The position numbers were made by a program, and so were the translations under genes. A stretch of 64,000 nucleotides of DNA from Rhodothalassiaceae bacterium (GTDB lineage: Bacteria; Pseudomonadota; Alphaproteobacteria; Sphingomonadales; Rhodothalassiaceae), in the NCBI GenBank assembly GCA_026004935.1, contig BPKC01000001.1, forward strand, positions 62,001-126,000. Reading direction: 5' to 3'. Of this stretch, positions 1 to 64,000 are shown piece by piece; position 1 is the first letter of the stretch; each line of letters opens with the position of its first letter. The notes below the pieces were generated by a model, which did no database searches, had not been told where the DNA came from, and worked only from the letters and a program-made list of their open reading frames with translations.

Positions 1-783
1 CCGCAGGGAACCGATCTCGTGCTGGCGCGTCTTGCGGCCGGCCTTGCGGTCGATGCGGCGGCGCTCGCGGGGCTCGGGGTCGGCGGCCTCCTCGGTGCCG
101 CTCCCGAGCGCGGAAGGCCTGCGGGCCGTGGAGGCCGGCGGCCGCGGCTTGCGGTGGTGCTGCTTGCGGCCGGGGCCGCGCGCCGCTTCGGGGGCGGCAA
201 GCTGCTCGCCCTCTGGCGCGGCCGTCCGCTGGTTGCGCAGGCGGCCGGGATCTTCCGGCATCCCGCGATCGCGGCGCGCTTTGCGGTGCTGCGGCCGGAC
301 GACGAGAAGACCGCGACCGTGCTCGCCGGGGCGGGCTTCGTCCCCGTTCCCGCCCCCCGCGCCCTTGAGGGACTCGCCGAATCGCTCAAGGCGGGGGCGG
401 CCGCGGTGGCGGCGGCCGAACGCGCCGAAGGCCGCCCCTTCGACGGCGTCTTCGTGATGCTCGGCGACATGCCGGCGGTCCGGCCCGAGACCGTCGCCGC
501 TCTCATCGAGGCTTTTGCGCCGCTCGTGCGGGCGGATGAGCCGGAGGCGGATGCCGTCGTGCCCGTGCACGCGGGCCGGCCCGGGCATCCCGTCCTGCTC
601 CTGCGCCCGGCGCTCGATCTCGTCGAGACGCTCCAGGGCGACGTCGGCCTGAAGCCCCTGTTCAAGAGCGGGCGGCTGAAGGCCCGCGAGCTTGCCGTCG
701 ACGACCCCGGCGTGGTGCTCGACGTCGACGACATGGCGGCGCTCGCGGCGCTCGAGGCCCGTCTCGGCGGCGACGCCGGTTAG
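1..783 (+). CDS. Molybdopterin-binding / MobA-like nucleotidyltransferase fusion, 5' end outside window
   Basis: The reading frame is open from the first base and ends with TAG at 781-783, so the gene starts upstream. The first ~35 visible residues look like the tail of a MoCF/MoeA-type molybdopterin-binding domain (ending GVGGLL). From about visible residue 48 a MobA-like NTP-transferase domain follows, with the nucleotide-binding LAAGAARRFGGGK loop and the metal-site strand VMLGDMP. In alphaproteobacteria such fusions are annotated as molybdopterin-binding/glycosyltransferase-2 proteins and are thought to attach CMP or GMP to the molybdenum cofactor. The fusion assignment is inferred from the tail only. 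An internal start near base 19 is possible but would leave an odd low-complexity leader. It converges on recX with a 4-bp overlap. Confidence 0.8.
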   Translation, partial: PQGTDLVLARLAAGLAVDAAALAGLGVGGLLGAAPERGRPAGRGGRRPRLAVVLLAAGAARRFGGGKLLALWRGRPLVAQAAGIFRHPAIAARFAVLRPDDEKTATVLAGAGFVPVPAPRALEGLAESLKAGAAAVAAAERAEGRPFDGVFVMLGDMPAVRPETVAALIEAFAPLVRADEPEADAVVPVHAGRPGHPVLLLRPALDLVETLQGDVGLKPLFKSGRLKARELAVDDPGVVLDVDDMAALAALEARLGGDAG

Positions 784-1358
784 ACCGCCTCGATCGGCGG
801 CCAGCCGGCGTCGAGAAGCCGGGCGTTGAGCGTCGTCTCGTCCTCGGCCTCCAGGATGAGCCGGGCGAGCGAGTCCGGCAGCCCCCGGCGCCGGAAGGCG
901 GCGAGCGCGCGCTCGCGCGCCCGCGGATCGCCGCGCGCGCGGCCGTCGCCGAAGGGGCCGAGCCGGCGCCGGCGGGCGTAGGCGAGCGCCGCCTGCAGCA
1001 GCGCCGCATCGCGCCCCTGCGCCGCGTACACCGCATCGATCGCGGCCGCGACATCCCCGGCCCCGAAGCCCTGCGCCCGCAGCCTCGCCCGGATCGCGGC
1101 CGGTCCCAGCCCGCGCCGCAGCAGCGCGTCCACCCGCTCGCGCGCGAGCCGCCGGTCGTCGACGAGATCGAGCGCCGCCATCTCCTCCACGACCGCCTCG
1201 GCGAGCGCCGCGCGCTCTTCCGCGGCCAGATCCGCCCCCTCCTTCCAGCGCGCGAGCCGGCGCAGCAGCACGTGGCGCAGCCGCGCGGCACTTGCGCCCC
1301 GGCGCGCAAGATAGGAAAAGGCGGCTTCCTTCAGCCGGGCGTGGATGGCGTCGCGCAT
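780..1358 (-). CDS. recX: RecX family regulatory protein
   Basis: 192-residue, Arg/Ala-rich protein made of repeated three-helix units. Visible motifs include SYLARRGASAARLRHVLLRR near the N-terminus, LDLVDDRRLARERVDALLRRG in the middle and ARRRRLGPF toward the end, the usual RecX pattern. RecX binds RecA filaments and modulates recombinase activity. Length is normal for alphaproteobacterial RecX (about 170-200 residues). The start at 1358 is supported by a GAGGGGAG ribosome-binding site just upstream. It is not next to recA here, which is common in this class. The family call rests on motif pattern only; no catalytic residues exist to check. Confidence 0.85.
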   Translation of the reverse strand: MRDAIHARLKEAAFSYLARRGASAARLRHVLLRRLARWKEGADLAAEERAALAEAVVEEMAALDLVDDRRLARERVDALLRRGLGPAAIRARLRAQGFGAGDVAAAIDAVYAAQGRDAALLQAALAYARRRRLGPFGDGRARGDPRARERALAAFRRRGLPDSLARLILEAEDETTLNARLLDAGWPPIEAV

Positions 1359-1456
1359 CGGGCTCCCCTCGCAGCTTGGCCGCGCCTCGAGCCGAGCCTA
1401 GCGCGCGCGCACCGCCCGCGGAAGATCGGCGGCCAGGTGGAAGGGCGGACCGGCCC

Positions 1457-2374
1457 ATGCGGCACAAGGCATCGTCACTGGGCGACGCGGCCCTGCTCGG
1501 CCTGCTCGCGCTGATGTGGGGCAGCGCCTTCCCCTTCATCGAGACGGCGCTGACCGGCTTCGGTCCCCTCATGCTCGCCGCCGGCCGGATCGCGATCGCG
1601 GCGCTGCTGCTGACGCTTCTCGCCGCTTTCCGCCGCGAGCGCCCCGCGGGCGACCGGCGGGCGCGCTGGCGGGTGCGGATCGCCGGGATCACCGGCGCCA
1701 GTCTGCCCTTCGCCCTCATCGCCTGGGGCCAGCTTCACGTCACGGCCGCCGAAAGCGCGACGCTGATGGCGTTCTCGCCGCTTGCCACCGCCCTGCTCGC
1801 CCATGTCTTCCTGCCCGATGAGCGGCTGGGGCCGCTGCTTCTCGCCGGGCTCGTGCTCGGCATCGTCGGGGTGGCGACGCTGGCGGGTCTGCCGCAGGCC
1901 TTGGCGGCTCTTGCGGCCCCCGATCCGCTCCGGCTTGCGGCCGACGGCGCGATCCTTGCCGGCGCCTTCGGCTATGCGGCCTCCAGCATCCTGCTGCGCT
2001 CCGTGCGGACGGGCGGGGCCATCGCCCATGCGGCGATGATGATGCGCTGGGCGGCGCTCGCCTCAGCGCTTCTTGCGCTGCTCGGCGGGCCGCCGCCCGC
2101 CGACCCGCCGCGTGCGGCCGTGCTCGCGCTCATCGAGCTCGGCCTCGTGCCCTCGGGGCTGGCCGCGATCGTGCTCGTGCGGCTGCTGCAGCGCCGCAGC
2201 GCCAATTTCGTCGCCCTCAACAATTTCCTGGTGCCGCCGGTGGGGGTGCTGCTGGGCGTCCTGTGGCTCGGCGAGTCCGTCGGCATGCGCGAGCTCGCCG
2301 GCCTCGTCCTGCTGCTTGCCGCGCTGGCGCTCGCGGAGGCCGGCCGCCGCCGCGCTCAGCCGCGCCCGCGGTAG
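1457..2374 (+). CDS. EamA/DMT-superfamily transporter
   Basis: 305-residue inner-membrane protein with about ten hydrophobic segments arranged as two EamA repeats. The first repeat opens with [20 protein letters not shown], a typical EamA signature; the second begins near residue 150 ([19 protein letters not shown]). The family exports metabolites or amino acids, and the substrate cannot be read from sequence. I chose ATG 1457 because a GGAAGGG ribosome-binding site lies just upstream and because the 55 in-frame residues before it are Arg/Pro-rich and unlike the family. It converges on queF with a 19-bp overlap. Confidence 0.85.
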
Positions 2375-2835
2375 GGCTGGACCCCCGGATCCGGCACCCA
2401 CAGCCCCTCGGGCACCGGCCCCGTCGCGTAGAAGACGTCGATGGGAATGCCGCCGCGCGGATACCAGTAGCCGGCGATCCTGAGCCACCGCGGCGCCATC
2501 GCCGCGATCAGGCGCCTGGCGATCGCCAGCGTGCAGTCCTCGTGGAAGGCGGCGTGGTTGCGGAAGCTGTGAAGGAAGAGCTTGAGCGACTTGCTCTCGA
2601 CGATGAGGCGGTCGGGCACGTAGTCGATCACGAAATGGGCGAAGTCCGGCTGGCCGGTGACGGGGCACAGGCTCGTGAACTCGGGACAGGTGAAGCGCAC
2701 CACATAGGCGCGGTCCGGATGCGGGTTCGGCACGCATTCGAGCCGCGCCTCATCGGGCGATGCGGGAACCGCCGCCTTTCGCCCCAGAAGCGACAGGCCC
2801 GCCGCCGCGCCCTCGTCCTGCCGTTCGTTTTCCAT
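2356..2835 (-). CDS. queF: NADPH-dependent 7-cyano-7-deazaguanine (preQ0) reductase
   Basis: 159-residue single-domain QueF, which reduces the nitrile of preQ0 to preQ1 with NADPH on the route to queuosine in tRNA. The active-site Cys is in [13 protein letters not shown] (about C57) with the following Asp at about D64. The QueF motif [15 protein letters not shown] is at about 80-94, followed by HEDC. Length fits the short, unimodular (type I) subfamily. No other queuosine genes are in the window. It is divergent from hspQ across a 135-bp gap that must carry both promoters; I see no clear promoter elements there. The 3' end overlaps the converging transporter gene. Confidence 0.93.
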
Positions 2836-2970
2836 GCGCCGGACCGTCCGCTCGTCCGCCTTGCGGCCGTTCAGATTTCGTTCATCTCGCCGCCGCTAGA
2901 AAGGACGCGATCCTTCCGGCGCTGTCAAGCGGCGCCGGAGGCGGAAGCGTCCAGGGCAAGGAGGTGATCC

Positions 2971-3279
2971 ATGCCGGCGGTCGGCCGGGCGCGGTTTCCG
3001 ATCGGGGCGATCGTGCGCCATCGCATCCTCGGCTATCGGGGGCGGATCTGCGATGTCGACGCGATCTGCGATGCGGAGATCGCGGGGCTGGCGGCCGCGG
3101 GCGAGGCGGGCCCGCCCGCGCGGCCCTGGTATCACGTCCTCGTCGACGGCGCCGATCTGCTGACCTATGTGGCCGAGGACCAGCTCGAGGATCTCGGCCG
3201 CGCCGCGGGTCTGCCGGGAATCGACGGATTCGCGCCGGATCCGGCGCACCGGCCCGCCGGCTTGCGCCGGCTCAACTGA
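2971..3279 (+). CDS. hspQ: HspQ/YccV-type hemimethylated-DNA-binding domain protein
   Basis: 102-residue protein matching the HspQ (YccV-like) fold throughout. FPIGAIVRHRILGYRGRICDVD near residues 9-30, PWYHVLVDG around residue 50 and TYVAEDQLE around 62 are the conserved blocks. In enterobacteria HspQ is a heat-shock protein that modulates Lon-dependent proteolysis and DnaA stability; the function here is by homology. A strong AGGAGGTG ribosome-binding site lies 4 bases before ATG 2971. It appears monocistronic, with sseA starting 122 bases later. Confidence 0.88.
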   Translation: MPAVGRARFPIGAIVRHRILGYRGRICDVDAICDAEIAGLAAAGEAGPPARPWYHVLVDGADLLTYVAEDQLEDLGRAAGLPGIDGFAPDPAHRPAGLRRLN

Positions 3280-3401
3280 CGGGCCGGCCCTAGCTTCCCT
3301 TTCTCCTGTCGCGCTGCGCGGGTTGCGCGGGGGCGATCTCCTCGGATAGCTGAAGGACACGGCGCCGCGGCGGCCGCGGTGCGGCAGGAGGATCACGGCC
3401 C

Positions 3402-4277
3402 ATGCTCGACTTGAGGCGCGCCCGGGAACCGGCGCTGGTGACGACCGACTGGCTGGCGGCGCATCTCGATGCCCCGGACATCCGGATCATGGACGCCTCC
3501 TGGCATCTGCCGACGAGCGGGCGCGACGCGCTGGCGGAATACCGCGCCGCCCACATCCCGGGCGCGCTCTTCTTCGACATCGAGACGATCGCGGACCAGA
3601 GCCAGCCGCTGCCCCACATGGCCCCGCCGCCCGAACTGTTCGCAAGCCGGATGCGGAGCATGGGCGTCGGCGACGGCCACAAGGTGGTGGTCTACGATTC
3701 GGGCGACATGCCGTCGGCCCCGCGCGCCTGGTGGACCTTCCGGCTGATGGGCCATGGCGATGTCGCGGTGCTCGACGGCGGCCTGCGCAAGTGGCGGCGC
3801 GAGGGCCGGCCGCTCACCGATCTCGTGCCGGACTTCGGCGAGCGCCATTTCACCGCCCGCTTCCAGGCGCCGCTGATCGCCGACATCGCCCGCGTCAAGG
3901 CCGCGCTGGCGAGCGGGGACGTCCAGATCGTCGACGCGCGGCCGGCGGACCGCTTCGCGGGGCGGGCGCCGGAACCGCGCGCGGAGCTGCGCTCCGGCCA
4001 CATTCCGGGCAGCCGCAACCTGCCCTGGAGCGAGCTCTACGCCGAGGACGGGACGCTGCTGCCGCCCGAGCTCATCCGCGCGCGGGCGCTTGAGCGCGGC
4101 ATCGATCCCGCCCGGCCCACGATCGCGACCTGCGGCTCGGGGATCACCGCCTGCACCATCGCGCTCGCCTTCCATCTGCTCGGCAACGAGGAGGTCGCCG
4201 TCTTCGACGGCGCGTGGTGCGCCTGGGCGGGCGATCCCGACAATCCCGTCGCCGTGGGGCAGGGGACGGACGGCTGA
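3402..4277 (+). CDS. sseA: 3-mercaptopyruvate sulfurtransferase
   Basis: 291-residue protein of two tandem rhodanese domains (about 12-140 inactive, about 165-285 catalytic). The active-site loop CGSGITA places the catalytic Cys at about C244; this CG[ST]G[IV]T loop distinguishes 3-mercaptopyruvate sulfurtransferases from thiosulfate rhodaneses (CRxGxx[RT]). The enzyme transfers sulfur from 3-mercaptopyruvate to thiol acceptors or cyanide. An AGGAGGA site precedes ATG 3402. metC follows after 14 bases, so the two probably form a sulfur-amino-acid operon. Confidence 0.93.
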   Translation: MLDLRRAREPALVTTDWLAAHLDAPDIRIMDASWHLPTSGRDALAEYRAAHIPGALFFDIETIADQSQPLPHMAPPPELFASRMRSMGVGDGHKVVVYDSGDMPSAPRAWWTFRLMGHGDVAVLDGGLRKWRREGRPLTDLVPDFGERHFTARFQAPLIADIARVKAALASGDVQIVDARPADRFAGRAPEPRAELRSGHIPGSRNLPWSELYAEDGTLLPPELIRARALERGIDPARPTIATCGSGITACTIALAFHLLGNEEVAVFDGAWCAWAGDPDNPVAVGQGTDG

Positions 4278-4291
4278 AGGGCCCGGCGCCC

Positions 4292-5464
4292 ATGCGCAAG
4301 CGCACGCGACTGCTGGAGGCGGGCCGGCGGCCCGAGTGGACGCAGGGCCTCGTCAACCCGCCGGTGGCCCGCGCCTCCACCTGCCTGTTCCCGGATTTCA
4401 GGACATTCCTCGCGCGCGCCCGCGACCCCGACGGCGGCCTCTATTACGGCCGGCGGGGCACGCCGACCCACTGGGCGCTCGTCGAGGCGCTGTGCGAACT
4501 GGAGGGCGGAGACGGCGGCTGGCTGTTCCCCTCGGGGCTGGCGGCGCTGACGGGCACCCTGCTTGCGCTGCTCAAAGAGGGTGATCACGTCCTCGTGCCC
4601 GACTCCGTCTACGGGCCGACGCGCGCGCTCGCCACCCGGCTGCTGCCCCGCTACGGCATCGGCGCCGACTTCTACGATCCCCTGATCGGCGCCGGCATCG
4701 CCGCGCTGATGCGGCCGGCCACCCGCGTGGTCGTGGTCGAATCGCCGGGCTCGCTCACCTTCGAGGTCCAGGACATCCCCGCCATCGCCGCCGCCGCCCA
4801 CGCCCATGGGGCCCTGGTGGTCGCGGACAACACCTGGGCGACGGGGCTGCTCTGCCCCGTTCTGGACCTGGGCGCGGATGTGTCGGTGCTGGCGGCGACG
4901 AAATACGTCGTCGGCCACTCCGACGTGATGGCGGGAGCGGCGATCGCCCGCGGGGAGCTCGCCCGGCGTCTCAAGGACGACAGCCACCTCATGGGCTGGA
5001 CGCTGGGCGCGGATGATGCGGCGCTGGCGCTGAGAGGCCTGCGCACCCTGGAAGTGCGGCTGAAGGCCCATGACGAATCGGCCCGCGCGATCGCCGCCTG
5101 GCTCGCCCGGCACCCGGAGGTTGCGCGCGTGCTGCATCCCGCTCTTGCGGACTGCCCCGGCCACGAGGTCTTCGCGCGCGACTTCGCCGGTGCGAGCGGG
5201 CTGTTCGCGATCGTGCTGCGGCGCGGACGCTTCGCGGATCTCGCCGCCTTCGTCGATGCGCTGGAGCTGTTCGGAATCGGCTATTCCTGGGGCGGCTACG
5301 AATCCCTCGTCCTGCCCGCCGATCCGGCGCCGCTGCGCACGGCGACCCGCTGGCGGGCACCGGGGCCGCTCGTGCGGCTCCACATCGGCCTCGAGGATCC
5401 CGAGGACCTGAAGGCCGATCTGGCGCGCGGGCTGGAGCGCTACGCCGCGGCCCTCGACGCCTGA
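4292..5464 (+). CDS. metC: Cystathionine beta-lyase
   Basis: 390-residue PLP enzyme of the Cys/Met metabolism (gamma) family. The cofactor Lys is at about K204 in LAATKYVVGHSD; the phosphate-binding SGLAALTG is near residue 81 and VVADNTWATGLL near 176. DNTWATGLLCPVLDLGAD and the late SWGGYESL are characteristic of MetC rather than of cystathionine gamma-synthase. It would split cystathionine to homocysteine, pyruvate and ammonia. ATG 4292 begins MRKRTRLLEAG, the usual MetC opening. It lies 14 bases after sseA, presumably co-transcribed. A second family member is at 61204. Confidence 0.9.
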   Translation: MRKRTRLLEAGRRPEWTQGLVNPPVARASTCLFPDFRTFLARARDPDGGLYYGRRGTPTHWALVEALCELEGGDGGWLFPSGLAALTGTLLALLKEGDHVLVPDSVYGPTRALATRLLPRYGIGADFYDPLIGAGIAALMRPATRVVVVESPGSLTFEVQDIPAIAAAAHAHGALVVADNTWATGLLCPVLDLGADVSVLAATKYVVGHSDVMAGAAIARGELARRLKDDSHLMGWTLGADDAALALRGLRTLEVRLKAHDESARAIAAWLARHPEVARVLHPALADCPGHEVFARDFAGASGLFAIVLRRGRFADLAAFVDALELFGIGYSWGGYESLVLPADPAPLRTATRWRAPGPLVRLHIGLEDPEDLKADLARGLERYAAALDA

Positions 5465-5485
5465 GGCGGCGAGCCTGCCCCGGAT

Positions 5486-6148
5486 TCATCGCGGCGCGGG
5501 CGCGGCGTCAGCCTGGCGGCCGTCCGCGGGCAGCAGCGGGTGATTCTCGACGCCGCCCACGAGGCCGGCGGAGATCACGTATTTGATCGCCTCCTCCACG
5601 CTCATGTCGATGAAGATGCAGTTGCGCCGCGGCACGAAGAGAAGGAAGCCGGAGGTGGGATTGGGCGTCGTCGGCAGGAAGATGTTGAGCATCTCGGGCT
5701 CGACCGCGCGGCTGATCTTGGGGCTCGCCTCGCTGGCGACGAAGGCGATCGCCCACAGGCCCGGACGCGGATATTCGACGAGCACCACCGAGCGGAAGGT
5801 GCCGCTCGCGGGCTTCATCACCGTCTCGGCGATCTGCTTGACGGTGCCGTAGATCCCGCGCACCACCGGCAGCCGCTGCAGCAGCCGCTCGCCCAGCGCG
5901 AGCAGCTTGCGGCCGGCGAAATTCGTGACGAAGGCGCCGAAGGCCGTGATTGCGATCACCGCGACGACGAGCCCGATGCCCGGCACCGCGATCGGCAGCC
6001 AGTCGCTCGGGCCGTAGGGCGGCGGGATCAGGCGCGCGACGAGGCCGTCGACGGAGCGCACGAACAGCCACACGAGATAGACGGTCACCCCGATCGGCGC
6101 GAAGACCGCAAGCCCCGTGAAGAAGTAGTTGCGCAGCCGCGTCCACAT
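5486..6148 (-). CDS. DUF502 family membrane protein
   Basis: 220-residue protein starting MWTRLRNYFFTG. Two transmembrane segments near the N-terminus (about 10-32 and 50-75) precede a soluble domain with the family blocks RLPVVRGIYGTVKQ, FVPTTPNP-like LPTTPNPTSGFLLFVP and MSVEEAIKYVISAGL. DUF502 proteins are conserved but uncharacterised. Upstream in-frame Met residues exist, but the stretch before 6148 is Arg/Gly-rich and unlike the family. It is the last gene of the minus-strand lptF-lptG-flippase-GNAT run, 58 bases after the previous stop. Confidence 0.85.
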   Translation of the reverse strand: MWTRLRNYFFTGLAVFAPIGVTVYLVWLFVRSVDGLVARLIPPPYGPSDWLPIAVPGIGLVVAVIAITAFGAFVTNFAGRKLLALGERLLQRLPVVRGIYGTVKQIAETVMKPASGTFRSVVLVEYPRPGLWAIAFVASEASPKISRAVEPEMLNIFLPTTPNPTSGFLLFVPRRNCIFIDMSVEEAIKYVISAGLVGGVENHPLLPADGRQADAAPAPR

Positions 6149-6206
6149 GGCGCCCCGCCTCCGCTCCTCGTCTCGTCCGGACCGCCCCGCGCCGCCCGAT
6201 CCTACA

Positions 6207-7358
6207 TCACGCGAGCGGCTTCTCATAGATGCGGTAGGTCTTGTAGATGACGCAGCCGATCTCCTCGAGGATGTCGCGCATGCCGCGGTTGTCCTCGAGA
6301 ATCCAGGAAAGCTCCGCTCTGAGCGCGCCGCGCGCGGCGTTGGGGATGCGCGTCGCCTCGATCATCATCAGCGCCATCTGTGCGCCGGCGAGCGAGCGCT
6401 GATGCGCCTTGCGCACGCCCATCAGCGGCACGCGGAAATGCCTGAGCGGCTTCAGATACAGGCGGGCGAGAAGACGCGCCCAGTTGAACGGCAGCAGCCG
6501 GCCGCCAAAGTCCCGGATCAGGCGGTTGATGTCGGGCAGCGTCACCATCATCGCCGCCGGCTCGCCGCGGTATTCGCAGATGAACACGCAGTCGCGCCGG
6601 ATGAGGGGCCGGATCTCGCGGGCGAGATGCCGTCCCTCCTCCAGCGTCAGCGGCACGAAGCCCCAGTTCTCGGACCACGCGTCGTTGAAGATGTCGACGA
6701 TGACGGCCAGCTCCTCGTCGTAGCGGCGCATGTCGAGCGGGCGCATGCGGATGCGCGGGTTGCGGTGCCCGGCCTCCACGATGCGCGTGATCCGCTCCGG
6801 CGGGCCCTTCGTCACGTCGAGGTCGTAGGCGTAGAGGTCCTTGGCCTTGGCGTAGCCCAGCGCCTCCAGCAGGCGCGCATAATAGGGGCGCGCATGGCCC
6901 ATCATGATCGCGGGCGGCGTGTCGAAGCCGGCGATGAGCAGGCCGCATTCGCCGTTGGTCGAGAGATTGTAGGGCCCCTGGGCCGCCACCGCGCCGCGGG
7001 CCTTGAGCCAGGACTCGGCCGTGGCGAACAGGGCCGCCGCCACATCTTCGTCGTCGACGCATTCGAACAGGCCGAAGTGGCCGAGCCGTCGGCCCGCGCG
7101 CTCCACCGCGAGCCGGTCGATCTGGGCGCTGATGCGGCCGACCGGCTCGCCGTCGCGCCAGGCGATCCAGAACGCGGCCTCGGCATGCCGGAAATAGGGA
7201 TTGTGCCGGCGATCGAGCAGCGCGAGGCGCTCGAACATGAGCGGCGGCACATGGTTCGGGTCGTCGCGGTAGAGCCCGTCGACGAAGCGGATGAAGGTCT
7301 TGAGCTGGCGGCGGGTTTCGACCGGTGTGACCGTGACGCCGCCTTGGCGCGCGCTCAT
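6207..7358 (-). CDS. GNAT-fold N-acetyltransferase-like protein, substrate unknown
   Basis: 383-residue protein of a family common in alphaproteobacteria and annotated as N-acetyltransferase (sometimes as dATP pyrophosphohydrolase). An N-terminal block (FVDGLYRDDPNHVPPL, then NPYFRHAEAAFWIAWRDGEPVGRISAQID) and a C-terminal block with ALMMIEATRIPNAARGALRAELSWILEDN both resemble halves of GNAT folds. No donor or acceptor can be inferred. The start overlaps the stop of the upstream flippase gene by 4 bp (ATGA), indicating translational coupling, so a role in modifying an exported glycan or lipid is plausible but unproven. Confidence 0.72.
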   Translation of the reverse strand: MSARQGGVTVTPVETRRQLKTFIRFVDGLYRDDPNHVPPLMFERLALLDRRHNPYFRHAEAAFWIAWRDGEPVGRISAQIDRLAVERAGRRLGHFGLFECVDDEDVAAALFATAESWLKARGAVAAQGPYNLSTNGECGLLIAGFDTPPAIMMGHARPYYARLLEALGYAKAKDLYAYDLDVTKGPPERITRIVEAGHRNPRIRMRPLDMRRYDEELAVIVDIFNDAWSENWGFVPLTLEEGRHLAREIRPLIRRDCVFICEYRGEPAAMMVTLPDINRLIRDFGGRLLPFNWARLLARLYLKPLRHFRVPLMGVRKAHQRSLAGAQMALMMIEATRIPNAARGALRAELSWILEDNRGMRDILEEIGCVIYKTYRIYEKPLA

Positions 7359-8884
7359 GGCTCCTCCTTGCCCCGTCTCAGCCAGAGCGCGAGCCGCCCG
7401 AAGGCCCGCGCGTCTTCCGCATCGAGGCCATAGCGGACGAGCAGCCCGAAGGCCAGCAGCAGCGCCGCCACCAGGACGGCGAAATGCGCAATCTCCGGCA
7501 CACGCCCCTCGAGCAGGGCATCAAGGGCGAGCAGCGCGGCCGCGAGCGGCAGGCAGACCGCAAGCGGACGCAGCATCTGCCGGTTCCAGGCGCAAATCCC
7601 CGTCGCCAGTCTCAGTTCCAGAGCCGCAAGGCCGTGGGTGACGACGAGGCCGGTCGCCGCGCCGACGGCGGCCCCGGGCGCCCCGTGGGCGGGGGCGAGC
7701 AGCGCGACGAGGAGAAGCATCACGGCCACCCCGGCCACCCCGTTCGCGAGCACCAGCCGGCTCGAGACCATGGCGCGCAGCACCGCCTGCGCCTGGCCGA
7801 AGAAAAAGCTCGCAAGGCGTCCCGCCACGAGGATGCCGAGGGTCGGCGCGATCGCGTCCGCATCGCTGCCGAGCGCGGCCGCGAGCAGATCGCTCGCCGC
7901 GACGAGGCCCGCCGCGAGCAGCGTGCCGGAGGCGAGCATGAGCCGGGTCGCGTAGGCGTGCAGGTCGGCGATCCGCCCGCGTCCCGCCTGCGCCAGGTGA
8001 TGGGCGGCGAGCGGGGCCATCACGTAGTCGAAAGCGTTGAAGACGAGCTGCATGACGGAGGCGATCTTGCGCGCGACCGCATAGTAGCCGGCGGAAATCG
8101 CGCCCGCCGCACCCGGCAGCAGACCGTTCAGGATCACCACCGGCAGCTCCGAGAAGCCGCGCTGGATGAGCTCGCTCGGCATCAGCGGCAGCGCATAGGC
8201 CCACAGCCGGCGCCGCTCCTCCCGCCCGAGCGCGGCGCGAGGAAGGCGCGCGAGATCGTAATGCTTCGCGACCAGCGCCAGCGCGAGCCCGGCCGCGATC
8301 ACCGCCGAGCCGAGATGCGCAAGGAACAGCCCCGCCTTCATCACGCCGGCGAGCGCGAGCCCCGTGCCCAGCGCCAGGCGCAGCACCTGCTCGTAGAAGA
8401 TCCGCACCCGGATCTCCGGGCCGAAGCGGCGCAGGGCGCGAATCGCCCCGGTCAGCACCTCGAGCGCCGTCCAGGCCGGGACGATCCAGGCGAACAGCGC
8501 CATCAGCCACGGGCCGTCGGCGCCCAGCGCGCCGCTGCGGTCCACGAGCCGGGCGAGCCACGGGGAGAGCGCCGCGACGGCGGCGACGACCACGAGGCTT
8601 GCGCCGAGCGCACGCACGAGGGCGAAGCGCAGCACGGCCGCAAGCCGATCCGCGTCATGCTCGCGCGCGGGCACGAACTGCTGGAGCATCAGCACCATGC
8701 CGAGCTGCGTGAAGCCCGCGGCGAGCCGCGCGGCCGCCCAGGCGGTGGCGTAGATGCCGAACAGCACCGGGCCGTAGAGGGCGAAGAAGAGGGGAAAGCT
8801 CGCCGCCTCGACCACCGCGCCGAGACGGCCGAGAAAGGCGAGCCCCACCCCGCGCATCAGCACCTGCCGGTCGGCCGCCGCCAT
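7355..8884 (-). CDS. Polysaccharide/LPS flippase-like membrane protein (MATE/Wzx superfamily)
   Basis: 509-residue integral membrane protein with about twelve to fourteen hydrophobic helices over its whole length, resembling Wzx/oligosaccharide flippases of the MOP superfamily. Supporting stretches are the opening GVGLAFLGRLGAVVEAASFPLFFALYG and the internal SAGYYAVARKIASVMQ, typical of the polysaccharide_synt domain. Such proteins flip lipid-linked saccharides across the inner membrane. It sits 6 bases downstream of lptG and overlaps the GNAT gene, so it is probably part of an LPS/envelope operon. The exact substrate is unknown, and no glycosyltransferase genes lie nearby. Confidence 0.75.
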   Translation of the reverse strand: MAAADRQVLMRGVGLAFLGRLGAVVEAASFPLFFALYGPVLFGIYATAWAAARLAAGFTQLGMVLMLQQFVPAREHDADRLAAVLRFALVRALGASLVVVAAVAALSPWLARLVDRSGALGADGPWLMALFAWIVPAWTALEVLTGAIRALRRFGPEIRVRIFYEQVLRLALGTGLALAGVMKAGLFLAHLGSAVIAAGLALALVAKHYDLARLPRAALGREERRRLWAYALPLMPSELIQRGFSELPVVILNGLLPGAAGAISAGYYAVARKIASVMQLVFNAFDYVMAPLAAHHLAQAGRGRIADLHAYATRLMLASGTLLAAGLVAASDLLAAALGSDADAIAPTLGILVAGRLASFFFGQAQAVLRAMVSSRLVLANGVAGVAVMLLLVALLAPAHGAPGAAVGAATGLVVTHGLAALELRLATGICAWNRQMLRPLAVCLPLAAALLALDALLEGRVPEIAHFAVLVAALLLAFGLLVRYGLDAEDARAFGRLALWLRRGKEEP

Positions 8885-8890
8885 CGCCGC

Positions 8891-10042
8891 CTACTCCTCC
8901 GTGAAGAACAGGACGGCGAGGCCGACGGCGAGAAACAGCACGAGCGGCGAGAAGGCCGCCAGCACCGCGGGCACCACGCCGAACTCGCCCATCGCCAGCA
9001 TGAAGTTGTCGATCACGAAATAGGAGAAGCCGAGCGCGGCGCCGGCCGCCATGCGGACCACGAGCTGCCCGCGCCGGTGGACGCCGAAGCCCGCGATCGC
9101 CGCCAGAAGCGGCATCAGCACGAAGGACAGCGACAGCGCGAAGCGGTGGTAGAAGGCCGCCTCGAGATCGGCCGCCGGTTCGCCCTCCGCCTTGCGGCGG
9201 CCGATGGCACGCGCCAGCGCGTCGAGCGTCGTCTCGTCTGCCGCGACGTGCAGGGCGAACAGCCGCTCCGGGCTCGCCGAAAACCTCCAGGGCCGCTCGT
9301 CCGCATAGGACAGATCGAGGGTGTCTGCGGCGAACCGCCTGACCTCGAACAGCCGCCAGCGGCCCTGCTCGTACCAGGCGAAGGCGGCGCGGGTCACCGC
9401 CGTCAGCATGCCTTCGGCGTTGCGCTCGTAGATCGTGATGCCGTCGAGCACGACGCGGCTGCCCGAGCGCGAGGCGCGGGCGATGAAGACGAGGTCGCGG
9501 CCGTCGACGAGGGCCAGATCGCGGACCGTCTCGGGTCTCGGCGGCAGGTCGCGGGCGTAACCCGCCTCCTGCCAGTAGGCCAGCGCCGCGCGCGCCGGCA
9601 CGGTGATCCGGTCGCTGATCCAGAAATGCATGAGCGCCATCGCGACCGCCGTGAGCGTGAAGGGCAGCAGGATGCGGTGCGGCGACATCCCGCCCGCCTT
9701 CAGCACGATGATCTCGCTGTGCTGGTTGAGCTCGGCGAAGGCGACGATGGCCGCAAGCAGCACGCAGAAGGGGGCGAACCGGGTAAACAGGTCCGGCAGC
9801 CGCCAGGCGACGTAGCGCAGGATCTCGGCCGAGCCGTTGCCCGGCACCGCGAGGATCTCCGCCGAGCGCGAAAGCAGATCCAGCATCTGCAGCACGGCGA
9901 GGATGAGGAACAGCACGAACAGGACGCGGGTCGCAAACAGCCGCGCGAGATAGCGCAGGACGGTGCGCGACGGCAGGAAGTAGCGCCGCAGCAGCCGCAT
10001 CCGCGACGGCGCGCCGCCCGCTCCTGCGGCCGCATCAGCCAT
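8891..10042 (-). CDS. lptG: LPS export ABC transporter permease LptG
   Basis: 383-residue permease of the LptF/LptG (YjgP/YjgQ) family. Three N-terminal membrane segments, including a coupling-helix region around LNQHSEIIVLKAGGMSPHRI, are followed by a periplasmic beta-jellyroll domain (about 120-290) and three C-terminal membrane segments. With LptF and the LptB ATPase it extracts LPS from the inner membrane. Its start overlaps the lptF stop by 8 bases. Being the second of the two and carrying the EIIVLKAGGMS block, it is called LptG; the two paralogues can be confused. Confidence 0.88.
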   Translation of the reverse strand: MADAAAGAGGAPSRMRLLRRYFLPSRTVLRYLARLFATRVLFVLFLILAVLQMLDLLSRSAEILAVPGNGSAEILRYVAWRLPDLFTRFAPFCVLLAAIVAFAELNQHSEIIVLKAGGMSPHRILLPFTLTAVAMALMHFWISDRITVPARAALAYWQEAGYARDLPPRPETVRDLALVDGRDLVFIARASRSGSRVVLDGITIYERNAEGMLTAVTRAAFAWYEQGRWRLFEVRRFAADTLDLSYADERPWRFSASPERLFALHVAADETTLDALARAIGRRKAEGEPAADLEAAFYHRFALSLSFVLMPLLAAIAGFGVHRRGQLVVRMAAGAALGFSYFVIDNFMLAMGEFGVVPAVLAAFSPLVLFLAVGLAVLFFTEE

Positions 10043-11291
10043 GGCCCGTCATCCTTCCCATGGCCCATTTCGCCATCCGCCCCAGCCGGTCCGCGACCCG
10101 GTCGAGGCGCCCGAGCGCGCCGCGGCCGGGGTGGAAGGCGACGCTCCAGAAGAAGAAGCCCGCAAGCCCCGCGAATCCCGCAAAGAGGGCCCACTGCGTG
10201 AGCCAGGGGTCGCCTCCCGCCTGCACCGCGCGGGTCGCCGCCTCCTCGAGCTCGTTGTAGACGATGAGCAGGGCCGTCGCGAGCACGAGCCCGCCCGCAC
10301 CCGAGCCGCGCTTGCGCACCGTGCCGAAGGCCACGGCGAGCAGCGGCAGCACCAGCGCCGTGAACAGATGCACGACCCGCCAGTGAAAGGCGCCCCGGTA
10401 GTGGGCGCGCCGGTCCGGCGGCGTCGCGGGATCGCGCATCGCCGTCCACAGCTCGTCCAGCGTCATCTCCAGCTCCTCGCCGCCGCGGCGGCGGAAGGGC
10501 TCGATCTGCGGCAGATCGACGAGCAGGTCCTGGAGCGCGAATTCCATCACCCGCGGGCGCGCGTGGCGGGGATCGAAGTCCAGCATCACGCCGTCCTGAA
10601 GCCTCAGGATGATCTTCTGCTCGTCCTCGGTCCCGACGAACCGGCCCTCGCGGGCGGTGATGCTCATCTCGCGGCCGTTCGCAAGCATGCGCCGCACGAA
10701 GAGATCGCGCAGCGCCCGCCCGTCCGCCCCGGCCTCGCCGACGCGCAGCGTCAGCCCCTCGCCCAGCGGCGAGAAGGCGCCGAGCCGGATGCTCGCGCCC
10801 AGCGCCCCGGAGCGCAGCTCGAATTCCAGCTGGCGGTAAGCGTAGCGGCTGACCGGCTCCTGCCAGCCGACGATCGCAAGATCCGCCAGCCCGAGGGCGA
10901 CAGCCACCAGCATCAGCGGCCGCATGATCCGCGGCAGGCCGACGCCGCCCGCCTGCAGGGCGTCGAGCTCGGAGGACAGCGACAGATTTCTCACGACGAT
11001 CAGCGCCGCCACCAGAAAGCCCACGGGAAGCGCCATGCCGAGGTAGTGGGGAACCAGATGCAGCAGCATCCGCCACACCACGTCCACGGGCCCGTTCTGG
11101 TTGACGACGAAGTCGAACAGGCGGAGCATCCGCTCGAGCAGCAGAAGCGCCAGCGCGATCGCGACGGTGGCGGCAAGCGGAGGCGCCAGCCGACGCAGCA
11201 CGTATCTGTCGAGAAGCGCAAGGCGCAGCACCCGGTCCCGCCCTTCTCCGCGGCTCGGATCGGCCGCAAGCGCGGCCACGGCGCTCTTCAT
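10035..11291 (-). CDS. lptF: LPS export ABC transporter permease LptF
   Basis: 418-residue LptF/LptG-family permease. Membrane segments at about 35-60, 75-100 and 120-145 are followed by a periplasmic domain (about 150-310) and three C-terminal segments. The coupling region reads LSLSSELDALQAGGVGLPRIMRP. The ATG at 11291 gives a normal length; longer in-frame extensions are Arg-rich and run into the divergent lipid-kinase gene. It leads an operon with lptG, a flippase, a GNAT protein and a DUF502 protein. The 126-bp gap to the divergent kinase gene holds a small perfect palindrome. Confidence 0.88.
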   Translation of the reverse strand: MKSAVAALAADPSRGEGRDRVLRLALLDRYVLRRLAPPLAATVAIALALLLLERMLRLFDFVVNQNGPVDVVWRMLLHLVPHYLGMALPVGFLVAALIVVRNLSLSSELDALQAGGVGLPRIMRPLMLVAVALGLADLAIVGWQEPVSRYAYRQLEFELRSGALGASIRLGAFSPLGEGLTLRVGEAGADGRALRDLFVRRMLANGREMSITAREGRFVGTEDEQKIILRLQDGVMLDFDPRHARPRVMEFALQDLLVDLPQIEPFRRRGGEELEMTLDELWTAMRDPATPPDRRAHYRGAFHWRVVHLFTALVLPLLAVAFGTVRKRGSGAGGLVLATALLIVYNELEEAATRAVQAGGDPWLTQWALFAGFAGLAGFFFWSVAFHPGRGALGRLDRVADRLGRMAKWAMGRMTGHG

Positions 11292-11362
11292 GCCGGGATG
11301 CCGGGCGCAAGACAAGGGCGGCCGCGGGCGGCTGGATTTTCCCGTCCGGCCTGTGTCATAGA

Positions 11363-11376
11363 GCGCGAAATCGCGC
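11363..11376. promoter_or_regulatory. Perfect inverted repeat between lptF and lipid kinase
   Basis: GCGCGA-AA-TCGCGC lies centrally in the divergent 126-bp intergenic region, a plausible position for a regulator controlling both directions. In a GC-rich genome a 6-bp half-site palindrome can arise by chance, so this is only a candidate operator. Confidence 0.25.
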
Positions 11377-11417
11377 CCTTGGACGAGGCGAGGTGCGACA
11401 GCGAGAGGACCGGTACG

Positions 11418-12464
11418 GTGCAGCCCTTTCCGCAGGCCGACGGCACGATGACGGCGGCCGAGCCCGTGCGGCCCGAAGAGACCGCACAAGGCCTCGTCGG
11501 CGTGCTCACCAACACGGGGGCGACCCGCGTCCGCCGCAGCCTCAAGGCCCTGCGTGAGGCGATCGGCGGCAGCCGCGGCGTCCTGCATGTGGAAATCCGC
11601 GACCCCGGCGACGTGCCGGATGCGCTGCGTCTGCTCGCCGCATCGGGCGTCTCGCTTCTGTGCATCAATGGCGGCGACGGCACGGTGCAGATGGTCGCGG
11701 AAGCGCTCGACCGGGGCGTCTGGCGCGGCACGCCGCCGCCGATCGCGGTGCTGGCGGGCGGCCACACCAATCTGATCGCGACGGATCTCGGCACCGCGGG
11801 CGATCCGCTGCGGGTGTTCGCCCGCCTGCTCGCGGCACAGCGGGGCGATGCCCCATCCGGCCGGGCGCCGCGGGTCGTCACCCGCGTGCCGGTGCGCATC
11901 GAAGGCGGCGGGCTCGCGCGCGCGCGCGCGGGCTTCTTCGTCGGACTCGCCGGCATCCCGCGCGCGACGGACTGGGCGAGGCGGCGGGTCCAGCATCCGC
12001 TGGTGCCGCTGTGGCTGCATGATGCGGCCTCCATTCTGCTGCTCGCCGCATCCGCGCTGCTCGATCTCGGACGCTCGCCGCTTGCTCCCGTCCCGCTCGC
12101 CTTCACGCTGGAAGACGGGAGGGTGGTCGAGGACGCCTTTTCGGTCGCGATCGCCACATCCCTGCCGCGGCTGCTGCTGGGCGCGCGGCTGTTCGCCCGG
12201 CATGACGGCGAGACCGTCCAGTTCGCCGCCTTCTCGCGCCTCGGCCCGGCGCTCGTGCGCGCGCTCATGGCCGCCTTGCGGCATCGCCTGCATCTCGCCC
12301 GGATGAAGGAGCTCACGCTTGAGCGGGTGCGCCGGCTCGTCGTCGCGGGCGCGGGCGAGATCGTCGTCGACGGCGAGATCGTCGATCTCGATCCGGGCGA
12401 GCCGCTCGTGCTCTCCGCCGGCCGGCCGCTGCGCTTTCTCGCCCTCCGGGCGGACCCGCGATGA
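11418..12464 (+). CDS. Diacylglycerol-kinase-family lipid kinase (candidate ceramide/sphingoid kinase)
   Basis: 348-residue protein with the DAGK catalytic fold. The ATP-binding signature NGGDGTVQMV (GGDGT at about 85-89) and LAGGHTNLIATDLG (normally GGTxN) are clear; the C-terminal part carries the beta-rich second domain ending EIVVDGEIVDLDPGEPLVL. The family phosphorylates diacylglycerol, sphingosine, ceramide or undecaprenol. GTG 11418 is chosen for the GAGAGGA site 8 bases upstream; ATG 11448 is an alternative. Its stop overlaps the next gene (ATGA), and the two converge on spt, so a sphingoid lipid substrate, as for Caulobacter CpgB, is a reasonable inference but not proven. Confidence 0.82.
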   Translation: MQPFPQADGTMTAAEPVRPEETAQGLVGVLTNTGATRVRRSLKALREAIGGSRGVLHVEIRDPGDVPDALRLLAASGVSLLCINGGDGTVQMVAEALDRGVWRGTPPPIAVLAGGHTNLIATDLGTAGDPLRVFARLLAAQRGDAPSGRAPRVVTRVPVRIEGGGLARARAGFFVGLAGIPRATDWARRRVQHPLVPLWLHDAASILLLAASALLDLGRSPLAPVPLAFTLEDGRVVEDAFSVAIATSLPRLLLGARLFARHDGETVQFAAFSRLGPALVRALMAALRHRLHLARMKELTLERVRRLVVAGAGEIVVDGEIVDLDPGEPLVLSAGRPLRFLALRADPR

Positions 12465-13444
12465 CCGCAAGGGCCGAGGCGACCGCCGCTCTCGACCGGC
12501 TGCTCGCCGCGGCCCTGACCGGTCGCGCCCCGCCCGGGGCGGTGCGCGCATTCGCCGGCGAGCTCGCCGCGCGCCATGGCGGCGCGGTCCGGGCCGTGCT
12601 CTACTACGGCTCCTGCCTGCGCACCGGCGTGCTCGAGGACCGGATCCTCGACTTCCATCTCCTCGTCGACCGCTATGCCCGCGCCTATCCCGGCCGGCCG
12701 CTCCTTGCGGCGGCGAATGCCGTGCTGCCGCCCAACGTCTTCTTCGCCGCAAGCGCCACCGCCCGCGACGCCCGGGGCGCGCCGCTCAAGGCCAAATACA
12801 ATGTCGTCAGCCTTCCGCAGCTTTCCCGGCTCGTCTCCAGGCGCACGCGCCAGGTCTGGTTCTGGGCCCGCTTCGCCCAGCCGATGGCGCTGGTGGAGGC
12901 GGCGGATGAGGAGCTGCGCGCGCGGATAGCCGCGATCCAGCGCGAGGCGCTGCTGAGCTTTCTCGCCGCCGCCCTGCCGCTGGCCGAGGACGGGGCGGAT
13001 GCGGCGGCCGTCTTCGCGCTCGGCTTCGAGAGGAGTTATGCCGCGGAGCTGAGAGCCGAACCTCCCGGCAAGGGCGCGGAGCTCTATGCGCTCGATGCCG
13101 CCTTCTATGACCGCGTCTTCGCGCCGGCGCTGGCCGCGCTCGGCTGGCCGGTCGTCGCCGATCCGGCGGCACGTGGGGGCGTGCGCATCCTGGGTGCGGA
13201 TCCCGCCATGGCGGAGGCGGCCGAACGCGCCTGGCGGCGGCGGCGGCGGATCAGCCGTGCGCTTGCGGTGCTCCGGCTCGCGAAAAGCGCCTTCACCTTC
13301 TCGGACGGGGCCGACTACATCGCCTGGAAGATCCGCCGGCACGCGGGCGTGGAGGTGGAGCTTTCCGATTTCGACCGCCGTCACCCGCTGCTTGCGGGCA
13401 TCAGGCACTACTGGCGGCTGAAGCGGATGGGGGCGTTTCGCTGA
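12461..13444 (+). CDS. Tam41-like nucleotidyltransferase (phosphatidate cytidylyltransferase-like)
   Basis: 327-residue protein. Residues about 46-70 carry a nucleotidyltransferase pattern, LYYGS followed by ILDFHLLVD (acidic D64 and D70). Further on, KYNVVSLPQLSRLV (about 112-125) and WARFAQPMALV match the order KYGVIS...L..L...AGRL.KPV of the mitochondrial CDP-DAG synthase Tam41/Mmp37. Tam41 makes CDP-diacylglycerol from phosphatidate and CTP. I recognise the resemblance from motif order, not from an alignment. It is translationally coupled to the upstream lipid kinase, and its 3' end overlaps the convergent spt gene by 44 bp, suggesting it acts on that kinase's phospholipid product. Confidence 0.65.
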   Translation: MTARAEATAALDRLLAAALTGRAPPGAVRAFAGELAARHGGAVRAVLYYGSCLRTGVLEDRILDFHLLVDRYARAYPGRPLLAAANAVLPPNVFFAASATARDARGAPLKAKYNVVSLPQLSRLVSRRTRQVWFWARFAQPMALVEAADEELRARIAAIQREALLSFLAAALPLAEDGADAAAVFALGFERSYAAELRAEPPGKGAELYALDAAFYDRVFAPALAALGWPVVADPAARGGVRILGADPAMAEAAERAWRRRRRISRALAVLRLAKSAFTFSDGADYIAWKIRRHAGVEVELSDFDRRHPLLAGIRHYWRLKRMGAFR

Positions 13445-14642
13445 CGGGCAGCCCGAGCCGCCGCCCCGCGCGGGCGAAGGCGGCGAGAATCTCCTCCACC
13501 TGCTCGTCCGTGTGCCCGAGGCCCAGGGAGCAGCGCAGCAGGAACAGACCCCTGGGCGTGGCCGGCGGGCGCGCGACATTCACATAGACGCCCTCCTCGA
13601 GCAGCGCCGCCGACATGCCGAAGAGCGTCTCCTGGTCCGGCAGGCGGACCGCCACGATCGGGCTTTCCACCCGCTCGGTGCCGAGCGCAAAACCCATGGC
13701 CTTGAGTCCCGCATGCAGGCGTTCGACCTTGCGCCAGAGCGCCCGCCTCTCGTCATGCATGCGCGCAAGCTTCTCGATCGCGACAGTCGCGGAGGCGACG
13801 ACGGAAGGCGGTGAGGACGCCGTGAACATGTAGGGCCGGCAGACGAAGCGCAGCACCTCGAAATGCGGTTGGTCGCTGACGCAGAAGCCGCCGACCGTGC
13901 CCACCGATTTCGAAAAGGTGCCGACGATGAAGTCGACCTCTCTGTCCACGCCCAGTTCTTCGGCGATCCCGCGGCCGTGCTCGCCGCAAAAGCCCATGGA
14001 ATGGGCCTCGTCCACCAGGATCTGGGCCCCGAATTCCTTCGTGACGGCGACGAGCTCGGCGAGCGGCGCGCGGTCGCCCAGCATCGAGTAGATGCCCTCC
14101 ACGACGACGAGCTTGCCGGCGTCCTCCGGCAGGCGCCTCAGCCTTTTCGCCAGATCCTCGGGGTCGTTGTGGCGGAAGCGCACGACGTCCGCCTGGCCCA
14201 TGGCGCAGGCGTCATAGATGGAGGCGTGGGAATCCGCGTCGATCACCACATAGTCGCCGCGTCCGGCAAGCGTGGAGATGATCCCGAGATTCGCCTGGTA
14301 GCCGGTGGTGAACACCATGGCGTGGCGGCGGTCGTAGAAGCGTGCCAGCGTCTCCTCCAGCCGGCGGTGCAGCACATAGGTGCCGTTCAGGATCCGGCTG
14401 CCGGTGGTGCCGGTGCCGAAGCGCTCGAGCGCCTCGCGGGCGGCGGCGATGGCGTCCGGATCGAATGTCATCGCCATGTAGTTGTTGGTGCCGGCGAGGA
14501 TCGTGCGCCGGCCGTTGACGATGGCCTCGGTGGGCGAGAGCACCCGCTCCATCGTCACGTCGAGCGGATCGGGCGCGAAGGCCTTCAGCTTCTCGCGCTC
14601 GGCGACCAGCGGAGCGAATTTGGCAAGCAGGTCCCGGCTCAT
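13401..14642 (-). CDS. spt: Serine palmitoyltransferase (alpha-oxoamine synthase)
   Basis: 413-residue PLP enzyme of the alpha-oxoamine synthase family. The cofactor Lys is at about K245 in GTFSKSVGTVGGFC; DADSHASIYD (H139) stacks on PLP and DEAHSMG (D211, H214) is conserved. The opening (SRDLLAKFAPLVAERE), AGTNNYMAMTFDP and VCRPYMFTAS are those of Caulobacter/Sphingomonas serine palmitoyltransferases rather than of BioF or HemA. It condenses serine with an acyl thioester to 3-ketosphinganine, the first step of sphingolipid synthesis. The upstream acyl carrier protein gene overlaps it by 4 bp, so acyl-ACP may be the donor. No ceramide synthase is in the window. Confidence 0.88.
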   Translation of the reverse strand: MSRDLLAKFAPLVAEREKLKAFAPDPLDVTMERVLSPTEAIVNGRRTILAGTNNYMAMTFDPDAIAAAREALERFGTGTTGSRILNGTYVLHRRLEETLARFYDRRHAMVFTTGYQANLGIISTLAGRGDYVVIDADSHASIYDACAMGQADVVRFRHNDPEDLAKRLRRLPEDAGKLVVVEGIYSMLGDRAPLAELVAVTKEFGAQILVDEAHSMGFCGEHGRGIAEELGVDREVDFIVGTFSKSVGTVGGFCVSDQPHFEVLRFVCRPYMFTASSPPSVVASATVAIEKLARMHDERRALWRKVERLHAGLKAMGFALGTERVESPIVAVRLPDQETLFGMSAALLEEGVYVNVARPPATPRGLFLLRCSLGLGHTDEQVEEILAAFARAGRRLGLPVSETPPSASAASSA

Positions 14643-14908
14643 CGGCCCTCTTCCCGGATGCGGTCCACGGCGGCCGCCACCTCGCCCACGGTCTCCAGCT
14701 CCGGCAGGATGTTGAGCGGGATGACGATGTCGAATTCGTCCTCGATCGCCGCCACCAGATCCATCACCGCCAGCGAATCGAGATCGAGATCGCCGGCGAA
14801 GGTCGTGCGCGGGGTGATCTCCACCCCCTTCCTGTTGAAGGGCGCGATCAGCGCCGCGATGCGCCGGAAGGTCTCGCGATGGGCCTCGATGTCGATGGGC
14901 TCGGCCAT
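14639..14908 (-). CDS. acpR: Acyl carrier protein of the spt locus
   Basis: 89-residue acyl carrier protein. The phosphopantetheine attachment site is LDLDSLAVMDLV (about S45), followed by EDEFDIVIPLNILPELETVGEV, the usual helix II-III region. A canonical AGGAGG site precedes ATG 14908. It overlaps spt by ATGA, as expected for a dedicated carrier that presents the acyl chain to Spt, the role assigned to AcpR in Caulobacter. It is too divergent from the usual housekeeping AcpP (DSLD / DSLDTVE) to be that gene. Confidence 0.87.
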   Translation of the reverse strand: MAEPIDIEAHRETFRRIAALIAPFNRKGVEITPRTTFAGDLDLDSLAVMDLVAAIEDEFDIVIPLNILPELETVGEVAAAVDRIREEGR

Positions 14909-15008
14909 GGCTGCCGCCTCCTCCTGCGGCGGACCCGCGCGGATCCGCCTGTGCTGCCCATACCGCATGCCGCGCGCGCGGCGCAATCGCGGCGCCCGGG
15001 GGGCTCCC

Positions 15009-16208
15009 TCAGCCGTCCGTCATCAGCACGGCGATGCCGGGAAGCGTGCGGCCCTCGAGCCACTCGAGGAAGGCGCCGCCGGCGCTCGAGACATGCGACA
15101 GCCGCCCGCGCACGCCGGCACGGTTGAGGGCGGCAAGCGTGTCGCCGCCCCCGGCGACGCTGAGCAGCCCCCGCGTCTCGGTCAGCTCCGCCACGCCGCG
15201 CGCGAAGGCGATGGTGCCGCGGTCGAAGGGCGGATGCTCGAAGGCCCCGAGCGGCCCGTTCCACACGAAGCTGCGCGCCCCGCCGACGACCGCAAGCAGG
15301 CGCTCCACCGTGGCGGGCGCGAAGTCGAGGATCATGTCCGCCGCCGCGACCTCGTCCACGCGCTTTTCCTCGGCGCGGTCACCGGCATCGAGAGCGGGGG
15401 CGACCACCACCTCCTCCGGCAGATGGATCTGAAGGCCCCGGTCACGCGCCGCGGCCATGATGCGCCGCGCCGTATCGAGCTGGTCGTCCTCAACCAGCGA
15501 ACGGCCGACGGGCCGCCCCCCGGCCTTCAGGAAGGTGTTGGCCATCGCCCCGCCGATCAGCAGATGGTCGACGCGGGCGAGCAGATTTTCGATCACCGGG
15601 ATCTTGGTCGAGATCTTCGCGCCGCCGACGAGGGCGGCCAGCGGCCGCTCGGGTGCACCCAGCACGCGCTCCAGCGCCTCGACCTCGGCGGCCAGCGCCA
15701 GCCCCGCGGCCGCCGGCAGCAGCCCGGCCAGCGCATGGACCGAGGCATGCGCGCGGTGCGAGACCGAGAAGGCGTCGTTCACATAGGCCTCGCCCAGCGC
15801 CGCGAGCGCGCGGGCGAACTCGGGATCGTCGCGCTCCTCGCCGGCATGAAAGCGCAGGTTCTCGAGCAGCGTCACCCCGGCGCCCGCGGCGACCGCCTCG
15901 GCCGCCGGCGCGCCGATGCAGTCCTCTGCGAAGACCACCGCCTCGCCGACGAGAGCCTCCAGCACCGGCAGCACGGGCCGCAGGGAGAACTCGGGCCGGC
16001 GGGCGCCCTTCGGCCGGCCGAGATGGCTGAGCAGCACGACCCGCGCGCCCTCCCGGCGCAGATGCCGGATGGTGGGCAGGCTCTCGCGGATGCGGCTGTC
16101 GTCGGCCACCCGGCCTTCCGGATCGAGCGGGACGTTGTAGTCGACCCTGACCAGCACGATCCGGCCGGCGAGCGGGCCGAGATCGGCAAGCGCGCGCAGA
16201 CGGGACAT
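15009..16208 (-). CDS. pgk: Phosphoglycerate kinase
   Basis: 399-residue enzyme, full length, catalysing 1,3-bisphosphoglycerate + ADP to 3-phosphoglycerate + ATP. The N-terminal domain has VRVDYNVPLD (substrate Arg/Asp) and LLSHLGRPKG; the C-terminal nucleotide domain has LVGGAKISTKIPVIENLL and the late VAGGGDTLAAL loop. It is the last gene of the tkt-gap-pgk operon, 10 bases after gap. Carrying both carbon-metabolism enzymes with transketolase is a frequent alphaproteobacterial arrangement. Confidence 0.96.
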   Translation of the reverse strand: MSRLRALADLGPLAGRIVLVRVDYNVPLDPEGRVADDSRIRESLPTIRHLRREGARVVLLSHLGRPKGARRPEFSLRPVLPVLEALVGEAVVFAEDCIGAPAAEAVAAGAGVTLLENLRFHAGEERDDPEFARALAALGEAYVNDAFSVSHRAHASVHALAGLLPAAAGLALAAEVEALERVLGAPERPLAALVGGAKISTKIPVIENLLARVDHLLIGGAMANTFLKAGGRPVGRSLVEDDQLDTARRIMAAARDRGLQIHLPEEVVVAPALDAGDRAEEKRVDEVAAADMILDFAPATVERLLAVVGGARSFVWNGPLGAFEHPPFDRGTIAFARGVAELTETRGLLSVAGGGDTLAALNRAGVRGRLSHVSSAGGAFLEWLEGRTLPGIAVLMTDG

Positions 16209-16218
16209 CGTTGCCGCC

Positions 16219-17226
16219 TCAGGCGACGCCGGCGAGGACGCGGGCGACGTCGACCATCCGGTTCGCGAAGCCCCATTCGTTGTCGTACCACGCCATCACC
16301 CGCACGAAGCGGCCGTCGATCACCTGGGTCCCGGAGCAGTCGAAGCTGCAGCTTGCGGGATTGTGGTTGAAGTCGATGGAAACCAGCGGCGCATCGACGA
16401 CATCCAGCACGCCCTTCATCGCTCCGGCCGCCGCCGCGCGCATCGCCTCGTGAATCTCGTCCACGCTGGTCTCGCGCTCGGCATCGAAGGTCAGATCCAC
16501 CAGCGAGACATTCGCCGTCGGCACCCGCACCGCCGAGCCGTCGAGCTTGCCGGCGAGCTCCGGCAGCACCAGACCCACCGCGCGGGCCGCACCGGTGGAG
16601 GTCGGGATCATGGAGAGCGCCGCCGCGCGCGCGCGCCGCAGATCCTTGTGCAGGCTGTCCTGCAGGCGCTGGTCGGCGGTGTAGGCGTGCACCGTCGTCA
16701 TGTAGCCGCGCGCGATGCCGACGGTCTCATGCAGCACCTTGGCCATCGGCGCGAGGCAGTTCGTGGTGCAGGAGGCGTTCGAGATCACCTTGTGCTCGGG
16801 GCCGATCCTGTCGTGGTTGACGCCGTAGACCACGGTCAGCGGCACGTTCTTGGCCGGCGCCGAGATCAGCACCCGCTTCGCGCCCCCGGTCAGATGCGCG
16901 GCCGCCTTCTCGCCGTCCGTGAAGCGTCCCGTGCATTCGGCCACGACGTCCACGTCGAGATCGCCCCAGGGGATCGTCGCGGGATCGGGATTGGCGAAGA
17001 CCTTGATCCGGCGGCCGTCGACGACCAGCGCGTCCTCCTCGTGGGAGACGGCGCCGGGCCAGCGGCCGTGGATGGAGTCGTAGGCGAACAGATGCGCGTT
17101 GGTCGCGGCATCGCCGAGATCGTTGATCGCCACCACCTCGATGTCGTCCGCATGGCGCTCGCACACGGCCCGCAGCACGAGCCGGCCGATCCGCCCGAAG
17201 CCGTTGATCGCAAGGCGCACGGTCAT
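16219..17226 (-). CDS. gap: Glyceraldehyde-3-phosphate dehydrogenase, type I
   Basis: 335-residue enzyme with the NAD-binding opening [12 protein letters not shown] and catalytic Cys at about C153 in SNASCTTNC, followed by the catalytic His in [11 protein letters not shown]. It oxidises and phosphorylates glyceraldehyde-3-phosphate in glycolysis and gluconeogenesis. A consensus AGGAGG site precedes ATG 17226. It lies between tkt (60 bases upstream) and pgk. Confidence 0.96.
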
Positions 17227-17286
17227 GGTCGCTGTTTCCTCCTGATTGCTGGGCTCGTTCTCGGGGCTCGCCCGCCAGCGCGGCTT

Positions 17287-19305
17287 TTAGAGGCGTTCGC
17301 GGATGCGGGCAAGGATGTCGGCGGGCGCGAAGCCGAGATGCCGGTAGAGATCGCCCGCCGGCGCGCTCTCGCCGAAGCGGTCGAGGCCGGTGATAAGCCC
17401 GTCCGGGCCGACGAAGCGCTCCCAGCCGAGGGGGCTTGCCGCCTCGATCGCGACCCGCAGCACATCGGGCGCGCCCGAGCGCAGGAGCTCATGGCGGTAG
17501 TCTTCATCCTGGGCGAGGAACAGCCGGTCGCAGGGCATCGAGACGACGCGCGCCGGCACGCCGTCCTCCTCCAGCAGCCGGCCGACCTCGGCGGCGGTCG
17601 CGACCTCCGTGCCGGTGGCGATCAGGATCACCCGCGGGTCGGCGGAAGCCTCCTTCAGCACATAGGCGCCGCGCGCCGAGCGGTTTTCGGCCGCATCGGT
17701 TCGCAGCGCCGGCGTGCCCTGGCGCGAGAGCGCGAGAAGCGTCGGCCCGTCCGTGCGCGCCAGCGCGAGCTCCCAGCATTCCGCCGTCTCGACCGGATCG
17801 CCCGGGCGCATCACCCACAGGTTCGGCATCGCCCGCAGGGATGCCAGATGCTCGATCGGCTGGTGCGTGGGGCCGTCCTCGCCGAGCCCGATCGAATCAT
17901 GGGTCATGACATGGACGACCGGCTGACCCATCAGCGCCGCCAGGCGGATCGCCGGCCGGCAGTAGTCGGAGAACACGAGGAATGTGCCGCCGTAGGGTCT
18001 GAAGCCCCGGTGGAGCGCCATCCCGTTCATCGCCGCCGCCATCGCGTGCTCGCGCACGCCGTAGTGGATGTAGCGGCCGCCGAAGCGCCCGGGCGCGATC
18101 GCCTCCATGCCCCTGGCGAGCGTGTTGTTCGAGCCGGTCAGATCCGCCGAGCCGCCGACAAGCTCCGGGATGACGGGTGCCAGCGCATCGAGCACGAGGC
18201 CGGAGGCCTTGCGGGTGGCCATCTTCGGCCGTTCGGCGGCGAATTTTTCCCTGAGCGCCGCCAGACTCCCGCGCCAGCCCTCCGGAAGCCGCCGCTCCTG
18301 CCGGCGCAGAAAGTCCGCCCGCCGGGCTTCCGGCAGAGCCTCGAGCCGCGCCTTCCAGTCCTCGTAGACCGGCGCGCCGCGCGCGCCCGCCTTGCGCCAG
18401 GCCGCGAGAATGGGCGCGGGAATCTCGAATGGCGGCGCGGTCCAGCCGAGGCGCTCTTTTGCGGCCGCCGCCTCCTCGGGGCCGAGCGGGGCGCCGTGGC
18501 TGTCGGCGGTGCCGGCCTTGTGCGGGGCGCCGTAGCCGATGACCGTGCGGCAGGCGATGAGCACCGGCCGCTCGGCGGCCACCGCCTCCGCGAGCGCCGC
18601 CTCGATCGCGACGGGATCATGGCCGTCCACGACCATGGTCTCCCAGCCATAGGCCGCGAAGCGGGCGCAGACGTCCTCGGAGGTCGCAAGCCTCGTGGAT
18701 CCGTCGATGGAGATCCCGTTGTCGTCGAAGAGCACGACGAGCCGGTCGAGCTCGAGATGGCCGGCGAGCGCCGCCGCCTCGTGCGAGATGCCCTCCATCA
18801 GGTCACCGTCGGAGGCGACGACCCAGGTGCGGTGGTCGCAGATCTCCGGGTTGCGCGCGGCCTCCATGCGCTCGGCGATCGCCATGCCGACGGCGGTGGC
18901 AAGACCCTGGCCCAGCGGCCCCGTCGTCGTCTCGACCCCGGGAAGCAGGCCGTATTCGGGATGGCCGGCACAGGGGCTGCCGAGCTGGCGGAAATTCCGG
19001 ATGTCCTCGATCGTGGGCCGCGCAAAGCCCGTCAGATACAAGAGCGCATAAAGCAGCATCGAGCCGTGGCCGGCGGACAGCACGAAGCGGTCGCGGTCCG
19101 GCCAGTCGGGATGGCGGGGGTCGAAGCGCAGAAACTTCGTCCACAGCACGGTGGCGACATCGGCGAAGCCCATGGGCATGCCGGGATGGCCGGAGCGGGC
19201 CGCCTCGACGGCGTCTATGGCGAGCGCGCGGATGGCGTTCGCCATCTCGCGGTGGCCGACGGTCGCGGTCCGCTCGGCGGGGGAAGCGGGTTCCGGGGCG
19301 CGCAT
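17287..19305 (-). CDS. tkt: Transketolase
   Basis: 672-residue thiamine-diphosphate enzyme of the pentose phosphate pathway. Domains in order: ThDP-binding N-domain (MANAIRALAIDAVEAARSGHPGMPMG, then GHGSMLLYALLYL and the GDGxxMEGxxxEA-like SDGDLMEGISHEAAALAGH), a pyrimidine domain with FGVREHAM-like YGVREHAMAAAMNG, and a C-terminal domain. I chose ATG 19305 because a GAAGGA ribosome-binding site lies 9 bases upstream; ATG 19314 is an alternative three codons earlier. It heads tkt-gap-pgk, divergent from the coiled-coil/zapA operon. Confidence 0.95.
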   Translation of the reverse strand: MRAPEPASPAERTATVGHREMANAIRALAIDAVEAARSGHPGMPMGFADVATVLWTKFLRFDPRHPDWPDRDRFVLSAGHGSMLLYALLYLTGFARPTIEDIRNFRQLGSPCAGHPEYGLLPGVETTTGPLGQGLATAVGMAIAERMEAARNPEICDHRTWVVASDGDLMEGISHEAAALAGHLELDRLVVLFDDNGISIDGSTRLATSEDVCARFAAYGWETMVVDGHDPVAIEAALAEAVAAERPVLIACRTVIGYGAPHKAGTADSHGAPLGPEEAAAAKERLGWTAPPFEIPAPILAAWRKAGARGAPVYEDWKARLEALPEARRADFLRRQERRLPEGWRGSLAALREKFAAERPKMATRKASGLVLDALAPVIPELVGGSADLTGSNNTLARGMEAIAPGRFGGRYIHYGVREHAMAAAMNGMALHRGFRPYGGTFLVFSDYCRPAIRLAALMGQPVVHVMTHDSIGLGEDGPTHQPIEHLASLRAMPNLWVMRPGDPVETAECWELALARTDGPTLLALSRQGTPALRTDAAENRSARGAYVLKEASADPRVILIATGTEVATAAEVGRLLEEDGVPARVVSMPCDRLFLAQDEDYRHELLRSGAPDVLRVAIEAASPLGWERFVGPDGLITGLDRFGESAPAGDLYRHLGFAPADILARIRERL

Positions 19306-19511
19306 TCCTCGCATTCCTTCGCGTCTGATGCGGAGCACATTCCTGGACCGGGCGCGCGGCGGCTTCGCGCCGTTGGGGGCCGGCCTTGCGCCCGGGGCTT
19401 GCAAGCCGGTGCGGGCGCGCCGCACAATGGTCAAGCCGCCGGGCAAGGTCAAGGCGCATGGCGCGCCATCCCGGCCGGCGCCCCGAGGGTTGCGAAGGGG
19501 AAGGATCGGCC

Positions 19512-19814
19512 ATGGCGGGCGCGCGCGATACCGCTCTGCCGCCGCCGCTTGCGGAATCCGTCGCGCGGCTCGAGGCGGCCGTGAAGGCGGCCGCGCGCGC
19601 GCGCGCGGCGCTGGCCGAGCGCTGCCGGCGGCTGGAGGCGGAGCGCGACTCGGCCGAGGCGGCGCGGCGCGCGGCCGAAGCGCAGGCCGCCCGGCGCATC
19701 GGCGCGCTCGAGGCCGAGATCGCGGGCCTCGAACGCCAACTCGCCGCCGCCCGGGCCGAGATCGACCGCCTCATCACCGATCTCGAGGTGCTTTCTGGCG
19801 AGAAGGACGCCTGA
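19512..19814 (+). CDS. Small coiled-coil protein upstream of zapA
   Basis: 100-residue protein that is almost entirely one Ala/Glu/Arg-rich coiled coil (about residues 15-95), with no membrane segment or signal peptide. The ATG at 19512 has a GGGGAAGGA site upstream, and its stop overlaps the zapA start (TGATG), so the two are translationally coupled. Small coiled-coil genes (DUF4164-like) precede zapA in several alphaproteobacteria; a role in Z-ring assembly beside ZapA is an inference from position. Confidence 0.72.
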   Translation: MAGARDTALPPPLAESVARLEAAVKAAARARAALAERCRRLEAERDSAEAARRAAEAQAARRIGALEAEIAGLERQLAAARAEIDRLITDLEVLSGEKDA

Positions 19815-20113
19815 TGGCCGAGGTGACGGTGAGCATCATGGAGCGCCGCTACCGCATCGCCTGCCGCGACGGCGACGAGGAGCGCATCCTCGCGCTCGCC
19901 GCCGAGATCGACCGGCGCGCGCGCGAGATCGAGTCCCGCATCGGCCCGCAGGGCGAAGGGCGGCTGCTGGTGGCGGTCGCACTGCTGCTCGCGGACGAGC
20001 TGGAGGATGCGCGCGCGGGCGCGGGCGTCCTTGCGGCGGGGCAGGCCGAGCGGCTTGCGGCGCGTCTTGACGCGCTCGCCGAGAGCCTTGCATCGGCGGA
20101 CGGGGCGTCCTAA
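19814..20113 (+). CDS. zapA: Cell division protein ZapA
   Basis: 99-residue ZapA: an N-terminal beta-strand domain (AEVTVSIMERRYRIACRDGDEERIL, with the family CxxGxE-like core) and a C-terminal coiled coil. ZapA binds FtsZ and cross-links protofilaments at the division site. It is coupled to the upstream coiled-coil gene and is followed by a 6S RNA candidate and the 5-formyl-THF cyclo-ligase gene, the classic zapA-ssrS-fau order. Confidence 0.88.
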   Translation: MAEVTVSIMERRYRIACRDGDEERILALAAEIDRRAREIESRIGPQGEGRLLVAVALLLADELEDARAGAGVLAAGQAERLAARLDALAESLASADGAS

Positions 20114-20161
20114 CTCCGTCGGCGGCGGACGCTGGCGGATGCGTGAGCCGATGCGTTGAAT

Positions 20162-20312
20162 CCCCGGGGCGACAGTCACGGATGAAGGGAGCTGTCCCTG
20201 ACCGGGCTTCCGGGTCCGGTCACACGGCGCCCACCTGGTGCTTCAGGCGCCGGTGGATCAAGAACCGGCCACGGTCACGCCGGCTCCGCCCTTCGTGCCG
20301 GACGGCCCGGGG
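20162..20312 (+). ncRNA. ssrS: 6S RNA candidate
   Basis: The 249-bp gap between zapA and the cyclo-ligase gene can fold into one long rod. CCCCGGGG at 20162-20169 pairs with GCCCGGGG at 20305-20312; GTCACGGATGAAGGGAGC just inside pairs with GCTCC..CCCTTCGTGCCGGAC on the 3' arm. A central region follows with a small 5' hairpin (GACCGG...CCGGTC), then an apical hairpin CCACCTGGTGC-TTCAG-GCGCCGGTGG. Size (about 150 nt), closed stem with central bubble, and position between zapA and fau all fit alphaproteobacterial 6S RNA, which binds sigma70-RNA polymerase. The exact ends are estimated. Confidence 0.72.
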
Positions 20313-20362
20313 CGTCGGCGGCTCCGGGGCGCGACGCGACGCAACGGAAGGAGCCGGAATCG

Positions 20363-20965
20363 GTGGCCGCGGACCCATCCATCGCACGGGCGAAGGCGGC
20401 GCTGCGGCGCGAGATGGCGGCGCGCTGCCGGGCGCTGGCGGCCGGGGCCGGAACGCGGGCGGCGCTCTCGCTGGCGGACCAGGGTCTCAGCGCCCTGCCC
20501 GATCCTTCAGGCCGCCGCATCGCCGGCTATCTGCCGTTCGACGACGAGATCGATCCGCTGCCCCTCATGACGGCGCTGGCCGCGCGCGGGGCGGCGCTGC
20601 TGCTGCCGGTGGTGCGGGCGCCGGACGCCCCCCTCGAATTCCGGCGCTGGCGGCCCGGCGATCGGACGGTGCGGGGCCTTCACGGCAATGCGGAGCCGGC
20701 GGCGGACGCGGCGGTCGACGAGCCGGACTGGGTGCTGGTGCCGCTGCGGGCCTTCGACCGGCGGGGCGGCCGCCTGGGCCGCGGGCGCGGCTGCTACGAC
20801 CGCACGCTTGCCGGCCTCAGGGCCCGCGGCGCATGGCTGGTCGGGCTCGCCTTCGCCTGCCAGGAGGTGGACGCCGTGCCGATGGAGCCCCATGATGTCG
20901 CGCTCGATGCGGTGCTGACGGAAGCGGGGCTCGTCACCTGCGCGCCGCAAAGGCGGGATGGGTGA
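20363..20965 (+). CDS. 5-formyltetrahydrofolate cyclo-ligase
   Basis: 200-residue enzyme (MTHFS; called fau or ygfA elsewhere) converting 5-formyl-THF to 5,10-methenyl-THF with ATP. The signature is GRLGRGRGCYDRTL at about residues 134-147; GYLPFDDEIDPLPL near residue 55 and LVPLRAFDRRGGRLG precede it. GTG 20363 is the likely start, with GGAAGGAG 9 bases upstream. It follows the 6S RNA candidate, as in many proteobacteria, where the two can be processed from one transcript. Confidence 0.9.
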   Translation: MAADPSIARAKAALRREMAARCRALAAGAGTRAALSLADQGLSALPDPSGRRIAGYLPFDDEIDPLPLMTALAARGAALLLPVVRAPDAPLEFRRWRPGDRTVRGLHGNAEPAADAAVDEPDWVLVPLRAFDRRGGRLGRGRGCYDRTLAGLRARGAWLVGLAFACQEVDAVPMEPHDVALDAVLTEAGLVTCAPQRRDG

Positions 20966-21003
20966 GCCGCGGACCGGCCGCTGGCAGAAGAAGAGGAGAA
21001 GGC

Positions 21004-21846
21004 GTGCGGATTCTGTTTCTCGGCGACATCGTGGGGCGCGCGGCGCGCGAGGCGGTGATCGCCATGGTTCCCCGCTGGCGGCGCGCCTGGGGGCTCGATG
21101 CGGTGATCGCGAACGGCGAGAACGCCGCGGCCGGCTTCGGCATCACGGCGAAGATCGCCGAGGCGCTGTTCGCCGCCGGCATCGATGTCATCACCACCGG
21201 CAACCACGTCTTCGACCAGCGCGAGACGCTGGGCTTCATAGACGACATGCCGCGGCTGCTCAGGCCCTTGAACTACCCGCCGGCGACCCCCGGACGGGGG
21301 CATGCCCTGGTGGAGCTCGCCGACGGGCGCCGGCTGCTCGTCGTCAACGTCATGGGCCGGGTGTTCATGCCCGCCTTCGACTGTCCGTTCCGGGCGGTGG
21401 ACGCGGTGCTGGAGGCGCATCCGCTCGGCCGGGCCGTGGATGCCGTCGTCGTCGACATGCACGGCGAGGCGACCAGCGAGAAGATGGCCATGGGCCATTT
21501 CTGCGCCGGCCGCGCCTCGCTCGTCGTCGGCACCCATTCGCATGTGCCCACGGCCGACACGATGATCCTGGACGGCGGCACCGCCTATCAGACGGACGCG
21601 GGCATGTGCGGCGACTATGATTCGGTGATCGGCATGGACCGGGAGGAGCCGATCCGCCGCTTCGTCGAGGGCTTTCCCGTCGGCCGGCGCTTCGAGCCGG
21701 CTCTCGGCGAGCCGAGCCTGTGCGGCGTCGTGGTCGAGACGCGCGCCGACGGCCGCGCGGAGCGCGTCGCGCCGCTGCGCTGGGGCGGCCGTCTGGCCCC
21801 GACCGTCCCCGCCTGGCTGCCGCCTTTGGTTGAGGGCGCGGATTAG
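21004..21846 (+). CDS. YmdB-family metallophosphoesterase (TIGR00282 type)
   Basis: 280-residue calcineurin-like phosphoesterase. Metal-binding motifs appear in order: FLGDIVGRAAR (Asp), ANGENAAAGFG (Asn/Glu), TTGNHVFDQRE (Asn-His), VDMHGEATSEK (His) and VGTHSHVPTAD (two His). Bacillus YmdB hydrolyses 2',3'- and 3',5'-cAMP and affects motility and biofilm; the role here is by homology. The GTG at 21004 has an AAGAGGAGAA site directly upstream. An earlier GTG at 20962 overlaps the previous stop but would add 14 atypical residues. Confidence 0.87.
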   Translation: MRILFLGDIVGRAAREAVIAMVPRWRRAWGLDAVIANGENAAAGFGITAKIAEALFAAGIDVITTGNHVFDQRETLGFIDDMPRLLRPLNYPPATPGRGHALVELADGRRLLVVNVMGRVFMPAFDCPFRAVDAVLEAHPLGRAVDAVVVDMHGEATSEKMAMGHFCAGRASLVVGTHSHVPTADTMILDGGTAYQTDAGMCGDYDSVIGMDREEPIRRFVEGFPVGRRFEPALGEPSLCGVVVETRADGRAERVAPLRWGGRLAPTVPAWLPPLVEGAD

Positions 21847-21988
21847 GGGCGCCTCGGGGCCCCGTGCCGCAGGTCGCCAGGGCGTGAGCGCTCCGCCTTC
21901 GGCCGCCGAATACCGCCGCGACGGACGACGCAGGGGGATGCCCGCAGCCGGTCATCCCCCGTGCGCCGGATCAGACTGACGTCGGCCC

Positions 21989-22255
21989 TCAGTGGCACTC
22001 GGGCAGATTGTCGAGATTGTTGCGGGGATCGCCGTCCGGTTCGGTGCGCAGATATTTGCCTGTGGGGCCATTCACCACTTCGATGTATGTCGGGCTGGTT
22101 CCCGGCGCCTGCACATAGCAGCGATAGATGTCGTTCTCGATGTGGTAGATGGCCTCATCCTTCGTCACGATCCCCCAATCATGTGGGTTCCCGATATGGG
22201 TGATGTCCCCATATCTGTCGTGGTTTGCGCAGGTTACTCTACGGTCTCTCGCCAT
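21989..22255 (-). CDS. DUF3892 domain protein
   Basis: 88-residue protein recognised as DUF3892 by its order of blocks: RRVTCANHD, ITHIGNPHDWGIVTKDEAIYHIE, then YIEVVNGPTGKYLRTEPDGDPRNNLDNLPEC. The function is unknown. Base composition is visibly poorer in G and C than either neighbour, and codon choice is less biased, suggesting relatively recent acquisition. A GAAAGGG site sits 6-7 bases before ATG 22255, and a good sigma70-type promoter lies upstream, so it is probably transcribed alone. Confidence 0.78.
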   Translation of the reverse strand: MARDRRVTCANHDRYGDITHIGNPHDWGIVTKDEAIYHIENDIYRCYVQAPGTSPTYIEVVNGPTGKYLRTEPDGDPRNNLDNLPECH

Positions 22256-22302
22256 ATATCGGCCCTTTCTTCGTCGACGACTGCACCCGATCGCGCCCCA
22301 GT

Positions 22303-22331
22303 GATCTATGAATGCGCGCGGGAGTATTCAA
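22303..22331 (-). promoter_or_regulatory. Sigma70-type promoter of the DUF3892 gene
   Basis: On the minus strand TTGAAT (22331-22326) is separated by exactly 17 bases from TAGATC (22308-22303), giving reasonable -35 and -10 boxes. Transcription would begin near 22296, about 40 bases before the start codon. The surrounding AT-rich patch stands out from the GC-rich background. Confidence 0.5.
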
Positions 22332-22461
22332 GAGAACACGCGCGAAAATTTATATCCGCGGCGGGGCGACGCGGCCCGCCGCATCCCGCTTGGGGCGGAG
22401 CGGGCGGGCGGCATCGCGCGGCGCCAACCGGCTGCGCAAGCAAGGGATGGGCGCAGGCGCG

Positions 22462-22977
22462 CTAGACCATCTCGTCGATGCGCTCGGGCGGCAGCGAGCC
22501 CGGGATGATGACGAGCGGGCAGGGAAGCTCGGCCACCAGCGGCCCGGAGAAATAGTCGACGAGCGGGCCCGGGTCGCCGGTGGTGCTGGCGCCGAGGATC
22601 AGCGCGAAAAGATCGTCGCGCTCCTTGAGGAAGTCCAGCAGCGCCTGCCTGGGTTCGCCCTCGCGGATCACGATCTCAGGCCGCACCCCCGAATAGGCGT
22701 AGACGCGCGCGGCCACCTCCTCCAGCATCGCGCGGGCTTCCTGAAGCCGCTCCTCGCGCATGTGCTCGGCCACGGTCATCCAGCTCTGGAAGTCGCCGGG
22801 CGGAATGGCGTGGAACAGGATGAGCCGGCCGCCGCGCACATGCGCCGCCCGGCCCGAGGCGAATCGGAGCGCAAGCTCCGATTCGGGCGAGCCGTCGATG
22901 ACGACGACGAAGGAACGCGGGCGTTCCGTCTCCTCCTTCAGCCGGGCGCCGGCCAGCATGTCCTCGGTCCTGCCCAT
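22462..22977 (-). CDS. Universal stress protein (UspA family)
   Basis: 171-residue single Usp domain. The first strand SFVVVIDGSPESELALRFA carries the ATP-pocket Asp; ILGASTTGDPGPLVDYFSGPLVAELPCPLVIIPGS is the C-terminal G-rich nucleotide loop. The family binds ATP or acts in stress survival; the specific role is unknown. The start is uncertain: ATG 22977 gives a 20-residue leader before the domain, and a start up to 15 codons upstream is also open. It lies downstream of trpS in the same direction, an arrangement seen in other alphaproteobacteria. Confidence 0.85.
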   Translation of the reverse strand: MGRTEDMLAGARLKEETERPRSFVVVIDGSPESELALRFASGRAAHVRGGRLILFHAIPPGDFQSWMTVAEHMREERLQEARAMLEEVAARVYAYSGVRPEIVIREGEPRQALLDFLKERDDLFALILGASTTGDPGPLVDYFSGPLVAELPCPLVIIPGSLPPERIDEMV

Positions 22978-23049
22978 GCCGGCATGCTGGCAAGCGGCGG
23001 CCGCCTTGGCAAGACCGCGCAAAGGCGGACCGGGCCGCCGGCCGCGGCG

Positions 23050-23682
23050 CTAGTAGATGCGGCCCTCCCTCGTCTTGATCTCGACGAGGCGCGTCACCCC
23101 GCTCTCGCCCGGGAAGTTCCGGAACATCGCCTCCACCAGATAGGGCATCACCAGATTGAGCTCGCGCGTCGGCCCCTCGCTCACCGCCCGGCCCTCGAAG
23201 ACGACCCTGCCCGTCTGCCGGTCCCGGATCTTGAGCGAGAGCTGGCGGGTGTAGACCGTCTGCGACTCGATGTCCGGCCCGTAGAAGGGATCATAGATGT
23301 ACGGGTAGAAGAAGCCGTAGTGGTAGGGGTGGAAGTGGCCCAGATAGAAGCCGTAGTAGGGATAGGCGTAGCCGGGCCGCGTCTCGATCTCCACGCGCCC
23401 CTGGTCCACGCCGTAGTCCACCACGACCTCCAGATCCGCCTCCTCGGGCGAAGCGGCAAGCCTGTAGCCGAGCTTGACGAACTCGTCCGCGATCATGCTG
23501 GCATAGGTGCGGAATTCGGGTCCCTCGCGCGCCGGGTCCGCGGGCATGATCACGATCGTGCGGCCCGCCGGCAGGCTTCCCTCGTGAAAGCGGGTGACCT
23601 GGGTTTCCACATGGCGCGCGCAGGCCGCCAGCAGTCCCAGAACCACAAGGGCGAAAACGCCCGCAATCTTGCGCCTCGGCAT
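23050..23682 (-). CDS. DUF4136-type lipoprotein
   Basis: 210-residue secreted lipoprotein. A signal peptide ends in the lipobox LLAAC (lipidated Cys at about C21). The mature part resembles DUF4136: TIVIMPADP, then YASMIADEFVKLGYRLAASPEEADLEVVVDYG, a Tyr/His/Pro/Phe-rich stretch (about 115-145) and LSLKIRDRQTGRVVFEGRAVSEG. The function is unknown. A consensus AGGAGG site supports ATG 23682. The aromatic stretch (PYYGFYLGHFHPYHYGFFYPY) is unusually tyrosine-rich. Confidence 0.8.
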   Translation of the reverse strand: MPRRKIAGVFALVVLGLLAACARHVETQVTRFHEGSLPAGRTIVIMPADPAREGPEFRTYASMIADEFVKLGYRLAASPEEADLEVVVDYGVDQGRVEIETRPGYAYPYYGFYLGHFHPYHYGFFYPYIYDPFYGPDIESQTVYTRQLSLKIRDRQTGRVVFEGRAVSEGPTRELNLVMPYLVEAMFRNFPGESGVTRLVEIKTREGRIY

Positions 23683-23803
23683 CGTCGACCTCCTCCATGA
23701 CCGCAAACCGCCCCCGGTCGCGCGACCGGCGGCACCGATCGTCACTGGATGTAGGATCGCACGGGCCGGATTGCCAGCAGATGAACGACCGCCCGCGCCG
23801 CCT

Positions 23804-24832
23804 TCACCGCAGGAAGCCGACGGCGTCCTTGGCCGCCGCCAGCACCGGCGCCGACAGGGCCGCCGCCTTCTCCGCGCCGGCGGCGAGAATGCGGTCGATC
23901 TCGGCCGGATCCGCCAGCAGCTCGCGCATGCGCCGGGTGATCGGCGAGAGCCGGTCCACCATCACCTCCGTCAGCCTCTTCTTGAGGTCGGCAAATCCCC
24001 GGCCGGCGAATTCCGCCACGACATCCTCGATCGCCCGGTCCTCGAGTGCGGCGAGGATGCCGAGGAGATTGCGGGCCTCGGGCCGGTCCTCCAGCTCCGC
24101 CGGCGTCGCCGGCAGCGGATGGGGGTCCGTCTTCGCCTTGCGGATCTTCTTCGCGATGAGATCGGCGTCGTCCGTCAGATTGATGCGCGAGAGATCGGAC
24201 GGGTCCGACTTGCTCATCTTCCTGGTTCCGTCCTTCAGACTCATCACCCGGGCGCCGGGGCCCTGGATGATCGGCTCGGGCAGCGGGAAGAGCTCGACGC
24301 CGAAGTCGCGGTTGAACTTGCCCGCGATGTCGCGCGCGAGCTCCAGATGCTGCTTCTGGTCCTCGCCCACCGGCACGTGGGTCGCCTGATAGGCGAGGAT
24401 GTCGGCGGCCATGAGGCAGGGATAGGTGTAGAGCCCGACGCTCGCCTTCTCGCGGTCCTTGCCGGCCTTGTCCTTGAACTGGGTCATGCGGTTGAGCCAG
24501 CCGATCCGCGCCACGCATTCGCAGATCCACGCCAGCTCCGCATGGGCCGAGACCCGCGACTGGTTGAAGAGGATCGAGCGCGCCGGGTCCACGCCCGAGG
24601 CGATGTAGGCGGCGGCCGCCTCGCGGGTGCGGTCGGGAAGCGTGCGCGGGTCCTGCCAGACGGTGATCGCGTGCATGTCGACGACGCAGTAGATGCACGC
24701 GTAGTCGTCCTGCAGCCGCGCCCAGTTGCGGAAGGCGCCGAGATAGTTGCCGAGATGCATCGCCCCGCTCGGCTGGGCGCCGGAAAACACCCGGCGTGCG
24801 AATCGGCCCGCGTTCTCTCTCGTCCCGCTCAT
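23804..24832 (-). CDS. trpS: Tryptophanyl-tRNA synthetase
   Basis: 342-residue class I aminoacyl-tRNA synthetase of normal length. The HIGH-equivalent is [10 protein letters not shown] at about 23-32 and the KMSKS loop is exact at about 205-209. VVDMHAITV and [20 protein letters not shown] are TrpRS-specific. It charges tRNA-Trp. It follows murJ by 83 bases in the mutS-glnD-murJ-trpS order. Confidence 0.96.
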
Positions 24833-24915
24833 GCCGCCCCTCGCGTGATGTCCACCGTCCACCGGCCCCGTGCGGCCGGATCGGCGCGTCTTCATGCAGG
24901 CTTGCCGGACCCCGG

Positions 24916-26454
24916 TCAAGAAGGCGGGCTTGCCCGGGCGGGCGCGCCGAGGCGGCGGTGGAGGCCGAGACCGGCGGCGGCGGCCGCGTAGGCGAGAAGC
25001 CCGGCCGCAACCAGAACGGCCATCGCCGCGGCGGCACCGAGCCCCATGCCCGCAAGAAGATGCCGCAGGGCCGCCAGCACCGCCGCCATCCCGCCGGTCG
25101 CAAGAAGGATGCGCCCAAGGGGGATGTGCGCGAGCAGGCGCCGCGGCAGCCGCCCGCGCCGGCCGAGGATGCGGGCGAGCAGCGCCGTCTGCAGCCAGGC
25201 GGCGAGACTCGTCGCGAGCGCAAGCCCCACATGGCCGAGCCACCAGATCAGCGTCAGGTTGAGGAGGAAATTGGCGCCGAGCGCGGTGAGCGCGATGCGC
25301 GTGGGCGTGCGCGTGTCCTTTTCGGCATAGAACACGGGCACGAGCGCCTTGGTGAGCATGTAGGCGGGCAGCCCGCTCGCATAGGCCATGAGCGCGGCCG
25401 CGGTCGCCCGCGTGTCCGCCGCATCGAAGGCGCCGCGCTGGAACAGCCCCGCGATCAGCGCATCGGGCAGCAGGATCAGCGCCGCCGCCGCCGGCAGCGC
25501 GAGCAGCAGCGTCAGGTTGAGCGCCTGGGCGAGCAGCCGCTCGGCCTCCGCCGGCCGGCCGGCGGCATGCGCGCGGCTCAGGGCCGGCAGCAGCGTGGTG
25601 CCCACCGCGACCCCGATCACCCCGAGCGGCAGCTGGTTCAGCCGGTCGGCGTAGAACAGCCAGCTCAGCGCACCGTCGTCGAGGAAGCTAGCGAGCACGA
25701 CATCGACCATCAGATTGACCTGGGTGATCCCGGCACCCAGCGCCACCGGCAGCATCAGCGTCAGAAGACGCGCGATCCCGGGCGTCCAGCGCGGGCGCAC
25801 GAAGCGCAGCCGGATTCCGGCGCGCGCCGCCGCGAGCACCAGCCAGACGAGCTGGACGATCCCCGCGACGGTGACCGCGAAGGCGAGCCGGCGGGCCGTG
25901 ACCGGCGGTCCGTCCGCAAACAGGAGCAGGGCGGCGATGAAGGTGAGGTTGAGCAGCACGGGCGCGGCCGCCGGCGCCGCGAAGCGGTCGTGGGCGTTCA
26001 GCACGCCCGCCAGCAGCGCGACCAGCGAGATGCACGCAAGATAGGGAAAGGTCAGCCGCGTCAGCTCGACCGCGAGATGCGCCTTGGCCGGATCGTCGAG
26101 AAAGCCGGGCGCGAGCACCGCGATGACGCCGGGCATGGCGATCTGGGCGAGCACGGTGAACAGCAGCAGCACGGCCGAAAGGATCGCGAGCGCCTGCTCG
26201 GCCAGCCGGCGCGCATCGCGGCCGGTCGGATCGCGGGTGCGCGCCTCGGCGTAGAGCGGCACGAAGGCCGCGGAAAACGCCCCTTCCGCGAACAGGCGCC
26301 GGAAGAAGTTGGGCAGCTTGAAGGCGACGAAGAAGGCGTCGGAGGCAAGGCCCGCGCCCAGATGGCGGGCCATCAGCATGTCGCGGACGAAGCCGAGCAC
26401 CCGGCTCAGGAGGGTGAGCGCGGAGACCTGCGACAGATGCCGGATCAACCCCAT
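24916..26454 (-). CDS. murJ: Lipid II flippase MurJ (MviN)
   Basis: 512-residue MOP-superfamily membrane protein with about fourteen helices. Family signatures: [53 protein letters not shown] at the N-terminus (with the functional Arg of the RDM loop) and [30 protein letters not shown] in the middle. It translocates lipid II across the inner membrane for peptidoglycan synthesis. ATG 26454 gives the standard [11 protein letters not shown] opening. It follows glnD by 28 bases. Confidence 0.94.
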
Positions 26455-26482
26455 GCGCCGCCCCTTCGCGCCCACGCGCTCC

Positions 26483-29287
26483 TCACGCCGCCTGACGCAG
26501 GCCGCCGCGGGCTGCCGCCAGCAGCCGCTCCTCGATCTCCGCCAGACGCAGCGCGCCCTCGACCTTCGCGCCGTCGGATTCGGTCACATAGAAGACGTCG
26601 ACCGCCCGCTCGCCGTAGGTTGAGACATGCGCCGAGCGGATGTCGAGCCCGGCTTCGTGGAGCGCGCGCGCGAGCGCATAGAGCAGCCCCGGGCGGTCGG
26701 CGGCGTTGATCTCGATCACCGTCGCGCGCCGGCTCGCCGCGTTGTCGATCAGCACCAGCGGCTCGACGCGGAAGGCCCGCATGCGGCGGGCGAGCTGGCG
26801 CATCGGCTGGCGGCGGACCTCGTCCTCGCCGGGAAGTTCGGGCGCGGCCAGCATGCGGCGGATCGTCTCCGCCAGCGCCTCCTCGCGCATGCGCCGCTCG
26901 GCCGCGCGGTCCTCGGACAGGACGACGCGGAAGCTGTCGACCGCGAGCCCCTGGCGGCTGGTGTGGATCTGCGCGCCGATCACGGACACCCCGGCCCGGG
27001 CGAAGGCCGCCGCCAGCCGCGCGAACAGCCCCGGCCGGTCGGGGGTGACCACCGAGACGATGAGCGCGCGCGCCTTCTCGTCCTCTTCCAGCGCGATGGC
27101 GACCTCCTCCATCCCGCCGGGGCGTTCTCCCGCGGCCAGGCGTTCGAGGAAGGGGCGCATGAGGCGCGCGTGGGTGAGAAGGGCTGCGTGATCCTCCGCG
27201 ATCCAGTAGGAGTCCGGGAACTCCCGCCCGAGCCGCTCCTTGAGCGCGGCGGGCCAGTCGGCGAGCGCCGCGAGCAGCCGCTCCTGACGCGCCGCCACCC
27301 GCTCGCGCCGGCTGCTGCCGGCATGGCCCGCGATCAGCCGCTCCTCCGTGCGCCAGTAGAGCTCGCGCAGGAGCGCGGCCTTCCAGCTGTTCCACACCCC
27401 CGGACCCACCGCGCGGATGTCGGCCACGGTCAGAACCAGAAGCTGGCGCAGCCGCTCGATGCTCGAGACCACGGCGGCGAAGTCCTCCACCGTCTTGGGA
27501 TCGGAGAGATCGCGCTGGAAGGCGGTGGCGCTCATGAGCAGGTGATGCTCGACGAGCCAGGCGGCAAGCTCGGTCTCGGCCGGGGTGAGCCCCAGCCGCG
27601 GACCGAGTTTGCGCGCGATGCGCGCGCCGATCTCGGAATGGTCGCCGTCGCGGCCCTTGGCGATGTCGTGCAGGAAGACGGCGAGATAGAGCGCGCGTCT
27701 CAGCTTGATCTTGTGGACGACCTCGCTGGAGAGCGGGTGCTCGTCTTCGAGCTCGCCGCGCTCGATGGCGGCGAGATAGCCGACGGCGCGGATCAGATGC
27801 TCGTCCACCGTGTAGTGGTGGTACATGTTGTACTGCATCTGCGCGACGACGCGCCCGAACTCGGGGATGAAGCGGCCCAGCACGCCCGCCTCGTTCATGC
27901 GCCGCAGATTCACCTCCGGATGCGCGCGGGCCATGAGGACGTCGAGGAACGCCGCATTCGCCCGCGGGTCCGCGCGCAGCCGGGCGTCGATGCGCTTGAG
28001 GTGCCGACGCATCACCCGCAGCGCATCCGGGTGGATGTCGAGGCCGCTGCGCTGGGCGGCGGCGAAGATCTCGATCATGCGCCGCGGGCTGCGGGCCGGC
28101 TCGTCTGGGTCGCGGAAGCCGAGGCGCCTGCCGAGGACGGCAAATCCCTCCACCGAGCGCCGGAAGGGCAGGCGCTCCCAGGTCGCCTCCCACCAGCGCT
28201 TCTGTTCGCGCTCCTCCAAGAGCGCGCAGACGATGCGGGTCAGCTCGCCGACCGTCTTCGCGTGCAGGAAATAGTGCTTCATGAAGCGCTCGACGCCCTT
28301 CAGCCCGCCGCGGTCGCGGTAGCCGAGACGCGCGGCGAGCATCGGCTGGACGTCGAAGGTGAGCCGCTCCTCCGCGCGCCCCTGCAGGAAGTGGAGATCG
28401 ACGCGGACCGTCCAGAAGAAGTTCTCCGCGCGCTGCATGGCCCGCGCCTCGGCCTCGCTCAGGATCCCGGCCGCCGCCATCGCCCGCGGATCCTTGAGGC
28501 CGTAGAGGTGATCGACGATCCAGTAGAGGGTGTGCAGATCCCTCAGCCCCCCCTTGCCCTCCTTGAGATGCGGTTCGACGACGTAGCGCGAATCGCCGAA
28601 GCGGGCGTGCCTGCGGTCGCGCTCGGCGAGCTTCGCCTCCACGAAGTCCGGGCCCGTCCGGCGCACGAGCCGGCGGCGGAAGACGGTGACGAGATCGGCG
28701 ACCAGCGCCTCCTCGCCCGCGACGGGGCGCAGGTCCAGCAGCGCCGTGCGGGCGTGGATGTCGCCCCGCGCGAATTTCAGCGCCTCCTGTGGCCGGCGCA
28801 CCGCATGGCCGACTTTGAGCCCCAGATCCCAGAGCGTGTAGACGACGGTCTCGATCACCCGCTCGTGCCAGCCCGTCAGCCGGTAGGGGTATAGGAACAG
28901 GATGTCGATGTCCGAATGCGGCGCCAGCAGCCCGCGGCCGTAGCCGCCGGTGGCCGCCAGCGCCAGATGCTCGGCATCGGTCGGATTGGCGACGGGATAC
29001 AGGCGTTCCGTCGCATGCCGGAACAGCGCGCGCAGGATCCCGTCGACCAGCCAGGCGCGCTCCTCGGCCGCCCGCCGGCCGGTCCCGCCCGCATCGCGCC
29101 GGCGGCGGATTTCCGCCATCCCCGCCTCGTAGTGGTCGCGCAGGACCGCAAGAAGCCCTTCGCGCCCGCTCCCTTGCGCGCCCGAGCCCGCAAGCGCGGC
29201 ATCGAGCGCGCCGGCGTCGAGAATGGCCTGCGCGCGCACCGGGCGCGGCACGGGCGCGAAATGGGTCTGCGGTCCGTCCCGGCTCAC
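26483..29287 (-). CDS. glnD: [Protein-PII] uridylyltransferase / uridylyl-removing enzyme
   Basis: 934-residue nitrogen sensor. Domains in order: nucleotidyltransferase (GGYGRGLL at about 114-121 with Asp126 and Asp128), a helical/GlnD-UR domain, an HD phosphohydrolase domain (FLHDIAKGRDGDHSEIG) and two C-terminal ACT domains (VTPDRPGLFARLAAAFARAG and NAADRPGLLYALARAL). It uridylylates PII under nitrogen limitation and removes UMP when glutamine is high. GTG 29287 overlaps the mutS stop by 4 bp. All catalytic motifs look intact. Confidence 0.96.
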   Translation of the reverse strand: MSRDGPQTHFAPVPRPVRAQAILDAGALDAALAGSGAQGSGREGLLAVLRDHYEAGMAEIRRRRDAGGTGRRAAEERAWLVDGILRALFRHATERLYPVANPTDAEHLALAATGGYGRGLLAPHSDIDILFLYPYRLTGWHERVIETVVYTLWDLGLKVGHAVRRPQEALKFARGDIHARTALLDLRPVAGEEALVADLVTVFRRRLVRRTGPDFVEAKLAERDRRHARFGDSRYVVEPHLKEGKGGLRDLHTLYWIVDHLYGLKDPRAMAAAGILSEAEARAMQRAENFFWTVRVDLHFLQGRAEERLTFDVQPMLAARLGYRDRGGLKGVERFMKHYFLHAKTVGELTRIVCALLEEREQKRWWEATWERLPFRRSVEGFAVLGRRLGFRDPDEPARSPRRMIEIFAAAQRSGLDIHPDALRVMRRHLKRIDARLRADPRANAAFLDVLMARAHPEVNLRRMNEAGVLGRFIPEFGRVVAQMQYNMYHHYTVDEHLIRAVGYLAAIERGELEDEHPLSSEVVHKIKLRRALYLAVFLHDIAKGRDGDHSEIGARIARKLGPRLGLTPAETELAAWLVEHHLLMSATAFQRDLSDPKTVEDFAAVVSSIERLRQLLVLTVADIRAVGPGVWNSWKAALLRELYWRTEERLIAGHAGSSRRERVAARQERLLAALADWPAALKERLGREFPDSYWIAEDHAALLTHARLMRPFLERLAAGERPGGMEEVAIALEEDEKARALIVSVVTPDRPGLFARLAAAFARAGVSVIGAQIHTSRQGLAVDSFRVVLSEDRAAERRMREEALAETIRRMLAAPELPGEDEVRRQPMRQLARRMRAFRVEPLVLIDNAASRRATVIEINAADRPGLLYALARALHEAGLDIRSAHVSTYGERAVDVFYVTESDGAKVEGALRLAEIEERLLAAARGGLRQAA

Positions 29288-32073
29288 CGCTCTTCCTCCC
29301 CGGCGCCCGCGCGCGCCTTTTCCAGCTTCGCCCGCCAGTCATAGAGCAGTTCGAGAGCCGCGCGCGGCGTCAACCCGTCGAGATCGAGCGCCACCAGCGC
29401 CTCGGCGAGCGCGCGCGCCGGCGGATCGGCGACGGTCCCGGTCTGCGCCGCCGGCCCGGCGGGCAGCCCCTGCGCGCCGGGCCGGATGGTCGCGAACAGC
29501 GGCAGGTCGCCTTCGAGCAGCTGCTCGACGAGATCGCCGCGACTCGCCTCGAGGCGGGCGAGGATCTCGTTCGCGCGCGCGATGACGGCCTGCGGCACGC
29601 CGGCCAGCCGCGCCACCTGGATGCCGTAGGAGCGGTCGGCCGCGCCGTCCTTCAGCTCGTGCAGAAAGACGAGCTCGTGCTCCCATTCCCTGACCGCCAT
29701 CGTCTTCAGCCGCATGCGCTTCAGCCGCCGCTCCAGCGCCGCGAGCTCGTGGTAGTGGGTCGCGAACAGCACCCGCGCGCCGGAGACGTCGTGCAGGTAT
29801 TCGAGCGTCGCCCAGGCGAGCGACAGCCCGTCGAAGGTGGCCGTCCCGCGCCCCAGCTCGTCGAGGATGACGAGCGAGCGCGCGCCGGCCTGGTTCAGGA
29901 TCGTGGCGGCCTCGAGCATCTCGACCATGAAGGTCGAGCGGCCCTCGGCGAGATCGTCGGAGGCGCCGACGCGCGAAAAGATCCGGTCGACGATCCCGAT
30001 CTCGGCCTCGGCCGCCGGCACGAAGCCGCCCGACTGCGCGAGGATGGCGGCGATCGCGCACTGGCGCAGGAAGGTGGACTTGCCCGCCATGTTGGGGCCC
30101 GTGACCAGCCAGATCCGCTCGTCCTCGTCGAGCAGGCAGTCGTTGGGCACGAAGGGGCCCTCGCCGCGCCGGGCGAGCGCCGCCTCCACCACCGGGTGGC
30201 GGGCCGCGCGCAGCCTGAAGCGCAGGTCCTCGGTGATGTGCGGGCGCACCCAGCCGCCCTCGGCCGCGCGTTCGGCGAGCGCGGTGGCGACGTCGCATTC
30301 GGCGATCGCCCCGGCGATGGCGGCGAGCGCCTCCCGCTCGGCGATGACGGCGGCGACGAGCTCGGCGAAAAGCTCCTGCTCGAGCTCGAGGCAGCGGCCG
30401 TCGGCCTCCTGGATCTTCTGGGCGAGTTCGGCGAGCTCGGCGGTCGTGAACCGCACCGAGCCGGCGAGCGTCTGGCGGTGGATGAAACGGGCGTCATGGG
30501 GCGGACGCATCAGCCGGTCGGCGCGCCCGGCCGGCACGTCCACATGGTATCCCAGCACCTGGTTGTAGCGGACCTTCAGCGCGGCGATCCCCGTCTCCTC
30601 CTTCAGCCGCGCCTCGAGCGCCGCGATCAGCCGCCGGCTTTCGTCCTTGATCGTGCGCCACTCGTCCAGCGGCGGGTGGTAGCCCTTGGCGATGAAGCCG
30701 CCCTCGCGCGCCAGCGTCGGCGGATCGGCGACGAGCGCGGCCTTCAGACGCCCGGCGAGCGCCCCGGCGCGCGGCAGCGCCGCCATCGCCTCCGCGATCA
30801 GCACGGGAAGCCCCGCATGGCTCGCCTCGGCGGCCGAGAGCATCTCGTGGATGGCGGCGGCCGCCGCAAGCGCATCGCGCACGGCGGCGAGATCCCGCGG
30901 CCCGCCGCGCGAGAGCGCGAGCCGGCCCAGCGCACGCTCGAGATCCGGCACCTGCCGCAGCGCCCCGCGCAGGCGTGCGCGCAGCAGATCGTCGGCGACG
31001 AAGAAGGCGACGGCATCGAGGCGGCGGTCGATTTCGGCCTTGCGGCGGCTGGGAGCGGCGAGACGCGCGGCGAGCAGCCGCCCGCCGGGCCCGGTGAGCG
31101 TGCGGTCGATGACGGAAAGCAGACTGCCGCGGCGCTCGCCGGAGGCGGTGCGGGTGAGCTCCAGCGACCGGCGGGTGGCCTGGTCGATGGCGACGAGATC
31201 CGAGCGGTCCTCGCGCCGCGGCGGGCGCAGATGGGCGAGCGCGCCGCGCTGGGTCTCCTCCAGATAGGCGAAGACGGCACCCAGCGCCGCCACTTCCGCG
31301 CGCGTGAAGGCGCCGAAGACGGACAGCTCGCGCACGCCGAAGAAATCCGCAAGCCGCCGTCCGGCCGCGGTCGAATCGAAGAGGTCGTCGCGTCCCGTCT
31401 CGACCGCGGGAACCCGGGCGCGCAGGGCGGCGAGATCGAGATCGGCGACGAGCCGCGGGTGGACGAGCAGCTCGCCGATGTCGAGGCGGGCGATGTCGTG
31501 GAGGACGTCCCCGGGCCCGGTCTCGAGGCTGCGCCACTCGCCCGTGGACATGTCGCACCAGGCGAGCGCCCAGCCGCCCGCGGCATCCGCGAGGGCGGCC
31601 AGGTGATTCGCGCGCTTGGGCTCGAGCAGCGCCTCCTCGCTGACCGTGCCCGGGGTGACGAGGCGCACGACCTCGCGTCTGACCAGCGCCTTCGCCCCGC
31701 GCTTTCGCGCCTCGGCCGGATCCTCGACCTGCTCGCAGATCGCGACCTTCTGGCCGGCGCGGATGAGGCGGGCCAGATAGCCGTCGACCGCGTGCACCGG
31801 CACGCCCGCCATCGGCACGTCGCGCCCCTGGTGCTGGCCGCGGGTCGTGAGCGCGATGTCGAGGATCTCGGCGGCGCGCACGGCGTCGTCGAAGAAGAGC
31901 TCGTAGAAGTCGCCCATCCGGAAGAACAGGAGATAATCCGGATAGGCGTATTTGGCCTCCAGATACTGGGCCATCATGGGGGTCGCGTCGTCGCGCGAGG
32001 GCAGCCGCCGTCCGCGCGCGGCGGGCGGCGTGGCGGTTTCATCCGGACTGCGTGCGGTCCTGCTCTCAGCCAT
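29284..32073 (-). CDS. mutS: DNA mismatch repair protein MutS
   Basis: 929-residue full-length MutS. The mismatch-recognition domain carries the FxE motif in FFRMGDFYELFFDDA (about 50-64); connector, lever and clamp domains follow; the ATPase has Walker A GPNMAGKSTFLRQ and Walker B VILDELGRGTATFDG. It recognises base mismatches and recruits MutL. The ATG at 32073 gives a ~35-residue Ala/Arg-rich leader before MMAQYLEAKY, so a start about 32 codons later is possible. It heads the mutS-glnD-murJ-trpS run, coupled to glnD. Confidence 0.96.
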   Translation of the reverse strand: MAESRTARSPDETATPPAARGRRLPSRDDATPMMAQYLEAKYAYPDYLLFFRMGDFYELFFDDAVRAAEILDIALTTRGQHQGRDVPMAGVPVHAVDGYLARLIRAGQKVAICEQVEDPAEARKRGAKALVRREVVRLVTPGTVSEEALLEPKRANHLAALADAAGGWALAWCDMSTGEWRSLETGPGDVLHDIARLDIGELLVHPRLVADLDLAALRARVPAVETGRDDLFDSTAAGRRLADFFGVRELSVFGAFTRAEVAALGAVFAYLEETQRGALAHLRPPRREDRSDLVAIDQATRRSLELTRTASGERRGSLLSVIDRTLTGPGGRLLAARLAAPSRRKAEIDRRLDAVAFFVADDLLRARLRGALRQVPDLERALGRLALSRGGPRDLAAVRDALAAAAAIHEMLSAAEASHAGLPVLIAEAMAALPRAGALAGRLKAALVADPPTLAREGGFIAKGYHPPLDEWRTIKDESRRLIAALEARLKEETGIAALKVRYNQVLGYHVDVPAGRADRLMRPPHDARFIHRQTLAGSVRFTTAELAELAQKIQEADGRCLELEQELFAELVAAVIAEREALAAIAGAIAECDVATALAERAAEGGWVRPHITEDLRFRLRAARHPVVEAALARRGEGPFVPNDCLLDEDERIWLVTGPNMAGKSTFLRQCAIAAILAQSGGFVPAAEAEIGIVDRIFSRVGASDDLAEGRSTFMVEMLEAATILNQAGARSLVILDELGRGTATFDGLSLAWATLEYLHDVSGARVLFATHYHELAALERRLKRMRLKTMAVREWEHELVFLHELKDGAADRSYGIQVARLAGVPQAVIARANEILARLEASRGDLVEQLLEGDLPLFATIRPGAQGLPAGPAAQTGTVADPPARALAEALVALDLDGLTPRAALELLYDWRAKLEKARAGAGEEER

Positions 32074-32178
32074 GCGGAAAACGCACCGGTCCGCTCGACC
32101 GGCTCCTTCAAGCCCATCACGGGGCCGAACCTAGCGGAGCTTAGGCATGCGTGCAAAGGAAAGCGCGGCCGGCGCCGC

Positions 32179-33084
32179 TCAGGCCTTGGGCAGGGCGCGG
32201 GCCGCCGCGGCCTCCTCCTCGTCGTTGAGCGCATCCGCCTTCGGCACGCCGAAGCGCTGGGAGTAGCGGCGCGAGACCTGCTCGACGGGAAGCAGGATGA
32301 AGACGTCGGTGGTGCCGAACTGCTCGTCGACGACGGCGCCGTCGCCGATGAAGCAGCCGAGTCTCAGATACCCCTTGATGAGCGGGGGCAGCAGGCGCCG
32401 GGCCTCGCGCACGTCGAACTCGTCGGGTCCCAGGGTGTCCATGGGCACATGCCGCTCGGGCAGCGCGCGCACGAGGAAGGCGTCCGGGCAGCGGTGGAAG
32501 TGGTAGAGATAGGCCAGCGGCACGCGGTGCGCCGCGGGATCCGTCCCCGGCAGGCTCGCGCAGCCGAACATGTAGCCGATGTCGTGCTGCTTCAGATAGC
32601 CCGCGATCCCCTTCCACAGGAGCGAGATCGTGACATTGTTGCGGTAGTCGGGATGCACGCAGGAGCGTCCCAGCTCGAGCAGCTGGCGGCGCGCACCCAT
32701 GCGCTCCTGGAAGGCGGCGCCCATGAGCGGGGTCAGATCGTACTCGCCGGCCGAATAGAAGCCGTGGTAGCGCTCGGCGACCTCCTGGCGCAGCAGCCGG
32801 TAGGTGCCGACCACCCGCTCGTCGCCCGCGCGGTCGTGGTCGATGACGAGCAGATGGTCGCAGACGGGGTCGTAGCGGTCGAAGTCCCGCTTCTCGCGCT
32901 CCATGAAGGGCGTCGGACGCGCCGCCATCTCTTCGTAGAAGATGCGGTAGCGCAGCCTCTGCGCGGCGCGCACCTCGGCCGTGTCCTGGGCGAGCCGCAC
33001 CTCGAGCGACCCCGCGCGGGCGTAGTACTCGGCCGCGGCCAGCGTCTGCGCGGCGATCACCTGGTCCTTGCCCTCGTAGTCCAT
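32179..33084 (-). CDS. olsB: L-ornithine N(alpha)-acyltransferase (OlsB-like)
   Basis: 301-residue protein of the GNAT-fold acyl-ACP:ornithine acyltransferase family. Typical blocks are LRYRIFYEEMAARP (about 45-58), CDHLLVIDHD, VVGTYRLLRQE, LELGRSCVHPDYRNN and the ending PPLIKGYLRLGCFIGDGAVVDEQFGTTDVFILLP. OlsB forms 3-hydroxyacyl-ornithine, the precursor of ornithine lipids. No olsA acyltransferase is in the window, so whether the full lipid is made cannot be judged; related proteins acylate other amino acids. ATG 33084 gives the expected length. Confidence 0.85.
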   Translation of the reverse strand: MDYEGKDQVIAAQTLAAAEYYARAGSLEVRLAQDTAEVRAAQRLRYRIFYEEMAARPTPFMEREKRDFDRYDPVCDHLLVIDHDRAGDERVVGTYRLLRQEVAERYHGFYSAGEYDLTPLMGAAFQERMGARRQLLELGRSCVHPDYRNNVTISLLWKGIAGYLKQHDIGYMFGCASLPGTDPAAHRVPLAYLYHFHRCPDAFLVRALPERHVPMDTLGPDEFDVREARRLLPPLIKGYLRLGCFIGDGAVVDEQFGTTDVFILLPVEQVSRRYSQRFGVPKADALNDEEEAAAARALPKA

Positions 33085-33117
33085 GGCCGATGCCCTATCC
33101 CCCGAAAGATGACGGCA

Positions 33118-34545
33118 TCATGACAGATGCCCGCCCTCTTGTCGACCGCGTTCGGGCTTCGTGCGGGGCGGCATCTCGTCACCGTCCCCGAGCTTGAGCG
33201 ACGCCGGCAGCCGCCGCGCCAGATGCGCGAGCAGCAGCGCGCCCGGCAGCCCGGCGGCCGCCGAGACGGCAAAGAAGGCCGGCCAGCCCAGCGCCTCGGC
33301 GAGAAACCCCGCGGGCGCGGCCAGCCAGCTTCTGGCCGTCAGCGCCAGCGCCGACAGCAGCGCGTACTGGCCGGCGGTGTATTCGCGCGCGACCAGCCGC
33401 GACAGGAAGACGACGAAGAGCGTGTTGCCGAAACCGCTCGCCATGTTCTCGAAGCCGATGACGGCGGCCAGCGCCGGCCAGCGCGAATCGACGAGGGCGG
33501 CGGCCGCGGCCTCCAGTCCCGTCGCCACGGGGCCCGCCACCGCGAGATGGTCCAGCGCCGCGCGGACGGCCAGCCAGGAAAAGCCGAGGTTCGAGACGAT
33601 CTGGGCGGCGACCGCGATCCACAGCGGCATGAGCAGGCTGCGGCGCGCGGCCAGCGCCCCGCCGAGGAACATGCCGGCGAAGGTCGCGGCCAGCCCGAAG
33701 CCCTTGTAGACCCAGGCGATCGTGTCCTTCTCGTAGCCGATGACCCGCACGAAGGGCCCGGACAGCGCGCCGGCGAGCGCGTCCTGCAGCTTGAACAGGA
33801 CGACGAAGAGGAAGACCGTCACCAGCGCCCCGCGAAAGCGCCGCCACAGATCCGCGAGCGGGGCGATCACGGCCTCGGCCGCCTGCCGCGCCCATCCGCC
33901 CGCAGGCGGCGCGCCGCGCGCGGGCGGGTCGGGCTCGTCCGCGCGCCACAGCACCGGCAGCAGCAGCGCGAGCCCCGCCCCGGCGAGCAGATAGGCCGCC
34001 GGCCAGCCCAGGGCCTCGGCGACGAGCAGGATCGCGATCCCGCCGACGAGCCGCGCGCCGACGTACCAGCCGGCGCTGTGCACCGCCGTGCCGGCGCCGA
34101 GCGCCGGCGGCGGCAGGCGCTCGATGCGGTAGGCGTCGACGACGATGTCGAAGCTGGCCGATGCCAGCGCGATGAGAAAGGCGAGGGTGACCGCCGCGGC
34201 GAAGCGGGCGCCGCCGTCGGCGAAGGCGAAGGGCACGGCGGCGACGAGCATGAGCGAGACGAGCGCCGCCATCCAGCCGCGCCGCCGCCCCCAGCGCGCG
34301 AAGGGCCGCGGCGGCATGATGCGGTCGAAGACCGGCGCCCACAGGAATTTGAGGGCGTAGACGCTGCCCGCGAGCGTCGTGAGCCCGACGAGACCCATGC
34401 CCACCCCCTCCTCGGCGAGCCGGATGCGCCAGGTCTCGCCGATGAGCCCGAGCGGCAGCCCGCTCGCAAAGCCGAAGACGAGGAAGGACAGCACCACGGG
34501 CTGCCGATAGACCGCCAGTCCCCTGCCCGCGGCCGCCGTCCGCAT
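33118..34545 (-). CDS. ampG: AmpG-like muropeptide permease (MFS)
   Basis: 475-residue MFS transporter with about twelve to fourteen membrane segments. The AmpG-type opening LSFLVFGFASGLPLGLIGETWRIRLAEEG, LKFLWAPVFDRI and FDIVVDAYRIERLP support the call. AmpG imports anhydro-muropeptides for cell-wall recycling. ATG 34545 has a GAGGAGAAGG site upstream; the 29 in-frame residues before it are Arg-rich and atypical. The substrate is by homology; alphaproteobacterial AmpG paralogues vary. Confidence 0.82.
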   Translation of the reverse strand: MRTAAAGRGLAVYRQPVVLSFLVFGFASGLPLGLIGETWRIRLAEEGVGMGLVGLTTLAGSVYALKFLWAPVFDRIMPPRPFARWGRRRGWMAALVSLMLVAAVPFAFADGGARFAAAVTLAFLIALASASFDIVVDAYRIERLPPPALGAGTAVHSAGWYVGARLVGGIAILLVAEALGWPAAYLLAGAGLALLLPVLWRADEPDPPARGAPPAGGWARQAAEAVIAPLADLWRRFRGALVTVFLFVVLFKLQDALAGALSGPFVRVIGYEKDTIAWVYKGFGLAATFAGMFLGGALAARRSLLMPLWIAVAAQIVSNLGFSWLAVRAALDHLAVAGPVATGLEAAAAALVDSRWPALAAVIGFENMASGFGNTLFVVFLSRLVAREYTAGQYALLSALALTARSWLAAPAGFLAEALGWPAFFAVSAAAGLPGALLLAHLARRLPASLKLGDGDEMPPRTKPERGRQEGGHLS

Positions 34546-34628
34546 CCTTCTCCTCGCCCTCGCCTGCCGCAGCGTTCCCGTGCCGGCCCGGCATCGCAGA
34601 GGGCGGGCGCGATGGCAAGAGCGCCGTC

Positions 34629-36155
34629 TCACGCCGCGGCGGCGAGCGGGCGGCGGTAGGAGAGGGCCTCGGCGATGTGCGCGCGCGAGACGGTCTCGGC
34701 GCCGGCGAGATCGGCGATCGTGCGCGCGGTGCGCAGCACGCGATGAAAACCCCGGGCGGTCAGCCGGAACTCGCGCACGGCCCGGTCCAGCAGCCGGCGG
34801 CCGCCATCATCCGGCGCCGCCAGCGCCTCGAGCGCCTCGCCGGCGAGCTCGGCATTGGTGGCAACGCCCTCGAGCCCCGCCCGCCGCGCCCGCTCCCGCG
34901 CGAGCGCGCGCGCCGCCCGCACGCGCTCCGCGACCACCGCCGACGGCTCTCCCGCGCGCGGGGCGAGCAGCTCGTCGGCGCGCACCGCCGGCACCTCGAT
35001 CTGCAGGTCGATGCGGTCGAGCAGCGGCCCGGAGATGCGCGCCTGGTAGTCGACGGCGCAGCGCGGCGCGCGCGAGCAGGCGAGCGCGGCATCGTCGAGA
35101 TGGCCGCAGCGGCAGGGATTCATCGCCGCGACCAGCTGGAAGCGCGCCGGATAGGTGACGTGGGCGGCCGCCCGCGCCACCACGACCCGGCCCGATTCGA
35201 GCGGCTGGCGCAGGGCCTCGAGGGCGGCGCGGGAGAACTCGGGCAGCTCGTCGAGGAACAGCACCCCGCGGTGCGCGAGCGAGACCTCGCCGGGCTTCGC
35301 GTGCTGGCCGCCGCCGATCAGCGCCGGCATCGAGGCGGAATGATGCGGCGCGCGGTAGGGCCGGGCGGTCACCAGCCCTTCCTCCGTGATCAGCCCGGCG
35401 ACCGAGTGAATGAGCGAAACCTCCAGCGCCTCCTGCGGCTCGAGCGGCGGCAGGATGGAGACGAGGCGCTCGGCGAGCATCGACTTGCCGGCCCCCGGCG
35501 GCCCGATCAGCAGCAGATTGTGGCCGCCGGCGGCCGCGACCTCGAGCGCGCGCTTGGCCATCTCCTGGCCGCGGATGTCCGCGAGATCCGGCGGTGCGGG
35601 CGCGGATGCCGCGGGGGCGGCGGCGTGCGGCGCGGGCAGCCGGCGCTCGCCGTTGAGATGCTGGATCAGCGCCATCAGGTGATCGGCCGCCGCGATCTCG
35701 AGATCGGCTCCCGCCCAGCGCGCCTCGCGGGCCTGGGCGGCGGGGCAGACGAGGGCAAGCCCGTGGGCGAGCGCCGTCATCGCCGCGGGCAGCACGCCGG
35801 GCACGGGCTGGATGCGCCCGTCGAGGCTGAGCTCGCCCAGCGCGATCAGCTCCGCCACCTCGCCCGGATCCAGCACCTCCGCGGCCGCGAGCAGCCCGAG
35901 GGCGATCGGCAGGTCGAAATGGCCGCCCTCCTTCGGCAGATCGGCGGGCGCGAGATTGACGGTGATCCGCTTCGGCGGCAGCGCAAGACCGAGGGCCGCG
36001 AGCGCCGCGCGCACCCGCTCGCGCGATTCGGCGATCGCCTTGTCGGGAAGCCCCACGATCTGGAAGGCGGGCAGGCCGTTCGCGAAATGCACCTGCACCT
36101 CCACCGGCCGGGCCTCGATCCCGACGAAGGCGACGGTGCGAACGATGGCGACCAT
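34629..36155 (-). CDS. comM: ComM/YifB-family Mg-chelatase-like AAA+ ATPase
   Basis: 508-residue protein with an N-terminal Lon-protease-like/ChlI domain (AFVGIEARPVEVQVHFANGLPAFQIVGLPDKA, then ITVNLAPADLPKEGGHFDLPIALGLLAA) and an AAA+ core with Walker A GPPGAGKSM and Walker B GVLFLDELPEF. The Cys cluster MNPCRCG...C...C, a zinc-site feature, is present. ComM is a helicase that promotes branch migration during natural transformation in gammaproteobacteria. ATG 36155 starts MVAIVRTVAF, the family consensus start. Confidence 0.92.
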   Translation of the reverse strand: MVAIVRTVAFVGIEARPVEVQVHFANGLPAFQIVGLPDKAIAESRERVRAALAALGLALPPKRITVNLAPADLPKEGGHFDLPIALGLLAAAEVLDPGEVAELIALGELSLDGRIQPVPGVLPAAMTALAHGLALVCPAAQAREARWAGADLEIAAADHLMALIQHLNGERRLPAPHAAAPAASAPAPPDLADIRGQEMAKRALEVAAAGGHNLLLIGPPGAGKSMLAERLVSILPPLEPQEALEVSLIHSVAGLITEEGLVTARPYRAPHHSASMPALIGGGQHAKPGEVSLAHRGVLFLDELPEFSRAALEALRQPLESGRVVVARAAAHVTYPARFQLVAAMNPCRCGHLDDAALACSRAPRCAVDYQARISGPLLDRIDLQIEVPAVRADELLAPRAGEPSAVVAERVRAARALARERARRAGLEGVATNAELAGEALEALAAPDDGGRRLLDRAVREFRLTARGFHRVLRTARTIADLAGAETVSRAHIAEALSYRRPLAAAA

Positions 36156-36286
36156 TCCGCCCCCCGACGCGTCCCCGCCCGCCGCGCGCATCCGCCGGCG
36201 GACCCTCTCCCTTCCGACCGCCAGTCTGGCGCGCGCGTGCGAGAGCGGTCAAGCCCGCGGGCGGCCGGCGCGGGGGCCGCGGGCGC

Positions 36287-37228
36287 TCACAGCCGGGATT
36301 CGATCGCGTCCCACACCCGCGCGGCGATGTTGCGGTTGTCGAAGCGCGAGATCTCCTGGATGCCGGTGGGCGAGGTGACGTTGATCTCGGTGAGATAGTG
36401 CCCGATCACGTCGATGCCCACGAAGATCAGCCCCTGCTCGCGCAGATGCGGCGCCAGCGTCTCGCAGATCTCGCGGTCGCGCCGGCTCAGCGTCGCGGGC
36501 TCCGCGCGGCCCCCCACATGGAGATTGGAGCGCGCCTCGCCCGGCGGCGGCACGCGGTTGATCGCGCCCACCGGCTCGCCGTCCACCAGCACGATGCGCT
36601 TGTCGCCCTTCTTCACGTCCGGGACGTAGCGCTGGACCATGAGCGGCTCGCGGTAGATGTCGAAGAAGAGCTCGATGAGCGCGTTCAGATTCTCGTCCTC
36701 CGGGCGGATGTGGAAGACGCCCGCCCCGCCGTTGCCGTAGAGGGGTTTCACGATGATGTCGCCGTATTCCTCGCGGAAGGCCCGGATTTCGTCCTTGCGC
36801 CGGGTGATGAGGGTGGGCGGCATCAGCTCCGCGAAATGGGTGGCGTAGAGCTTCTCGGGGGCGTTGCGCACGCCGACCGGGTCGTTGACGACGAGGGTGC
36901 GGCCCTTCAGATGCTCGAGGATGTGGGTCGCCGTGATGTAGGCGAGATCGAAGGGCGGGTCCTGACGCATCAGCACGACGTCGACCTGGGCGAGATCGAG
37001 CACGAGCGGGTCTCCCTTGCGGAAATGCCGGCCCTTCTCGGGGAAGACCTCGATGGGGTGGGCGTGCGCGCTCACCCGCTCCTGCCGCCAGGACAGATCC
37101 GCGGGCAGGTAGTGGAACAGCGCATGGCCGCGGCGCTGGGCCTCGAGCGCCAGCGCGAAGGTGCTGTCGGCCTCGATGTTGATCGATTCGATGGGATCCA
37201 TCTGGATCGCGACGGCGAGCGCGCACAT
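36287..37228 (-). CDS. gshB: Glutathione synthetase
   Basis: 313-residue ATP-grasp enzyme joining gamma-glutamylcysteine and glycine. Conserved blocks: [30 protein letters not shown] at the N-terminus, [32 protein letters not shown] (ATP-grasp lysine/glycine loop) and the C-terminal [14 protein letters not shown] chose ATG 37228 ([12 protein letters not shown]) because it matches the family start; ATG 37255 would add nine residues. It lies 38 bases after yraN on the minus strand. Confidence 0.93.
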
Positions 37229-37266
37229 CTTCCGGTCCGTTCCCTTCACCAGCATGGCCGCGGCCC

Positions 37267-37662
37267 TCAGCGGCCCTCGTCCTCCCATATGACGTTTTCG
37301 AGCCGGCGGGGAAGCCGCCCGCGCTCCCAGATCACGGCATCGAAGCGGACGGCCGCATCCGGCATGCGCGCGCGGGCGAGGTAGGAGGCGGCCGCCCGCG
37401 CGAGCCGCCGGCGCTGATGCGGGGGAATGATCTCGTCGGCGACGAAGGCCGCGCCGCCCCGCGCGCGCAGCTTCACCTCGACGAAGAGCAGCGTGCCGCC
37501 CCGCCGCATGACGAGGTCGAGTTCGCCGTGCGGCGTCCTGACGCGCCGGGCGAGCAGCCGCCAGCCGGCGAGCCGGTAGCCTAGCGCGACGAGCCGTTCG
37601 GCGAGCCGCCCGGCGCGTTCCGCCCGCCGGCGCGCGGCCGCATCGTCACGCCGGCGCGCCAT
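37267..37662 (-). CDS. yraN: YraN-family (UPF0102) putative endonuclease
   Basis: 131-residue protein with the nuclease-like core [40 protein letters not shown], which contains the E-x(n)-D...ExK pattern of Holliday-junction-resolvase-like folds. Its function is not established. It overlaps rsmI by 17 bp and precedes gshB, the rsmI-yraN-gshB order seen in many alphaproteobacteria. Confidence 0.88.
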
Positions 37663-38593
37663 CGCCTCCCTCCCCGTCCGCCTTCTTCGCGGCCGTCAGC
37701 CGCCGGTAGAGCTCCCGGCGGTCGAGCCCGGTCCGCAGGGCGACGAGGCGGGCGGCCCTGGCCGGGGGGTGCTGCGCCGCCGCCTCGCGCAGCATCGCCG
37801 CGACGGCCTGCGCGTCCGGCCCGGGTTCCGGCGCCGCCCGCGCGCCGGCGTGCTCCGGCGGGGCGACGACCAGCACGATCTCGCCCCTTGGCGGCTGGCG
37901 GCGGACGCGCGCGAAGAGCGCGGAGAGCGTCGTCGGCATGATCTCCTCGTGACGCTTGGTGAGCTCGCGCGCGAGCACCACCGGCCGGTCGCCCAGGACC
38001 GCGAGCATGTCGGCGAGCGCCGCACCAAGCCTGTGGGGCGCCTCGTAGATCACGAGGGTGGCCGGAACGTCCGCCCAGCGCCCGAGCCACTGCAATCGCT
38101 CGCCGCGGCGCGCCGGGGCGAAGCCGAGGAAGAGGGCGGGCGGCGCACCGAATCCCGCCGCCGAGAGCGCGGCGGTCAGCGCCGACGGGCCCGGCACCGG
38201 CACCACCCTGACGCCGCGCCGGTGCGCCGCGGCCACGAGATCGGCGCCCGGATCGCTGACGAGCGGGGTGCCCGCGTCGCTGGCCAGCACCACGCGCCGG
38301 CCGGCGGCCACCGCATCGAGGATGCGCGCCACCGCCCCGGGGCCGCTGTGGGCATCGAAGCGGTGGAGCCGCCGTCCCTTGAGCCCCAGGGCCGACAGCA
38401 GCTTGCGGGTGACGCGCGTGTCCTCGCACCAGATCTCGTCGGCCTCCCCGAGCAGCCGGATCGCGCGCAGCGTCAGGTCGCCGAGATGGCCGATCGGGGT
38501 GGCGAGCACGTAGAGCGCGGGCTCAAGCTCCTCGCCGCCGGCAAGGCGTGCGAGGCGCTCGGCGTCCCACATCGGCCGCATTTCTTCGCTCAT
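37646..38593 (-). CDS. rsmI: 16S rRNA (cytidine1402-2'-O)-methyltransferase
   Basis: 315-residue tetrapyrrole-methylase-fold enzyme. Motifs: LYVLATPIGHLGDLTLRAI at about 27-45, WCEDTRVTRKLLSALG, LASDAGTPLVSDPGADLV, VPVPGPSALTAALSAAG and FGFLP-like LFLGFAPARRGER. It 2'-O-methylates C1402 of 16S rRNA, next to the N4 methylation by RsmH. ATG 38593 is the natural start. It is divergent from the LpoA-like lipoprotein gene, an arrangement common in proteobacteria. Confidence 0.93.
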   Translation of the reverse strand: MSEEMRPMWDAERLARLAGGEELEPALYVLATPIGHLGDLTLRAIRLLGEADEIWCEDTRVTRKLLSALGLKGRRLHRFDAHSGPGAVARILDAVAAGRRVVLASDAGTPLVSDPGADLVAAAHRRGVRVVPVPGPSALTAALSAAGFGAPPALFLGFAPARRGERLQWLGRWADVPATLVIYEAPHRLGAALADMLAVLGDRPVVLARELTKRHEEIMPTTLSALFARVRRQPPRGEIVLVVAPPEHAGARAAPEPGPDAQAVAAMLREAAAQHPPARAARLVALRTGLDRRELYRRLTAAKKADGEGGDGAPA

Positions 38594-38641
38594 GGATCGG
38601 GGTCCCGCCTGCCGCACCTGCCGCGCCGCTCGGCGCCGGCC

Positions 38642-38669
38642 TTTGCGCCGGGCGAGCATCTCGCATAAA
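38642..38669 (+). promoter_or_regulatory. Candidate promoter of the LpoA-like gene
   Basis: TTTGCG (38642-38647) and CATAAA (38664-38669) are separated by 16 bases, in the 101-bp divergent gap with rsmI. The CATAAAA is the only AT-rich stretch there. The start codon lies about 20 bases after the expected transcription start, with an AAGGG site between. Confidence 0.3.
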
Positions 38670-38694
38670 AGACCGCGACACAAGAAGGGCGGTC

Positions 38695-40065
38695 ATGCGG
38701 TCGGGAATGGAGGCCGGGATCTTGCAGCCGTCGAGGATGACGACCCGCTTGAGGAACCGGCTCGCCGGTCTCGCCGTCCTGCTGCTGATCGCCGGCTGCG
38801 CGACCGGCGCGCCGCGCCCCGAGCCGGCGCCCGCACCAGAGAGCGCGCGGCCGGCGCCGCCGCCGGCGCGCGCATTCCCGCCCGGGGGAGCGTCGGCGCC
38901 GCCGGCCTTTCCGGAAGAGCAGGGCGCGATCCCGGTGGCCGTGCTGCTGCCGCTCTCGGGCGAGCAGGCCGAAACCGGCCGCGCCCTGCTCGAGGCCGCG
39001 CAATCCGCCTTCTTTGCCGCTTCCGATCCGCGCCTTGCGCTTCTCGTCTATGATACGGGCGGCAGCGATGAGGAGGCGCGGGCCGCGGCCGACAGGGCGG
39101 TCGCGGCCGGTGCGCGCGCCGTGATCGGGCCTCTGCTCTCGCGCACGGTGGATGCGGTCGCGCCGATCTTCGTCGCGGCCGGGATCCCGGTGCTCGCGCT
39201 CACCAGCGATTCGCGCACCGCGCGGCCCGGGGTCTGGCCGCTCGGCTTTGCGCCGGAGGCGGACGTGCGGCGCATCATCGGTTACGCCGCGGCCCGCGGC
39301 TACCGCCGGCTTGCGGCGCTCCTGCCCGAGACCGCCTATGGCGAGCGGGTGGCGGCCGCGCTGGGGCGGGCGCTCGGCGGCACCGGCATGACGCTCGTCG
39401 CCTTCCAGCGCTATCTGCCGAACGCGGCGGCCCTCGACGGGCCGGTGCGCGCCATCGCCCGCTACGAGGAGCGGCGCCGGGCGCTCGAGCAGGAGCGGGC
39501 GGTGCTGGAGGAGCTGGGCGACGATCTTGCGCGCGAGATCCTGGCGGAGCTCGACAGGCGCGATACCCTCGGCGGGCCGGGCTTCGACGCGCTGCTGATC
39601 GCGGAAGGCGATCCCCTCATCCGTTCGCTCGCGCCGCTGCTCGCCTATTACGACGTGGACGCGAGCGCGGTGCGCTTCCTCGGCACCGGGCTGCTCGACG
39701 ATCCCGCGGTCCTGCGCGAGCCGAATCTGGTCGGCGCCTGGTTTCCGGCACCGGACCCGGCGCGCCCGCGCGCGCTCATCGCCGAGCTGGAGAAGACCTT
39801 CTCGGCGCCCTTCCCGCGGATCGCGACGCTCGCCTACGACGCCATGGCGCTGATCGCCACCCTCGCCCGCGAGCCGGATCTCGAACGAAGGCTCAAACCC
39901 GCCGCCTTCACGGATCCGCGCGGCTTCATCGGCGTCGACGGCCCCTTCCGGCTGCGCCCCGACGGCCGGGTCGAGCGGCATCTTTCCGTCCTCGAGATCG
40001 GCCGCGGCGGCTTCCGGGTCATCGACCCGGCCGATCCGCATTTCGCGCCCGTGCCCGTCTCCTGA
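38695..40065 (+). CDS. Penicillin-binding-protein activator, LpoA-like lipoprotein
   Basis: 456-residue lipoprotein with a periplasmic substrate-binding-protein fold. The signal peptide ends in LLLIAGC (lipid Cys at about C35), followed by a Pro/Ala linker (about 38-75) and a receptor-ligand-like domain starting IPVAVLLPLSGEQAETGRALLEAAQSAFF. ARAVIGPLLSRTVDAVAPI and GYAAARGYRRLAALLPETAYGE follow the pattern. In E. coli LpoA activates PBP1A, and LpoA homologues lie divergent to rsmI; the same context here supports the call. ATG 38695 has AAGGG upstream; ATG 38737 is an alternative. Confidence 0.8.
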   Translation: MRSGMEAGILQPSRMTTRLRNRLAGLAVLLLIAGCATGAPRPEPAPAPESARPAPPPARAFPPGGASAPPAFPEEQGAIPVAVLLPLSGEQAETGRALLEAAQSAFFAASDPRLALLVYDTGGSDEEARAAADRAVAAGARAVIGPLLSRTVDAVAPIFVAAGIPVLALTSDSRTARPGVWPLGFAPEADVRRIIGYAAARGYRRLAALLPETAYGERVAAALGRALGGTGMTLVAFQRYLPNAAALDGPVRAIARYEERRRALEQERAVLEELGDDLAREILAELDRRDTLGGPGFDALLIAEGDPLIRSLAPLLAYYDVDASAVRFLGTGLLDDPAVLREPNLVGAWFPAPDPARPRALIAELEKTFSAPFPRIATLAYDAMALIATLAREPDLERRLKPAAFTDPRGFIGVDGPFRLRPDGRVERHLSVLEIGRGGFRVIDPADPHFAPVPVS

Positions 40066-40084
40066 GCGGACGCCCATATAACGA

Positions 40085-40102
40085 CATAAAGATTTCTTTA
40101 TG
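40085..40102. promoter_or_regulatory. Palindromic operator candidate upstream of metK
   Basis: A perfect 18-bp inverted repeat, CATAAAG-ATTT-CTTTATG, sits in a sharply AT-rich patch directly upstream of a good promoter for metK. Its ATAAAG..CTTTAT half-sites resemble sites I recall for ArsR-type SahR regulators of methyl-cycle genes (ahcY, metK, metH); I have not matched it to a curated motif. The position, abutting the -35 box, suits a repressor. Confidence 0.5.
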
Positions 40103-40103
40103 C

Positions 40104-40132
40104 TTGTGGGGTGACGCGGCCTCGGCTATAGA
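40104..40132 (+). promoter_or_regulatory. Sigma70-type promoter of metK
   Basis: TTGTGG (40104-40109) is separated by 17 bases from TATAGA (40127-40132). Transcription would start near 40139, giving a leader of about 70 nt before the GTG start codon. The leader is extremely GC-rich; I see no known SAM riboswitch in it. Confidence 0.5.
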
Positions 40133-40210
40133 GCCGGCCGATGAGGCGGCCGCGGCGGGCCCCGGCGGGGCGCCGGGCGGCCCGGGCGGCGACCAGGGAG
40201 AGCAGAGACG

Positions 40211-41410
40211 GTGACGGGCACGGACTGCACGCGCGACAGGCGCCATCTGTTCACGAGCGAATCGGTCTCGGAAGGCCATCCCGACAAGGTGGCGGACCAG
40301 ATCTCGGACGCGATCCTCGATCTCTATCTTGCCCGCGATCCGCATGCGCGGGTGGCGGTCGAGACGCTGGTGACCACCAACCGCATCGTGCTGGCCGGGG
40401 AGGTGCGCGGGCCGAAGGAGATCACGGCCGCCGATCTCGAGGAGACGGCGCGGCGCGTCGTGCGCGAGATCGGCTACGAGCAGCCGGGCTTCCACTGGAA
40501 GAAGGCGGAGGTCGCCTGCTACGTCCACGAGCAGTCGCCGGACATCGCGATGGGTGTGGATGCCGATCCCGAGGCCGCCAAGGACGAGGGCGCGGGTGAC
40601 CAGGGCATCATGTTCGGCTACGCCTGCCGCGAGACGCCGGAGCTGATGCCCGCCGCCATCCAGTACGCCCATGCGATCCTGCGCGAGCTTTCCCGCATCC
40701 GCCACGCCGGCGAGACCGACATGCTGGAGCCGGATGCGAAGAGCCAGGTCACTCTCGTCTACGAGAACGGCCGGCCGGTGAAGGCCCACAGCGTCGTGGT
40801 GTCCACCCAGCACAAGCCGGGCGTGGACCAGCGGGTGCTGCGCGGCTTCGTGCGCGAGGTGGTCGAGCGCGTCCTGCCCGAAGGCTGGATGTGTGCGGAC
40901 GAGGAGTTCTACGTGAACCCGACGGGCCGGTTCGAGATCGGCGGCCCGGAGGGCGATGCGGGGCTGACGGGCCGCAAGATCATCGTCGACACCTATGGCG
41001 GCGCTGCGCCCCACGGCGGCGGCGCCTTCTCCGGCAAGGATCCGACGAAGGTGGACCGCTCCGCCGCCTATGCCGCGCGCTATCTGGCGAAGAACGTGGT
41101 GGCGGCCGGGCTTGCCGAGCGCTGCACCATCCAGCTCGCCTACGCGATCGGCGTCTCGCGTCCGCTGGCGCTCTACACCGATCTCCACGGCACGGGCGAG
41201 GTCTGCGAGGAGCGGCTCGCCGAGGTCCTGCAGGAGCTCGTGAACCTGAGCCCGCGCGGCATCCGCGAGCATCTGGGCCTCAACCGGCCGATCTACCGCC
41301 GCACCGCGGCCTACGGCCACTTCGGCCGCGCGCCCGAGCCCGACGGCGCCTTCTCCTGGGAGCGGCTCGATCTCGTCGACGAGCTCAGACGCGCCTTCAA
41401 CGCGAGCTGA
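40211..41410 (+). CDS. metK: S-adenosylmethionine synthetase
   Basis: 399-residue enzyme making AdoMet from methionine and ATP. Signatures: [24 protein letters not shown] at the N-terminus, [12 protein letters not shown] at about 130-142 and [19 protein letters not shown] at about 268. The start is GTG 40211 after a GGGAGAGCAGAGAC sequence. trmB follows 79 bases later. Regulation by the AT-rich palindrome upstream is likely (see operator entry). Confidence 0.97.
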
Positions 41411-41489
41411 CGGCCGGCCCTCTTGACTTGGCGCGGCCGCATCGGCGAGCCGGCCGGTGCAGCGCATGCGGGATCCGGCGGACGGTGCG

Positions 41490-42257
41490 ATGGCGAACGG
41501 CGAACATCTCGACGGCGGCGACCATCCGGATCCGACGGCCGGGCTGCCGTTCCGGCGCAAGCCCGCGGACCGGCGCTTCCATGGCCGGCGAATCGGCCCC
41601 GGTCTCTCCGAGCGCCAGAAGCGCCTGCTGACCGAGGCGCTGCCGCGCTTTGCGATCGCCCGCGACCTGCTCGCCGGTGACGGGGAGGTTTCGCCCGCGG
41701 CCTTCTTCGACCGCCCCCATGACCGCTACGCCCTCGAGATCGGCTTCGGCAAGGGCGAGTTCCTGCTCGCGCGGGCCATGGCGGAGCCGGACACCGGCTT
41801 CATCGGCGCCGAGCCGTATCTGAACGGCGTCGTCGCCCTGGTGAACGCGATGCCGGCCGCCGGCGTCTCCAACATCCGCATCCATCCCGATGACGCCCGC
41901 GATCTCCTGGAGCGGCTCCGGCCCGCCTCGCTCGATGCCGTCTACCTGATCCACCCGGACCCCTGGCCCAAGCGCCGCCACGCCAAGCGCCGCTTCGTCA
42001 ATCCGGAAAACCTCGATCTCGTCGCGCGCGTGCTCAAGCCCGGCGGCCGGTTCCTCGTGGTGAGCGACGATCCCGTCTACCAGCGCTGGACGGCGATCGT
42101 GATGGCGAACCGCGCCGACTTCTCCTGGACGGCGAACGGCCCCGCCGACTGGCTGAACCCGCCGCCCGAGTGGCGCGAGACCCGCTATGCCGGCAAGGCG
42201 GCCGCCGAGGGCCGGCGCGACGTCTTCTTCGTCTACCGCCGGCTGCCCGCCGCCTAG
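41490..42257 (+). CDS. trmB: tRNA (guanine-N7-)-methyltransferase
   Basis: 255-residue Rossmann methyltransferase. FHGRRIGPGLSERQ near residue 30, LEIGFGKGEFLLARA (AdoMet site), the YLIHPDPWPKRRHAKRRFV loop with catalytic Asp/Lys residues, and the C-terminal TRYAGKA are typical TrmB. It methylates G46 in tRNA variable loops. The start is uncertain: ATG 41490 is preferred, ATG 41466 is open in frame, and neither has a strong ribosome-binding site. It follows metK in the usual order and overlaps cpdR convergently by 4 bp. Confidence 0.93.
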   Translation: MANGEHLDGGDHPDPTAGLPFRRKPADRRFHGRRIGPGLSERQKRLLTEALPRFAIARDLLAGDGEVSPAAFFDRPHDRYALEIGFGKGEFLLARAMAEPDTGFIGAEPYLNGVVALVNAMPAAGVSNIRIHPDDARDLLERLRPASLDAVYLIHPDPWPKRRHAKRRFVNPENLDLVARVLKPGGRFLVVSDDPVYQRWTAIVMANRADFSWTANGPADWLNPPPEWRETRYAGKAAAEGRRDVFFVYRRLPAA

Positions 42258-42637
42258 CCCCGCGCCGTACCCGGCGCGCGCGCGAGCGCCGCGGCGACGG
42301 CGTCCAGCAGCACGTCGATGGTGAAGGGCTTGGCGAGGATGTCGTCGAGCAGCAGGTCCAGATTGTGGGCGCGCTGGCGCTCCTTCGGATAGCCGCTCAT
42401 CATCAGGATGCGCAGGTCGGGCCGGATCTGCCGGGCCTTGAGCGCCAGCGCGATCCCGTCCATCACCGGCATGACGATGTCGGTCACCAGCAGGGCGAAG
42501 CCGTCGTCGGCCATGAGCTGCTCAAGCGCCCGGCCGCCGTCCGCGACCGCCACCACCTCGTGCCCCGCGCCGGTGAGCGCGCGCACGACCACCTCGCGCA
42601 CCGCGGCCTCGTCCTCAGCGACGAGAATGCGGGCCAT
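42254..42637 (-). CDS. cpdR: CpdR-type single-domain response regulator
   Basis: 127-residue receiver with no output domain. The phosphoacceptor is about D53 in LLVTDIVMPVMDG, the acidic pocket is AEDE (about 8-10) and the conserved Lys is about K103 in ILAKPF. The stretch RAHNLDLLLDDILAKPFTIDVL is the hallmark of CpdR, which in Caulobacter primes ClpXP for degradation of cell-cycle regulators when unphosphorylated. A plain CheY-like role cannot be excluded. Its start overlaps the upstream zinc-ribbon gene by 23 bp. Confidence 0.82.
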   Translation of the reverse strand: MARILVAEDEAAVREVVVRALTGAGHEVVAVADGGRALEQLMADDGFALLVTDIVMPVMDGIALALKARQIRPDLRILMMSGYPKERQRAHNLDLLLDDILAKPFTIDVLLDAVAAALARAPGTARG

Positions 42638-43540
42638 GGCCGTCCTCCCCGCCGTGGGCCGCCGCCGGGCCGCCACGCGGGGCGATCCGTGCGAACTCGG
42701 CGGTGACCGCAAGTCCCCCGGTGTCGGCGCCGTCAAGCCGGACGCGCTCGAATCGCGCGGTGAAGGCGACGCTGCCGTGCGGCGGCACCCGCGCCGACTT
42801 GCCCTCGGCGATCGCCTTGGCGAGGACCCGGCCCGTGCCGTCCTTGAGCAGCACGATGACGGGCGGCACCACCCGTTCGCGCGCGCCCGGATTGCGCACC
42901 ACGCCCTCCACCACGAGCCGCCAGCCGTCGGGGGTTTCCTCCCACCTGCCGCGATCGGACAGCGTGATCACGAGCGCCGGCGCCTTCTCCTCCGCGCCCG
43001 CGATCAGGGCATGCGCGCGGGCCAGTCCGGGCACCGCGGCGCGCCAGGATTCCGGCCCCCAGAGGACGAGCCAGACGAGCCCCGCGACGAATCCGATCCA
43101 GGCGAGCCAGCCGGCCGCAACGGCCGCCATCCTCGCCCGCCCGGCCGCAAGCGGCGCGCGCGGCTTGCGCTGCGCCTCGTTGCGCGCGCGCAGGGCGCGC
43201 AGCACCGCATCCGCCGCGTCCGCGGTCGCCTGGGCGTGGTTGTCCGACTGCTCGGACGCCTCCCGCTCCGCGGCCGCCGCGTCGCCGGCGGAGGACGCCC
43301 GGCGGCGGCCGGGGCAGCCTTCTCATCGGCGGATGCCGCACCCGCGTGTTCTTCCTCGCGCGGCGGGCGCACGCCGGCGGCGGCACGGGAGGCCTGCGAC
43401 GCCCGGGCCGGATGCGCGAAGACATGCCCGCAGGCGCCGCAGCGCAGCTTCTGGCCCGGGCGCGGGCCGCCCGCCGCGGGCAGCCGGAAGCGCCGGCCGC
43501 AGGCGGGACAGCTCACGATCCGCCGGTCGTCATCGCTCAC
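42615..43540 (-). pseudogene. Frameshifted MJ0042-type zinc-ribbon membrane protein
   Basis: Two frames together make one recognisable protein. The 5' frame (from GTG 43540, with GAGGGAGA upstream; open down to 43004) begins with a zinc ribbon, IVSCPACGRRFRLP...LRCGACGHVFAH, and runs into an Ala-rich linker. The membrane segment (MAAVAAGWLAWIGFVAGLVWLVLWG) and DUF3426-like domain (LVVEGVVRNPGARERVVPPVIVLLKDG) lie in a second frame, which has a TGA at 43325-43323 and is open from 43322 to 42615. A -1 shift between about 43322 and 43250 would restore it; the likeliest spot is the GC run at 43295-43312. It may be a real pseudogene or a sequencing error in a GC-rich stretch. Confidence 0.75.
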
Positions 43541-43664
43541 CCGCGCGCTCTCCCTCACTCGCGGGACGGCCGGCGCGGCCGCCCCTTGCCGCCGGCCCGC
43601 GCCTTCTCTAGGCAGACCGGTGAAGGAAGGCTAGCCTGTTTCGGCGTGAAGGAGAAGCTCCGCA

Positions 43665-44432
43665 ATGGCCGGCGATCGGCGGGCACAGGCATTGCGCTTC
43701 GAGCGTGTCGGCATGCGCTACGCGCTGGGCCCGGAGGTGCTGGTGGACGTGAGCTTCGCGCTGGGTGCGGGCGAGTTCGCCTTTCTGACCGGCCCGTCGG
43801 GTGCCGGCAAGAGCACGCTGCTTTCCATCGCCTCGCTGCTGATCCGGCCCACCCGCGGGCGCGTCGAGGTGCTGGGCGCCGAGACCACCGCGATGCCGCG
43901 GGCGCAGCGGGCGCGACTGCGCCGGCGCATCGGCGTCGTCTACCAGGACTTCCGGCTGCTCGATCATCTGACCGTCGCCGAGAACGTCGCGCTGCCGCTC
44001 AGACTGGCCGGCCATCTGGAGGAGGAGACGGTGAACGCCCATGTCGGCGAGCTGCTGGCCTGGGTGGGCCTGGGCGACCGGGTGAAGGCCTACCCGGCGA
44101 CGCTCTCCGGCGGCGAGAAGCAGCGGGTCGCGATCGCGCGGGCGGTGGTCGCCAATCCCGCGATCATCATCGCCGATGAGCCGACGGGCAGCATCGATCC
44201 CGAGATGGCGCTCAGAATCCTCCATCTGCTCGTCGAGCTGCACCGCCACGGCACCACCGTGCTGGTCGCCACCCACGACCGCGAGCTGATCGCCGAGATC
44301 GGCGGGCGGGTGCTGGCCCTGGAGCGCGGCCGGCTGGTCGAGGAGACGCCGCCCGCGCCGGTGCGCAATCCGCTCACCGGCGCCCTGGTCTTTCCGGAAG
44401 GCGCCGGGGCGGATGCGGGAGATGGGCCATGA
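43665..44432 (+). CDS. ftsE: Cell division ATP-binding protein FtsE
   Basis: 255-residue ABC ATPase with Walker A GPSGAGKS (43-50), Q-loop YQDFRLLDHLTVAENV, signature LSGGEKQRVAIARA (147-160) and Walker B IIIADE (167-172), followed by the H-loop THDRE. YQDFRLL is the FtsE-specific Q-loop. With FtsX it links division to peptidoglycan hydrolase activation. A GAAGGAGAAG site precedes ATG 43665, and the gene overlaps ftsX by 4 bp. Confidence 0.94.
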   Translation: MAGDRRAQALRFERVGMRYALGPEVLVDVSFALGAGEFAFLTGPSGAGKSTLLSIASLLIRPTRGRVEVLGAETTAMPRAQRARLRRRIGVVYQDFRLLDHLTVAENVALPLRLAGHLEEETVNAHVGELLAWVGLGDRVKAYPATLSGGEKQRVAIARAVVANPAIIIADEPTGSIDPEMALRILHLLVELHRHGTTVLVATHDRELIAEIGGRVLALERGRLVEETPPAPVRNPLTGALVFPEGAGADAGDGP

Positions 44433-45325
44433 CGGGGCGCGCGCGCGCATCCGCGGCGCTCACCTCGCGCGAGGCGGCGGCCGTGCTGCTGCCGCCGCGC
44501 TTTGCCGTGCGCGCGGGCTTTCCCGCGCTGATCGCCGTGCTCGGCTATCTGCTGATGCTGACCGCCGCCGGCGGGACGCTCGCGGGCCTCCAGCTCCTCG
44601 CCTGGCGGCAGGCCCTCTTCGACCGGCTCGTCGTCGAGATCCTGCCGGATGCGGCGCAAGGATCCGATCCCGTGCCGGGGATCCTCGCGCGCCTGCGCAC
44701 GGTCGCCGGCGTCGCCGAGGCCGCCGCGGTGCCCGAGGACCGGATCGCGCGGCTGGCGGCGCCCTGGCTGGGCGAGGGCGCGCAGGACGCCGTTCCCCTG
44801 CCGCGGCTCATCGCCGTCAGGCTGGCGCAGCCGGATGCGCGCGCCGCGGTGGCCCGGGCGCTCGCTTCCTTCGGCGAGCGGGTGCGGCTGTTCACCCCGC
44901 ACGAGGCGATCACCGGTCTTGCCGCGCGGGTGAGAATCGCGATCTGGCTCGCGCTCGCATGCGGCGCGATGATGCTGGGGGCGACGGTCCTGCTCGTCGT
45001 CTTCGCCGTGCAGGCGGAATTCGCCAGCCACCTCGATACCCTCTCGCTGGCGCATGCGCTCGGGGCCGACGACCGCATCATTCTCGGCGCCTTCGCCCAC
45101 CGCTTCGCGGTGCTGGCGGGCCGGGGCGCGGCGATCGCGCTCGGCTTGAGCGCGGCGACCGCGATCGCCGCCGCACGGCTGGCGGCTCCGGCGGCGCGCA
45201 TCACCCCGAGTGCGGAGAATCTTGCGGCGCCGGGGGCCGCGCTCGCGGCGGCGCTGGTCATCATCGCGGTGACGCGGCTTGCCGCCTGGGCGAGCGCGCG
45301 CGCGGCGGTGAACAGGCTGGCATAG
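44429..45325 (+). CDS. ftsX: Cell division protein FtsX
   Basis: 298-residue MacB-like permease with four membrane segments (about 30-55, 165-190, 220-240, 265-290) and a periplasmic loop (about 60-165). The FtsX pattern of one N-terminal and three C-terminal helices is clear, and LDTLSLAHALGADDRIIL is the cytoplasmic coupling block. It partners FtsE. The ATG overlaps the ftsE stop. Confidence 0.9.
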   Translation: MTGRARASAALTSREAAAVLLPPRFAVRAGFPALIAVLGYLLMLTAAGGTLAGLQLLAWRQALFDRLVVEILPDAAQGSDPVPGILARLRTVAGVAEAAAVPEDRIARLAAPWLGEGAQDAVPLPRLIAVRLAQPDARAAVARALASFGERVRLFTPHEAITGLAARVRIAIWLALACGAMMLGATVLLVVFAVQAEFASHLDTLSLAHALGADDRIILGAFAHRFAVLAGRGAAIALGLSAATAIAAARLAAPAARITPSAENLAAPGAALAAALVIIAVTRLAAWASARAAVNRLA

Positions 45326-45337
45326 GAGCCGGGGCCG

Positions 45338-46024
45338 ATGGCCGAGGCGGACGAGAGGCGGCAGGCGGCAGACGGCGACAGGCGCACGGCCCGCGTCGTG
45401 CTGCTCGCGCTCGCGATCGTGGCCGCCGCGCTGCTCGCCCTCTACCAGGCCTTCCTCGCGCGCCTGCCGCGCCCGGTCGATCCGCGCGGCCTCGGCCGGC
45501 TCGACGGGATCGTCGTGCTCACCGGCGGGCCGGGACGGGTGCGCCATGCGGTTGCGCTGCTGGCGGGCGGACATGCGCCGCGGCTGCTCGTGACCGGCGT
45601 CGATCCCAGGGTGGCGGACGAGACCTTCCGCAGCGTCTTCGCGCTGTCCGAATCGCTTCTTTCCTGCTGCGTGGTGCTGGACCGTAAGGCGCGCAACACG
45701 CTCGAGAACGCGCAGTCCGCCGTCGCCTGGGCCTGCGCGGGCGGCATGCGGCGGATCGGCGTGGTGAGCTCGGCCTGGCATCTGCCGCGGGCGATTCTGG
45801 AACTCGGGCGCGCCGCGCGTGCGGCCGGCCTCCAGCTTGCGCTGGTGCCGATCCCGGTGCCGGACGCCGCCGACACGGCGCCCGCCCTCCAGAGGGTGCG
45901 CGAGGCGGTCAAATTCGCGCTTGCGGCGCTGCGTGCGCGGCTCGTCGATCGCGACACGCCGGCGACGGCCGCCGGCTGCGGAGCGAGCGCCCCCCACCTC
46001 GCCACAGGAGGAGAGTCGGCATGA
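45338..46024 (+). CDS. YdcF/SanA-family (DUF218) membrane protein
   Basis: 228-residue protein with one N-terminal membrane anchor (about 20-43) and a DUF218 domain. The signature LDGIVVLTGGPGRVRHAVALLAGGHAPRLLVTG and RNTLENAQSAVAWACAGGMRRIGVVSSAWHLPRA follow the YdcF/ElyC pattern. The family is implicated in envelope integrity in E. coli; the precise reaction is unknown. It lies 12 bases after ftsX and overlaps the next gene, so it is probably co-transcribed with ftsEX. Confidence 0.85.
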   Translation: MAEADERRQAADGDRRTARVVLLALAIVAAALLALYQAFLARLPRPVDPRGLGRLDGIVVLTGGPGRVRHAVALLAGGHAPRLLVTGVDPRVADETFRSVFALSESLLSCCVVLDRKARNTLENAQSAVAWACAGGMRRIGVVSSAWHLPRAILELGRAARAAGLQLALVPIPVPDAADTAPALQRVREAVKFALAALRARLVDRDTPATAAGCGASAPHLATGGESA

Positions 46025-47106
46025 CCACGAGGCGACGCGGCAAGGCGCAAGGCCGCCGGCGCAGGAATGCGACGCACCGGCAGCGGGCGCGGCTGTGGAG
46101 CATCATCCTGCTGCCCGTCATCCTCGCCCTCGGCTACGGCGCCTTCTGGCTGTGGGTGGCTGCGCGCCTCGAGGCGGCGGTGGACGCGCGGCTGGCGCGG
46201 CTGCGGGATGCGGGTTTCGCCGTCAGCCTCGACAGGCGCGGGCGGGAAGGATTTCCGTTTTCGGTGGGGCTCACCTTCACCGGCGTCGGCATCCAGAATC
46301 GCGCCGGGCTGCCGCTGCTCGCCACCGCGGACGGCGTGCGGATCGTCTTCTCGCCGCTCGCCCCGGACCGGGTGACGATTCATCTGCGCGCGCCGCGCCT
46401 GCGCCTCGGGCTCGTGGCCGCCCGCGCGGATGCGGGAGAGGCGGAGCTTTCGATCGCCGGCGCCGACACGGAGCTCGTGCTCGACGCCGCGGGGCTCGTG
46501 CTGCTGCCCGGGCGCGGGGATGCGGGCGGCATCCGGCCCGAGCGGGCGCGGCTGAGGCTGTTCGTCCCCGGCCGGCCCGCCGCCGGCGGCGACGAGGGGG
46601 AGACCGCCCTGCGCCTGCCGCTCGCCTGGCGGTTCGAGATGGCGCTCGCCGATGTCGGCATCGGCCGGCCGGCCGCCGAGGCCGCGCGGCGCGGCGAGCG
46701 GCTGGCGGTGCTGGCGGCGGCGCTCGCCTGGCACGGGCCGCTGCCGCTTCCGCCCGATCGCCGGGGTCTTGCGGCCTGGCGCGATGCGGGCGGCACCCTG
46801 GAGCTCGAGGGGTTGCGCGTCCAGCTCGGCGAGGCGACCCTGTCGGCGGACGGGACCATCTCGCTCGACGAGAAGCTGCGCCCGCTCGCGGCCTTCGACC
46901 TCACCCTCTCGCGGCCCGCCGCGCTCATCAATTCCGCGGTGCTCCACGGTCTGCTGACCCTCGAGGAGGCACGGCTGCTCAGCGCCCGGATCGGCAGTCT
47001 CGAGAAGGGCGAGCCCGGCCGGCCCGTGAAGCTGCCGCTCATCATCGAGGACGGGCGGGTGATGATCGACACCCTTCTCGTCGGCCGGATCGGGCCGCTC
47101 GCCTGA
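46021..47106 (+). CDS. DUF2125 family protein
   Basis: 361-residue protein with a basic N-terminus, one membrane anchor (about 28-48), and a periplasmic part. Blocks such as FPFSVGLTFTGVGIQ, FSPLAPDRVTIHLRAP and the C-terminal LPLIIEDGRVMIDTLLVGRIGPL follow the alphaproteobacterial DUF2125 pattern; function unknown. The strong CAGGAGGAGAGTCGGC leader and the overlap with ydcF tie it to the ftsEX operon. It ends 6 bases before the convergent hisC. Confidence 0.82.
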   Translation: MTTRRRGKAQGRRRRNATHRQRARLWSIILLPVILALGYGAFWLWVAARLEAAVDARLARLRDAGFAVSLDRRGREGFPFSVGLTFTGVGIQNRAGLPLLATADGVRIVFSPLAPDRVTIHLRAPRLRLGLVAARADAGEAELSIAGADTELVLDAAGLVLLPGRGDAGGIRPERARLRLFVPGRPAAGGDEGETALRLPLAWRFEMALADVGIGRPAAEAARRGERLAVLAAALAWHGPLPLPPDRRGLAAWRDAGGTLELEGLRVQLGEATLSADGTISLDEKLRPLAAFDLTLSRPAALINSAVLHGLLTLEEARLLSARIGSLEKGEPGRPVKLPLIIEDGRVMIDTLLVGRIGPLA

Positions 47107-47112
47107 ATGCGC

Positions 47113-48222
47113 TCAGGCCGCCGGCGCCGTCGCCAGGAAGGCCTCGAGCGCGGCGATCACCGCGGCGTTCTCCTCCTCGGTGCCGACGGTGATGCGCAGG
47201 CAGTCCTTCAGCCCCTGGCCGGGCAGCCAGCGCACGATGATGCCCTCCTTGAACAGGAACCGGTTCGCCGCCTCGGCATCGCGGCCGGGCTCGTCCGGAA
47301 AGCGGGCGAGCACGAAGTTGGTCTCGCTGGGCACCACCTCGAGCCCGAGCCTGGAGAGGCCCTGCGCCAGCTGCCGGCGTCCCGCGACCGTCAGCTCCAC
47401 GTTGCGCTTCAGATGCGCCTCGTCGGCGAGCGCGGCGACCGCCGCCTCCTGGGCCGGCTGGTTGACGTTGAAGGGCGGGCGGATGCGGTGGATGGGATCG
47501 AGCAGCTCCGGCCGCCCCACCGCCCAGCCGACGCGAAGCGCCGCCAGCGCATAGGCCTTGGAGAAGGTGCGGGTGGCGAGCACATGGGGGAAGGCCTTCG
47601 CCAGGGCGATGCCGTCCTCGTAGTCGGGCATCGTCACGCATTCGGCATAGGCCGCGTCATAGACGAGCAGCACGTGCCGCGGCAGGCGCTCGGCCAGCTC
47701 CCAGACCCTCTCGCGCGGCAGACAGGCCCCCGTCGGGTTGTTCGGATTGTCGAGGAAGACGACGCGGGTGCGCTCGTCGACGGCCGCGAGCAGCCCCTCC
47801 ACATCCCCCGCCCAGTCGCGGTTGGGGACGGCGACGGGCTCCGCGCCCACGGCCCGCGCGCTGATCGGGTACATCATGAAGCCGTAGCGCGCGTGCAGCA
47901 CCCTGTCCCCCGGGCCGGCGTAGGCCTGGACGGCGAGATGCAGGATCTCGTCCGAGCCCGCGCCGCAGATGATCCAGTCGGGGTCCAGTCGGAAGCGCTC
48001 CGCCAGCGCCCGGCGGATGATCGCGGAGGTGGGCTCGGGATAGCGCCTGAGCCGCGCGCCGGCCGCCTCGAAGGCCGCGATCGCCCGCGGACTCGGCCCC
48101 AGGATCGATTCGTTCGACGACAGCTTGATGAGCCGCTTCGCTCCCGGGCTTTCGGACTTGCCCGGCTCGTAGGGGGCGAGCGCGGCGACCCAGGGTTTGG
48201 GCTGCGGTGAATCGGTCGGCAT
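47113..48222 (-). CDS. hisC: Histidinol-phosphate aminotransferase
   Basis: 369-residue class I/II PLP aminotransferase. KLSSNESILGPSPRA near the N-terminus, ICGAGSDEILHLAVQAY, DNPNNPTGACL and the cofactor Lys motif RTFSKAYALAALRVGW identify it. It transaminates histidinol phosphate/imidazole acetol phosphate and often also aromatic amino acids, so it may serve tyrosine/phenylalanine synthesis too. I chose ATG 48222 because GAGGGAG lies 9 bases upstream; ATG 48231 directly abuts that site. It is divergent from metX. Confidence 0.92.
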   Translation of the reverse strand: MPTDSPQPKPWVAALAPYEPGKSESPGAKRLIKLSSNESILGPSPRAIAAFEAAGARLRRYPEPTSAIIRRALAERFRLDPDWIICGAGSDEILHLAVQAYAGPGDRVLHARYGFMMYPISARAVGAEPVAVPNRDWAGDVEGLLAAVDERTRVVFLDNPNNPTGACLPRERVWELAERLPRHVLLVYDAAYAECVTMPDYEDGIALAKAFPHVLATRTFSKAYALAALRVGWAVGRPELLDPIHRIRPPFNVNQPAQEAAVAALADEAHLKRNVELTVAGRRQLAQGLSRLGLEVVPSETNFVLARFPDEPGRDAEAANRFLFKEGIIVRWLPGQGLKDCLRITVGTEEENAAVIAALEAFLATAPAA

Positions 48223-48359
48223 CGCCTGCATCTCCCTCGCGTACGGAGCGGGTCTCGGGCCCCTTGTCAGCCGCCCGCCACTCTTTCACAAAAGCGCCGG
48301 CAAGGTAAAGCGGCGCGGACCGGACGGGGCCCGCCGCATGGTGGAAGAACGCGGCCTCG

Positions 48360-49499
48360 ATGACCCGCCCGCCCCCGACATCGCCGCAGGCCTCTTCCGG
48401 CTCCGCCCTCTGGCGCGCGCCGGGACCCTTCCGGCTCGAATCGGGCCGCGAGCTGCCCGGGCTCGCGCTCGCCTATCGCACCTGGGGCCGGCTCGATCCG
48501 GACGCGGCTAACGCGGTCCTCGTGTTCCACGCGCTCACGGGCGACCAGCATGTCGCGGGCACGCATCCCCTCACCGGCGAGCCCGGCTGGTGGGATTTCG
48601 TCGTGGGTCCGGGGCGGATCATCGACACCGACCGCCTCTTCGTCATCGCCGCCAACACGCTGGGCGGGGTGATGGGCAGCACCGGGCCCGCCGCCATCGA
48701 TCCCGCGACGGGCCGGCCCTGGGGCCCCGACTTCCCGCAGGTGACGATCCGCGACATGGTCCGCGCCCAGCTCGGGCTTCTCGATGCGCTCGGCGTGCGC
48801 CAGGTGAGGCTTGCGGTCGGCGGGTCCATGGGCGGGATGGCGGCGCTCACCCTGCTCCAGGAGGCGCCCGAGCGCGTCGAGGCGGTCGCGGCCTTCGCGG
48901 TCGGCGCGCGCCACCACGCCCAGCAGATCGCGCTCCACGCCCTTCAGCGCCGGGCGATCATGCAGGACCCGGCCTGGCACGGCGGCCGCTACCGCGAGCA
49001 TGGCACGCATCCCGACGCGGGGCTCGCGCTCGCGAGGATGCTCGCGCATCTGAGCTACCGCTCGCCCGAGGAGCTCGAGCGGCGCTTCGGCGCGCGCATC
49101 CGCGAGCGGCTCGACGACCGCATCGCCACGCCGCCGCTCTACGAGGTCGAATCCTATCTCGCCCACCACGGGGACAAGCTCGTGCGGCGCTTCGACGCCA
49201 ACAGCTATCTCCTCATCACCGAGGCCATGGACCGCTACGATCTCGGCGCCGGCCACGACTCGCTCGCCGGCGCGCTCGCCGGGGCCCGGGCGAAGCGCAT
49301 CTTCCTCGCCTCTTTCACCAGCGACTGGCTCTATCCGAAGGCCGAGATCGACGAGCTCGAGGCGGCGCTCGCGGCCGCGGGGGCGGCGGTCACCCGGGTT
49401 CACGCCGACACGCTCGAAGGCCACGATTCCTTCCTGTTGCCGCGCGCGCAGTGGATGGAGCCGTTCGCGGCCTTCGTCGGCACCCTCTGCCAGACGTGA
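48360..49499 (+). CDS. metX: Homoserine O-acyltransferase (MetX)
   Basis: 379-residue alpha/beta-hydrolase fold enzyme. The nucleophile elbow is VGGSMGGM (about S156), with the catalytic Asp in TSDWLYP and His in EGHDSFL near the C-terminus. LAYRTWGRLD, VLVFHALTGDQH and NTLGGVMGSTGP are MetX hallmarks. It acylates homoserine (acetyl or succinyl; the donor cannot be settled here) for methionine synthesis. Its 3' end overlaps the convergent methyltransferase gene by 100 bp. Confidence 0.93.
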   Translation: MTRPPPTSPQASSGSALWRAPGPFRLESGRELPGLALAYRTWGRLDPDAANAVLVFHALTGDQHVAGTHPLTGEPGWWDFVVGPGRIIDTDRLFVIAANTLGGVMGSTGPAAIDPATGRPWGPDFPQVTIRDMVRAQLGLLDALGVRQVRLAVGGSMGGMAALTLLQEAPERVEAVAAFAVGARHHAQQIALHALQRRAIMQDPAWHGGRYREHGTHPDAGLALARMLAHLSYRSPEELERRFGARIRERLDDRIATPPLYEVESYLAHHGDKLVRRFDANSYLLITEAMDRYDLGAGHDSLAGALAGARAKRIFLASFTSDWLYPKAEIDELEAALAAAGAAVTRVHADTLEGHDSFLLPRAQWMEPFAAFVGTLCQT

Positions 49500-50176
49500 A
49501 CCGGTCGCAGCGCGGGCCCGGGGCGGCCTTCCAGCACGGGCCGGGCCAGCCGCTTGGCGGCGGTGACGAACAGCAGCCCGCCGAGGGGAAGGGCGAGCGC
49601 ATCCGCCAGCCGCTCGATGGCGAGCGCGGGCAGCACGCGCGCACCGAAGGGCGGAAACCGCAGGATCCGGGCGCTTTCGAGCACGGTGAAGCAGCGGTCC
49701 GCCATCAGCGCCGCGATCTCGCCCGCGCGCCAGGGGCGCCCGTGGCCGAAGGGGGTGGCGGCCGAGAGCGCCCACAGGCCCGTCCGGCGCGCGACGATCG
49801 CGACCAGCCGGCCCTCGGGCGCAAGCACGCGCCAGATCTCGCGCAGCAGCGCATCCGCATCGCCTGCCGCCTCGAGCGCGTGAAGGAGGAGCAGGACATC
49901 CACCGCCTCGTCGGCGAGCGGCAGGGCGTCCTCGGCACTCAGCACCGCCCGCCAGCCGCCCCGGAGCGCGCCGATGCGGGCGGGATTGAGCTGCACGGCA
50001 ACCTGCGCGCGCGCACACCAGTCCGCAATCTGGGGCGGGGCGAAGCCGATGACGGCGATGCGCCGGCCGGAAGCCGAGCCCAGGCTGCGCGCGAGCCGGC
50101 GCCGGATCACGGCCGCCGCGCGCCGCCCGAGGGGGGTGGCGTAGAAACGCGCGAGCCCGGCAGCGTCAAGAATCAT
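49400..50176 (-). CDS. Class I SAM-dependent methyltransferase
   Basis: 258-residue protein of the Methyltransf_11 type. IAVIGFAPPQIADW replaces the usual GxGxG loop but the ALPLADEAVDVLLLLHALEAAGDADALLREIWRVLAPEGRLVAIVARR block is typical. The opening LAGFY-like LARFYATPLGRRA is common in an alphaproteobacterial family found near metX or gloB. The substrate is unknown. The last ~33 residues are read antisense to the metX 3' end and look non-conserved (NGSIHCARGNRKESW), so the native stop may have been lost. Confidence 0.72.
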   Translation of the reverse strand: MILDAAGLARFYATPLGRRAAAVIRRRLARSLGSASGRRIAVIGFAPPQIADWCARAQVAVQLNPARIGALRGGWRAVLSAEDALPLADEAVDVLLLLHALEAAGDADALLREIWRVLAPEGRLVAIVARRTGLWALSAATPFGHGRPWRAGEIAALMADRCFTVLESARILRFPPFGARVLPALAIERLADALALPLGGLLFVTAAKRLARPVLEGRPGPALRPVHVWQRVPTKAANGSIHCARGNRKESWPSSVSA

Positions 50177-50206
50177 GCGCGCCCTCCGCTCGCGCCGACC
50201 CGGCCC

Positions 50207-51337
50207 TCACGCGGGAACGGCATAGCGCAGCAGCGCGCCGAAGGGCGCCTCGGCCTTCCACCGCGCATCCGGCACGAGCCGCACCTCGCCGCCATGCACC
50301 AGCACCAGATGGATCGCGAGATCCACGAGATCGTCGCTGTCCGCGCGCCGTTCGGGGTCGAGACGCACGACGCCGTGCGCGACATCGAAACGCCCGTAGA
50401 GCCGGGCGGATTCGGGCAGCAGCAGCTCTTCGACCGCGCCGGCCGCCGCCGCCTTGAGCAGAGCCTCCGGGCGATCGGCGCGGTGGGCGGCATCGGCGCC
50501 GTGATAGCGCTCGAGCAGCTCGCCGAGCGCCTGCTCCTCGAGCGGGGCGACGATCGCGCGGGCCTGCGCGAACAGCTCGTCCTCCGACAGCCCGCACGGG
50601 TCCTTCGCGATCGCCTCGCCGACCACGTGGCGATAGCCGATCCACTGCCGCAGCAGGCCGAGCAGCCGGGGTTCCGCGGCCAGCACGAGGGGATCGGTCT
50701 CGCCGGCCAGCTCCTCGTCCACGACCTTGGCGATCCCCTGGGCGTAGCGCGAGAGCGCGCGCTTCAAATAATCGTCCTTCGCCTCGCCGGCGGCATGATA
50801 GGCGCTGGCGGCGCCGGCCGTGTGGAAGGCGACCTCGTCCGGCAGCTCGGTGCGCGCGAGGATGGATTCATGGGACTCCTCGAAGGCGTTCTCGCGCAGC
50901 ACCCACAGCCCCGCGCGGTTGCCGGCATAAAGCGTCGCGGCACGCTGGTCGGCCGCCAGCAGGAAGAAGCGCTGGCCGCGGCCGACGAAAGGCAGCAGCG
51001 GCCGCAGCAGGAACCGCGGACCGACCCAGACCTGCTCTTCGACGCGCTGGGGCAGCTTCAGGACTTCGCTGCGGTCCTGGGCCAGCAGCGCCACGAGACC
51101 CTGGCGCATCTCCTTCCAGGGCTCCTCGCGCGCCGCCGCCAGCGGCAAAAGCGGCTCGGCCAGGCGTTCGAAGAGCGCGCGGTCGCCGATGCGGCTTTCG
51201 GCCTCGTTCAGCAGATTCTTCAGCCGGATCGCGTCCTTGCGCATGTCGCGCCCGGCCGGAAAGGTCGGCATGTAGAGCGAGATCGCGGGCCCATCCCGTT
51301 CGCCTGCCAGCTCGCGGAAGAATGCGCGTCTGATCAT
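50207..51337 (-). CDS. BaeRF-family protein (archaeo-eukaryotic release-factor-like)
   Basis: 376-residue cytoplasmic protein resembling bacterial homologues of archaeo-eukaryotic release factor 1 (BaeRF). The N-terminal ISLYMPTFPAGRDMRKDAIRLKNLLNEAE, RFFLLAADQRAATLYAGN and LYGRFDVAHGVVRLDPE fit. These proteins are proposed to act on ribosomes in stress or conflict contexts; nothing here proves it. ATG 51337 is preferred because GGAAAGGG lies 8 bases upstream; ATG 51367 is the alternative. Its neighbour upstream is a LigD-type polymerase gene. Confidence 0.7.
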   Translation of the reverse strand: MIRRAFFRELAGERDGPAISLYMPTFPAGRDMRKDAIRLKNLLNEAESRIGDRALFERLAEPLLPLAAAREEPWKEMRQGLVALLAQDRSEVLKLPQRVEEQVWVGPRFLLRPLLPFVGRGQRFFLLAADQRAATLYAGNRAGLWVLRENAFEESHESILARTELPDEVAFHTAGAASAYHAAGEAKDDYLKRALSRYAQGIAKVVDEELAGETDPLVLAAEPRLLGLLRQWIGYRHVVGEAIAKDPCGLSEDELFAQARAIVAPLEEQALGELLERYHGADAAHRADRPEALLKAAAAGAVEELLLPESARLYGRFDVAHGVVRLDPERRADSDDLVDLAIHLVLVHGGEVRLVPDARWKAEAPFGALLRYAVPA

Positions 51338-51417
51338 CGGTTCATCCCTTTCCAGCCAGTCCTGCATCTCTTGCGGTCATGCCGCCGTGGAGCGCTCCGT
51401 TCATCCTTTTGCCTCAT

Positions 51418-52326
51418 CTACCAACGTCGCCTGCCGGCGAGGGTTTCGGCGGCGGCCGCGAGCCGCCCCGGCCAGTCCGCCGGCAGCGGGCGGGCGGAGG
51501 ACAGGAAGGCCTCCCAGGGATCCGGGCGCGACTCGAGATATTCCAGCAACACCCTGAGCGGCACGGCCTGCGCGCTCTCAAGGCGCGCAAGTTCCGGCCA
51601 GGAGACGGGAACCGCGCAGGGCAGCCCGGCCCGCGCGCGCGGGCTGAACGGCGCGACCGCGCTGGCGCCGAGATGGTTGCGCAGATAGTCCACGAAGATC
51701 CGGCCCCGGCGCAGGGTCCTGCGGCTGGTCGCGACGAAGATCCGCGGCCACAGCGCCGCCGCCCGCTCGGCGATCGCGCGCGCGCAGGCATGCAGCTCTT
51801 CGAACGGCGCCGGCGGATCCAGCGGGGTGACGAGATGGACGCCCTTGCCGCCGGTGATCTTGGCGAAGACGGGCAGATCCATCGCCTCCAGCAGCGCCCT
51901 GAGCCGCCGCGCCGCGGCCGCCACCCGCGCAAAGGGCCGCTCCATCGGATCGAGATCGAGGATCATCCAGCTTCCGGCATGCGGATGGCTGGTGCGCGCC
52001 GGGGATGCGTGGATCTCGATCGCGCCGATCTGCACGAGCGAGACGATCCCCTCCGGGGCCGTGAGCGCGATGGCGGCGCGCAGACTGTCCGGCGCATCGC
52101 CGCCCTCGGCCGTAAAGGCCGCAAGGCCGGGAAGGGGCGTCCGCAAATGGCGCTGGAAGAAGCAGGCCGAGGCGATGCCCTCCGGACAGCGCAGCACCGC
52201 AAGGATGCGGTGGTCCAGATACGGCCACATGCGCGGCGCGACGCGCTCCATGATCCGCGCGAGCTCGCCCTTGGTGATCCCGCTGTGCGGGTCGACCACG
52301 CGATCTGGATGGGTGATGGGCGGCAT
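51418..52326 (-). CDS. Stand-alone LigD-type DNA polymerase/primase (AEP)
   Basis: 302-residue archaeo-eukaryotic primase-type polymerase of the LigD-Pol family. Signatures: THPDRVVDPHSGITKGELARIMERVAPRMWPYL, ILDLDP (catalytic acidic pair), KITGGKGVHLVTP and FVDYLRN. In LigD this module fills ends in non-homologous end-joining. Here there is no ligase or phosphoesterase domain attached, and no ligD or ku is in the window. A GAGGAGG site precedes ATG 52326. A domain-only polymerase is a known but minority layout. Confidence 0.85.
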   Translation of the reverse strand: MPPITHPDRVVDPHSGITKGELARIMERVAPRMWPYLDHRILAVLRCPEGIASACFFQRHLRTPLPGLAAFTAEGGDAPDSLRAAIALTAPEGIVSLVQIGAIEIHASPARTSHPHAGSWMILDLDPMERPFARVAAAARRLRALLEAMDLPVFAKITGGKGVHLVTPLDPPAPFEELHACARAIAERAAALWPRIFVATSRRTLRRGRIFVDYLRNHLGASAVAPFSPRARAGLPCAVPVSWPELARLESAQAVPLRVLLEYLESRPDPWEAFLSSARPLPADWPGRLAAAAETLAGRRRW

Positions 52327-52532
52327 GCTCCGGCGGCCTCCTCGCGGCGCGGCGCACCGAAGAGACGGCGCCTCGCTCCGCCGCCAGCATGCCGCCGGCG
52401 GCCGGCGGGGGCAATCCCGTCACGCGGCCGCCGGGCGGAAGGCGCTTCGCGCTTGCCTTGGACGCCGCGCTGAGGCATCGCTTCCGGCGGCACCGGGAAG
52501 CTGCCGGTCGGCGAGGAAGGATTGCGACGGCC

Positions 52533-54371
52533 ATGACCGCCGAGGCTCTCGACATCGCGCTGCTCGTCGGCATGGGGGTCGCGGCCCAGTGGGCGGCGGA
52601 CCGGCTGAGGATCGCGGCGATCCTGCCGCTTCTCGTGCTCGGCTATGTCGTCGGGCCGGTGCTGGGCTGGCTCGACCCGGACCGTCTGTTCGGCGATCTG
52701 CTCTTCGTCGGCGTCTCGCTCGGTGTCGGCATCATCCTGTTCGAGGGCGCGCTCACCCTCGACTTCCGGCGGCTCGAGGGTGGCGGGACCCTGGTGCTGA
52801 GGCTCGTGACCCTGGGCTTTGCCGTCTCGGCGGCGGTTCTCGCGGCCGCAAGCCACCTCCTGCTCGGCTTTCCGCCCCTGCTCGCGCTGCTGTTCGGCGC
52901 GATCGCGAGCGTCTCCGGGCCGACGGTGATCATCCCGCTGCTGAAGGCGGTGCGGCCGAAGGAGAAGCTCGCCGAGATCCTGCGCTGGGAGGGCATCCTC
53001 ATCGATCCCATCGGCGCGGTGGCCGCGGTGATCCTGTTCGAGAGCCTGATCGCCTCCCAGACCGTCACCGGCGAGCGTGCCTGGTGGTTCACGCTCATCC
53101 AGGTGCTCGGCGTCGGGACGGCCTTCGGGATCGCCGTCGGCATCGGCTTCGGCGCGCTGCTCCGGCGCCATGCGATCCCCGACTATCTCCACAACGTCGC
53201 GGCCCTTGCCGTGGTGCTGCTGACCTTCGCGCTCGCCAACCACTTCGCCCACGAATCGGGGCTGGTGGCGGTCACCGTGCTCGGGATCACCCTCGCCAAC
53301 ATGCGCGAGGTGCCGAAGGAGGGCATCCTCGACTTCAAGGAGAGCCTCTCGATCCTGCTGATCTCGCTGCTCTTCATCCTCCTTGCCGCGCGCATGGACA
53401 TGCGGGGATTCGCGGCCATCGGCCCGCTCGCGCTCGTCGGCATGGGGGTCGCCGTCGTGCTCTCGCGCCCGCTCGCCGTGTGGGTGGCGGCCCTCGGGGC
53501 CCCGCTTGCTGCCCCGGAGAAGCTGGTGCTGGCGAGCATCGCGCCGCGCGGCATCATCGCCGCGGCCGTGAGCGCGCTTTTCGCGCTGAGGCTGGAGGAG
53601 CTGGGGATCCCGGGGGCCGGACTGTTCGCACCGCTCGTGTTCGCGGTCATCGTCGGCAGCGTCCTGCTCTATTCGCTCGCGGCCCGGCCCGTCGCAAGAG
53701 CGCTCGGCCAGACCGAGCCGGAGGATCACGGCGCGCTCGTCATCGGCGCCAATCCGGCCGCGATCGCGATCGCCGCCCATTTCCACGAGCTCGGGCTGCC
53801 CGTGATCGTCGCCGACCAGGACTGGCGGGCGATCCGCGAGGCGCGGCTCAAGGGCCTGCGGACCTTTTTCGGCCACCCCGTCTCCGAGCAGGCGGACCGC
53901 CAGCTCGATCTCGTCGGCATCGGCATGCTGCTCGCGCTCTCGCGCGATGCGAGCCTCAATCTGCTGGCCTGCCTGCGCTACAAGGGCGAGTTCGGCAGCC
54001 GCCACGTGTTCATGGCGCGCCCGGACCGGGCGGCGGAAGGCGGCGAGCTGTCCGCCAGCGTCGAGCTGCGCGGGCGCCTGCTGTTCGCGCCCGGCTGGAC
54101 GATCGAGCGGCTGAACGCGCTTCTCGAGCATGGCGGCGCCATCATCCGCCACGAGCTCGCCGAGGGCGAAGAAGCGGACAGCGTGCTTGCGCGCTGCGGC
54201 GGGCCCGACCGGCTGCTCTTCGTCGTCGAGCGCGCCGGCAGCATCCGCCCCGTCGCCGAAAAGCTCGCGCCGAAGCCCGCTGCCGGCGACTGGCTGATCA
54301 TCGCCTGCGACCCGGAGCCCGCCGAAGACGCAAGCGGCGGGAAGCGGTCGGGCGCGGCCGGCGCTGCCTAG
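52533..54371 (+). CDS. Cation:proton antiporter with C-terminal nucleotide-binding (RCK/TrkA-like) domain
   Basis: 612-residue CPA-superfamily protein. About twelve membrane segments occupy residues 1-400; FASVSGPTVIIPLL-like GAIASVSGPTVIIPLLKAV and ILIDPIGAVAAVILFES carry the acidic transport motif. A cytosolic domain (about 405-600) starts ALVIGANPAAIAIAAHFHELGLPVIVADQDW, a TrkA-N-like Rossmann segment. It probably exchanges Na+ or K+ for protons with nucleotide gating. ATG 52533 is the first clean start; the 48 in-frame residues before are Arg-rich. It overlaps the convergent patatin gene by 4 bp. Confidence 0.86.
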   Translation: MTAEALDIALLVGMGVAAQWAADRLRIAAILPLLVLGYVVGPVLGWLDPDRLFGDLLFVGVSLGVGIILFEGALTLDFRRLEGGGTLVLRLVTLGFAVSAAVLAAASHLLLGFPPLLALLFGAIASVSGPTVIIPLLKAVRPKEKLAEILRWEGILIDPIGAVAAVILFESLIASQTVTGERAWWFTLIQVLGVGTAFGIAVGIGFGALLRRHAIPDYLHNVAALAVVLLTFALANHFAHESGLVAVTVLGITLANMREVPKEGILDFKESLSILLISLLFILLAARMDMRGFAAIGPLALVGMGVAVVLSRPLAVWVAALGAPLAAPEKLVLASIAPRGIIAAAVSALFALRLEELGIPGAGLFAPLVFAVIVGSVLLYSLAARPVARALGQTEPEDHGALVIGANPAAIAIAAHFHELGLPVIVADQDWRAIREARLKGLRTFFGHPVSEQADRQLDLVGIGMLLALSRDASLNLLACLRYKGEFGSRHVFMARPDRAAEGGELSASVELRGRLLFAPGWTIERLNALLEHGGAIIRHELAEGEEADSVLARCGGPDRLLFVVERAGSIRPVAEKLAPKPAAGDWLIIACDPEPAEDASGGKRSGAAGAA

Positions 54372-55519
54372 CAGGGGCGCCGTCGCTCCAGAAGCCGCGC
54401 GAGCCTGTCGCCTTCCAGCAGCCGCGCGAAGGCCTCGCCCAGCCGCCGGCAGGCGTCCACCGTGCGCCGCCACAGCGCGAGGCGCTCGTCGTTGTCGGGA
54501 ATGCGCCGGAAATCCTTGCGCGAGGGGATCCGGCCCATCGGAAGCGTCCGCACGAAGGCCGGATGCGGCGCGACGAACAGCACGTCGGCGAGCTCCTCGG
54601 CCCGGCGATGGCGGCGGCGCAGCGGCTTGTCGAACCAGCCCGGCACGAGCGCGGGGTAGAAATGAGGATAGAGCAGGACGCCGGCCCCCGGCGGATCGGG
54701 CAACCGCACCGGCTCGGCGAAATGATAGTCGATGATCCCGCCGTCCCAGTAGCTGCCCGCCGGCGCGCCCGCGGGATCGCGGATCGGCGGCACGAGGAAG
54801 GGGATCGCGGACGAGGCGAGGATCGCATCGTGCAGATTGCCGAGGTCGAGCGCGACCTGTCGGGTCGGCGCCACCGGCGCGAAGGCGAGCGGGCCGAGGC
54901 GCGGATCCGCGAAGACGACGCGCTCCACATGCCGGCCGATGCGCCCGCGCGCGATCAGATTCGCGGCCATCAGCCGCGCGATCCCGCGCGCAAGCCGTCC
55001 GCCCCGCTCCGCCGAGAGATCCGGGTTGCGGGCCCGGCTCGCGACGACCACCAGCCGCCGCGGGCCCTCGAGCAGCGCCGCCATTTCGGCCGGCGGCAGC
55101 AGCTCGGCCAGCATCGCGCGGCTGCGGCGCATGATCGCGGCGCCGTCGTCGCCCGGCTCGTGGCGCCAGGCGAGATAGCGGTCGAGAAAAATCCGATGCA
55201 GCCGGGCGGCGTCCGGATGCGCGAAGACGGCCGCCCGCCAGGCGCCGATGGAGGAGCCGATGTGCACCAGCGGGCGCGGCGCGGGGGCGATGAGCTCCGT
55301 GAGCATGACCGCATCGATCGCCGCCAGCACCAGCCACTTCGGCCCGCCCGAGGCGCCCAGCGTGCCGGCGAGATCCGCAGGCTCCAGCCGGCCCTTCTCG
55401 AGAATCCGCCGCCGCGCCCGCGCGCCCGCGCGCACGAGCAGGGGAAATTCCGGGTCGTCACCCGAGGAGGGAAACCGCAAGGCCGTCTCCAGCGTTCCGT
55501 TGATGAGGCGGCGGAGCAT
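54368..55519 (-). CDS. Patatin-like phospholipase/acyl hydrolase
   Basis: 383-residue patatin-like protein. The oxyanion loop GASGGPKW (about 55-62) precedes the nucleophile elbow GSSIGAWRAA (about S90), and the catalytic Asp is in SYWDGGIIDYHF (about 270). These make a Ser-Asp dyad; the canonical G-x-S-x-G is GSSIG. It would deacylate phospholipids or glycolipids; the substrate is unknown. No signal peptide. It is divergent from pcm and converges on the antiporter gene. Confidence 0.85.
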   Translation of the reverse strand: MLRRLINGTLETALRFPSSGDDPEFPLLVRAGARARRRILEKGRLEPADLAGTLGASGGPKWLVLAAIDAVMLTELIAPAPRPLVHIGSSIGAWRAAVFAHPDAARLHRIFLDRYLAWRHEPGDDGAAIMRRSRAMLAELLPPAEMAALLEGPRRLVVVASRARNPDLSAERGGRLARGIARLMAANLIARGRIGRHVERVVFADPRLGPLAFAPVAPTRQVALDLGNLHDAILASSAIPFLVPPIRDPAGAPAGSYWDGGIIDYHFAEPVRLPDPPGAGVLLYPHFYPALVPGWFDKPLRRRHRRAEELADVLFVAPHPAFVRTLPMGRIPSRKDFRRIPDNDERLALWRRTVDACRRLGEAFARLLEGDRLARLLERRRPC

Positions 55520-55594
55520 CCGCCGCGCCGATTCTCCATCCTGACGCGGACGGGCGGCAAGGCAAGCCGCGCCCGCCACAAACGGGAAGTCGCG

Positions 55595-56329
55595 ATGCCG
55601 GAACCCGACGAGCGCAAGGCGGCTGAAGCGCCGCGTCTCAACACGACGGGCCTGAAGCTGCCCGGGCGCGACCCCTTTGCCGCCGCGCGCGCACGCATGG
55701 TCCGCGACCAGCTCGCCCGCCGCGGCATAAGAGACCGGCGGGTCCTTGCCGCCATGGAGCTTCTGCCGCGTCACCTGTTCGTGCCGGAGGCCGAACGCGC
55801 GCTCGCCTATGCCGACGGCGCGCTGCCCATCGGCCATGGCCAGACGATCTCCCAGCCCTTCATCGTCGCCGAGATGCTTGAGGCGCTCGCGCTCAAGGGC
55901 GACGAGCGGGTGCTCGAGGTCGGCGCGGGCTCGGGCTACGCGGCGGCGCTGCTCGGCCTGCTCGCGCGCGAGGTGGTGGCGATCGAGCGCATTCCGGAGC
56001 TGGCGGCCCGCGCCGCGGCGGTGATCGCGGATCTCGGATTGCCGAATGTCGAGATCCGCTGCGGCGACGGCACGAAGGGTGCGCCCGATCGCGCGCCGTT
56101 CGACGCGATTCTCGTCTCGGCCGGGGGCCGGCATCTGCCCGGGGCCCTTGTCGCCCAGCTCGCCCCCGGCGGCCGGCTCGTGATCCCGCTGGGCGATCCT
56201 CTTGGCGGCCAGCGGCTCATGCGCTTCGTGAAGGACCCGGCGACCGGCCGCCTTGACGAGGAATATCTGGACGCCGTGCGCTTCGTGCCGCTGGTGACGG
56301 AGGAAACGGGGAACGGCGGGGCCGGCTGA
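55595..56329 (+). CDS. pcm: Protein-L-isoaspartate O-methyltransferase
   Basis: 244-residue repair methyltransferase. MVRDQLARRGIRDRRVLAAM, RHLFVPEAERALAYADGALPIGHGQTISQPFIVAEMLEAL (the substrate-binding block) and VLEVGAGSGYAAALLG (AdoMet loop) identify it. It methylates isoaspartyl residues in damaged proteins. The first ~28 residues are a low-complexity extension; ATG 55595 has a GGGAAG site 5-6 bases upstream. In some alphaproteobacteria pcm lies beside surE; not here. Confidence 0.92.
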   Translation: MPEPDERKAAEAPRLNTTGLKLPGRDPFAAARARMVRDQLARRGIRDRRVLAAMELLPRHLFVPEAERALAYADGALPIGHGQTISQPFIVAEMLEALALKGDERVLEVGAGSGYAAALLGLLAREVVAIERIPELAARAAAVIADLGLPNVEIRCGDGTKGAPDRAPFDAILVSAGGRHLPGALVAQLAPGGRLVIPLGDPLGGQRLMRFVKDPATGRLDEEYLDAVRFVPLVTEETGNGGAG

Positions 56330-56400
56330 GACCGTCCCCCTCGCCCGGTTGCGACCGGTCCCGCAAGCACCGCCTTTGTCCGTGCCGCGGTTGCGTCACG

Positions 56401-56416
56401 AATCGTCTTAACGATT
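56401..56416. promoter_or_regulatory. Inverted repeat in the EAL-gene leader
   Basis: AATCGT-CTTA-ACGATT is a perfect 16-bp palindrome in an AT-rich stretch about 50 bases before the EAL gene. The AT-richness here, continuing as poly-pyrimidine toward 56440, suggests a promoter/operator area; no single -10/-35 pair is convincing. Confidence 0.3.
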
Positions 56417-56466
56417 TCTCCAGTTTTTCTCTGTTATTTCATCGTTGAAGATTCGCAGTCCGCGCG

Positions 56467-58023
56467 ATGGAATGGCACCGTTCGATGGGGGAGACGCAGG
56501 GCGATTTTCTCGATTACGCCGCCGCGGTGGGGGATGCCTTCCTCACGCTTGACGCCGACGGCACCATCCGCCGCGCCGACGGTCTGCTTTCCTCCCTCGG
56601 GCTTCCGGAAGGCCCCGCCCTCCTCGGCCGCTCCTTCTCCGGCCTGCTCGCCGCCGAGGCGCGCGAGCGGCTGGAGCGGATGCTCGCGGAGCACCGGGGC
56701 AGCCTCAGAATCGGGCCGGTGCTCCTCGCCATTCGATGCCCGGACGGCGGCAGCCGGGAGACCGTGGCCTTCTTCGCCCGCCCGGCCGGCGGCGCGATTC
56801 TGCGGGTGGTGCTGGCGGCGGCGGGCCGCTTCCGGCGCTTTGCGGCGGATCTCGTCGCGCCCGTGCTCGACGAGGACGGTTTCATCCAGGCGGTGGCGGC
56901 GGCCGCCGAGGGCGACGGCAGCCGCACCGTCTCCTTCATCGAGCATCCCGGCACTCCCGACCGTGCCTTCGCCCGCGACCTGCTGCGCCGGGCCGCCGAG
57001 GAGGGCGCGACGGTGGGCCAGCTTTCGCCGACGCGCTTTGCGGTGCTGCACGAGGAGGGCGAGGGCGCGGATGCGGCCGCGCGCTTTGCGGCCGGGCTGA
57101 AGGCGAGATGGGGCGACCAGCTTTCCTGGGCGGCGCTCACCATCGAGCTGCAGCAGCTGAAGGACCCGAACGGACGCGCGGCCCTCAAGCTGCTGCTGCA
57201 CCGGGTGGCGAGCGAGCCGGATCTCGCGCTCGAGGAGCTTCACCTCGACCGGGGGCTTGCCCTGCTCGCGGACGCCTACCGCGAAGTCGAGGCGGTCTCG
57301 CAGCGCATCATGGATCGGCGCTTCGACCTCGTCTATCAGCCCATCGTCGCCCTCGCGGACGGGAGTATCCACCATCACGAGGCGCTGCTGCGCGTACCCG
57401 GCGAGGACGGGCCGGGCCGTTTCATCGGCATCGCGGAGCAGTCGGGCCTCATTCGCGATCTCGATTTCGCCGTCGTCGACAAGCTTCTGCGCCGCATCAA
57501 GGGCCTCGGCCCGCAGGCGGACGGTGTCATGATCGCCGCCAATCTTTCCGCCCGCTCGCTGCTCGCCCCGGGCTTCGTCGACCGGCTCCTCAAGCGGCTG
57601 GACGGGGCGGGCGCGGCGGCCGGCCATCTGCTCTTCGAGGTCACCGAATCCGCGCGCATCGACAATGTGCCGGCGCTGGCGGCGGCGCTGGCGCGCCTGA
57701 AGGAGGCGGGCCATGCGATCTGCCTCGACGACTTCGGTGCCGGGATGTCCGGCTTCCAGTATCTGCGCGACCTGCCGGTCGATCTTCTCAAGATCGACGG
57801 CAGCTACGTGAAGGGCGCCCCGCAGGACCCGCGCATGCGCGAGTTTCTCGAGGCGATCCTCTCGCTCGCCCGCCGGCTGAAGATACCGACCATCGCCGAA
57901 TGGATCGAGAACGAGGAGGAGGCGGCCTTTCTCAGCGCCCGCGGCGTCGCCTACGGCCAGGGTTTCCACTTCGGCCGTCCGAGCCCGAAGCTCGTCAGCC
58001 CGCGCACCCGACGCGCCTCGTGA
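56467..58023 (+). CDS. EAL-domain cyclic-di-GMP phosphodiesterase with PAS-like N-terminus
   Basis: 518-residue cytoplasmic protein. The first ~125 residues look PAS-like (FLTLDADGTIRRADGLLSSLGL). A middle region (about 130-265) lacks a recognisable GGDEF. The EAL domain spans about 280-510, with EAL at 305-307, NLS at 359-361, EVTES, DDFGAG at 421-426, KID at 442-444, and YGQGF near 499. The usual AEGVE is replaced by AEWIEN, a departure that may alter activity, though the metal ligands I can identify are kept. It would hydrolyse c-di-GMP. Confidence 0.85.
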   Translation: MEWHRSMGETQGDFLDYAAAVGDAFLTLDADGTIRRADGLLSSLGLPEGPALLGRSFSGLLAAEARERLERMLAEHRGSLRIGPVLLAIRCPDGGSRETVAFFARPAGGAILRVVLAAAGRFRRFAADLVAPVLDEDGFIQAVAAAAEGDGSRTVSFIEHPGTPDRAFARDLLRRAAEEGATVGQLSPTRFAVLHEEGEGADAAARFAAGLKARWGDQLSWAALTIELQQLKDPNGRAALKLLLHRVASEPDLALEELHLDRGLALLADAYREVEAVSQRIMDRRFDLVYQPIVALADGSIHHHEALLRVPGEDGPGRFIGIAEQSGLIRDLDFAVVDKLLRRIKGLGPQADGVMIAANLSARSLLAPGFVDRLLKRLDGAGAAAGHLLFEVTESARIDNVPALAAALARLKEAGHAICLDDFGAGMSGFQYLRDLPVDLLKIDGSYVKGAPQDPRMREFLEAILSLARRLKIPTIAEWIENEEEAAFLSARGVAYGQGFHFGRPSPKLVSPRTRRAS

Positions 58024-58039
58024 GCAAAAGATCAGCCGC

Positions 58040-58987
58040 TCACGCCGGCACGGGCTCGGCCGGCCGGCCGGCCGCCGCCGGGCGGGCGCGCGCGGCATGC
58101 CAGTCGCGGATGAAGGCGGCGAGCCGGCGGAACTCCTCGCGCCGCGGCGAGCCCTTGCGCCAGATGAGCCCGATCACGCGCGCCGCCTGCGGGTCGGCCA
58201 GCGGCACGACCCGCACGCCGGTGCCGGCGAGGATCCCGCCGTCCACCGCCATCTCCGGCAGCAGCGTCACGCCGAGGCCGTTGTCCACCATCTGGACCAG
58301 CGTCAGCAGGCTGGTGCCGAGGATGGAGCGCGCCGGATCCACCCCGGGCAGCGAACAGGCGGCCAGCGCGTGGTCTCTGAGACAGTGCCCCTCCTCGAGC
58401 AGCAGCAGGGTGTGACCGTCGAGATCCTCGGTGCGGATGCGTGCGGGCAGCGGATCCGTGCCCGGCGGAAAGGCGGCGAGAAAGCGGTCGCGGAACAGCT
58501 CCTCCTCCTCCACCCCGCCGCAGCGGTAGGGCAGCGCATAGAGCACGACATCGAGCTCGCCGGCGAGCAGCGCCCGGCACAGCTCGGCGGACAGCGCCTC
58601 CTTCAGATAGAGCTGCAGCTTCGGAAAGGTCTGGCGCAGCGCGGGCATCAGCGGCGGCAGCAGGAAGGGCGCGATGGTCGGAATGATCCCGAGCCGCAAG
58701 GGGCCCGAGAGCGGCTCGCGCTGGCTTTCGGCGATGGCGCACAGGCGCTCCACCTCCTCCAGCACGCGCCGGGCCTGGGCGACGACCTTCTCGCCCAGCG
58801 GGGTCAGCGAAACGCGCCGGCGGTTGCGGTCCACGAGATCGGCATCGAGCAGCGCCTCCAGCTCCTGGATGCCGGCGGACAGCGTCGACTGGCTCACGTG
58901 GCAGGCGCGCGCGGCGCGGCCGAAATGCAGATGCTCGGCCAACGCCACGAGATAGCGCAGCTGCTTGATGGTCGGCGGATGTATCAT
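58040..58987 (-). CDS. oxyR: Hydrogen-peroxide-responsive LysR-type activator OxyR
   Basis: 315-residue LysR-type regulator. N-terminal winged helix (KQLRYLVALAEHLHFGRAARACHVSQSTLSAGI) and a C-terminal sensor domain. The redox pair, EEGHCLRDHALAAC (about C202 and C211), has the nine-residue spacing of E. coli C199/C208, so it is OxyR rather than a generic LysR protein. ATG 58987 is preferred to GTG 58996 because a GGTGA site lies about 6 bases upstream. It is divergent from a peroxiredoxin gene, its probable target. Confidence 0.9.
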   Translation of the reverse strand: MIHPPTIKQLRYLVALAEHLHFGRAARACHVSQSTLSAGIQELEALLDADLVDRNRRRVSLTPLGEKVVAQARRVLEEVERLCAIAESQREPLSGPLRLGIIPTIAPFLLPPLMPALRQTFPKLQLYLKEALSAELCRALLAGELDVVLYALPYRCGGVEEEELFRDRFLAAFPPGTDPLPARIRTEDLDGHTLLLLEEGHCLRDHALAACSLPGVDPARSILGTSLLTLVQMVDNGLGVTLLPEMAVDGGILAGTGVRVVPLADPQAARVIGLIWRKGSPRREEFRRLAAFIRDWHAARARPAAAGRPAEPVPA

Positions 58988-59148
58988 CGCTTTCACCGAT
59001 CACAGTCACGATTTTAATTTGTTGGACAGATAGCATGCCCCCGCCTACACCGCAAGCGGCCGCGCGCCGCGCGTGCCCGGCCCCGAGGGGCCGCTGCGGG
59101 CACGGGCGGGATGCGCGGGGATCCGTCCGAAAGAAGGAGAATCGAGAC
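58988..59148. promoter_or_regulatory. oxyR/peroxiredoxin divergent control region
   Basis: This 161-bp gap holds an AT-rich patch (about 59008-59035) with TTAAAAT on the minus strand as a possible oxyR -10 box, and GATAGC near 59029. I cannot place a convincing ATAG/CTAT OxyR site series, so the operator is inferred from gene layout only. Confidence 0.3.
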
Positions 59149-59700
59149 ATGCTGACCATCGGTGACCGTCTGCCCGCCTTCCGCCTCAGGGCCGCGGGCC
59201 CCGAGGCCGAGCCGGGCATGCCGCTGCCGGAGCTCACCGACGAGAGCTTTCCGGGGCAGTGGAAGCTGCTGTTCTTCTGGCCGAAGGATTTCACCTTCGT
59301 CTGCCCGACGGAGATCCTGGGCTTCGATGCGGCCTTCGAGGAATTCGCCGCGCGCAACTGCGCCATCATCGGGGCGAGCACGGACACGGACGCGGTCCAC
59401 GTCGCCTGGCGGCTGTCGCGCGCCGATCTCGGCCGGGTGCGCTTTCCGTGGCTTGCCGACCACAACAAGCGGCTCGCCTCGGCCCTCGGCATTCTTGACC
59501 CGGCGGAGGGCGTGGCGCGCCGGGCGACCTTCCTCGTCGACCCCGACAACATCATCCGCTTCGTCTATGTGACGGATGACGGCGTCGGCCGGTCGCCGGA
59601 GGAGGTGCTGCGGGTGCTGGACGCGCTCCAGACGGGCGCGCTGTGCCCGTGCGGCTGGAAGCCCGGAGACGAGACCATCGACCCGAAGAGGGCGGCCTGA
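59149..59700 (+). CDS. AhpC/Prx-type peroxiredoxin
   Basis: 183-residue 2-Cys-type peroxiredoxin. The peroxidatic Cys is about C52 in FTFVCPTEI, with the conserved Arg in RRATFLVDP. The C-terminal ALCPCGWKPGDETI gives resolving Cys candidates C166 and C168, an AhpC/AhpE-like tail. It reduces peroxides, with electrons from AhpD/AhpF or a thioredoxin system; none lies adjacent. A consensus AAGAAGGAGAA site supports ATG 59149. Divergent oxyR suggests peroxide induction. Confidence 0.9.
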   Translation: MLTIGDRLPAFRLRAAGPEAEPGMPLPELTDESFPGQWKLLFFWPKDFTFVCPTEILGFDAAFEEFAARNCAIIGASTDTDAVHVAWRLSRADLGRVRFPWLADHNKRLASALGILDPAEGVARRATFLVDPDNIIRFVYVTDDGVGRSPEEVLRVLDALQTGALCPCGWKPGDETIDPKRAA

Positions 59701-59831
59701 AGTCCGCGTGCCGGCTGCGGGCGCTGATCCGCGCATGATCCATGTCCTGCGGCACCGTCGCGCATCGCGCGGCGGTGTCGCAATTGTGCCCGAATTGCCG
59801 GCGATCAGAAGCCGGCGGCGGGTGCCGGCGC

Positions 59832-59869
59832 AAAAAAAGGCCGGGGTGCGAAGGATGCACGGCCCGGCC
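59832..59869 (-). terminator. Orphan intrinsic terminator on the minus strand
   Basis: Read on the minus strand: GGCCGGG-CC-GTGC, a seven-base loop, GCAC-CCCGGCC, then seven T residues. The stem has 11 pairs with a CC bulge. No minus-strand gene lies upstream; the next minus-strand gene (hyuB) ends at 62508 and a plus-strand gene intervenes. It therefore marks the end of an unannotated minus-strand transcript, perhaps a small RNA of about 100-150 nt. Confidence 0.55.
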
Positions 59870-60109
59870 CGAGTCACGACAGCGAGGATTTGCGAGATCG
59901 AGTGCCCTCTCTCCCGCAAGTGGACGCCACGCGCCCAGCCGGCGCATGGCCTCCACCATGCAATCTTCCGCATCGGGCCCGAAATTTCAAGTGACAAACC
60001 GCCGCGCCCCGCCGCCGCGCACCCCCTCACGCGCCTTCGCGCCCATCCGCGCGTCAACCCCGCGGGCAACCCTTCCTCGCCACCCCGGGGGCCTGGACGG
60101 GCCGGTCCT

Positions 60110-60240
60110 GTTCATGCCGTCGCCACCCGCGGTCTCTCTCTCCTGCTCGGCTAGTGACCCTCCCTCTTCGTCACCCGCCGTCTCTCTCTCTTTGCCACCC
60201 GCCGACCCTCCCTCTTCGTCACCCGCCGTCTCCCTCTCCT
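60110..60240. repeat. Degenerate pyrimidine-rich mini-repeats
   Basis: Several copies of CGTCACCCGCCG or CCACCCGC separated by CTCTCTCTC-type runs precede the tandem array. They look like decayed copies of the left end of the 120-bp unit. I see no gene in the preceding 59870-60110 either. Confidence 0.6.
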
Positions 60241-60719
60241 CGTCACCCGCCGACTTGATCGGCGGGTCCAGCTGCCGGCGCCGACAACCCGGGCGTCGAC
60301 TTCCGTCACGCCTGGCGGCTGGATTCGCCGCCTTCGCGGCGAATGACGAAAGAAGAGAGCGTCACCCGCCGGCTTGACCGGCGGGTCCAGCTGCCGGCGC
60401 AGACAATTACGGGCGTGGACTTCCGTCACGCCTGGCGGCTGGATTCGCCGCCTTCGCGGCGAATGACGAAAAAAGAGAGCGTCACCCGCCGACTTGACCG
60501 GCGGGTCCAGCTGCCGGCGCAAACAATTACGGGCGTGGACTTCCGTCACGCGTGGCGGCTGGATTCGCCGCCTTCGCGGCGAATGACGAAAGAAGAGAGC
60601 GTCACCCGCCGGCTTGACCGGCGGGTCCAGCTGCCGGCGCAGACAATTACGGGCGTGGACTTCCGTCACGCCTGGCGGCTGGATTCGCCGCCTTCGCGGC
60701 GAATGACGAAAGAAGAGAG
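60241..60719. repeat. Tandem array: four units of about 120 bp built of two inverted palindromes
   Basis: Units are 60241-60359 (119 bp, more diverged), 60360-60479, 60480-60599 and 60600-60719 (120 bp each, differing at a few bases). In each unit one palindrome, ACCCGCCGG-CTTGA-CCGGCGGGT, is followed about 50 bases later by ATTCGCCGC-CTTC-GCGGCGAAT. Flanks are GTCA...CCAG for the first and CTGG...TGAC for the second, so they are two copies of a CTGGA-hairpin-TGACG element in opposite orientation, like REP/BIME pairs. The 120-bp period keeps frames open on both strands, but no protein is indicated. Confidence 0.9.
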
Positions 60720-60949
60720 CGTCACCCGCCGGCTTTCTCTCATCATCACCCGCCGGTACACTATTTTCTCGTCACCCGCCGGCTTGACCGGCGGGTCCAG
60801 CCGTCGGCGCCGATAGCCTCCTGCGCCGGGAATGCCACGCCGGCCTCACGGGTTCGCCGGTCAAGCCGGCGAACGACGCAAATGGGGTGCGTCACCCGCC
60901 GTCGCGCCCTCACCACCTTCGCTTGCCGTCGCGCCCTCTCCACCTTCGC
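60720..60949. repeat. Decayed repeat copies downstream of the array
   Basis: A truncated unit begins at 60720; another left-half palindrome is at 60771-60801, followed by a divergent TTCGCCGG-TCAAG-CCGGCGAA hairpin near 60853-60873. Two near-identical 24-bp direct repeats (CCGTCGCGCCCTC...CCACCTTCGC) lie at 60899-60922 and 60926-60949. From there to the next start codon I see only non-coding GC-rich sequence. Confidence 0.65.
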
Positions 60950-61203
60950 CGACCGCCCGCTGGCTCGCCTCACCCGTCGAGCCCCTGAAACAGTCACCCG
61001 CGCGCCTGGCCGGCGGATCCCCTTTCCTCGTCGCCGGCGGGCTCGAGCGACGGGTCCGGCGCAAGGCGGGAGGGGCTGCGGGAAAGGGCGGACGCGATTG
61101 CCTGTTTGCAGCGGGCCGGGCCGGCGCTAGAGAAGGCGGCATGCGGGAGAAGACGGGCGAGCCGGTCCGCCGTTCCCGGGGATCCGCAAAGGAGGAGACG
61201 GCC

Positions 61204-62490
61204 ATGAGCGAAGAGAAGAAATACCGCCGGCGCCGCATCGACGGCCATGAGCTCAAACCCGAAACCCTGATGATGAGCTACGGCTACGACCCGCAGCTGT
61301 CGGAAGGCGCGCTCAAACCCCCCGTCTTTCTGACCTCCACCTTCGTCTTCAAGAGCGCCCGGCACGGCAAGGACTTCTTCGATCTCGTGGCCGGCCGGCG
61401 CGAGCCGCGCCCGGGCGAGGAGCCGGGGCTCATCTACTCGCGCTTCAACAATCCGGACATCGAGATTCTCGAGGACCGCCTCGCGCTGTGGGAGAAGGGC
61501 GAAAAGGCGGTGGTGTTCGCCGCCGGCATGGCCGCGATCTCCGCGACCCTGTTCGCCTACGTGCGGCCCGGCGACGTCGTCGTCCACTCCCAGCCGCTCT
61601 ACGGCGGCACCGAGCAGATGCTGCTCACCTTCCTGCCGCAGTTCGGGATCCGGACCGTCGGCTTTCATGCCGGCGAGGGCCGCGCGGCGATCGATGCGGC
61701 GATCGAGAAGGCGCGGGCCATGGGCCCCGTGCGGATGCTGTTCGCCGAGACCCCGGCCAATCCGACGAACGGCCTCGTCGATCTCGCCCATCTCGTCTCC
61801 TGCGCCCGCGCGCTCGAAGACCAGCCGGGCGGGCGGCCGCTCGTGGCGGTCGACAACACCTTCCTCGGCCCCGTGTGGCAGAACCCGCTCGAGCTCGGCT
61901 GCGACCTCGTGCTCTATTCCATGACCAAATACATCGGCGGGCATTCGGATCTGGTCGGCGGCGCCGTCGTCGGCGCGAAGGTTCATGTCCAGCCGATCCT
62001 GCAGCTGCGCGGCATGCTCGGCATGCAGCTCGATCCGCACTCCTGCTGGATGGCGCTGCGCTCGCTCGAGACCTTGAAGATCCGCATGGAGCGGGCGACC
62101 GAGAACGCCCGCGTCGTCGCGGAATTTCTGCGCGGGCACCCGAAGGTGGCCGAGGTCCACTATCTCGGCTTCCTGCCCGAGGGCAGCGAAGAGCGCGCCA
62201 TCTACGAGCGCCAGTGCAAGGGGGCCGGGTCCACCTTCTCCTTTGCCATCAGGGGCGGCGAGGCGGAGGCCTTCCGCTTCCTCGACGCGCTCCAGGTGGC
62301 CAAGCTCGCGGTCTCGCTCGGCGGCACCGAGACGCTGATCTCGCATCCGGCGAGCACGACGCATTCCGGCGTGCCGAAGGAGATCCGCGAGGCGGCCGGC
62401 GTCACCGATTCGCTCATCCGCATCTCGGTCGGCATCGAGGCGGCCGAGGATCTGATCGCCGACCTCGCCCAGGCGCTGGAGCGGATCTGA
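61204..62490 (+). CDS. Cys/Met-metabolism PLP enzyme (cystathionine gamma-synthase family; MetZ/methionine gamma-lyase-like)
   Basis: 428-residue PLP protein. The cofactor Lys is about K242 in LYSMTKYIGGHSD; YSRFNNP (about 78-84), FAAGMAAISA and ETPANPTNGLVDL are family blocks. A longer N-terminus (RRRIDGHELKPETLMMSYGYDP) and SCWMALRSLETLKIRMERA are typical of an alphaproteobacterial branch annotated only as cystathionine gamma-synthase family. Possible activities are O-acylhomoserine sulfhydrylation or methionine gamma-elimination; MetX at 48360 would supply the former's substrate. A GGAGGAGA site supports ATG 61204. Confidence 0.85.
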   Translation: MSEEKKYRRRRIDGHELKPETLMMSYGYDPQLSEGALKPPVFLTSTFVFKSARHGKDFFDLVAGRREPRPGEEPGLIYSRFNNPDIEILEDRLALWEKGEKAVVFAAGMAAISATLFAYVRPGDVVVHSQPLYGGTEQMLLTFLPQFGIRTVGFHAGEGRAAIDAAIEKARAMGPVRMLFAETPANPTNGLVDLAHLVSCARALEDQPGGRPLVAVDNTFLGPVWQNPLELGCDLVLYSMTKYIGGHSDLVGGAVVGAKVHVQPILQLRGMLGMQLDPHSCWMALRSLETLKIRMERATENARVVAEFLRGHPKVAEVHYLGFLPEGSEERAIYERQCKGAGSTFSFAIRGGEAEAFRFLDALQVAKLAVSLGGTETLISHPASTTHSGVPKEIREAAGVTDSLIRISVGIEAAEDLIADLAQALERI

Positions 62491-62507
62491 GCCGGGCGCG
62501 CGGGCGC

Positions 62508-64000
62508 TCACGCGGCGGGCGTCAGATGGTTCCAGCGCGGCGGTCTGGGCGCCGGCAGACCGGTTTCCTCGAGGCAGCGGGCGCGCAGCGTCTCGATGTC
62601 CGGACCGAAATTGAAGATCGGCAGCTCGTTGCGCCCGGCCCGCATCTCCGCGCGCAGCGCCTCGGTCGCGGCGCGGTCGACGCGGCTCTGCTCGTCCAGC
62701 ACGACGCCGTAGCGCCGCGCGCCTTCGCGGGTGACGAGCCCGCGGCGCACCTCGAGCGCGACCAGCTCGGGATCGCGCTCCAGCGGATCGCCCCATCCGC
62801 CGCCGCCCCAGGTGATGTAGTGCAGCTGGTCGCCCGCCTCGACGCGGACATTGTCCACCTTGTTGGGCAGCACCTCGCGGCTGCCGTCGGCGCGCTCCAG
62901 GATCTTGCGCGCGCGCATGCCGGGCTCGCCGCCGTTCACGCCCCAGGGGTAGGTGAACCAGCGGTCGTCATGGATCGAGATCGTGCCCGGACGCAGGAAG
63001 CGGTAGGTCATGTGGATGCCGTTGCCGCCGCGATGCCGGCCCGCCCCGCCCGAGTCGGGGACCGTCTCGTAGCGCTCGATCCTGAGCGGAAAATACTTCT
63101 CCAGAAACTCGTTCGGCACGTTCGTGAAGCCCGGCCAGAGCGAATGCCCGTCCGGCCCGTCGCCGAAGGGCCGGCCCGGGATGCCGCCGAAGCCGATCTG
63201 GAAGAGCTGGAACCACTGGCCGTTCTCGTCATGGCCCGAATACATGAGATGCGGCGAGGAGGAGAAGCCGGCGGCATTGAGGAACTCCGGCTGGCGCTGG
63301 CCGAGCAGGCCTCCCAGCACGTCGAAGATCCGCCCCAGCGCATGGGTGCGGCATGAGAGCGCCGCCGGAAACCGCGGCTTCAAGAGGCTGCCCTCGGGGA
63401 TGCGGACCTCGACGAGATCGTAGAAGCCGTCGTTGAACAGGATCTGCGGGTCGAACACCATGATCATGTAGATGCCGAAGAACATCTTGAACATGTTCTC
63501 GTTGAGGTAGAAATTGATCGAGGAGATCGACTGCGGATCCGTGCCCGTGAAATCGAGGATCGCCCTGTCTCCCTCGCGCCACATGGTGCAGTGGATCTTG
63601 TACGGGCCATAGCCGCGCCCGTCGTCGCACACGTAGTCGGTGAAGCTGAGCTTCTCCTCGGCGATGGTGTTGCGGATCAGCTCGCGCATGGCGCGGCGGT
63701 TGCGGGCGAGCAGCTCCTCGGTCGCGGCCACATAGACGTCGTCGCCGAAGCGCTCGCACAGCTCGTGCACGCGCCGCGCCGCCACCCGGCAGGAGGCGAT
63801 GAGCGCATTCAGGTCCGCCCGGCACCACTGGGGCACGCGGACATTGTGCATGACGAGGGTGAGGATGTCCTCCTGCAGCTCGCCGCGCCGGTAGAGCTTG
63901 ACCGGCGGGATGCGGATGCCCTCCTGGAAGATGGAATCGGCATCGGTCGGCAGCGACCCGGGCACCTTGCCGCCCACATCCGTCTGGTGGCCGAACATCG
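62508..64000 (-). CDS. hyuB: HyuB-type hydantoinase/oxoprolinase B subunit, 5' end outside window
   Basis: At least 497 residues are visible; the start lies beyond base 64000. Family blocks: TDVGGKVPGS near the visible start, DYVCDDGRGYGPYKIHCTMWREGDRAILDFTGTDPQSISSINFYLN in the middle, then GGAGRHRGGNG and the C-terminal ITWGGGGWGDPLERDPELV. The family (HyuB, oxoprolinase, acetone carboxylase alpha) acts with an HyuA-type partner in ATP-driven ring opening or carboxylation. The N-terminal RIPPVKLYRRGE and KMFFGIYMIMVFDPQ stretches are closer to acetone carboxylase/acetophenone carboxylase-like members, so the substrate is open. Confidence 0.85.
   Translation of the reverse strand, partial: MFGHQTDVGGKVPGSLPTDADSIFQEGIRIPPVKLYRRGELQEDILTLVMHNVRVPQWCRADLNALIASCRVAARRVHELCERFGDDVYVAATEELLARNRRAMRELIRNTIAEEKLSFTDYVCDDGRGYGPYKIHCTMWREGDRAILDFTGTDPQSISSINFYLNENMFKMFFGIYMIMVFDPQILFNDGFYDLVEVRIPEGSLLKPRFPAALSCRTHALGRIFDVLGGLLGQRQPEFLNAAGFSSSPHLMYSGHDENGQWFQLFQIGFGGIPGRPFGDGPDGHSLWPGFTNVPNEFLEKYFPLRIERYETVPDSGGAGRHRGGNGIHMTYRFLRPGTISIHDDRWFTYPWGVNGGEPGMRARKILERADGSREVLPNKVDNVRVEAGDQLHYITWGGGGWGDPLERDPELVALEVRRGLVTREGARRYGVVLDEQSRVDRAATEALRAEMRAGRNELPIFNFGPDIETLRARCLEETGLPAPRPPRWNHLTPAA

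Follow-up and report, generated by a model that had tools for sequence, protein, structure and literature searches.

A gene pair of the CpgB-CpgC type in a Rhodothalassiaceae bacterium (assembly GCA_026004935.1, contig BPKC01000001.1) on balance probably supplies CDP-ceramide for an anionic sphingolipid, which would be exported by a sphingolipid-dedicated LptFG permease in a bacterium free of lipid A. All positions given here are those of the window, i.e. the whole 64,000-nucleotide stretch that was analysed. In the proposed route a lipid kinase would convert ceramide to ceramide-1-phosphate, a Tam41-fold nucleotidyltransferase (NT) would join this product to CMP from CTP, and the CDP-ceramide so formed would act as the donor for an anionic phospho-headgroup. 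The resulting lipid, probably one with a single headgroup such as ceramide phosphoglycerate, would be moved outwards by the neighbouring LptF2-LptG2-type permease together with LptD, in a cell whose lipid A route appears lost. The novelty lies in the pattern of neighbouring LptFG and lipid A genes, since formation of an NDP-ceramide had earlier been suggested for the CC_1161 step of Caulobacter by Olea-Ozuna 2024 (PMC11324152).

The kinase-nucleotidyltransferase pair and its neighbours

The first gene of the pair encodes a DAGK-family lipid kinase (forward strand, from GTG at 11418 or ATG at 11448 to 12464; DAGK_cat 1.5e-11), a probable ceramide kinase occupying the position of CpgB, and is joined by a shared ATGA at 12461-12464 to the NT gene in the position of CpgC (forward strand, 12461-13444). 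According to the ORF calls, the NT gene converges on spt (reverse strand, 13401-14642) with an overlap of 44 bp at the 3′ end of the latter (13401-13444), and spt is adjoined by a gene for an acyl carrier protein, acp (reverse strand, 14639-14908; PP-binding 2.3e-12). The spt product, a serine palmitoyltransferase, scored 612 bits against NCBIfam NF047599 (SerpalmtaseBetaP, cut-off 500) and 624.5 bits against SerpalmtaseAlphaP, thereby not reaching the cut-off of 670 of the latter. The ORFs, strands and overlaps agree with the earlier note, which had described a DAGK-family kinase coupled by ATGA to a second gene and convergent with acp-spt. Among 67 convergent loci, 9 have an overlap of either 44 or 83 bp.

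Upstream of the kinase, and all on the reverse strand, lie lptF (10035-11300, 5′ end approximate; Pfam 1.2e-55) and lptG (8891-10042; Pfam 7.1e-63), assigned by trees as sphingolipid-linked permease genes of the LptF2 and LptG2 type, followed by a gene for a membrane protein and candidate lipid flippase (7355-8884), with a weak MatE match (0.025) below cut-off. Next to it is encoded a GNAT-like protein (6207-7358; weak Acetyltransf_1 match of 0.0074, also below cut-off) which, from its position, is a candidate bacterial ceramide synthase (CerS), and a DUF502 membrane protein (5486-6226; 1.6e-33) marks the end of the gene run.

The adjoining DAGK-type kinase, NT and spt-acp genes resemble the CpgB-CpgC (CC_1160-CC_1161) region of Caulobacter, where a ceramide-kinase-type gene adjoins a putative nucleotidyltransferase gene next to spt-acp, and where cerS, a flippase candidate and lptFG of the phosphosphingolipid cluster are found in the same region. 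As the kinase and NT genes sit where cpgB and cpgC sit in Caulobacter, the basic system is already known; the likeness, which the earlier note had pointed out for CpgB near spt, is one of gene order and of the published numbering CC_1159 to CC_1165. CpgB is a ceramide kinase (PMC10331486), while the mechanism by which CpgC acts is called unidentified in PMC12275187, and the present locus offers a Tam41-fold enzyme as a candidate for this step. Unlike Caulobacter, this genome (G000) yielded no match to CpgA at E<=0.001 with the CpgA-like protein of genome G175 as query, so that the CDP-alcohol phosphotransferase required for the second phosphoglycerate of the CPG2 pathway was not found here. 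Searches for CpgD, CC_1153 and CC_1158 covered the window and four further stretches of the genome, and gave no match.

The arrangement was compared in named loci, namely the best 80 of 577 relatives obtained from a scan with a nine-row NT alignment, none of whose record titles contains Caulobacter, and in a class sample of 289 alphaproteobacterial genomes. Where sufficient flank was available, the kinase gene lay immediately 5′ of the NT gene in 72 of 76 named loci from these best 80 relatives and in 23 of 30 class-sample loci, and for spt, convergent and within 3 kb of the NT gene, the figures were 44 of 68 named and 20 of 30 class-sample loci; judged by this recurrence in both sets, the kinase-NT-spt arrangement is not due to chance. 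Among the loci with long flanks, a homologue of the cerS candidate was present near the NT gene in 44 of 47 named loci (again from the best 80) and 17 of 25 class loci, and one of the MatE-like flippase candidate in 22 of 47 and 3 of 25, while a DUF502 homologue was located near cerS in L032, L053, L100 and L109. Of these, L032 belongs to Iodidimonas muriae, a cultured relative whose cluster is laid out as in the window. Loci such as L062 and L132 display the order cpgA-kinase-NT against spt-acp-cerR-aasR, which agrees with the published numbering CC_1159 to CC_1165 and was counted in favour of the CpgB-CpgC assignment. In the present genome cerR-like (41%) and aasR-like (48%) genes adjoin each other at a different location.

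Fold and substrate of the nucleotidyltransferase

NT is predicted to carry the Tam41 fold, consisting of an NTase domain and a winged helix. Its AlphaFold (AF2) model (pLDDT 93.7) was aligned by VIA-align with Z scores of 18.2 to 7ecd, over 231 residues, and 16.2 to 6ig2, the best unrelated entry scoring 7.1, and Foldseek led to Tam41 with an E-value of 1.5e-7; the earlier label of 'Tam41-like', given on the basis of motifs, is thus borne out by the modelled fold. NT differs from the CDP-diacylglycerol synthases 7ecd and 6ig2 in that identity is just 12-15%, in lying mostly beneath Pfam detection, and in its linkage to spt and a ceramide-kinase-type gene. The Tam41 profile search proposed by the earlier note returned no PF09139 match for the window protein, which lacked any Pfam or NCBIfam match at E <= 0.1. 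PF09139 matched 2 of 29 NT family members at E<=1 (best 8e-7) and produced a single match over the 289 genomes, which was below cut-off and was an NT protein; the 14 controls, including that from Caulobacter, gave no match. Nor was Tam41 reached when NT homologues were used as profile or phmmer queries against the sequences of the PDB. The connection to Tam41 is therefore drawn from the fold and from the weak Pfam matches of two homologues. Across 29 aligned rows Y49, G50, D64, K112, W135, R137, Q140 and P141, amongst others, are invariant, D64 being the single invariant acidic residue of the NTase motif. As Tam41 is described in PMC11646218 as keeping one of three acidic residues, this single acid was counted for a Tam41-type enzyme.

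NT is likely to be a CTP:ceramide-1-phosphate cytidylyltransferase, judging by its predicted fold, conserved residues and genomic company. Of the 35 NT genomes in the class sample, 34 contain spt (Fisher p 6e-37, phylogeny ignored), the exception being G128 with a weak NT match (3.6e-4), and six spt genomes are without an NT match (G012, G145, G066, G079, G246 and G280). The link to spt noted earlier is upheld by these figures, the pair not being found mainly in genomes without spt. That NT is a general alphaproteobacterial gene was rejected, as it is present in only 35 of 289 genomes. In an alignment of 100 kinase rows (that of the window and 99 from the loci), conservation is 93-100% for the GGDGT columns and 85-93% for the T-N after them.

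It appears improbable that NT is a CDP-diacylglycerol synthase like the mitochondrial and Firmicutes Tam41, with the kinase furnishing phosphatidate and the spt link reflecting shared membrane regulation only. The solved structures nearest to NT are CDP-diacylglycerol synthases, and CpgB phosphorylates diacylglycerol in vitro with an activity comparable to that for ceramide (PMC10331486); however, spt is present in nearly all NT genomes and usually adjoins NT, Caulobacter CC_1161 mutants are without detectable ceramide phosphoglycerate, and phosphatidate is unchanged upon cpgB deletion in Caulobacter. There is likewise a small chance that NT activates a headgroup phosphate such as phosphoglycerate instead of a lipid, as does CpgD, another cytidylyltransferase of the same Caulobacter region (PMC12275187). 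CpgD, however, belongs to COG1213 (PMC12275187) as opposed to the Tam41 fold of NT, the substrate of known Tam41 enzymes is a lipid phosphate, and the gene coupled to that of NT encodes a lipid kinase. Moreover, the final helix of NT (309-322) is basic, with a net charge of +4 and a moment of 0.53, and in this it resembles membrane-bound Tam41; the argument is a weak one, however, the moment being 0.20 over the wider stretch 303-322 and reaching its maximum elsewhere, at 252-269.

The lack of a detected CpgA homologue would assign the headgroup step to another CDP-alcohol phosphotransferase. The genome encodes three CDP-OH transferases: one PgsA and one PssA, both above their NCBIfam cut-offs, and a PgsA/Cls-like protein below every NCBIfam cut-off, which is a candidate for this step. 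None of the three is a known headgroup transferase for CDP-ceramide, which counts against the proposed route.

The LptFG pair and the lipid A genes

The genome is listed as 100% complete and contains LptD, and its only two LptF_LptG matches are the window pair; no match for LpxC or LpxB was found in it, whereas the Caulobacter control has both. In trees built with 15 of the 80 named loci, two identical rows being removed from each, LPS-type LptFG formed a branch with SH-aLRT support of 99 (LptF) and 100 (LptG), and the window genes fell outside this branch in both trees, among pairs from sphingolipid clusters. An ordinary LPS pair was consequently rejected, the window genes being the only pair, in a genome with no LpxC match, and so placed in both trees. 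In being a second-type LptFG within a sphingolipid cluster, the pair resembles LptF2/LptG2, for which Olea-Ozuna 2024 proposed a role in the transport of phosphosphingolipid, but it is the sole LptFG here whereas Caulobacter has a published second LptC/F/G set. The earlier suggestion of a surface lipid complementing LPS was not supported, unlike the spt link, the Tam41 fold and the cpgB-cpgC-like layout: as LpxC and LpxB gave no match and the sole lptFG groups with sphingolipid-linked pairs, the lipid more likely replaces LPS. With LPS genes seemingly lost and the kinase-NT pair beside the sole LptFG, the cell surface may be built of sphingolipid.

Among the 40 spt-positive genomes, two LptFG pairs were present in 15 of 16 with LpxC, the exception being G079 with one pair, and in 0 of 24 without, and of the 21 spt genomes that lack LpxC but have LptFG, 20 carry solely the LptFG clade which tracks sphingolipid genes. 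LpxC state requires only 3 changes on the LptFG trees, so this pattern represents few independent events. LptFG gave no match in G066, G071 (82% complete) and G280; G058 and G275 are without LpxC yet have LpxB-like matches, while G027 and G227, both fragmented assemblies, have LpxC but no LpxB match. The LptFG pair is distant from spt and NT in G145 and G244, the latter with a third, divergent LptF-like gene, and G246 has one pair among the LPS-type and another among non-alphaproteobacterial cluster pairs.

We tentatively propose, at slightly less than even odds, that the kinase and the Tam41-fold enzyme constitute a bacterial CDP-ceramide route parallel to that of CDP-diacylglycerol, and that a sphingolipid-specific LptFG has taken over the Lpt bridge of lipid-A-free bacteria, sphingolipid fully replacing outer-leaflet LPS, while LPS-keeping organisms would maintain two LptFG pairs, one per cargo. 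How sphingolipids move to the outer membrane is stated as not known in PMC11324152, and the LptFG clade tracking sphingolipid genes provides a candidate. Since this organism has one LptFG pair, and neither LpxC nor LpxB was detected in it, LPS should not confound the analysis, and the transport question becomes directly testable.

It is possible, if doubtful, that the pair acts as proposed while the cargo of LptFG is mainly glycosphingolipid, the phosphosphingolipid being minor or regulatory. Sphingomonads lacking LPS carry glycosphingolipids, which counts for such a cargo, and the lack of LPS in sphingomonads is stated in the literature. G012 and G145, LpxC-negative members of the same order, retain spt and a sphingolipid-type LptFG with no NT match. 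Arguing against this is the frequency with which loci with long flanks have an LptF or LptG homologue in the vicinity of NT: 45 of 47 among the named loci (again from the best 80) and 22 of 25 in the class sample.

Gene layout and co-occurrence

The positions of the four genes described in the earlier note, and of their two overlaps, were borne out by an ORF check: a kinase gene (11418-12464, plus strand) is coupled by ATGA to a nucleotidyltransferase gene (NT; 12461-13444, plus strand), which converges on spt (13401-14642, minus strand) and acp (14639-14908, minus strand). The kinase matches DAGK_cat (1.5e-11; Pfam), spt and acp each match the expected family (Pfam/NCBIfam), and no family match was obtained for the window's NT protein in Pfam or NCBIfam. 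Upstream lies a minus-strand run of lptF (10035-11300), lptG (8891-10042) and genes for a membrane protein matching MatE weakly (hereafter the flippase candidate), for a GNAT-like protein and for a DUF502 protein. The convergent NT-spt overlap measures 44 bp in the window (13401-13444) and at NT locus L031, and exactly 83 bp at eight loci (L032, L042, L052, L053, L059, L060, L100 and L109); within it, the conserved NT C-terminus has the spt tail antisense to it.

In a sample of 289 alphaproteobacterial genomes (G-numbers), NT homologues were found in 35 (E <= 0.001) and spt, called by NF047599 at E <= 1e-110, in 40, with 39 exceeding the family cut-off. Both occur together in 34 genomes (Fisher p 6e-37, uncorrected for relatedness), the one NT genome without spt being G128, where the NT match is weak. 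Among named loci from the best 80 of 577 confirmed relatives, the kinase directly precedes NT in 72 of 76 with at least 1.3 kb upstream, and in 44 of 68 spt is convergent and no more than 3 kb away, the corresponding class-sample figures being 23 and 20 of 30 loci. Relatives outside the class, again from the best 80 of 577, lie on contigs titled Nitrospirales/Nitrospirota, Deltaproteobacteria, Desulfobacterales, Nitrosospira, Nitrococcus and Calditrichota.

Fold of the nucleotidyltransferase

An AlphaFold2 model of NT built on 29 rows (mean pLDDT 93.7, pTM 0.90) gave five PDB matches with Foldseek (E <= 0.001), every one a Tam41 chain. By VIA-align it superposes on Firmicutes Tam41 (7ecd; Z 18.2, 231 residues, rmsd 3.5) and S. 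pombe Tam41 (6ig2; Z 16.2, 224 residues, rmsd 4.2), the top unrelated entry being an aminoglycoside nucleotidyltransferase (Z 7.1). Pfam Tam41 is matched by 2 of the 29 NT rows (best 8e-7). A single acid, D64, is among the invariant residues of the NTase motif in these rows, and PMC11646218 describes Tam41 as retaining only one of the three usual acids. The last NT helix, spanning 309-322, is basic (moment 0.53), like the membrane-binding helix of SpTam41 (PMC7018664); this likeness is a weak point, since a wider stretch has a moment of only 0.20 and the top moment in NT lies elsewhere, at 252-269.

Relation to the Caulobacter phosphosphingolipid cluster

At loci such as L062 and L132 the genes run cc1153-like, cerS, fatty-acid-hydroxylase-like, lptG, lptF, phosphoesterase, cpgA-like, kinase and NT, opposed by spt, acp, cerR and aasR, the protein names being our own, assigned against the published gene list; L062 has one additional CDP-alcohol phosphotransferase-like gene. 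This order agrees with the Caulobacter numbering CC_1153-CC_1165 in PMC11324152, a likeness drawn from gene order. According to the same paper, ceramide phosphoglycerate formation needs CC_1161, which is suggested as a possible maker of NDP-activated ceramide owing to its CDP-DAG synthase InterPro domain; CpgB is a ceramide kinase (PMC10331486), and the mechanism of CpgC is still called unidentified in a 2025 paper (PMC12275187). The pathway of the kinase-NT pair is already known and understood in part.

Two cluster types were observed, one with cpgA, cc1153 and cc1158, and a window-like one in which the flippase candidate is present and these three are absent, with the sole exception of cc1153 at L053. 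A genome-wide search gave no CpgA match in the window's genome. By family and position the kinase would convert ceramide to ceramide-1-phosphate, from which NT, judging by its Tam41 fold and gene coupling, may form CDP-ceramide. With a cerR-like gene and an adjacent aasR-like one elsewhere in this genome, each of the five ceramide genes has a candidate. Three CDP-OH transferases were found, namely PgsA (146.5 bits against a cut-off of 109.1), PssA (109.5 against 107) and a PgsA/Cls-like protein outside the window (L155:9569-10093, plus strand) under every NCBIfam cut-off; the third is a candidate for headgroup transfer onto ceramide.

A second CDP-alcohol phosphotransferase-like gene beyond cpgA occurs at L049, L062, L074, L080, L113, L120, L123 and L124, and is a candidate for joining CDP-ceramide to the first headgroup. 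L130:2676-3458 and similar genes near cerS encode a membrane protein of 260 aa whose histidine motifs were read as fatty-acid-hydroxylase-like, making it a candidate ceramide hydroxylase; with long flanks, such a gene lies near NT at 22 of 47 named loci (among the best 80 of 577 relatives) and 20 of 25 class loci.

LptFG pairs and lipid A genes

The two LptF_LptG domains of the window's genome (2.91 Mb; completeness listed as 100%) both fall inside the window, LptD is at an unlinked site, and there is no LpxC or LpxB match, the lipid A route being judged by these last two. LpxC was found in 243 of the 289 class genomes, and spt in 24 of 46 LpxC-negative as compared to 16 of 243 LpxC-positive genomes (Fisher p 1.8e-12, uncorrected for relatedness). 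The 16 LpxC-positive spt genomes have four LptFG domains in 14 cases, five in one and two in one; the 24 LpxC-negative ones have two in 20, three in one and none in three. Of the 21 LpxC-negative spt genomes having LptFG, 19 have the pair no more than 15 kb from NT or spt (hand-entered coordinates), and one of two pairs adjoins lptD in G026, G123, G124, G158, G163, G202, G230 and G256. LptD is found in 38 of the 40 spt genomes, the others being G066 and G280 (genus code g69), which have spt and no NT, LptF/LptG, LptD, LpxC or LpxB match, so that sphingolipid genes are present and neither lipid A genes nor an Lpt system is detected.

The linkage, the missing LpxC and LpxB, and the trees below suggest that the product may be exported through LptFG and LptD. 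Movement of phosphosphingolipids by LptF2/LptG2 is already proposed for Caulobacter in PMC11324152, and the lack of lipid A in Sphingomonas is also known; no published report of the LpxC/LptFG-copy pattern or of the NT fold was found in a search short on subscription journals. The variant here is a pair without a CpgA match and apparently without lipid A, beside the genome's only LptFG.

Quick IQ-TREE trees (LptF, 67 rows; LptG, 66 rows; SH-aLRT support only) place all 15 LPS-type pairs, defined as those away from NT in LpxC-positive genomes, on one branch with one G246 pair (support 99 for LptF, 100 for LptG). The sphingolipid-linked pairs lie outside it, together with the window pair and the single pairs in G012, G145 and G244. 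Independent events are few, as LpxC state requires at least three changes among the 34 sphingolipid-linked rows. In both trees a branch of its own unites the other G246 pair with five rows from outside the class. The LptF tree has an alphaproteobacterial sphingolipid group (support 92), inside which the third LptF-like gene of G244 forms one very long branch.
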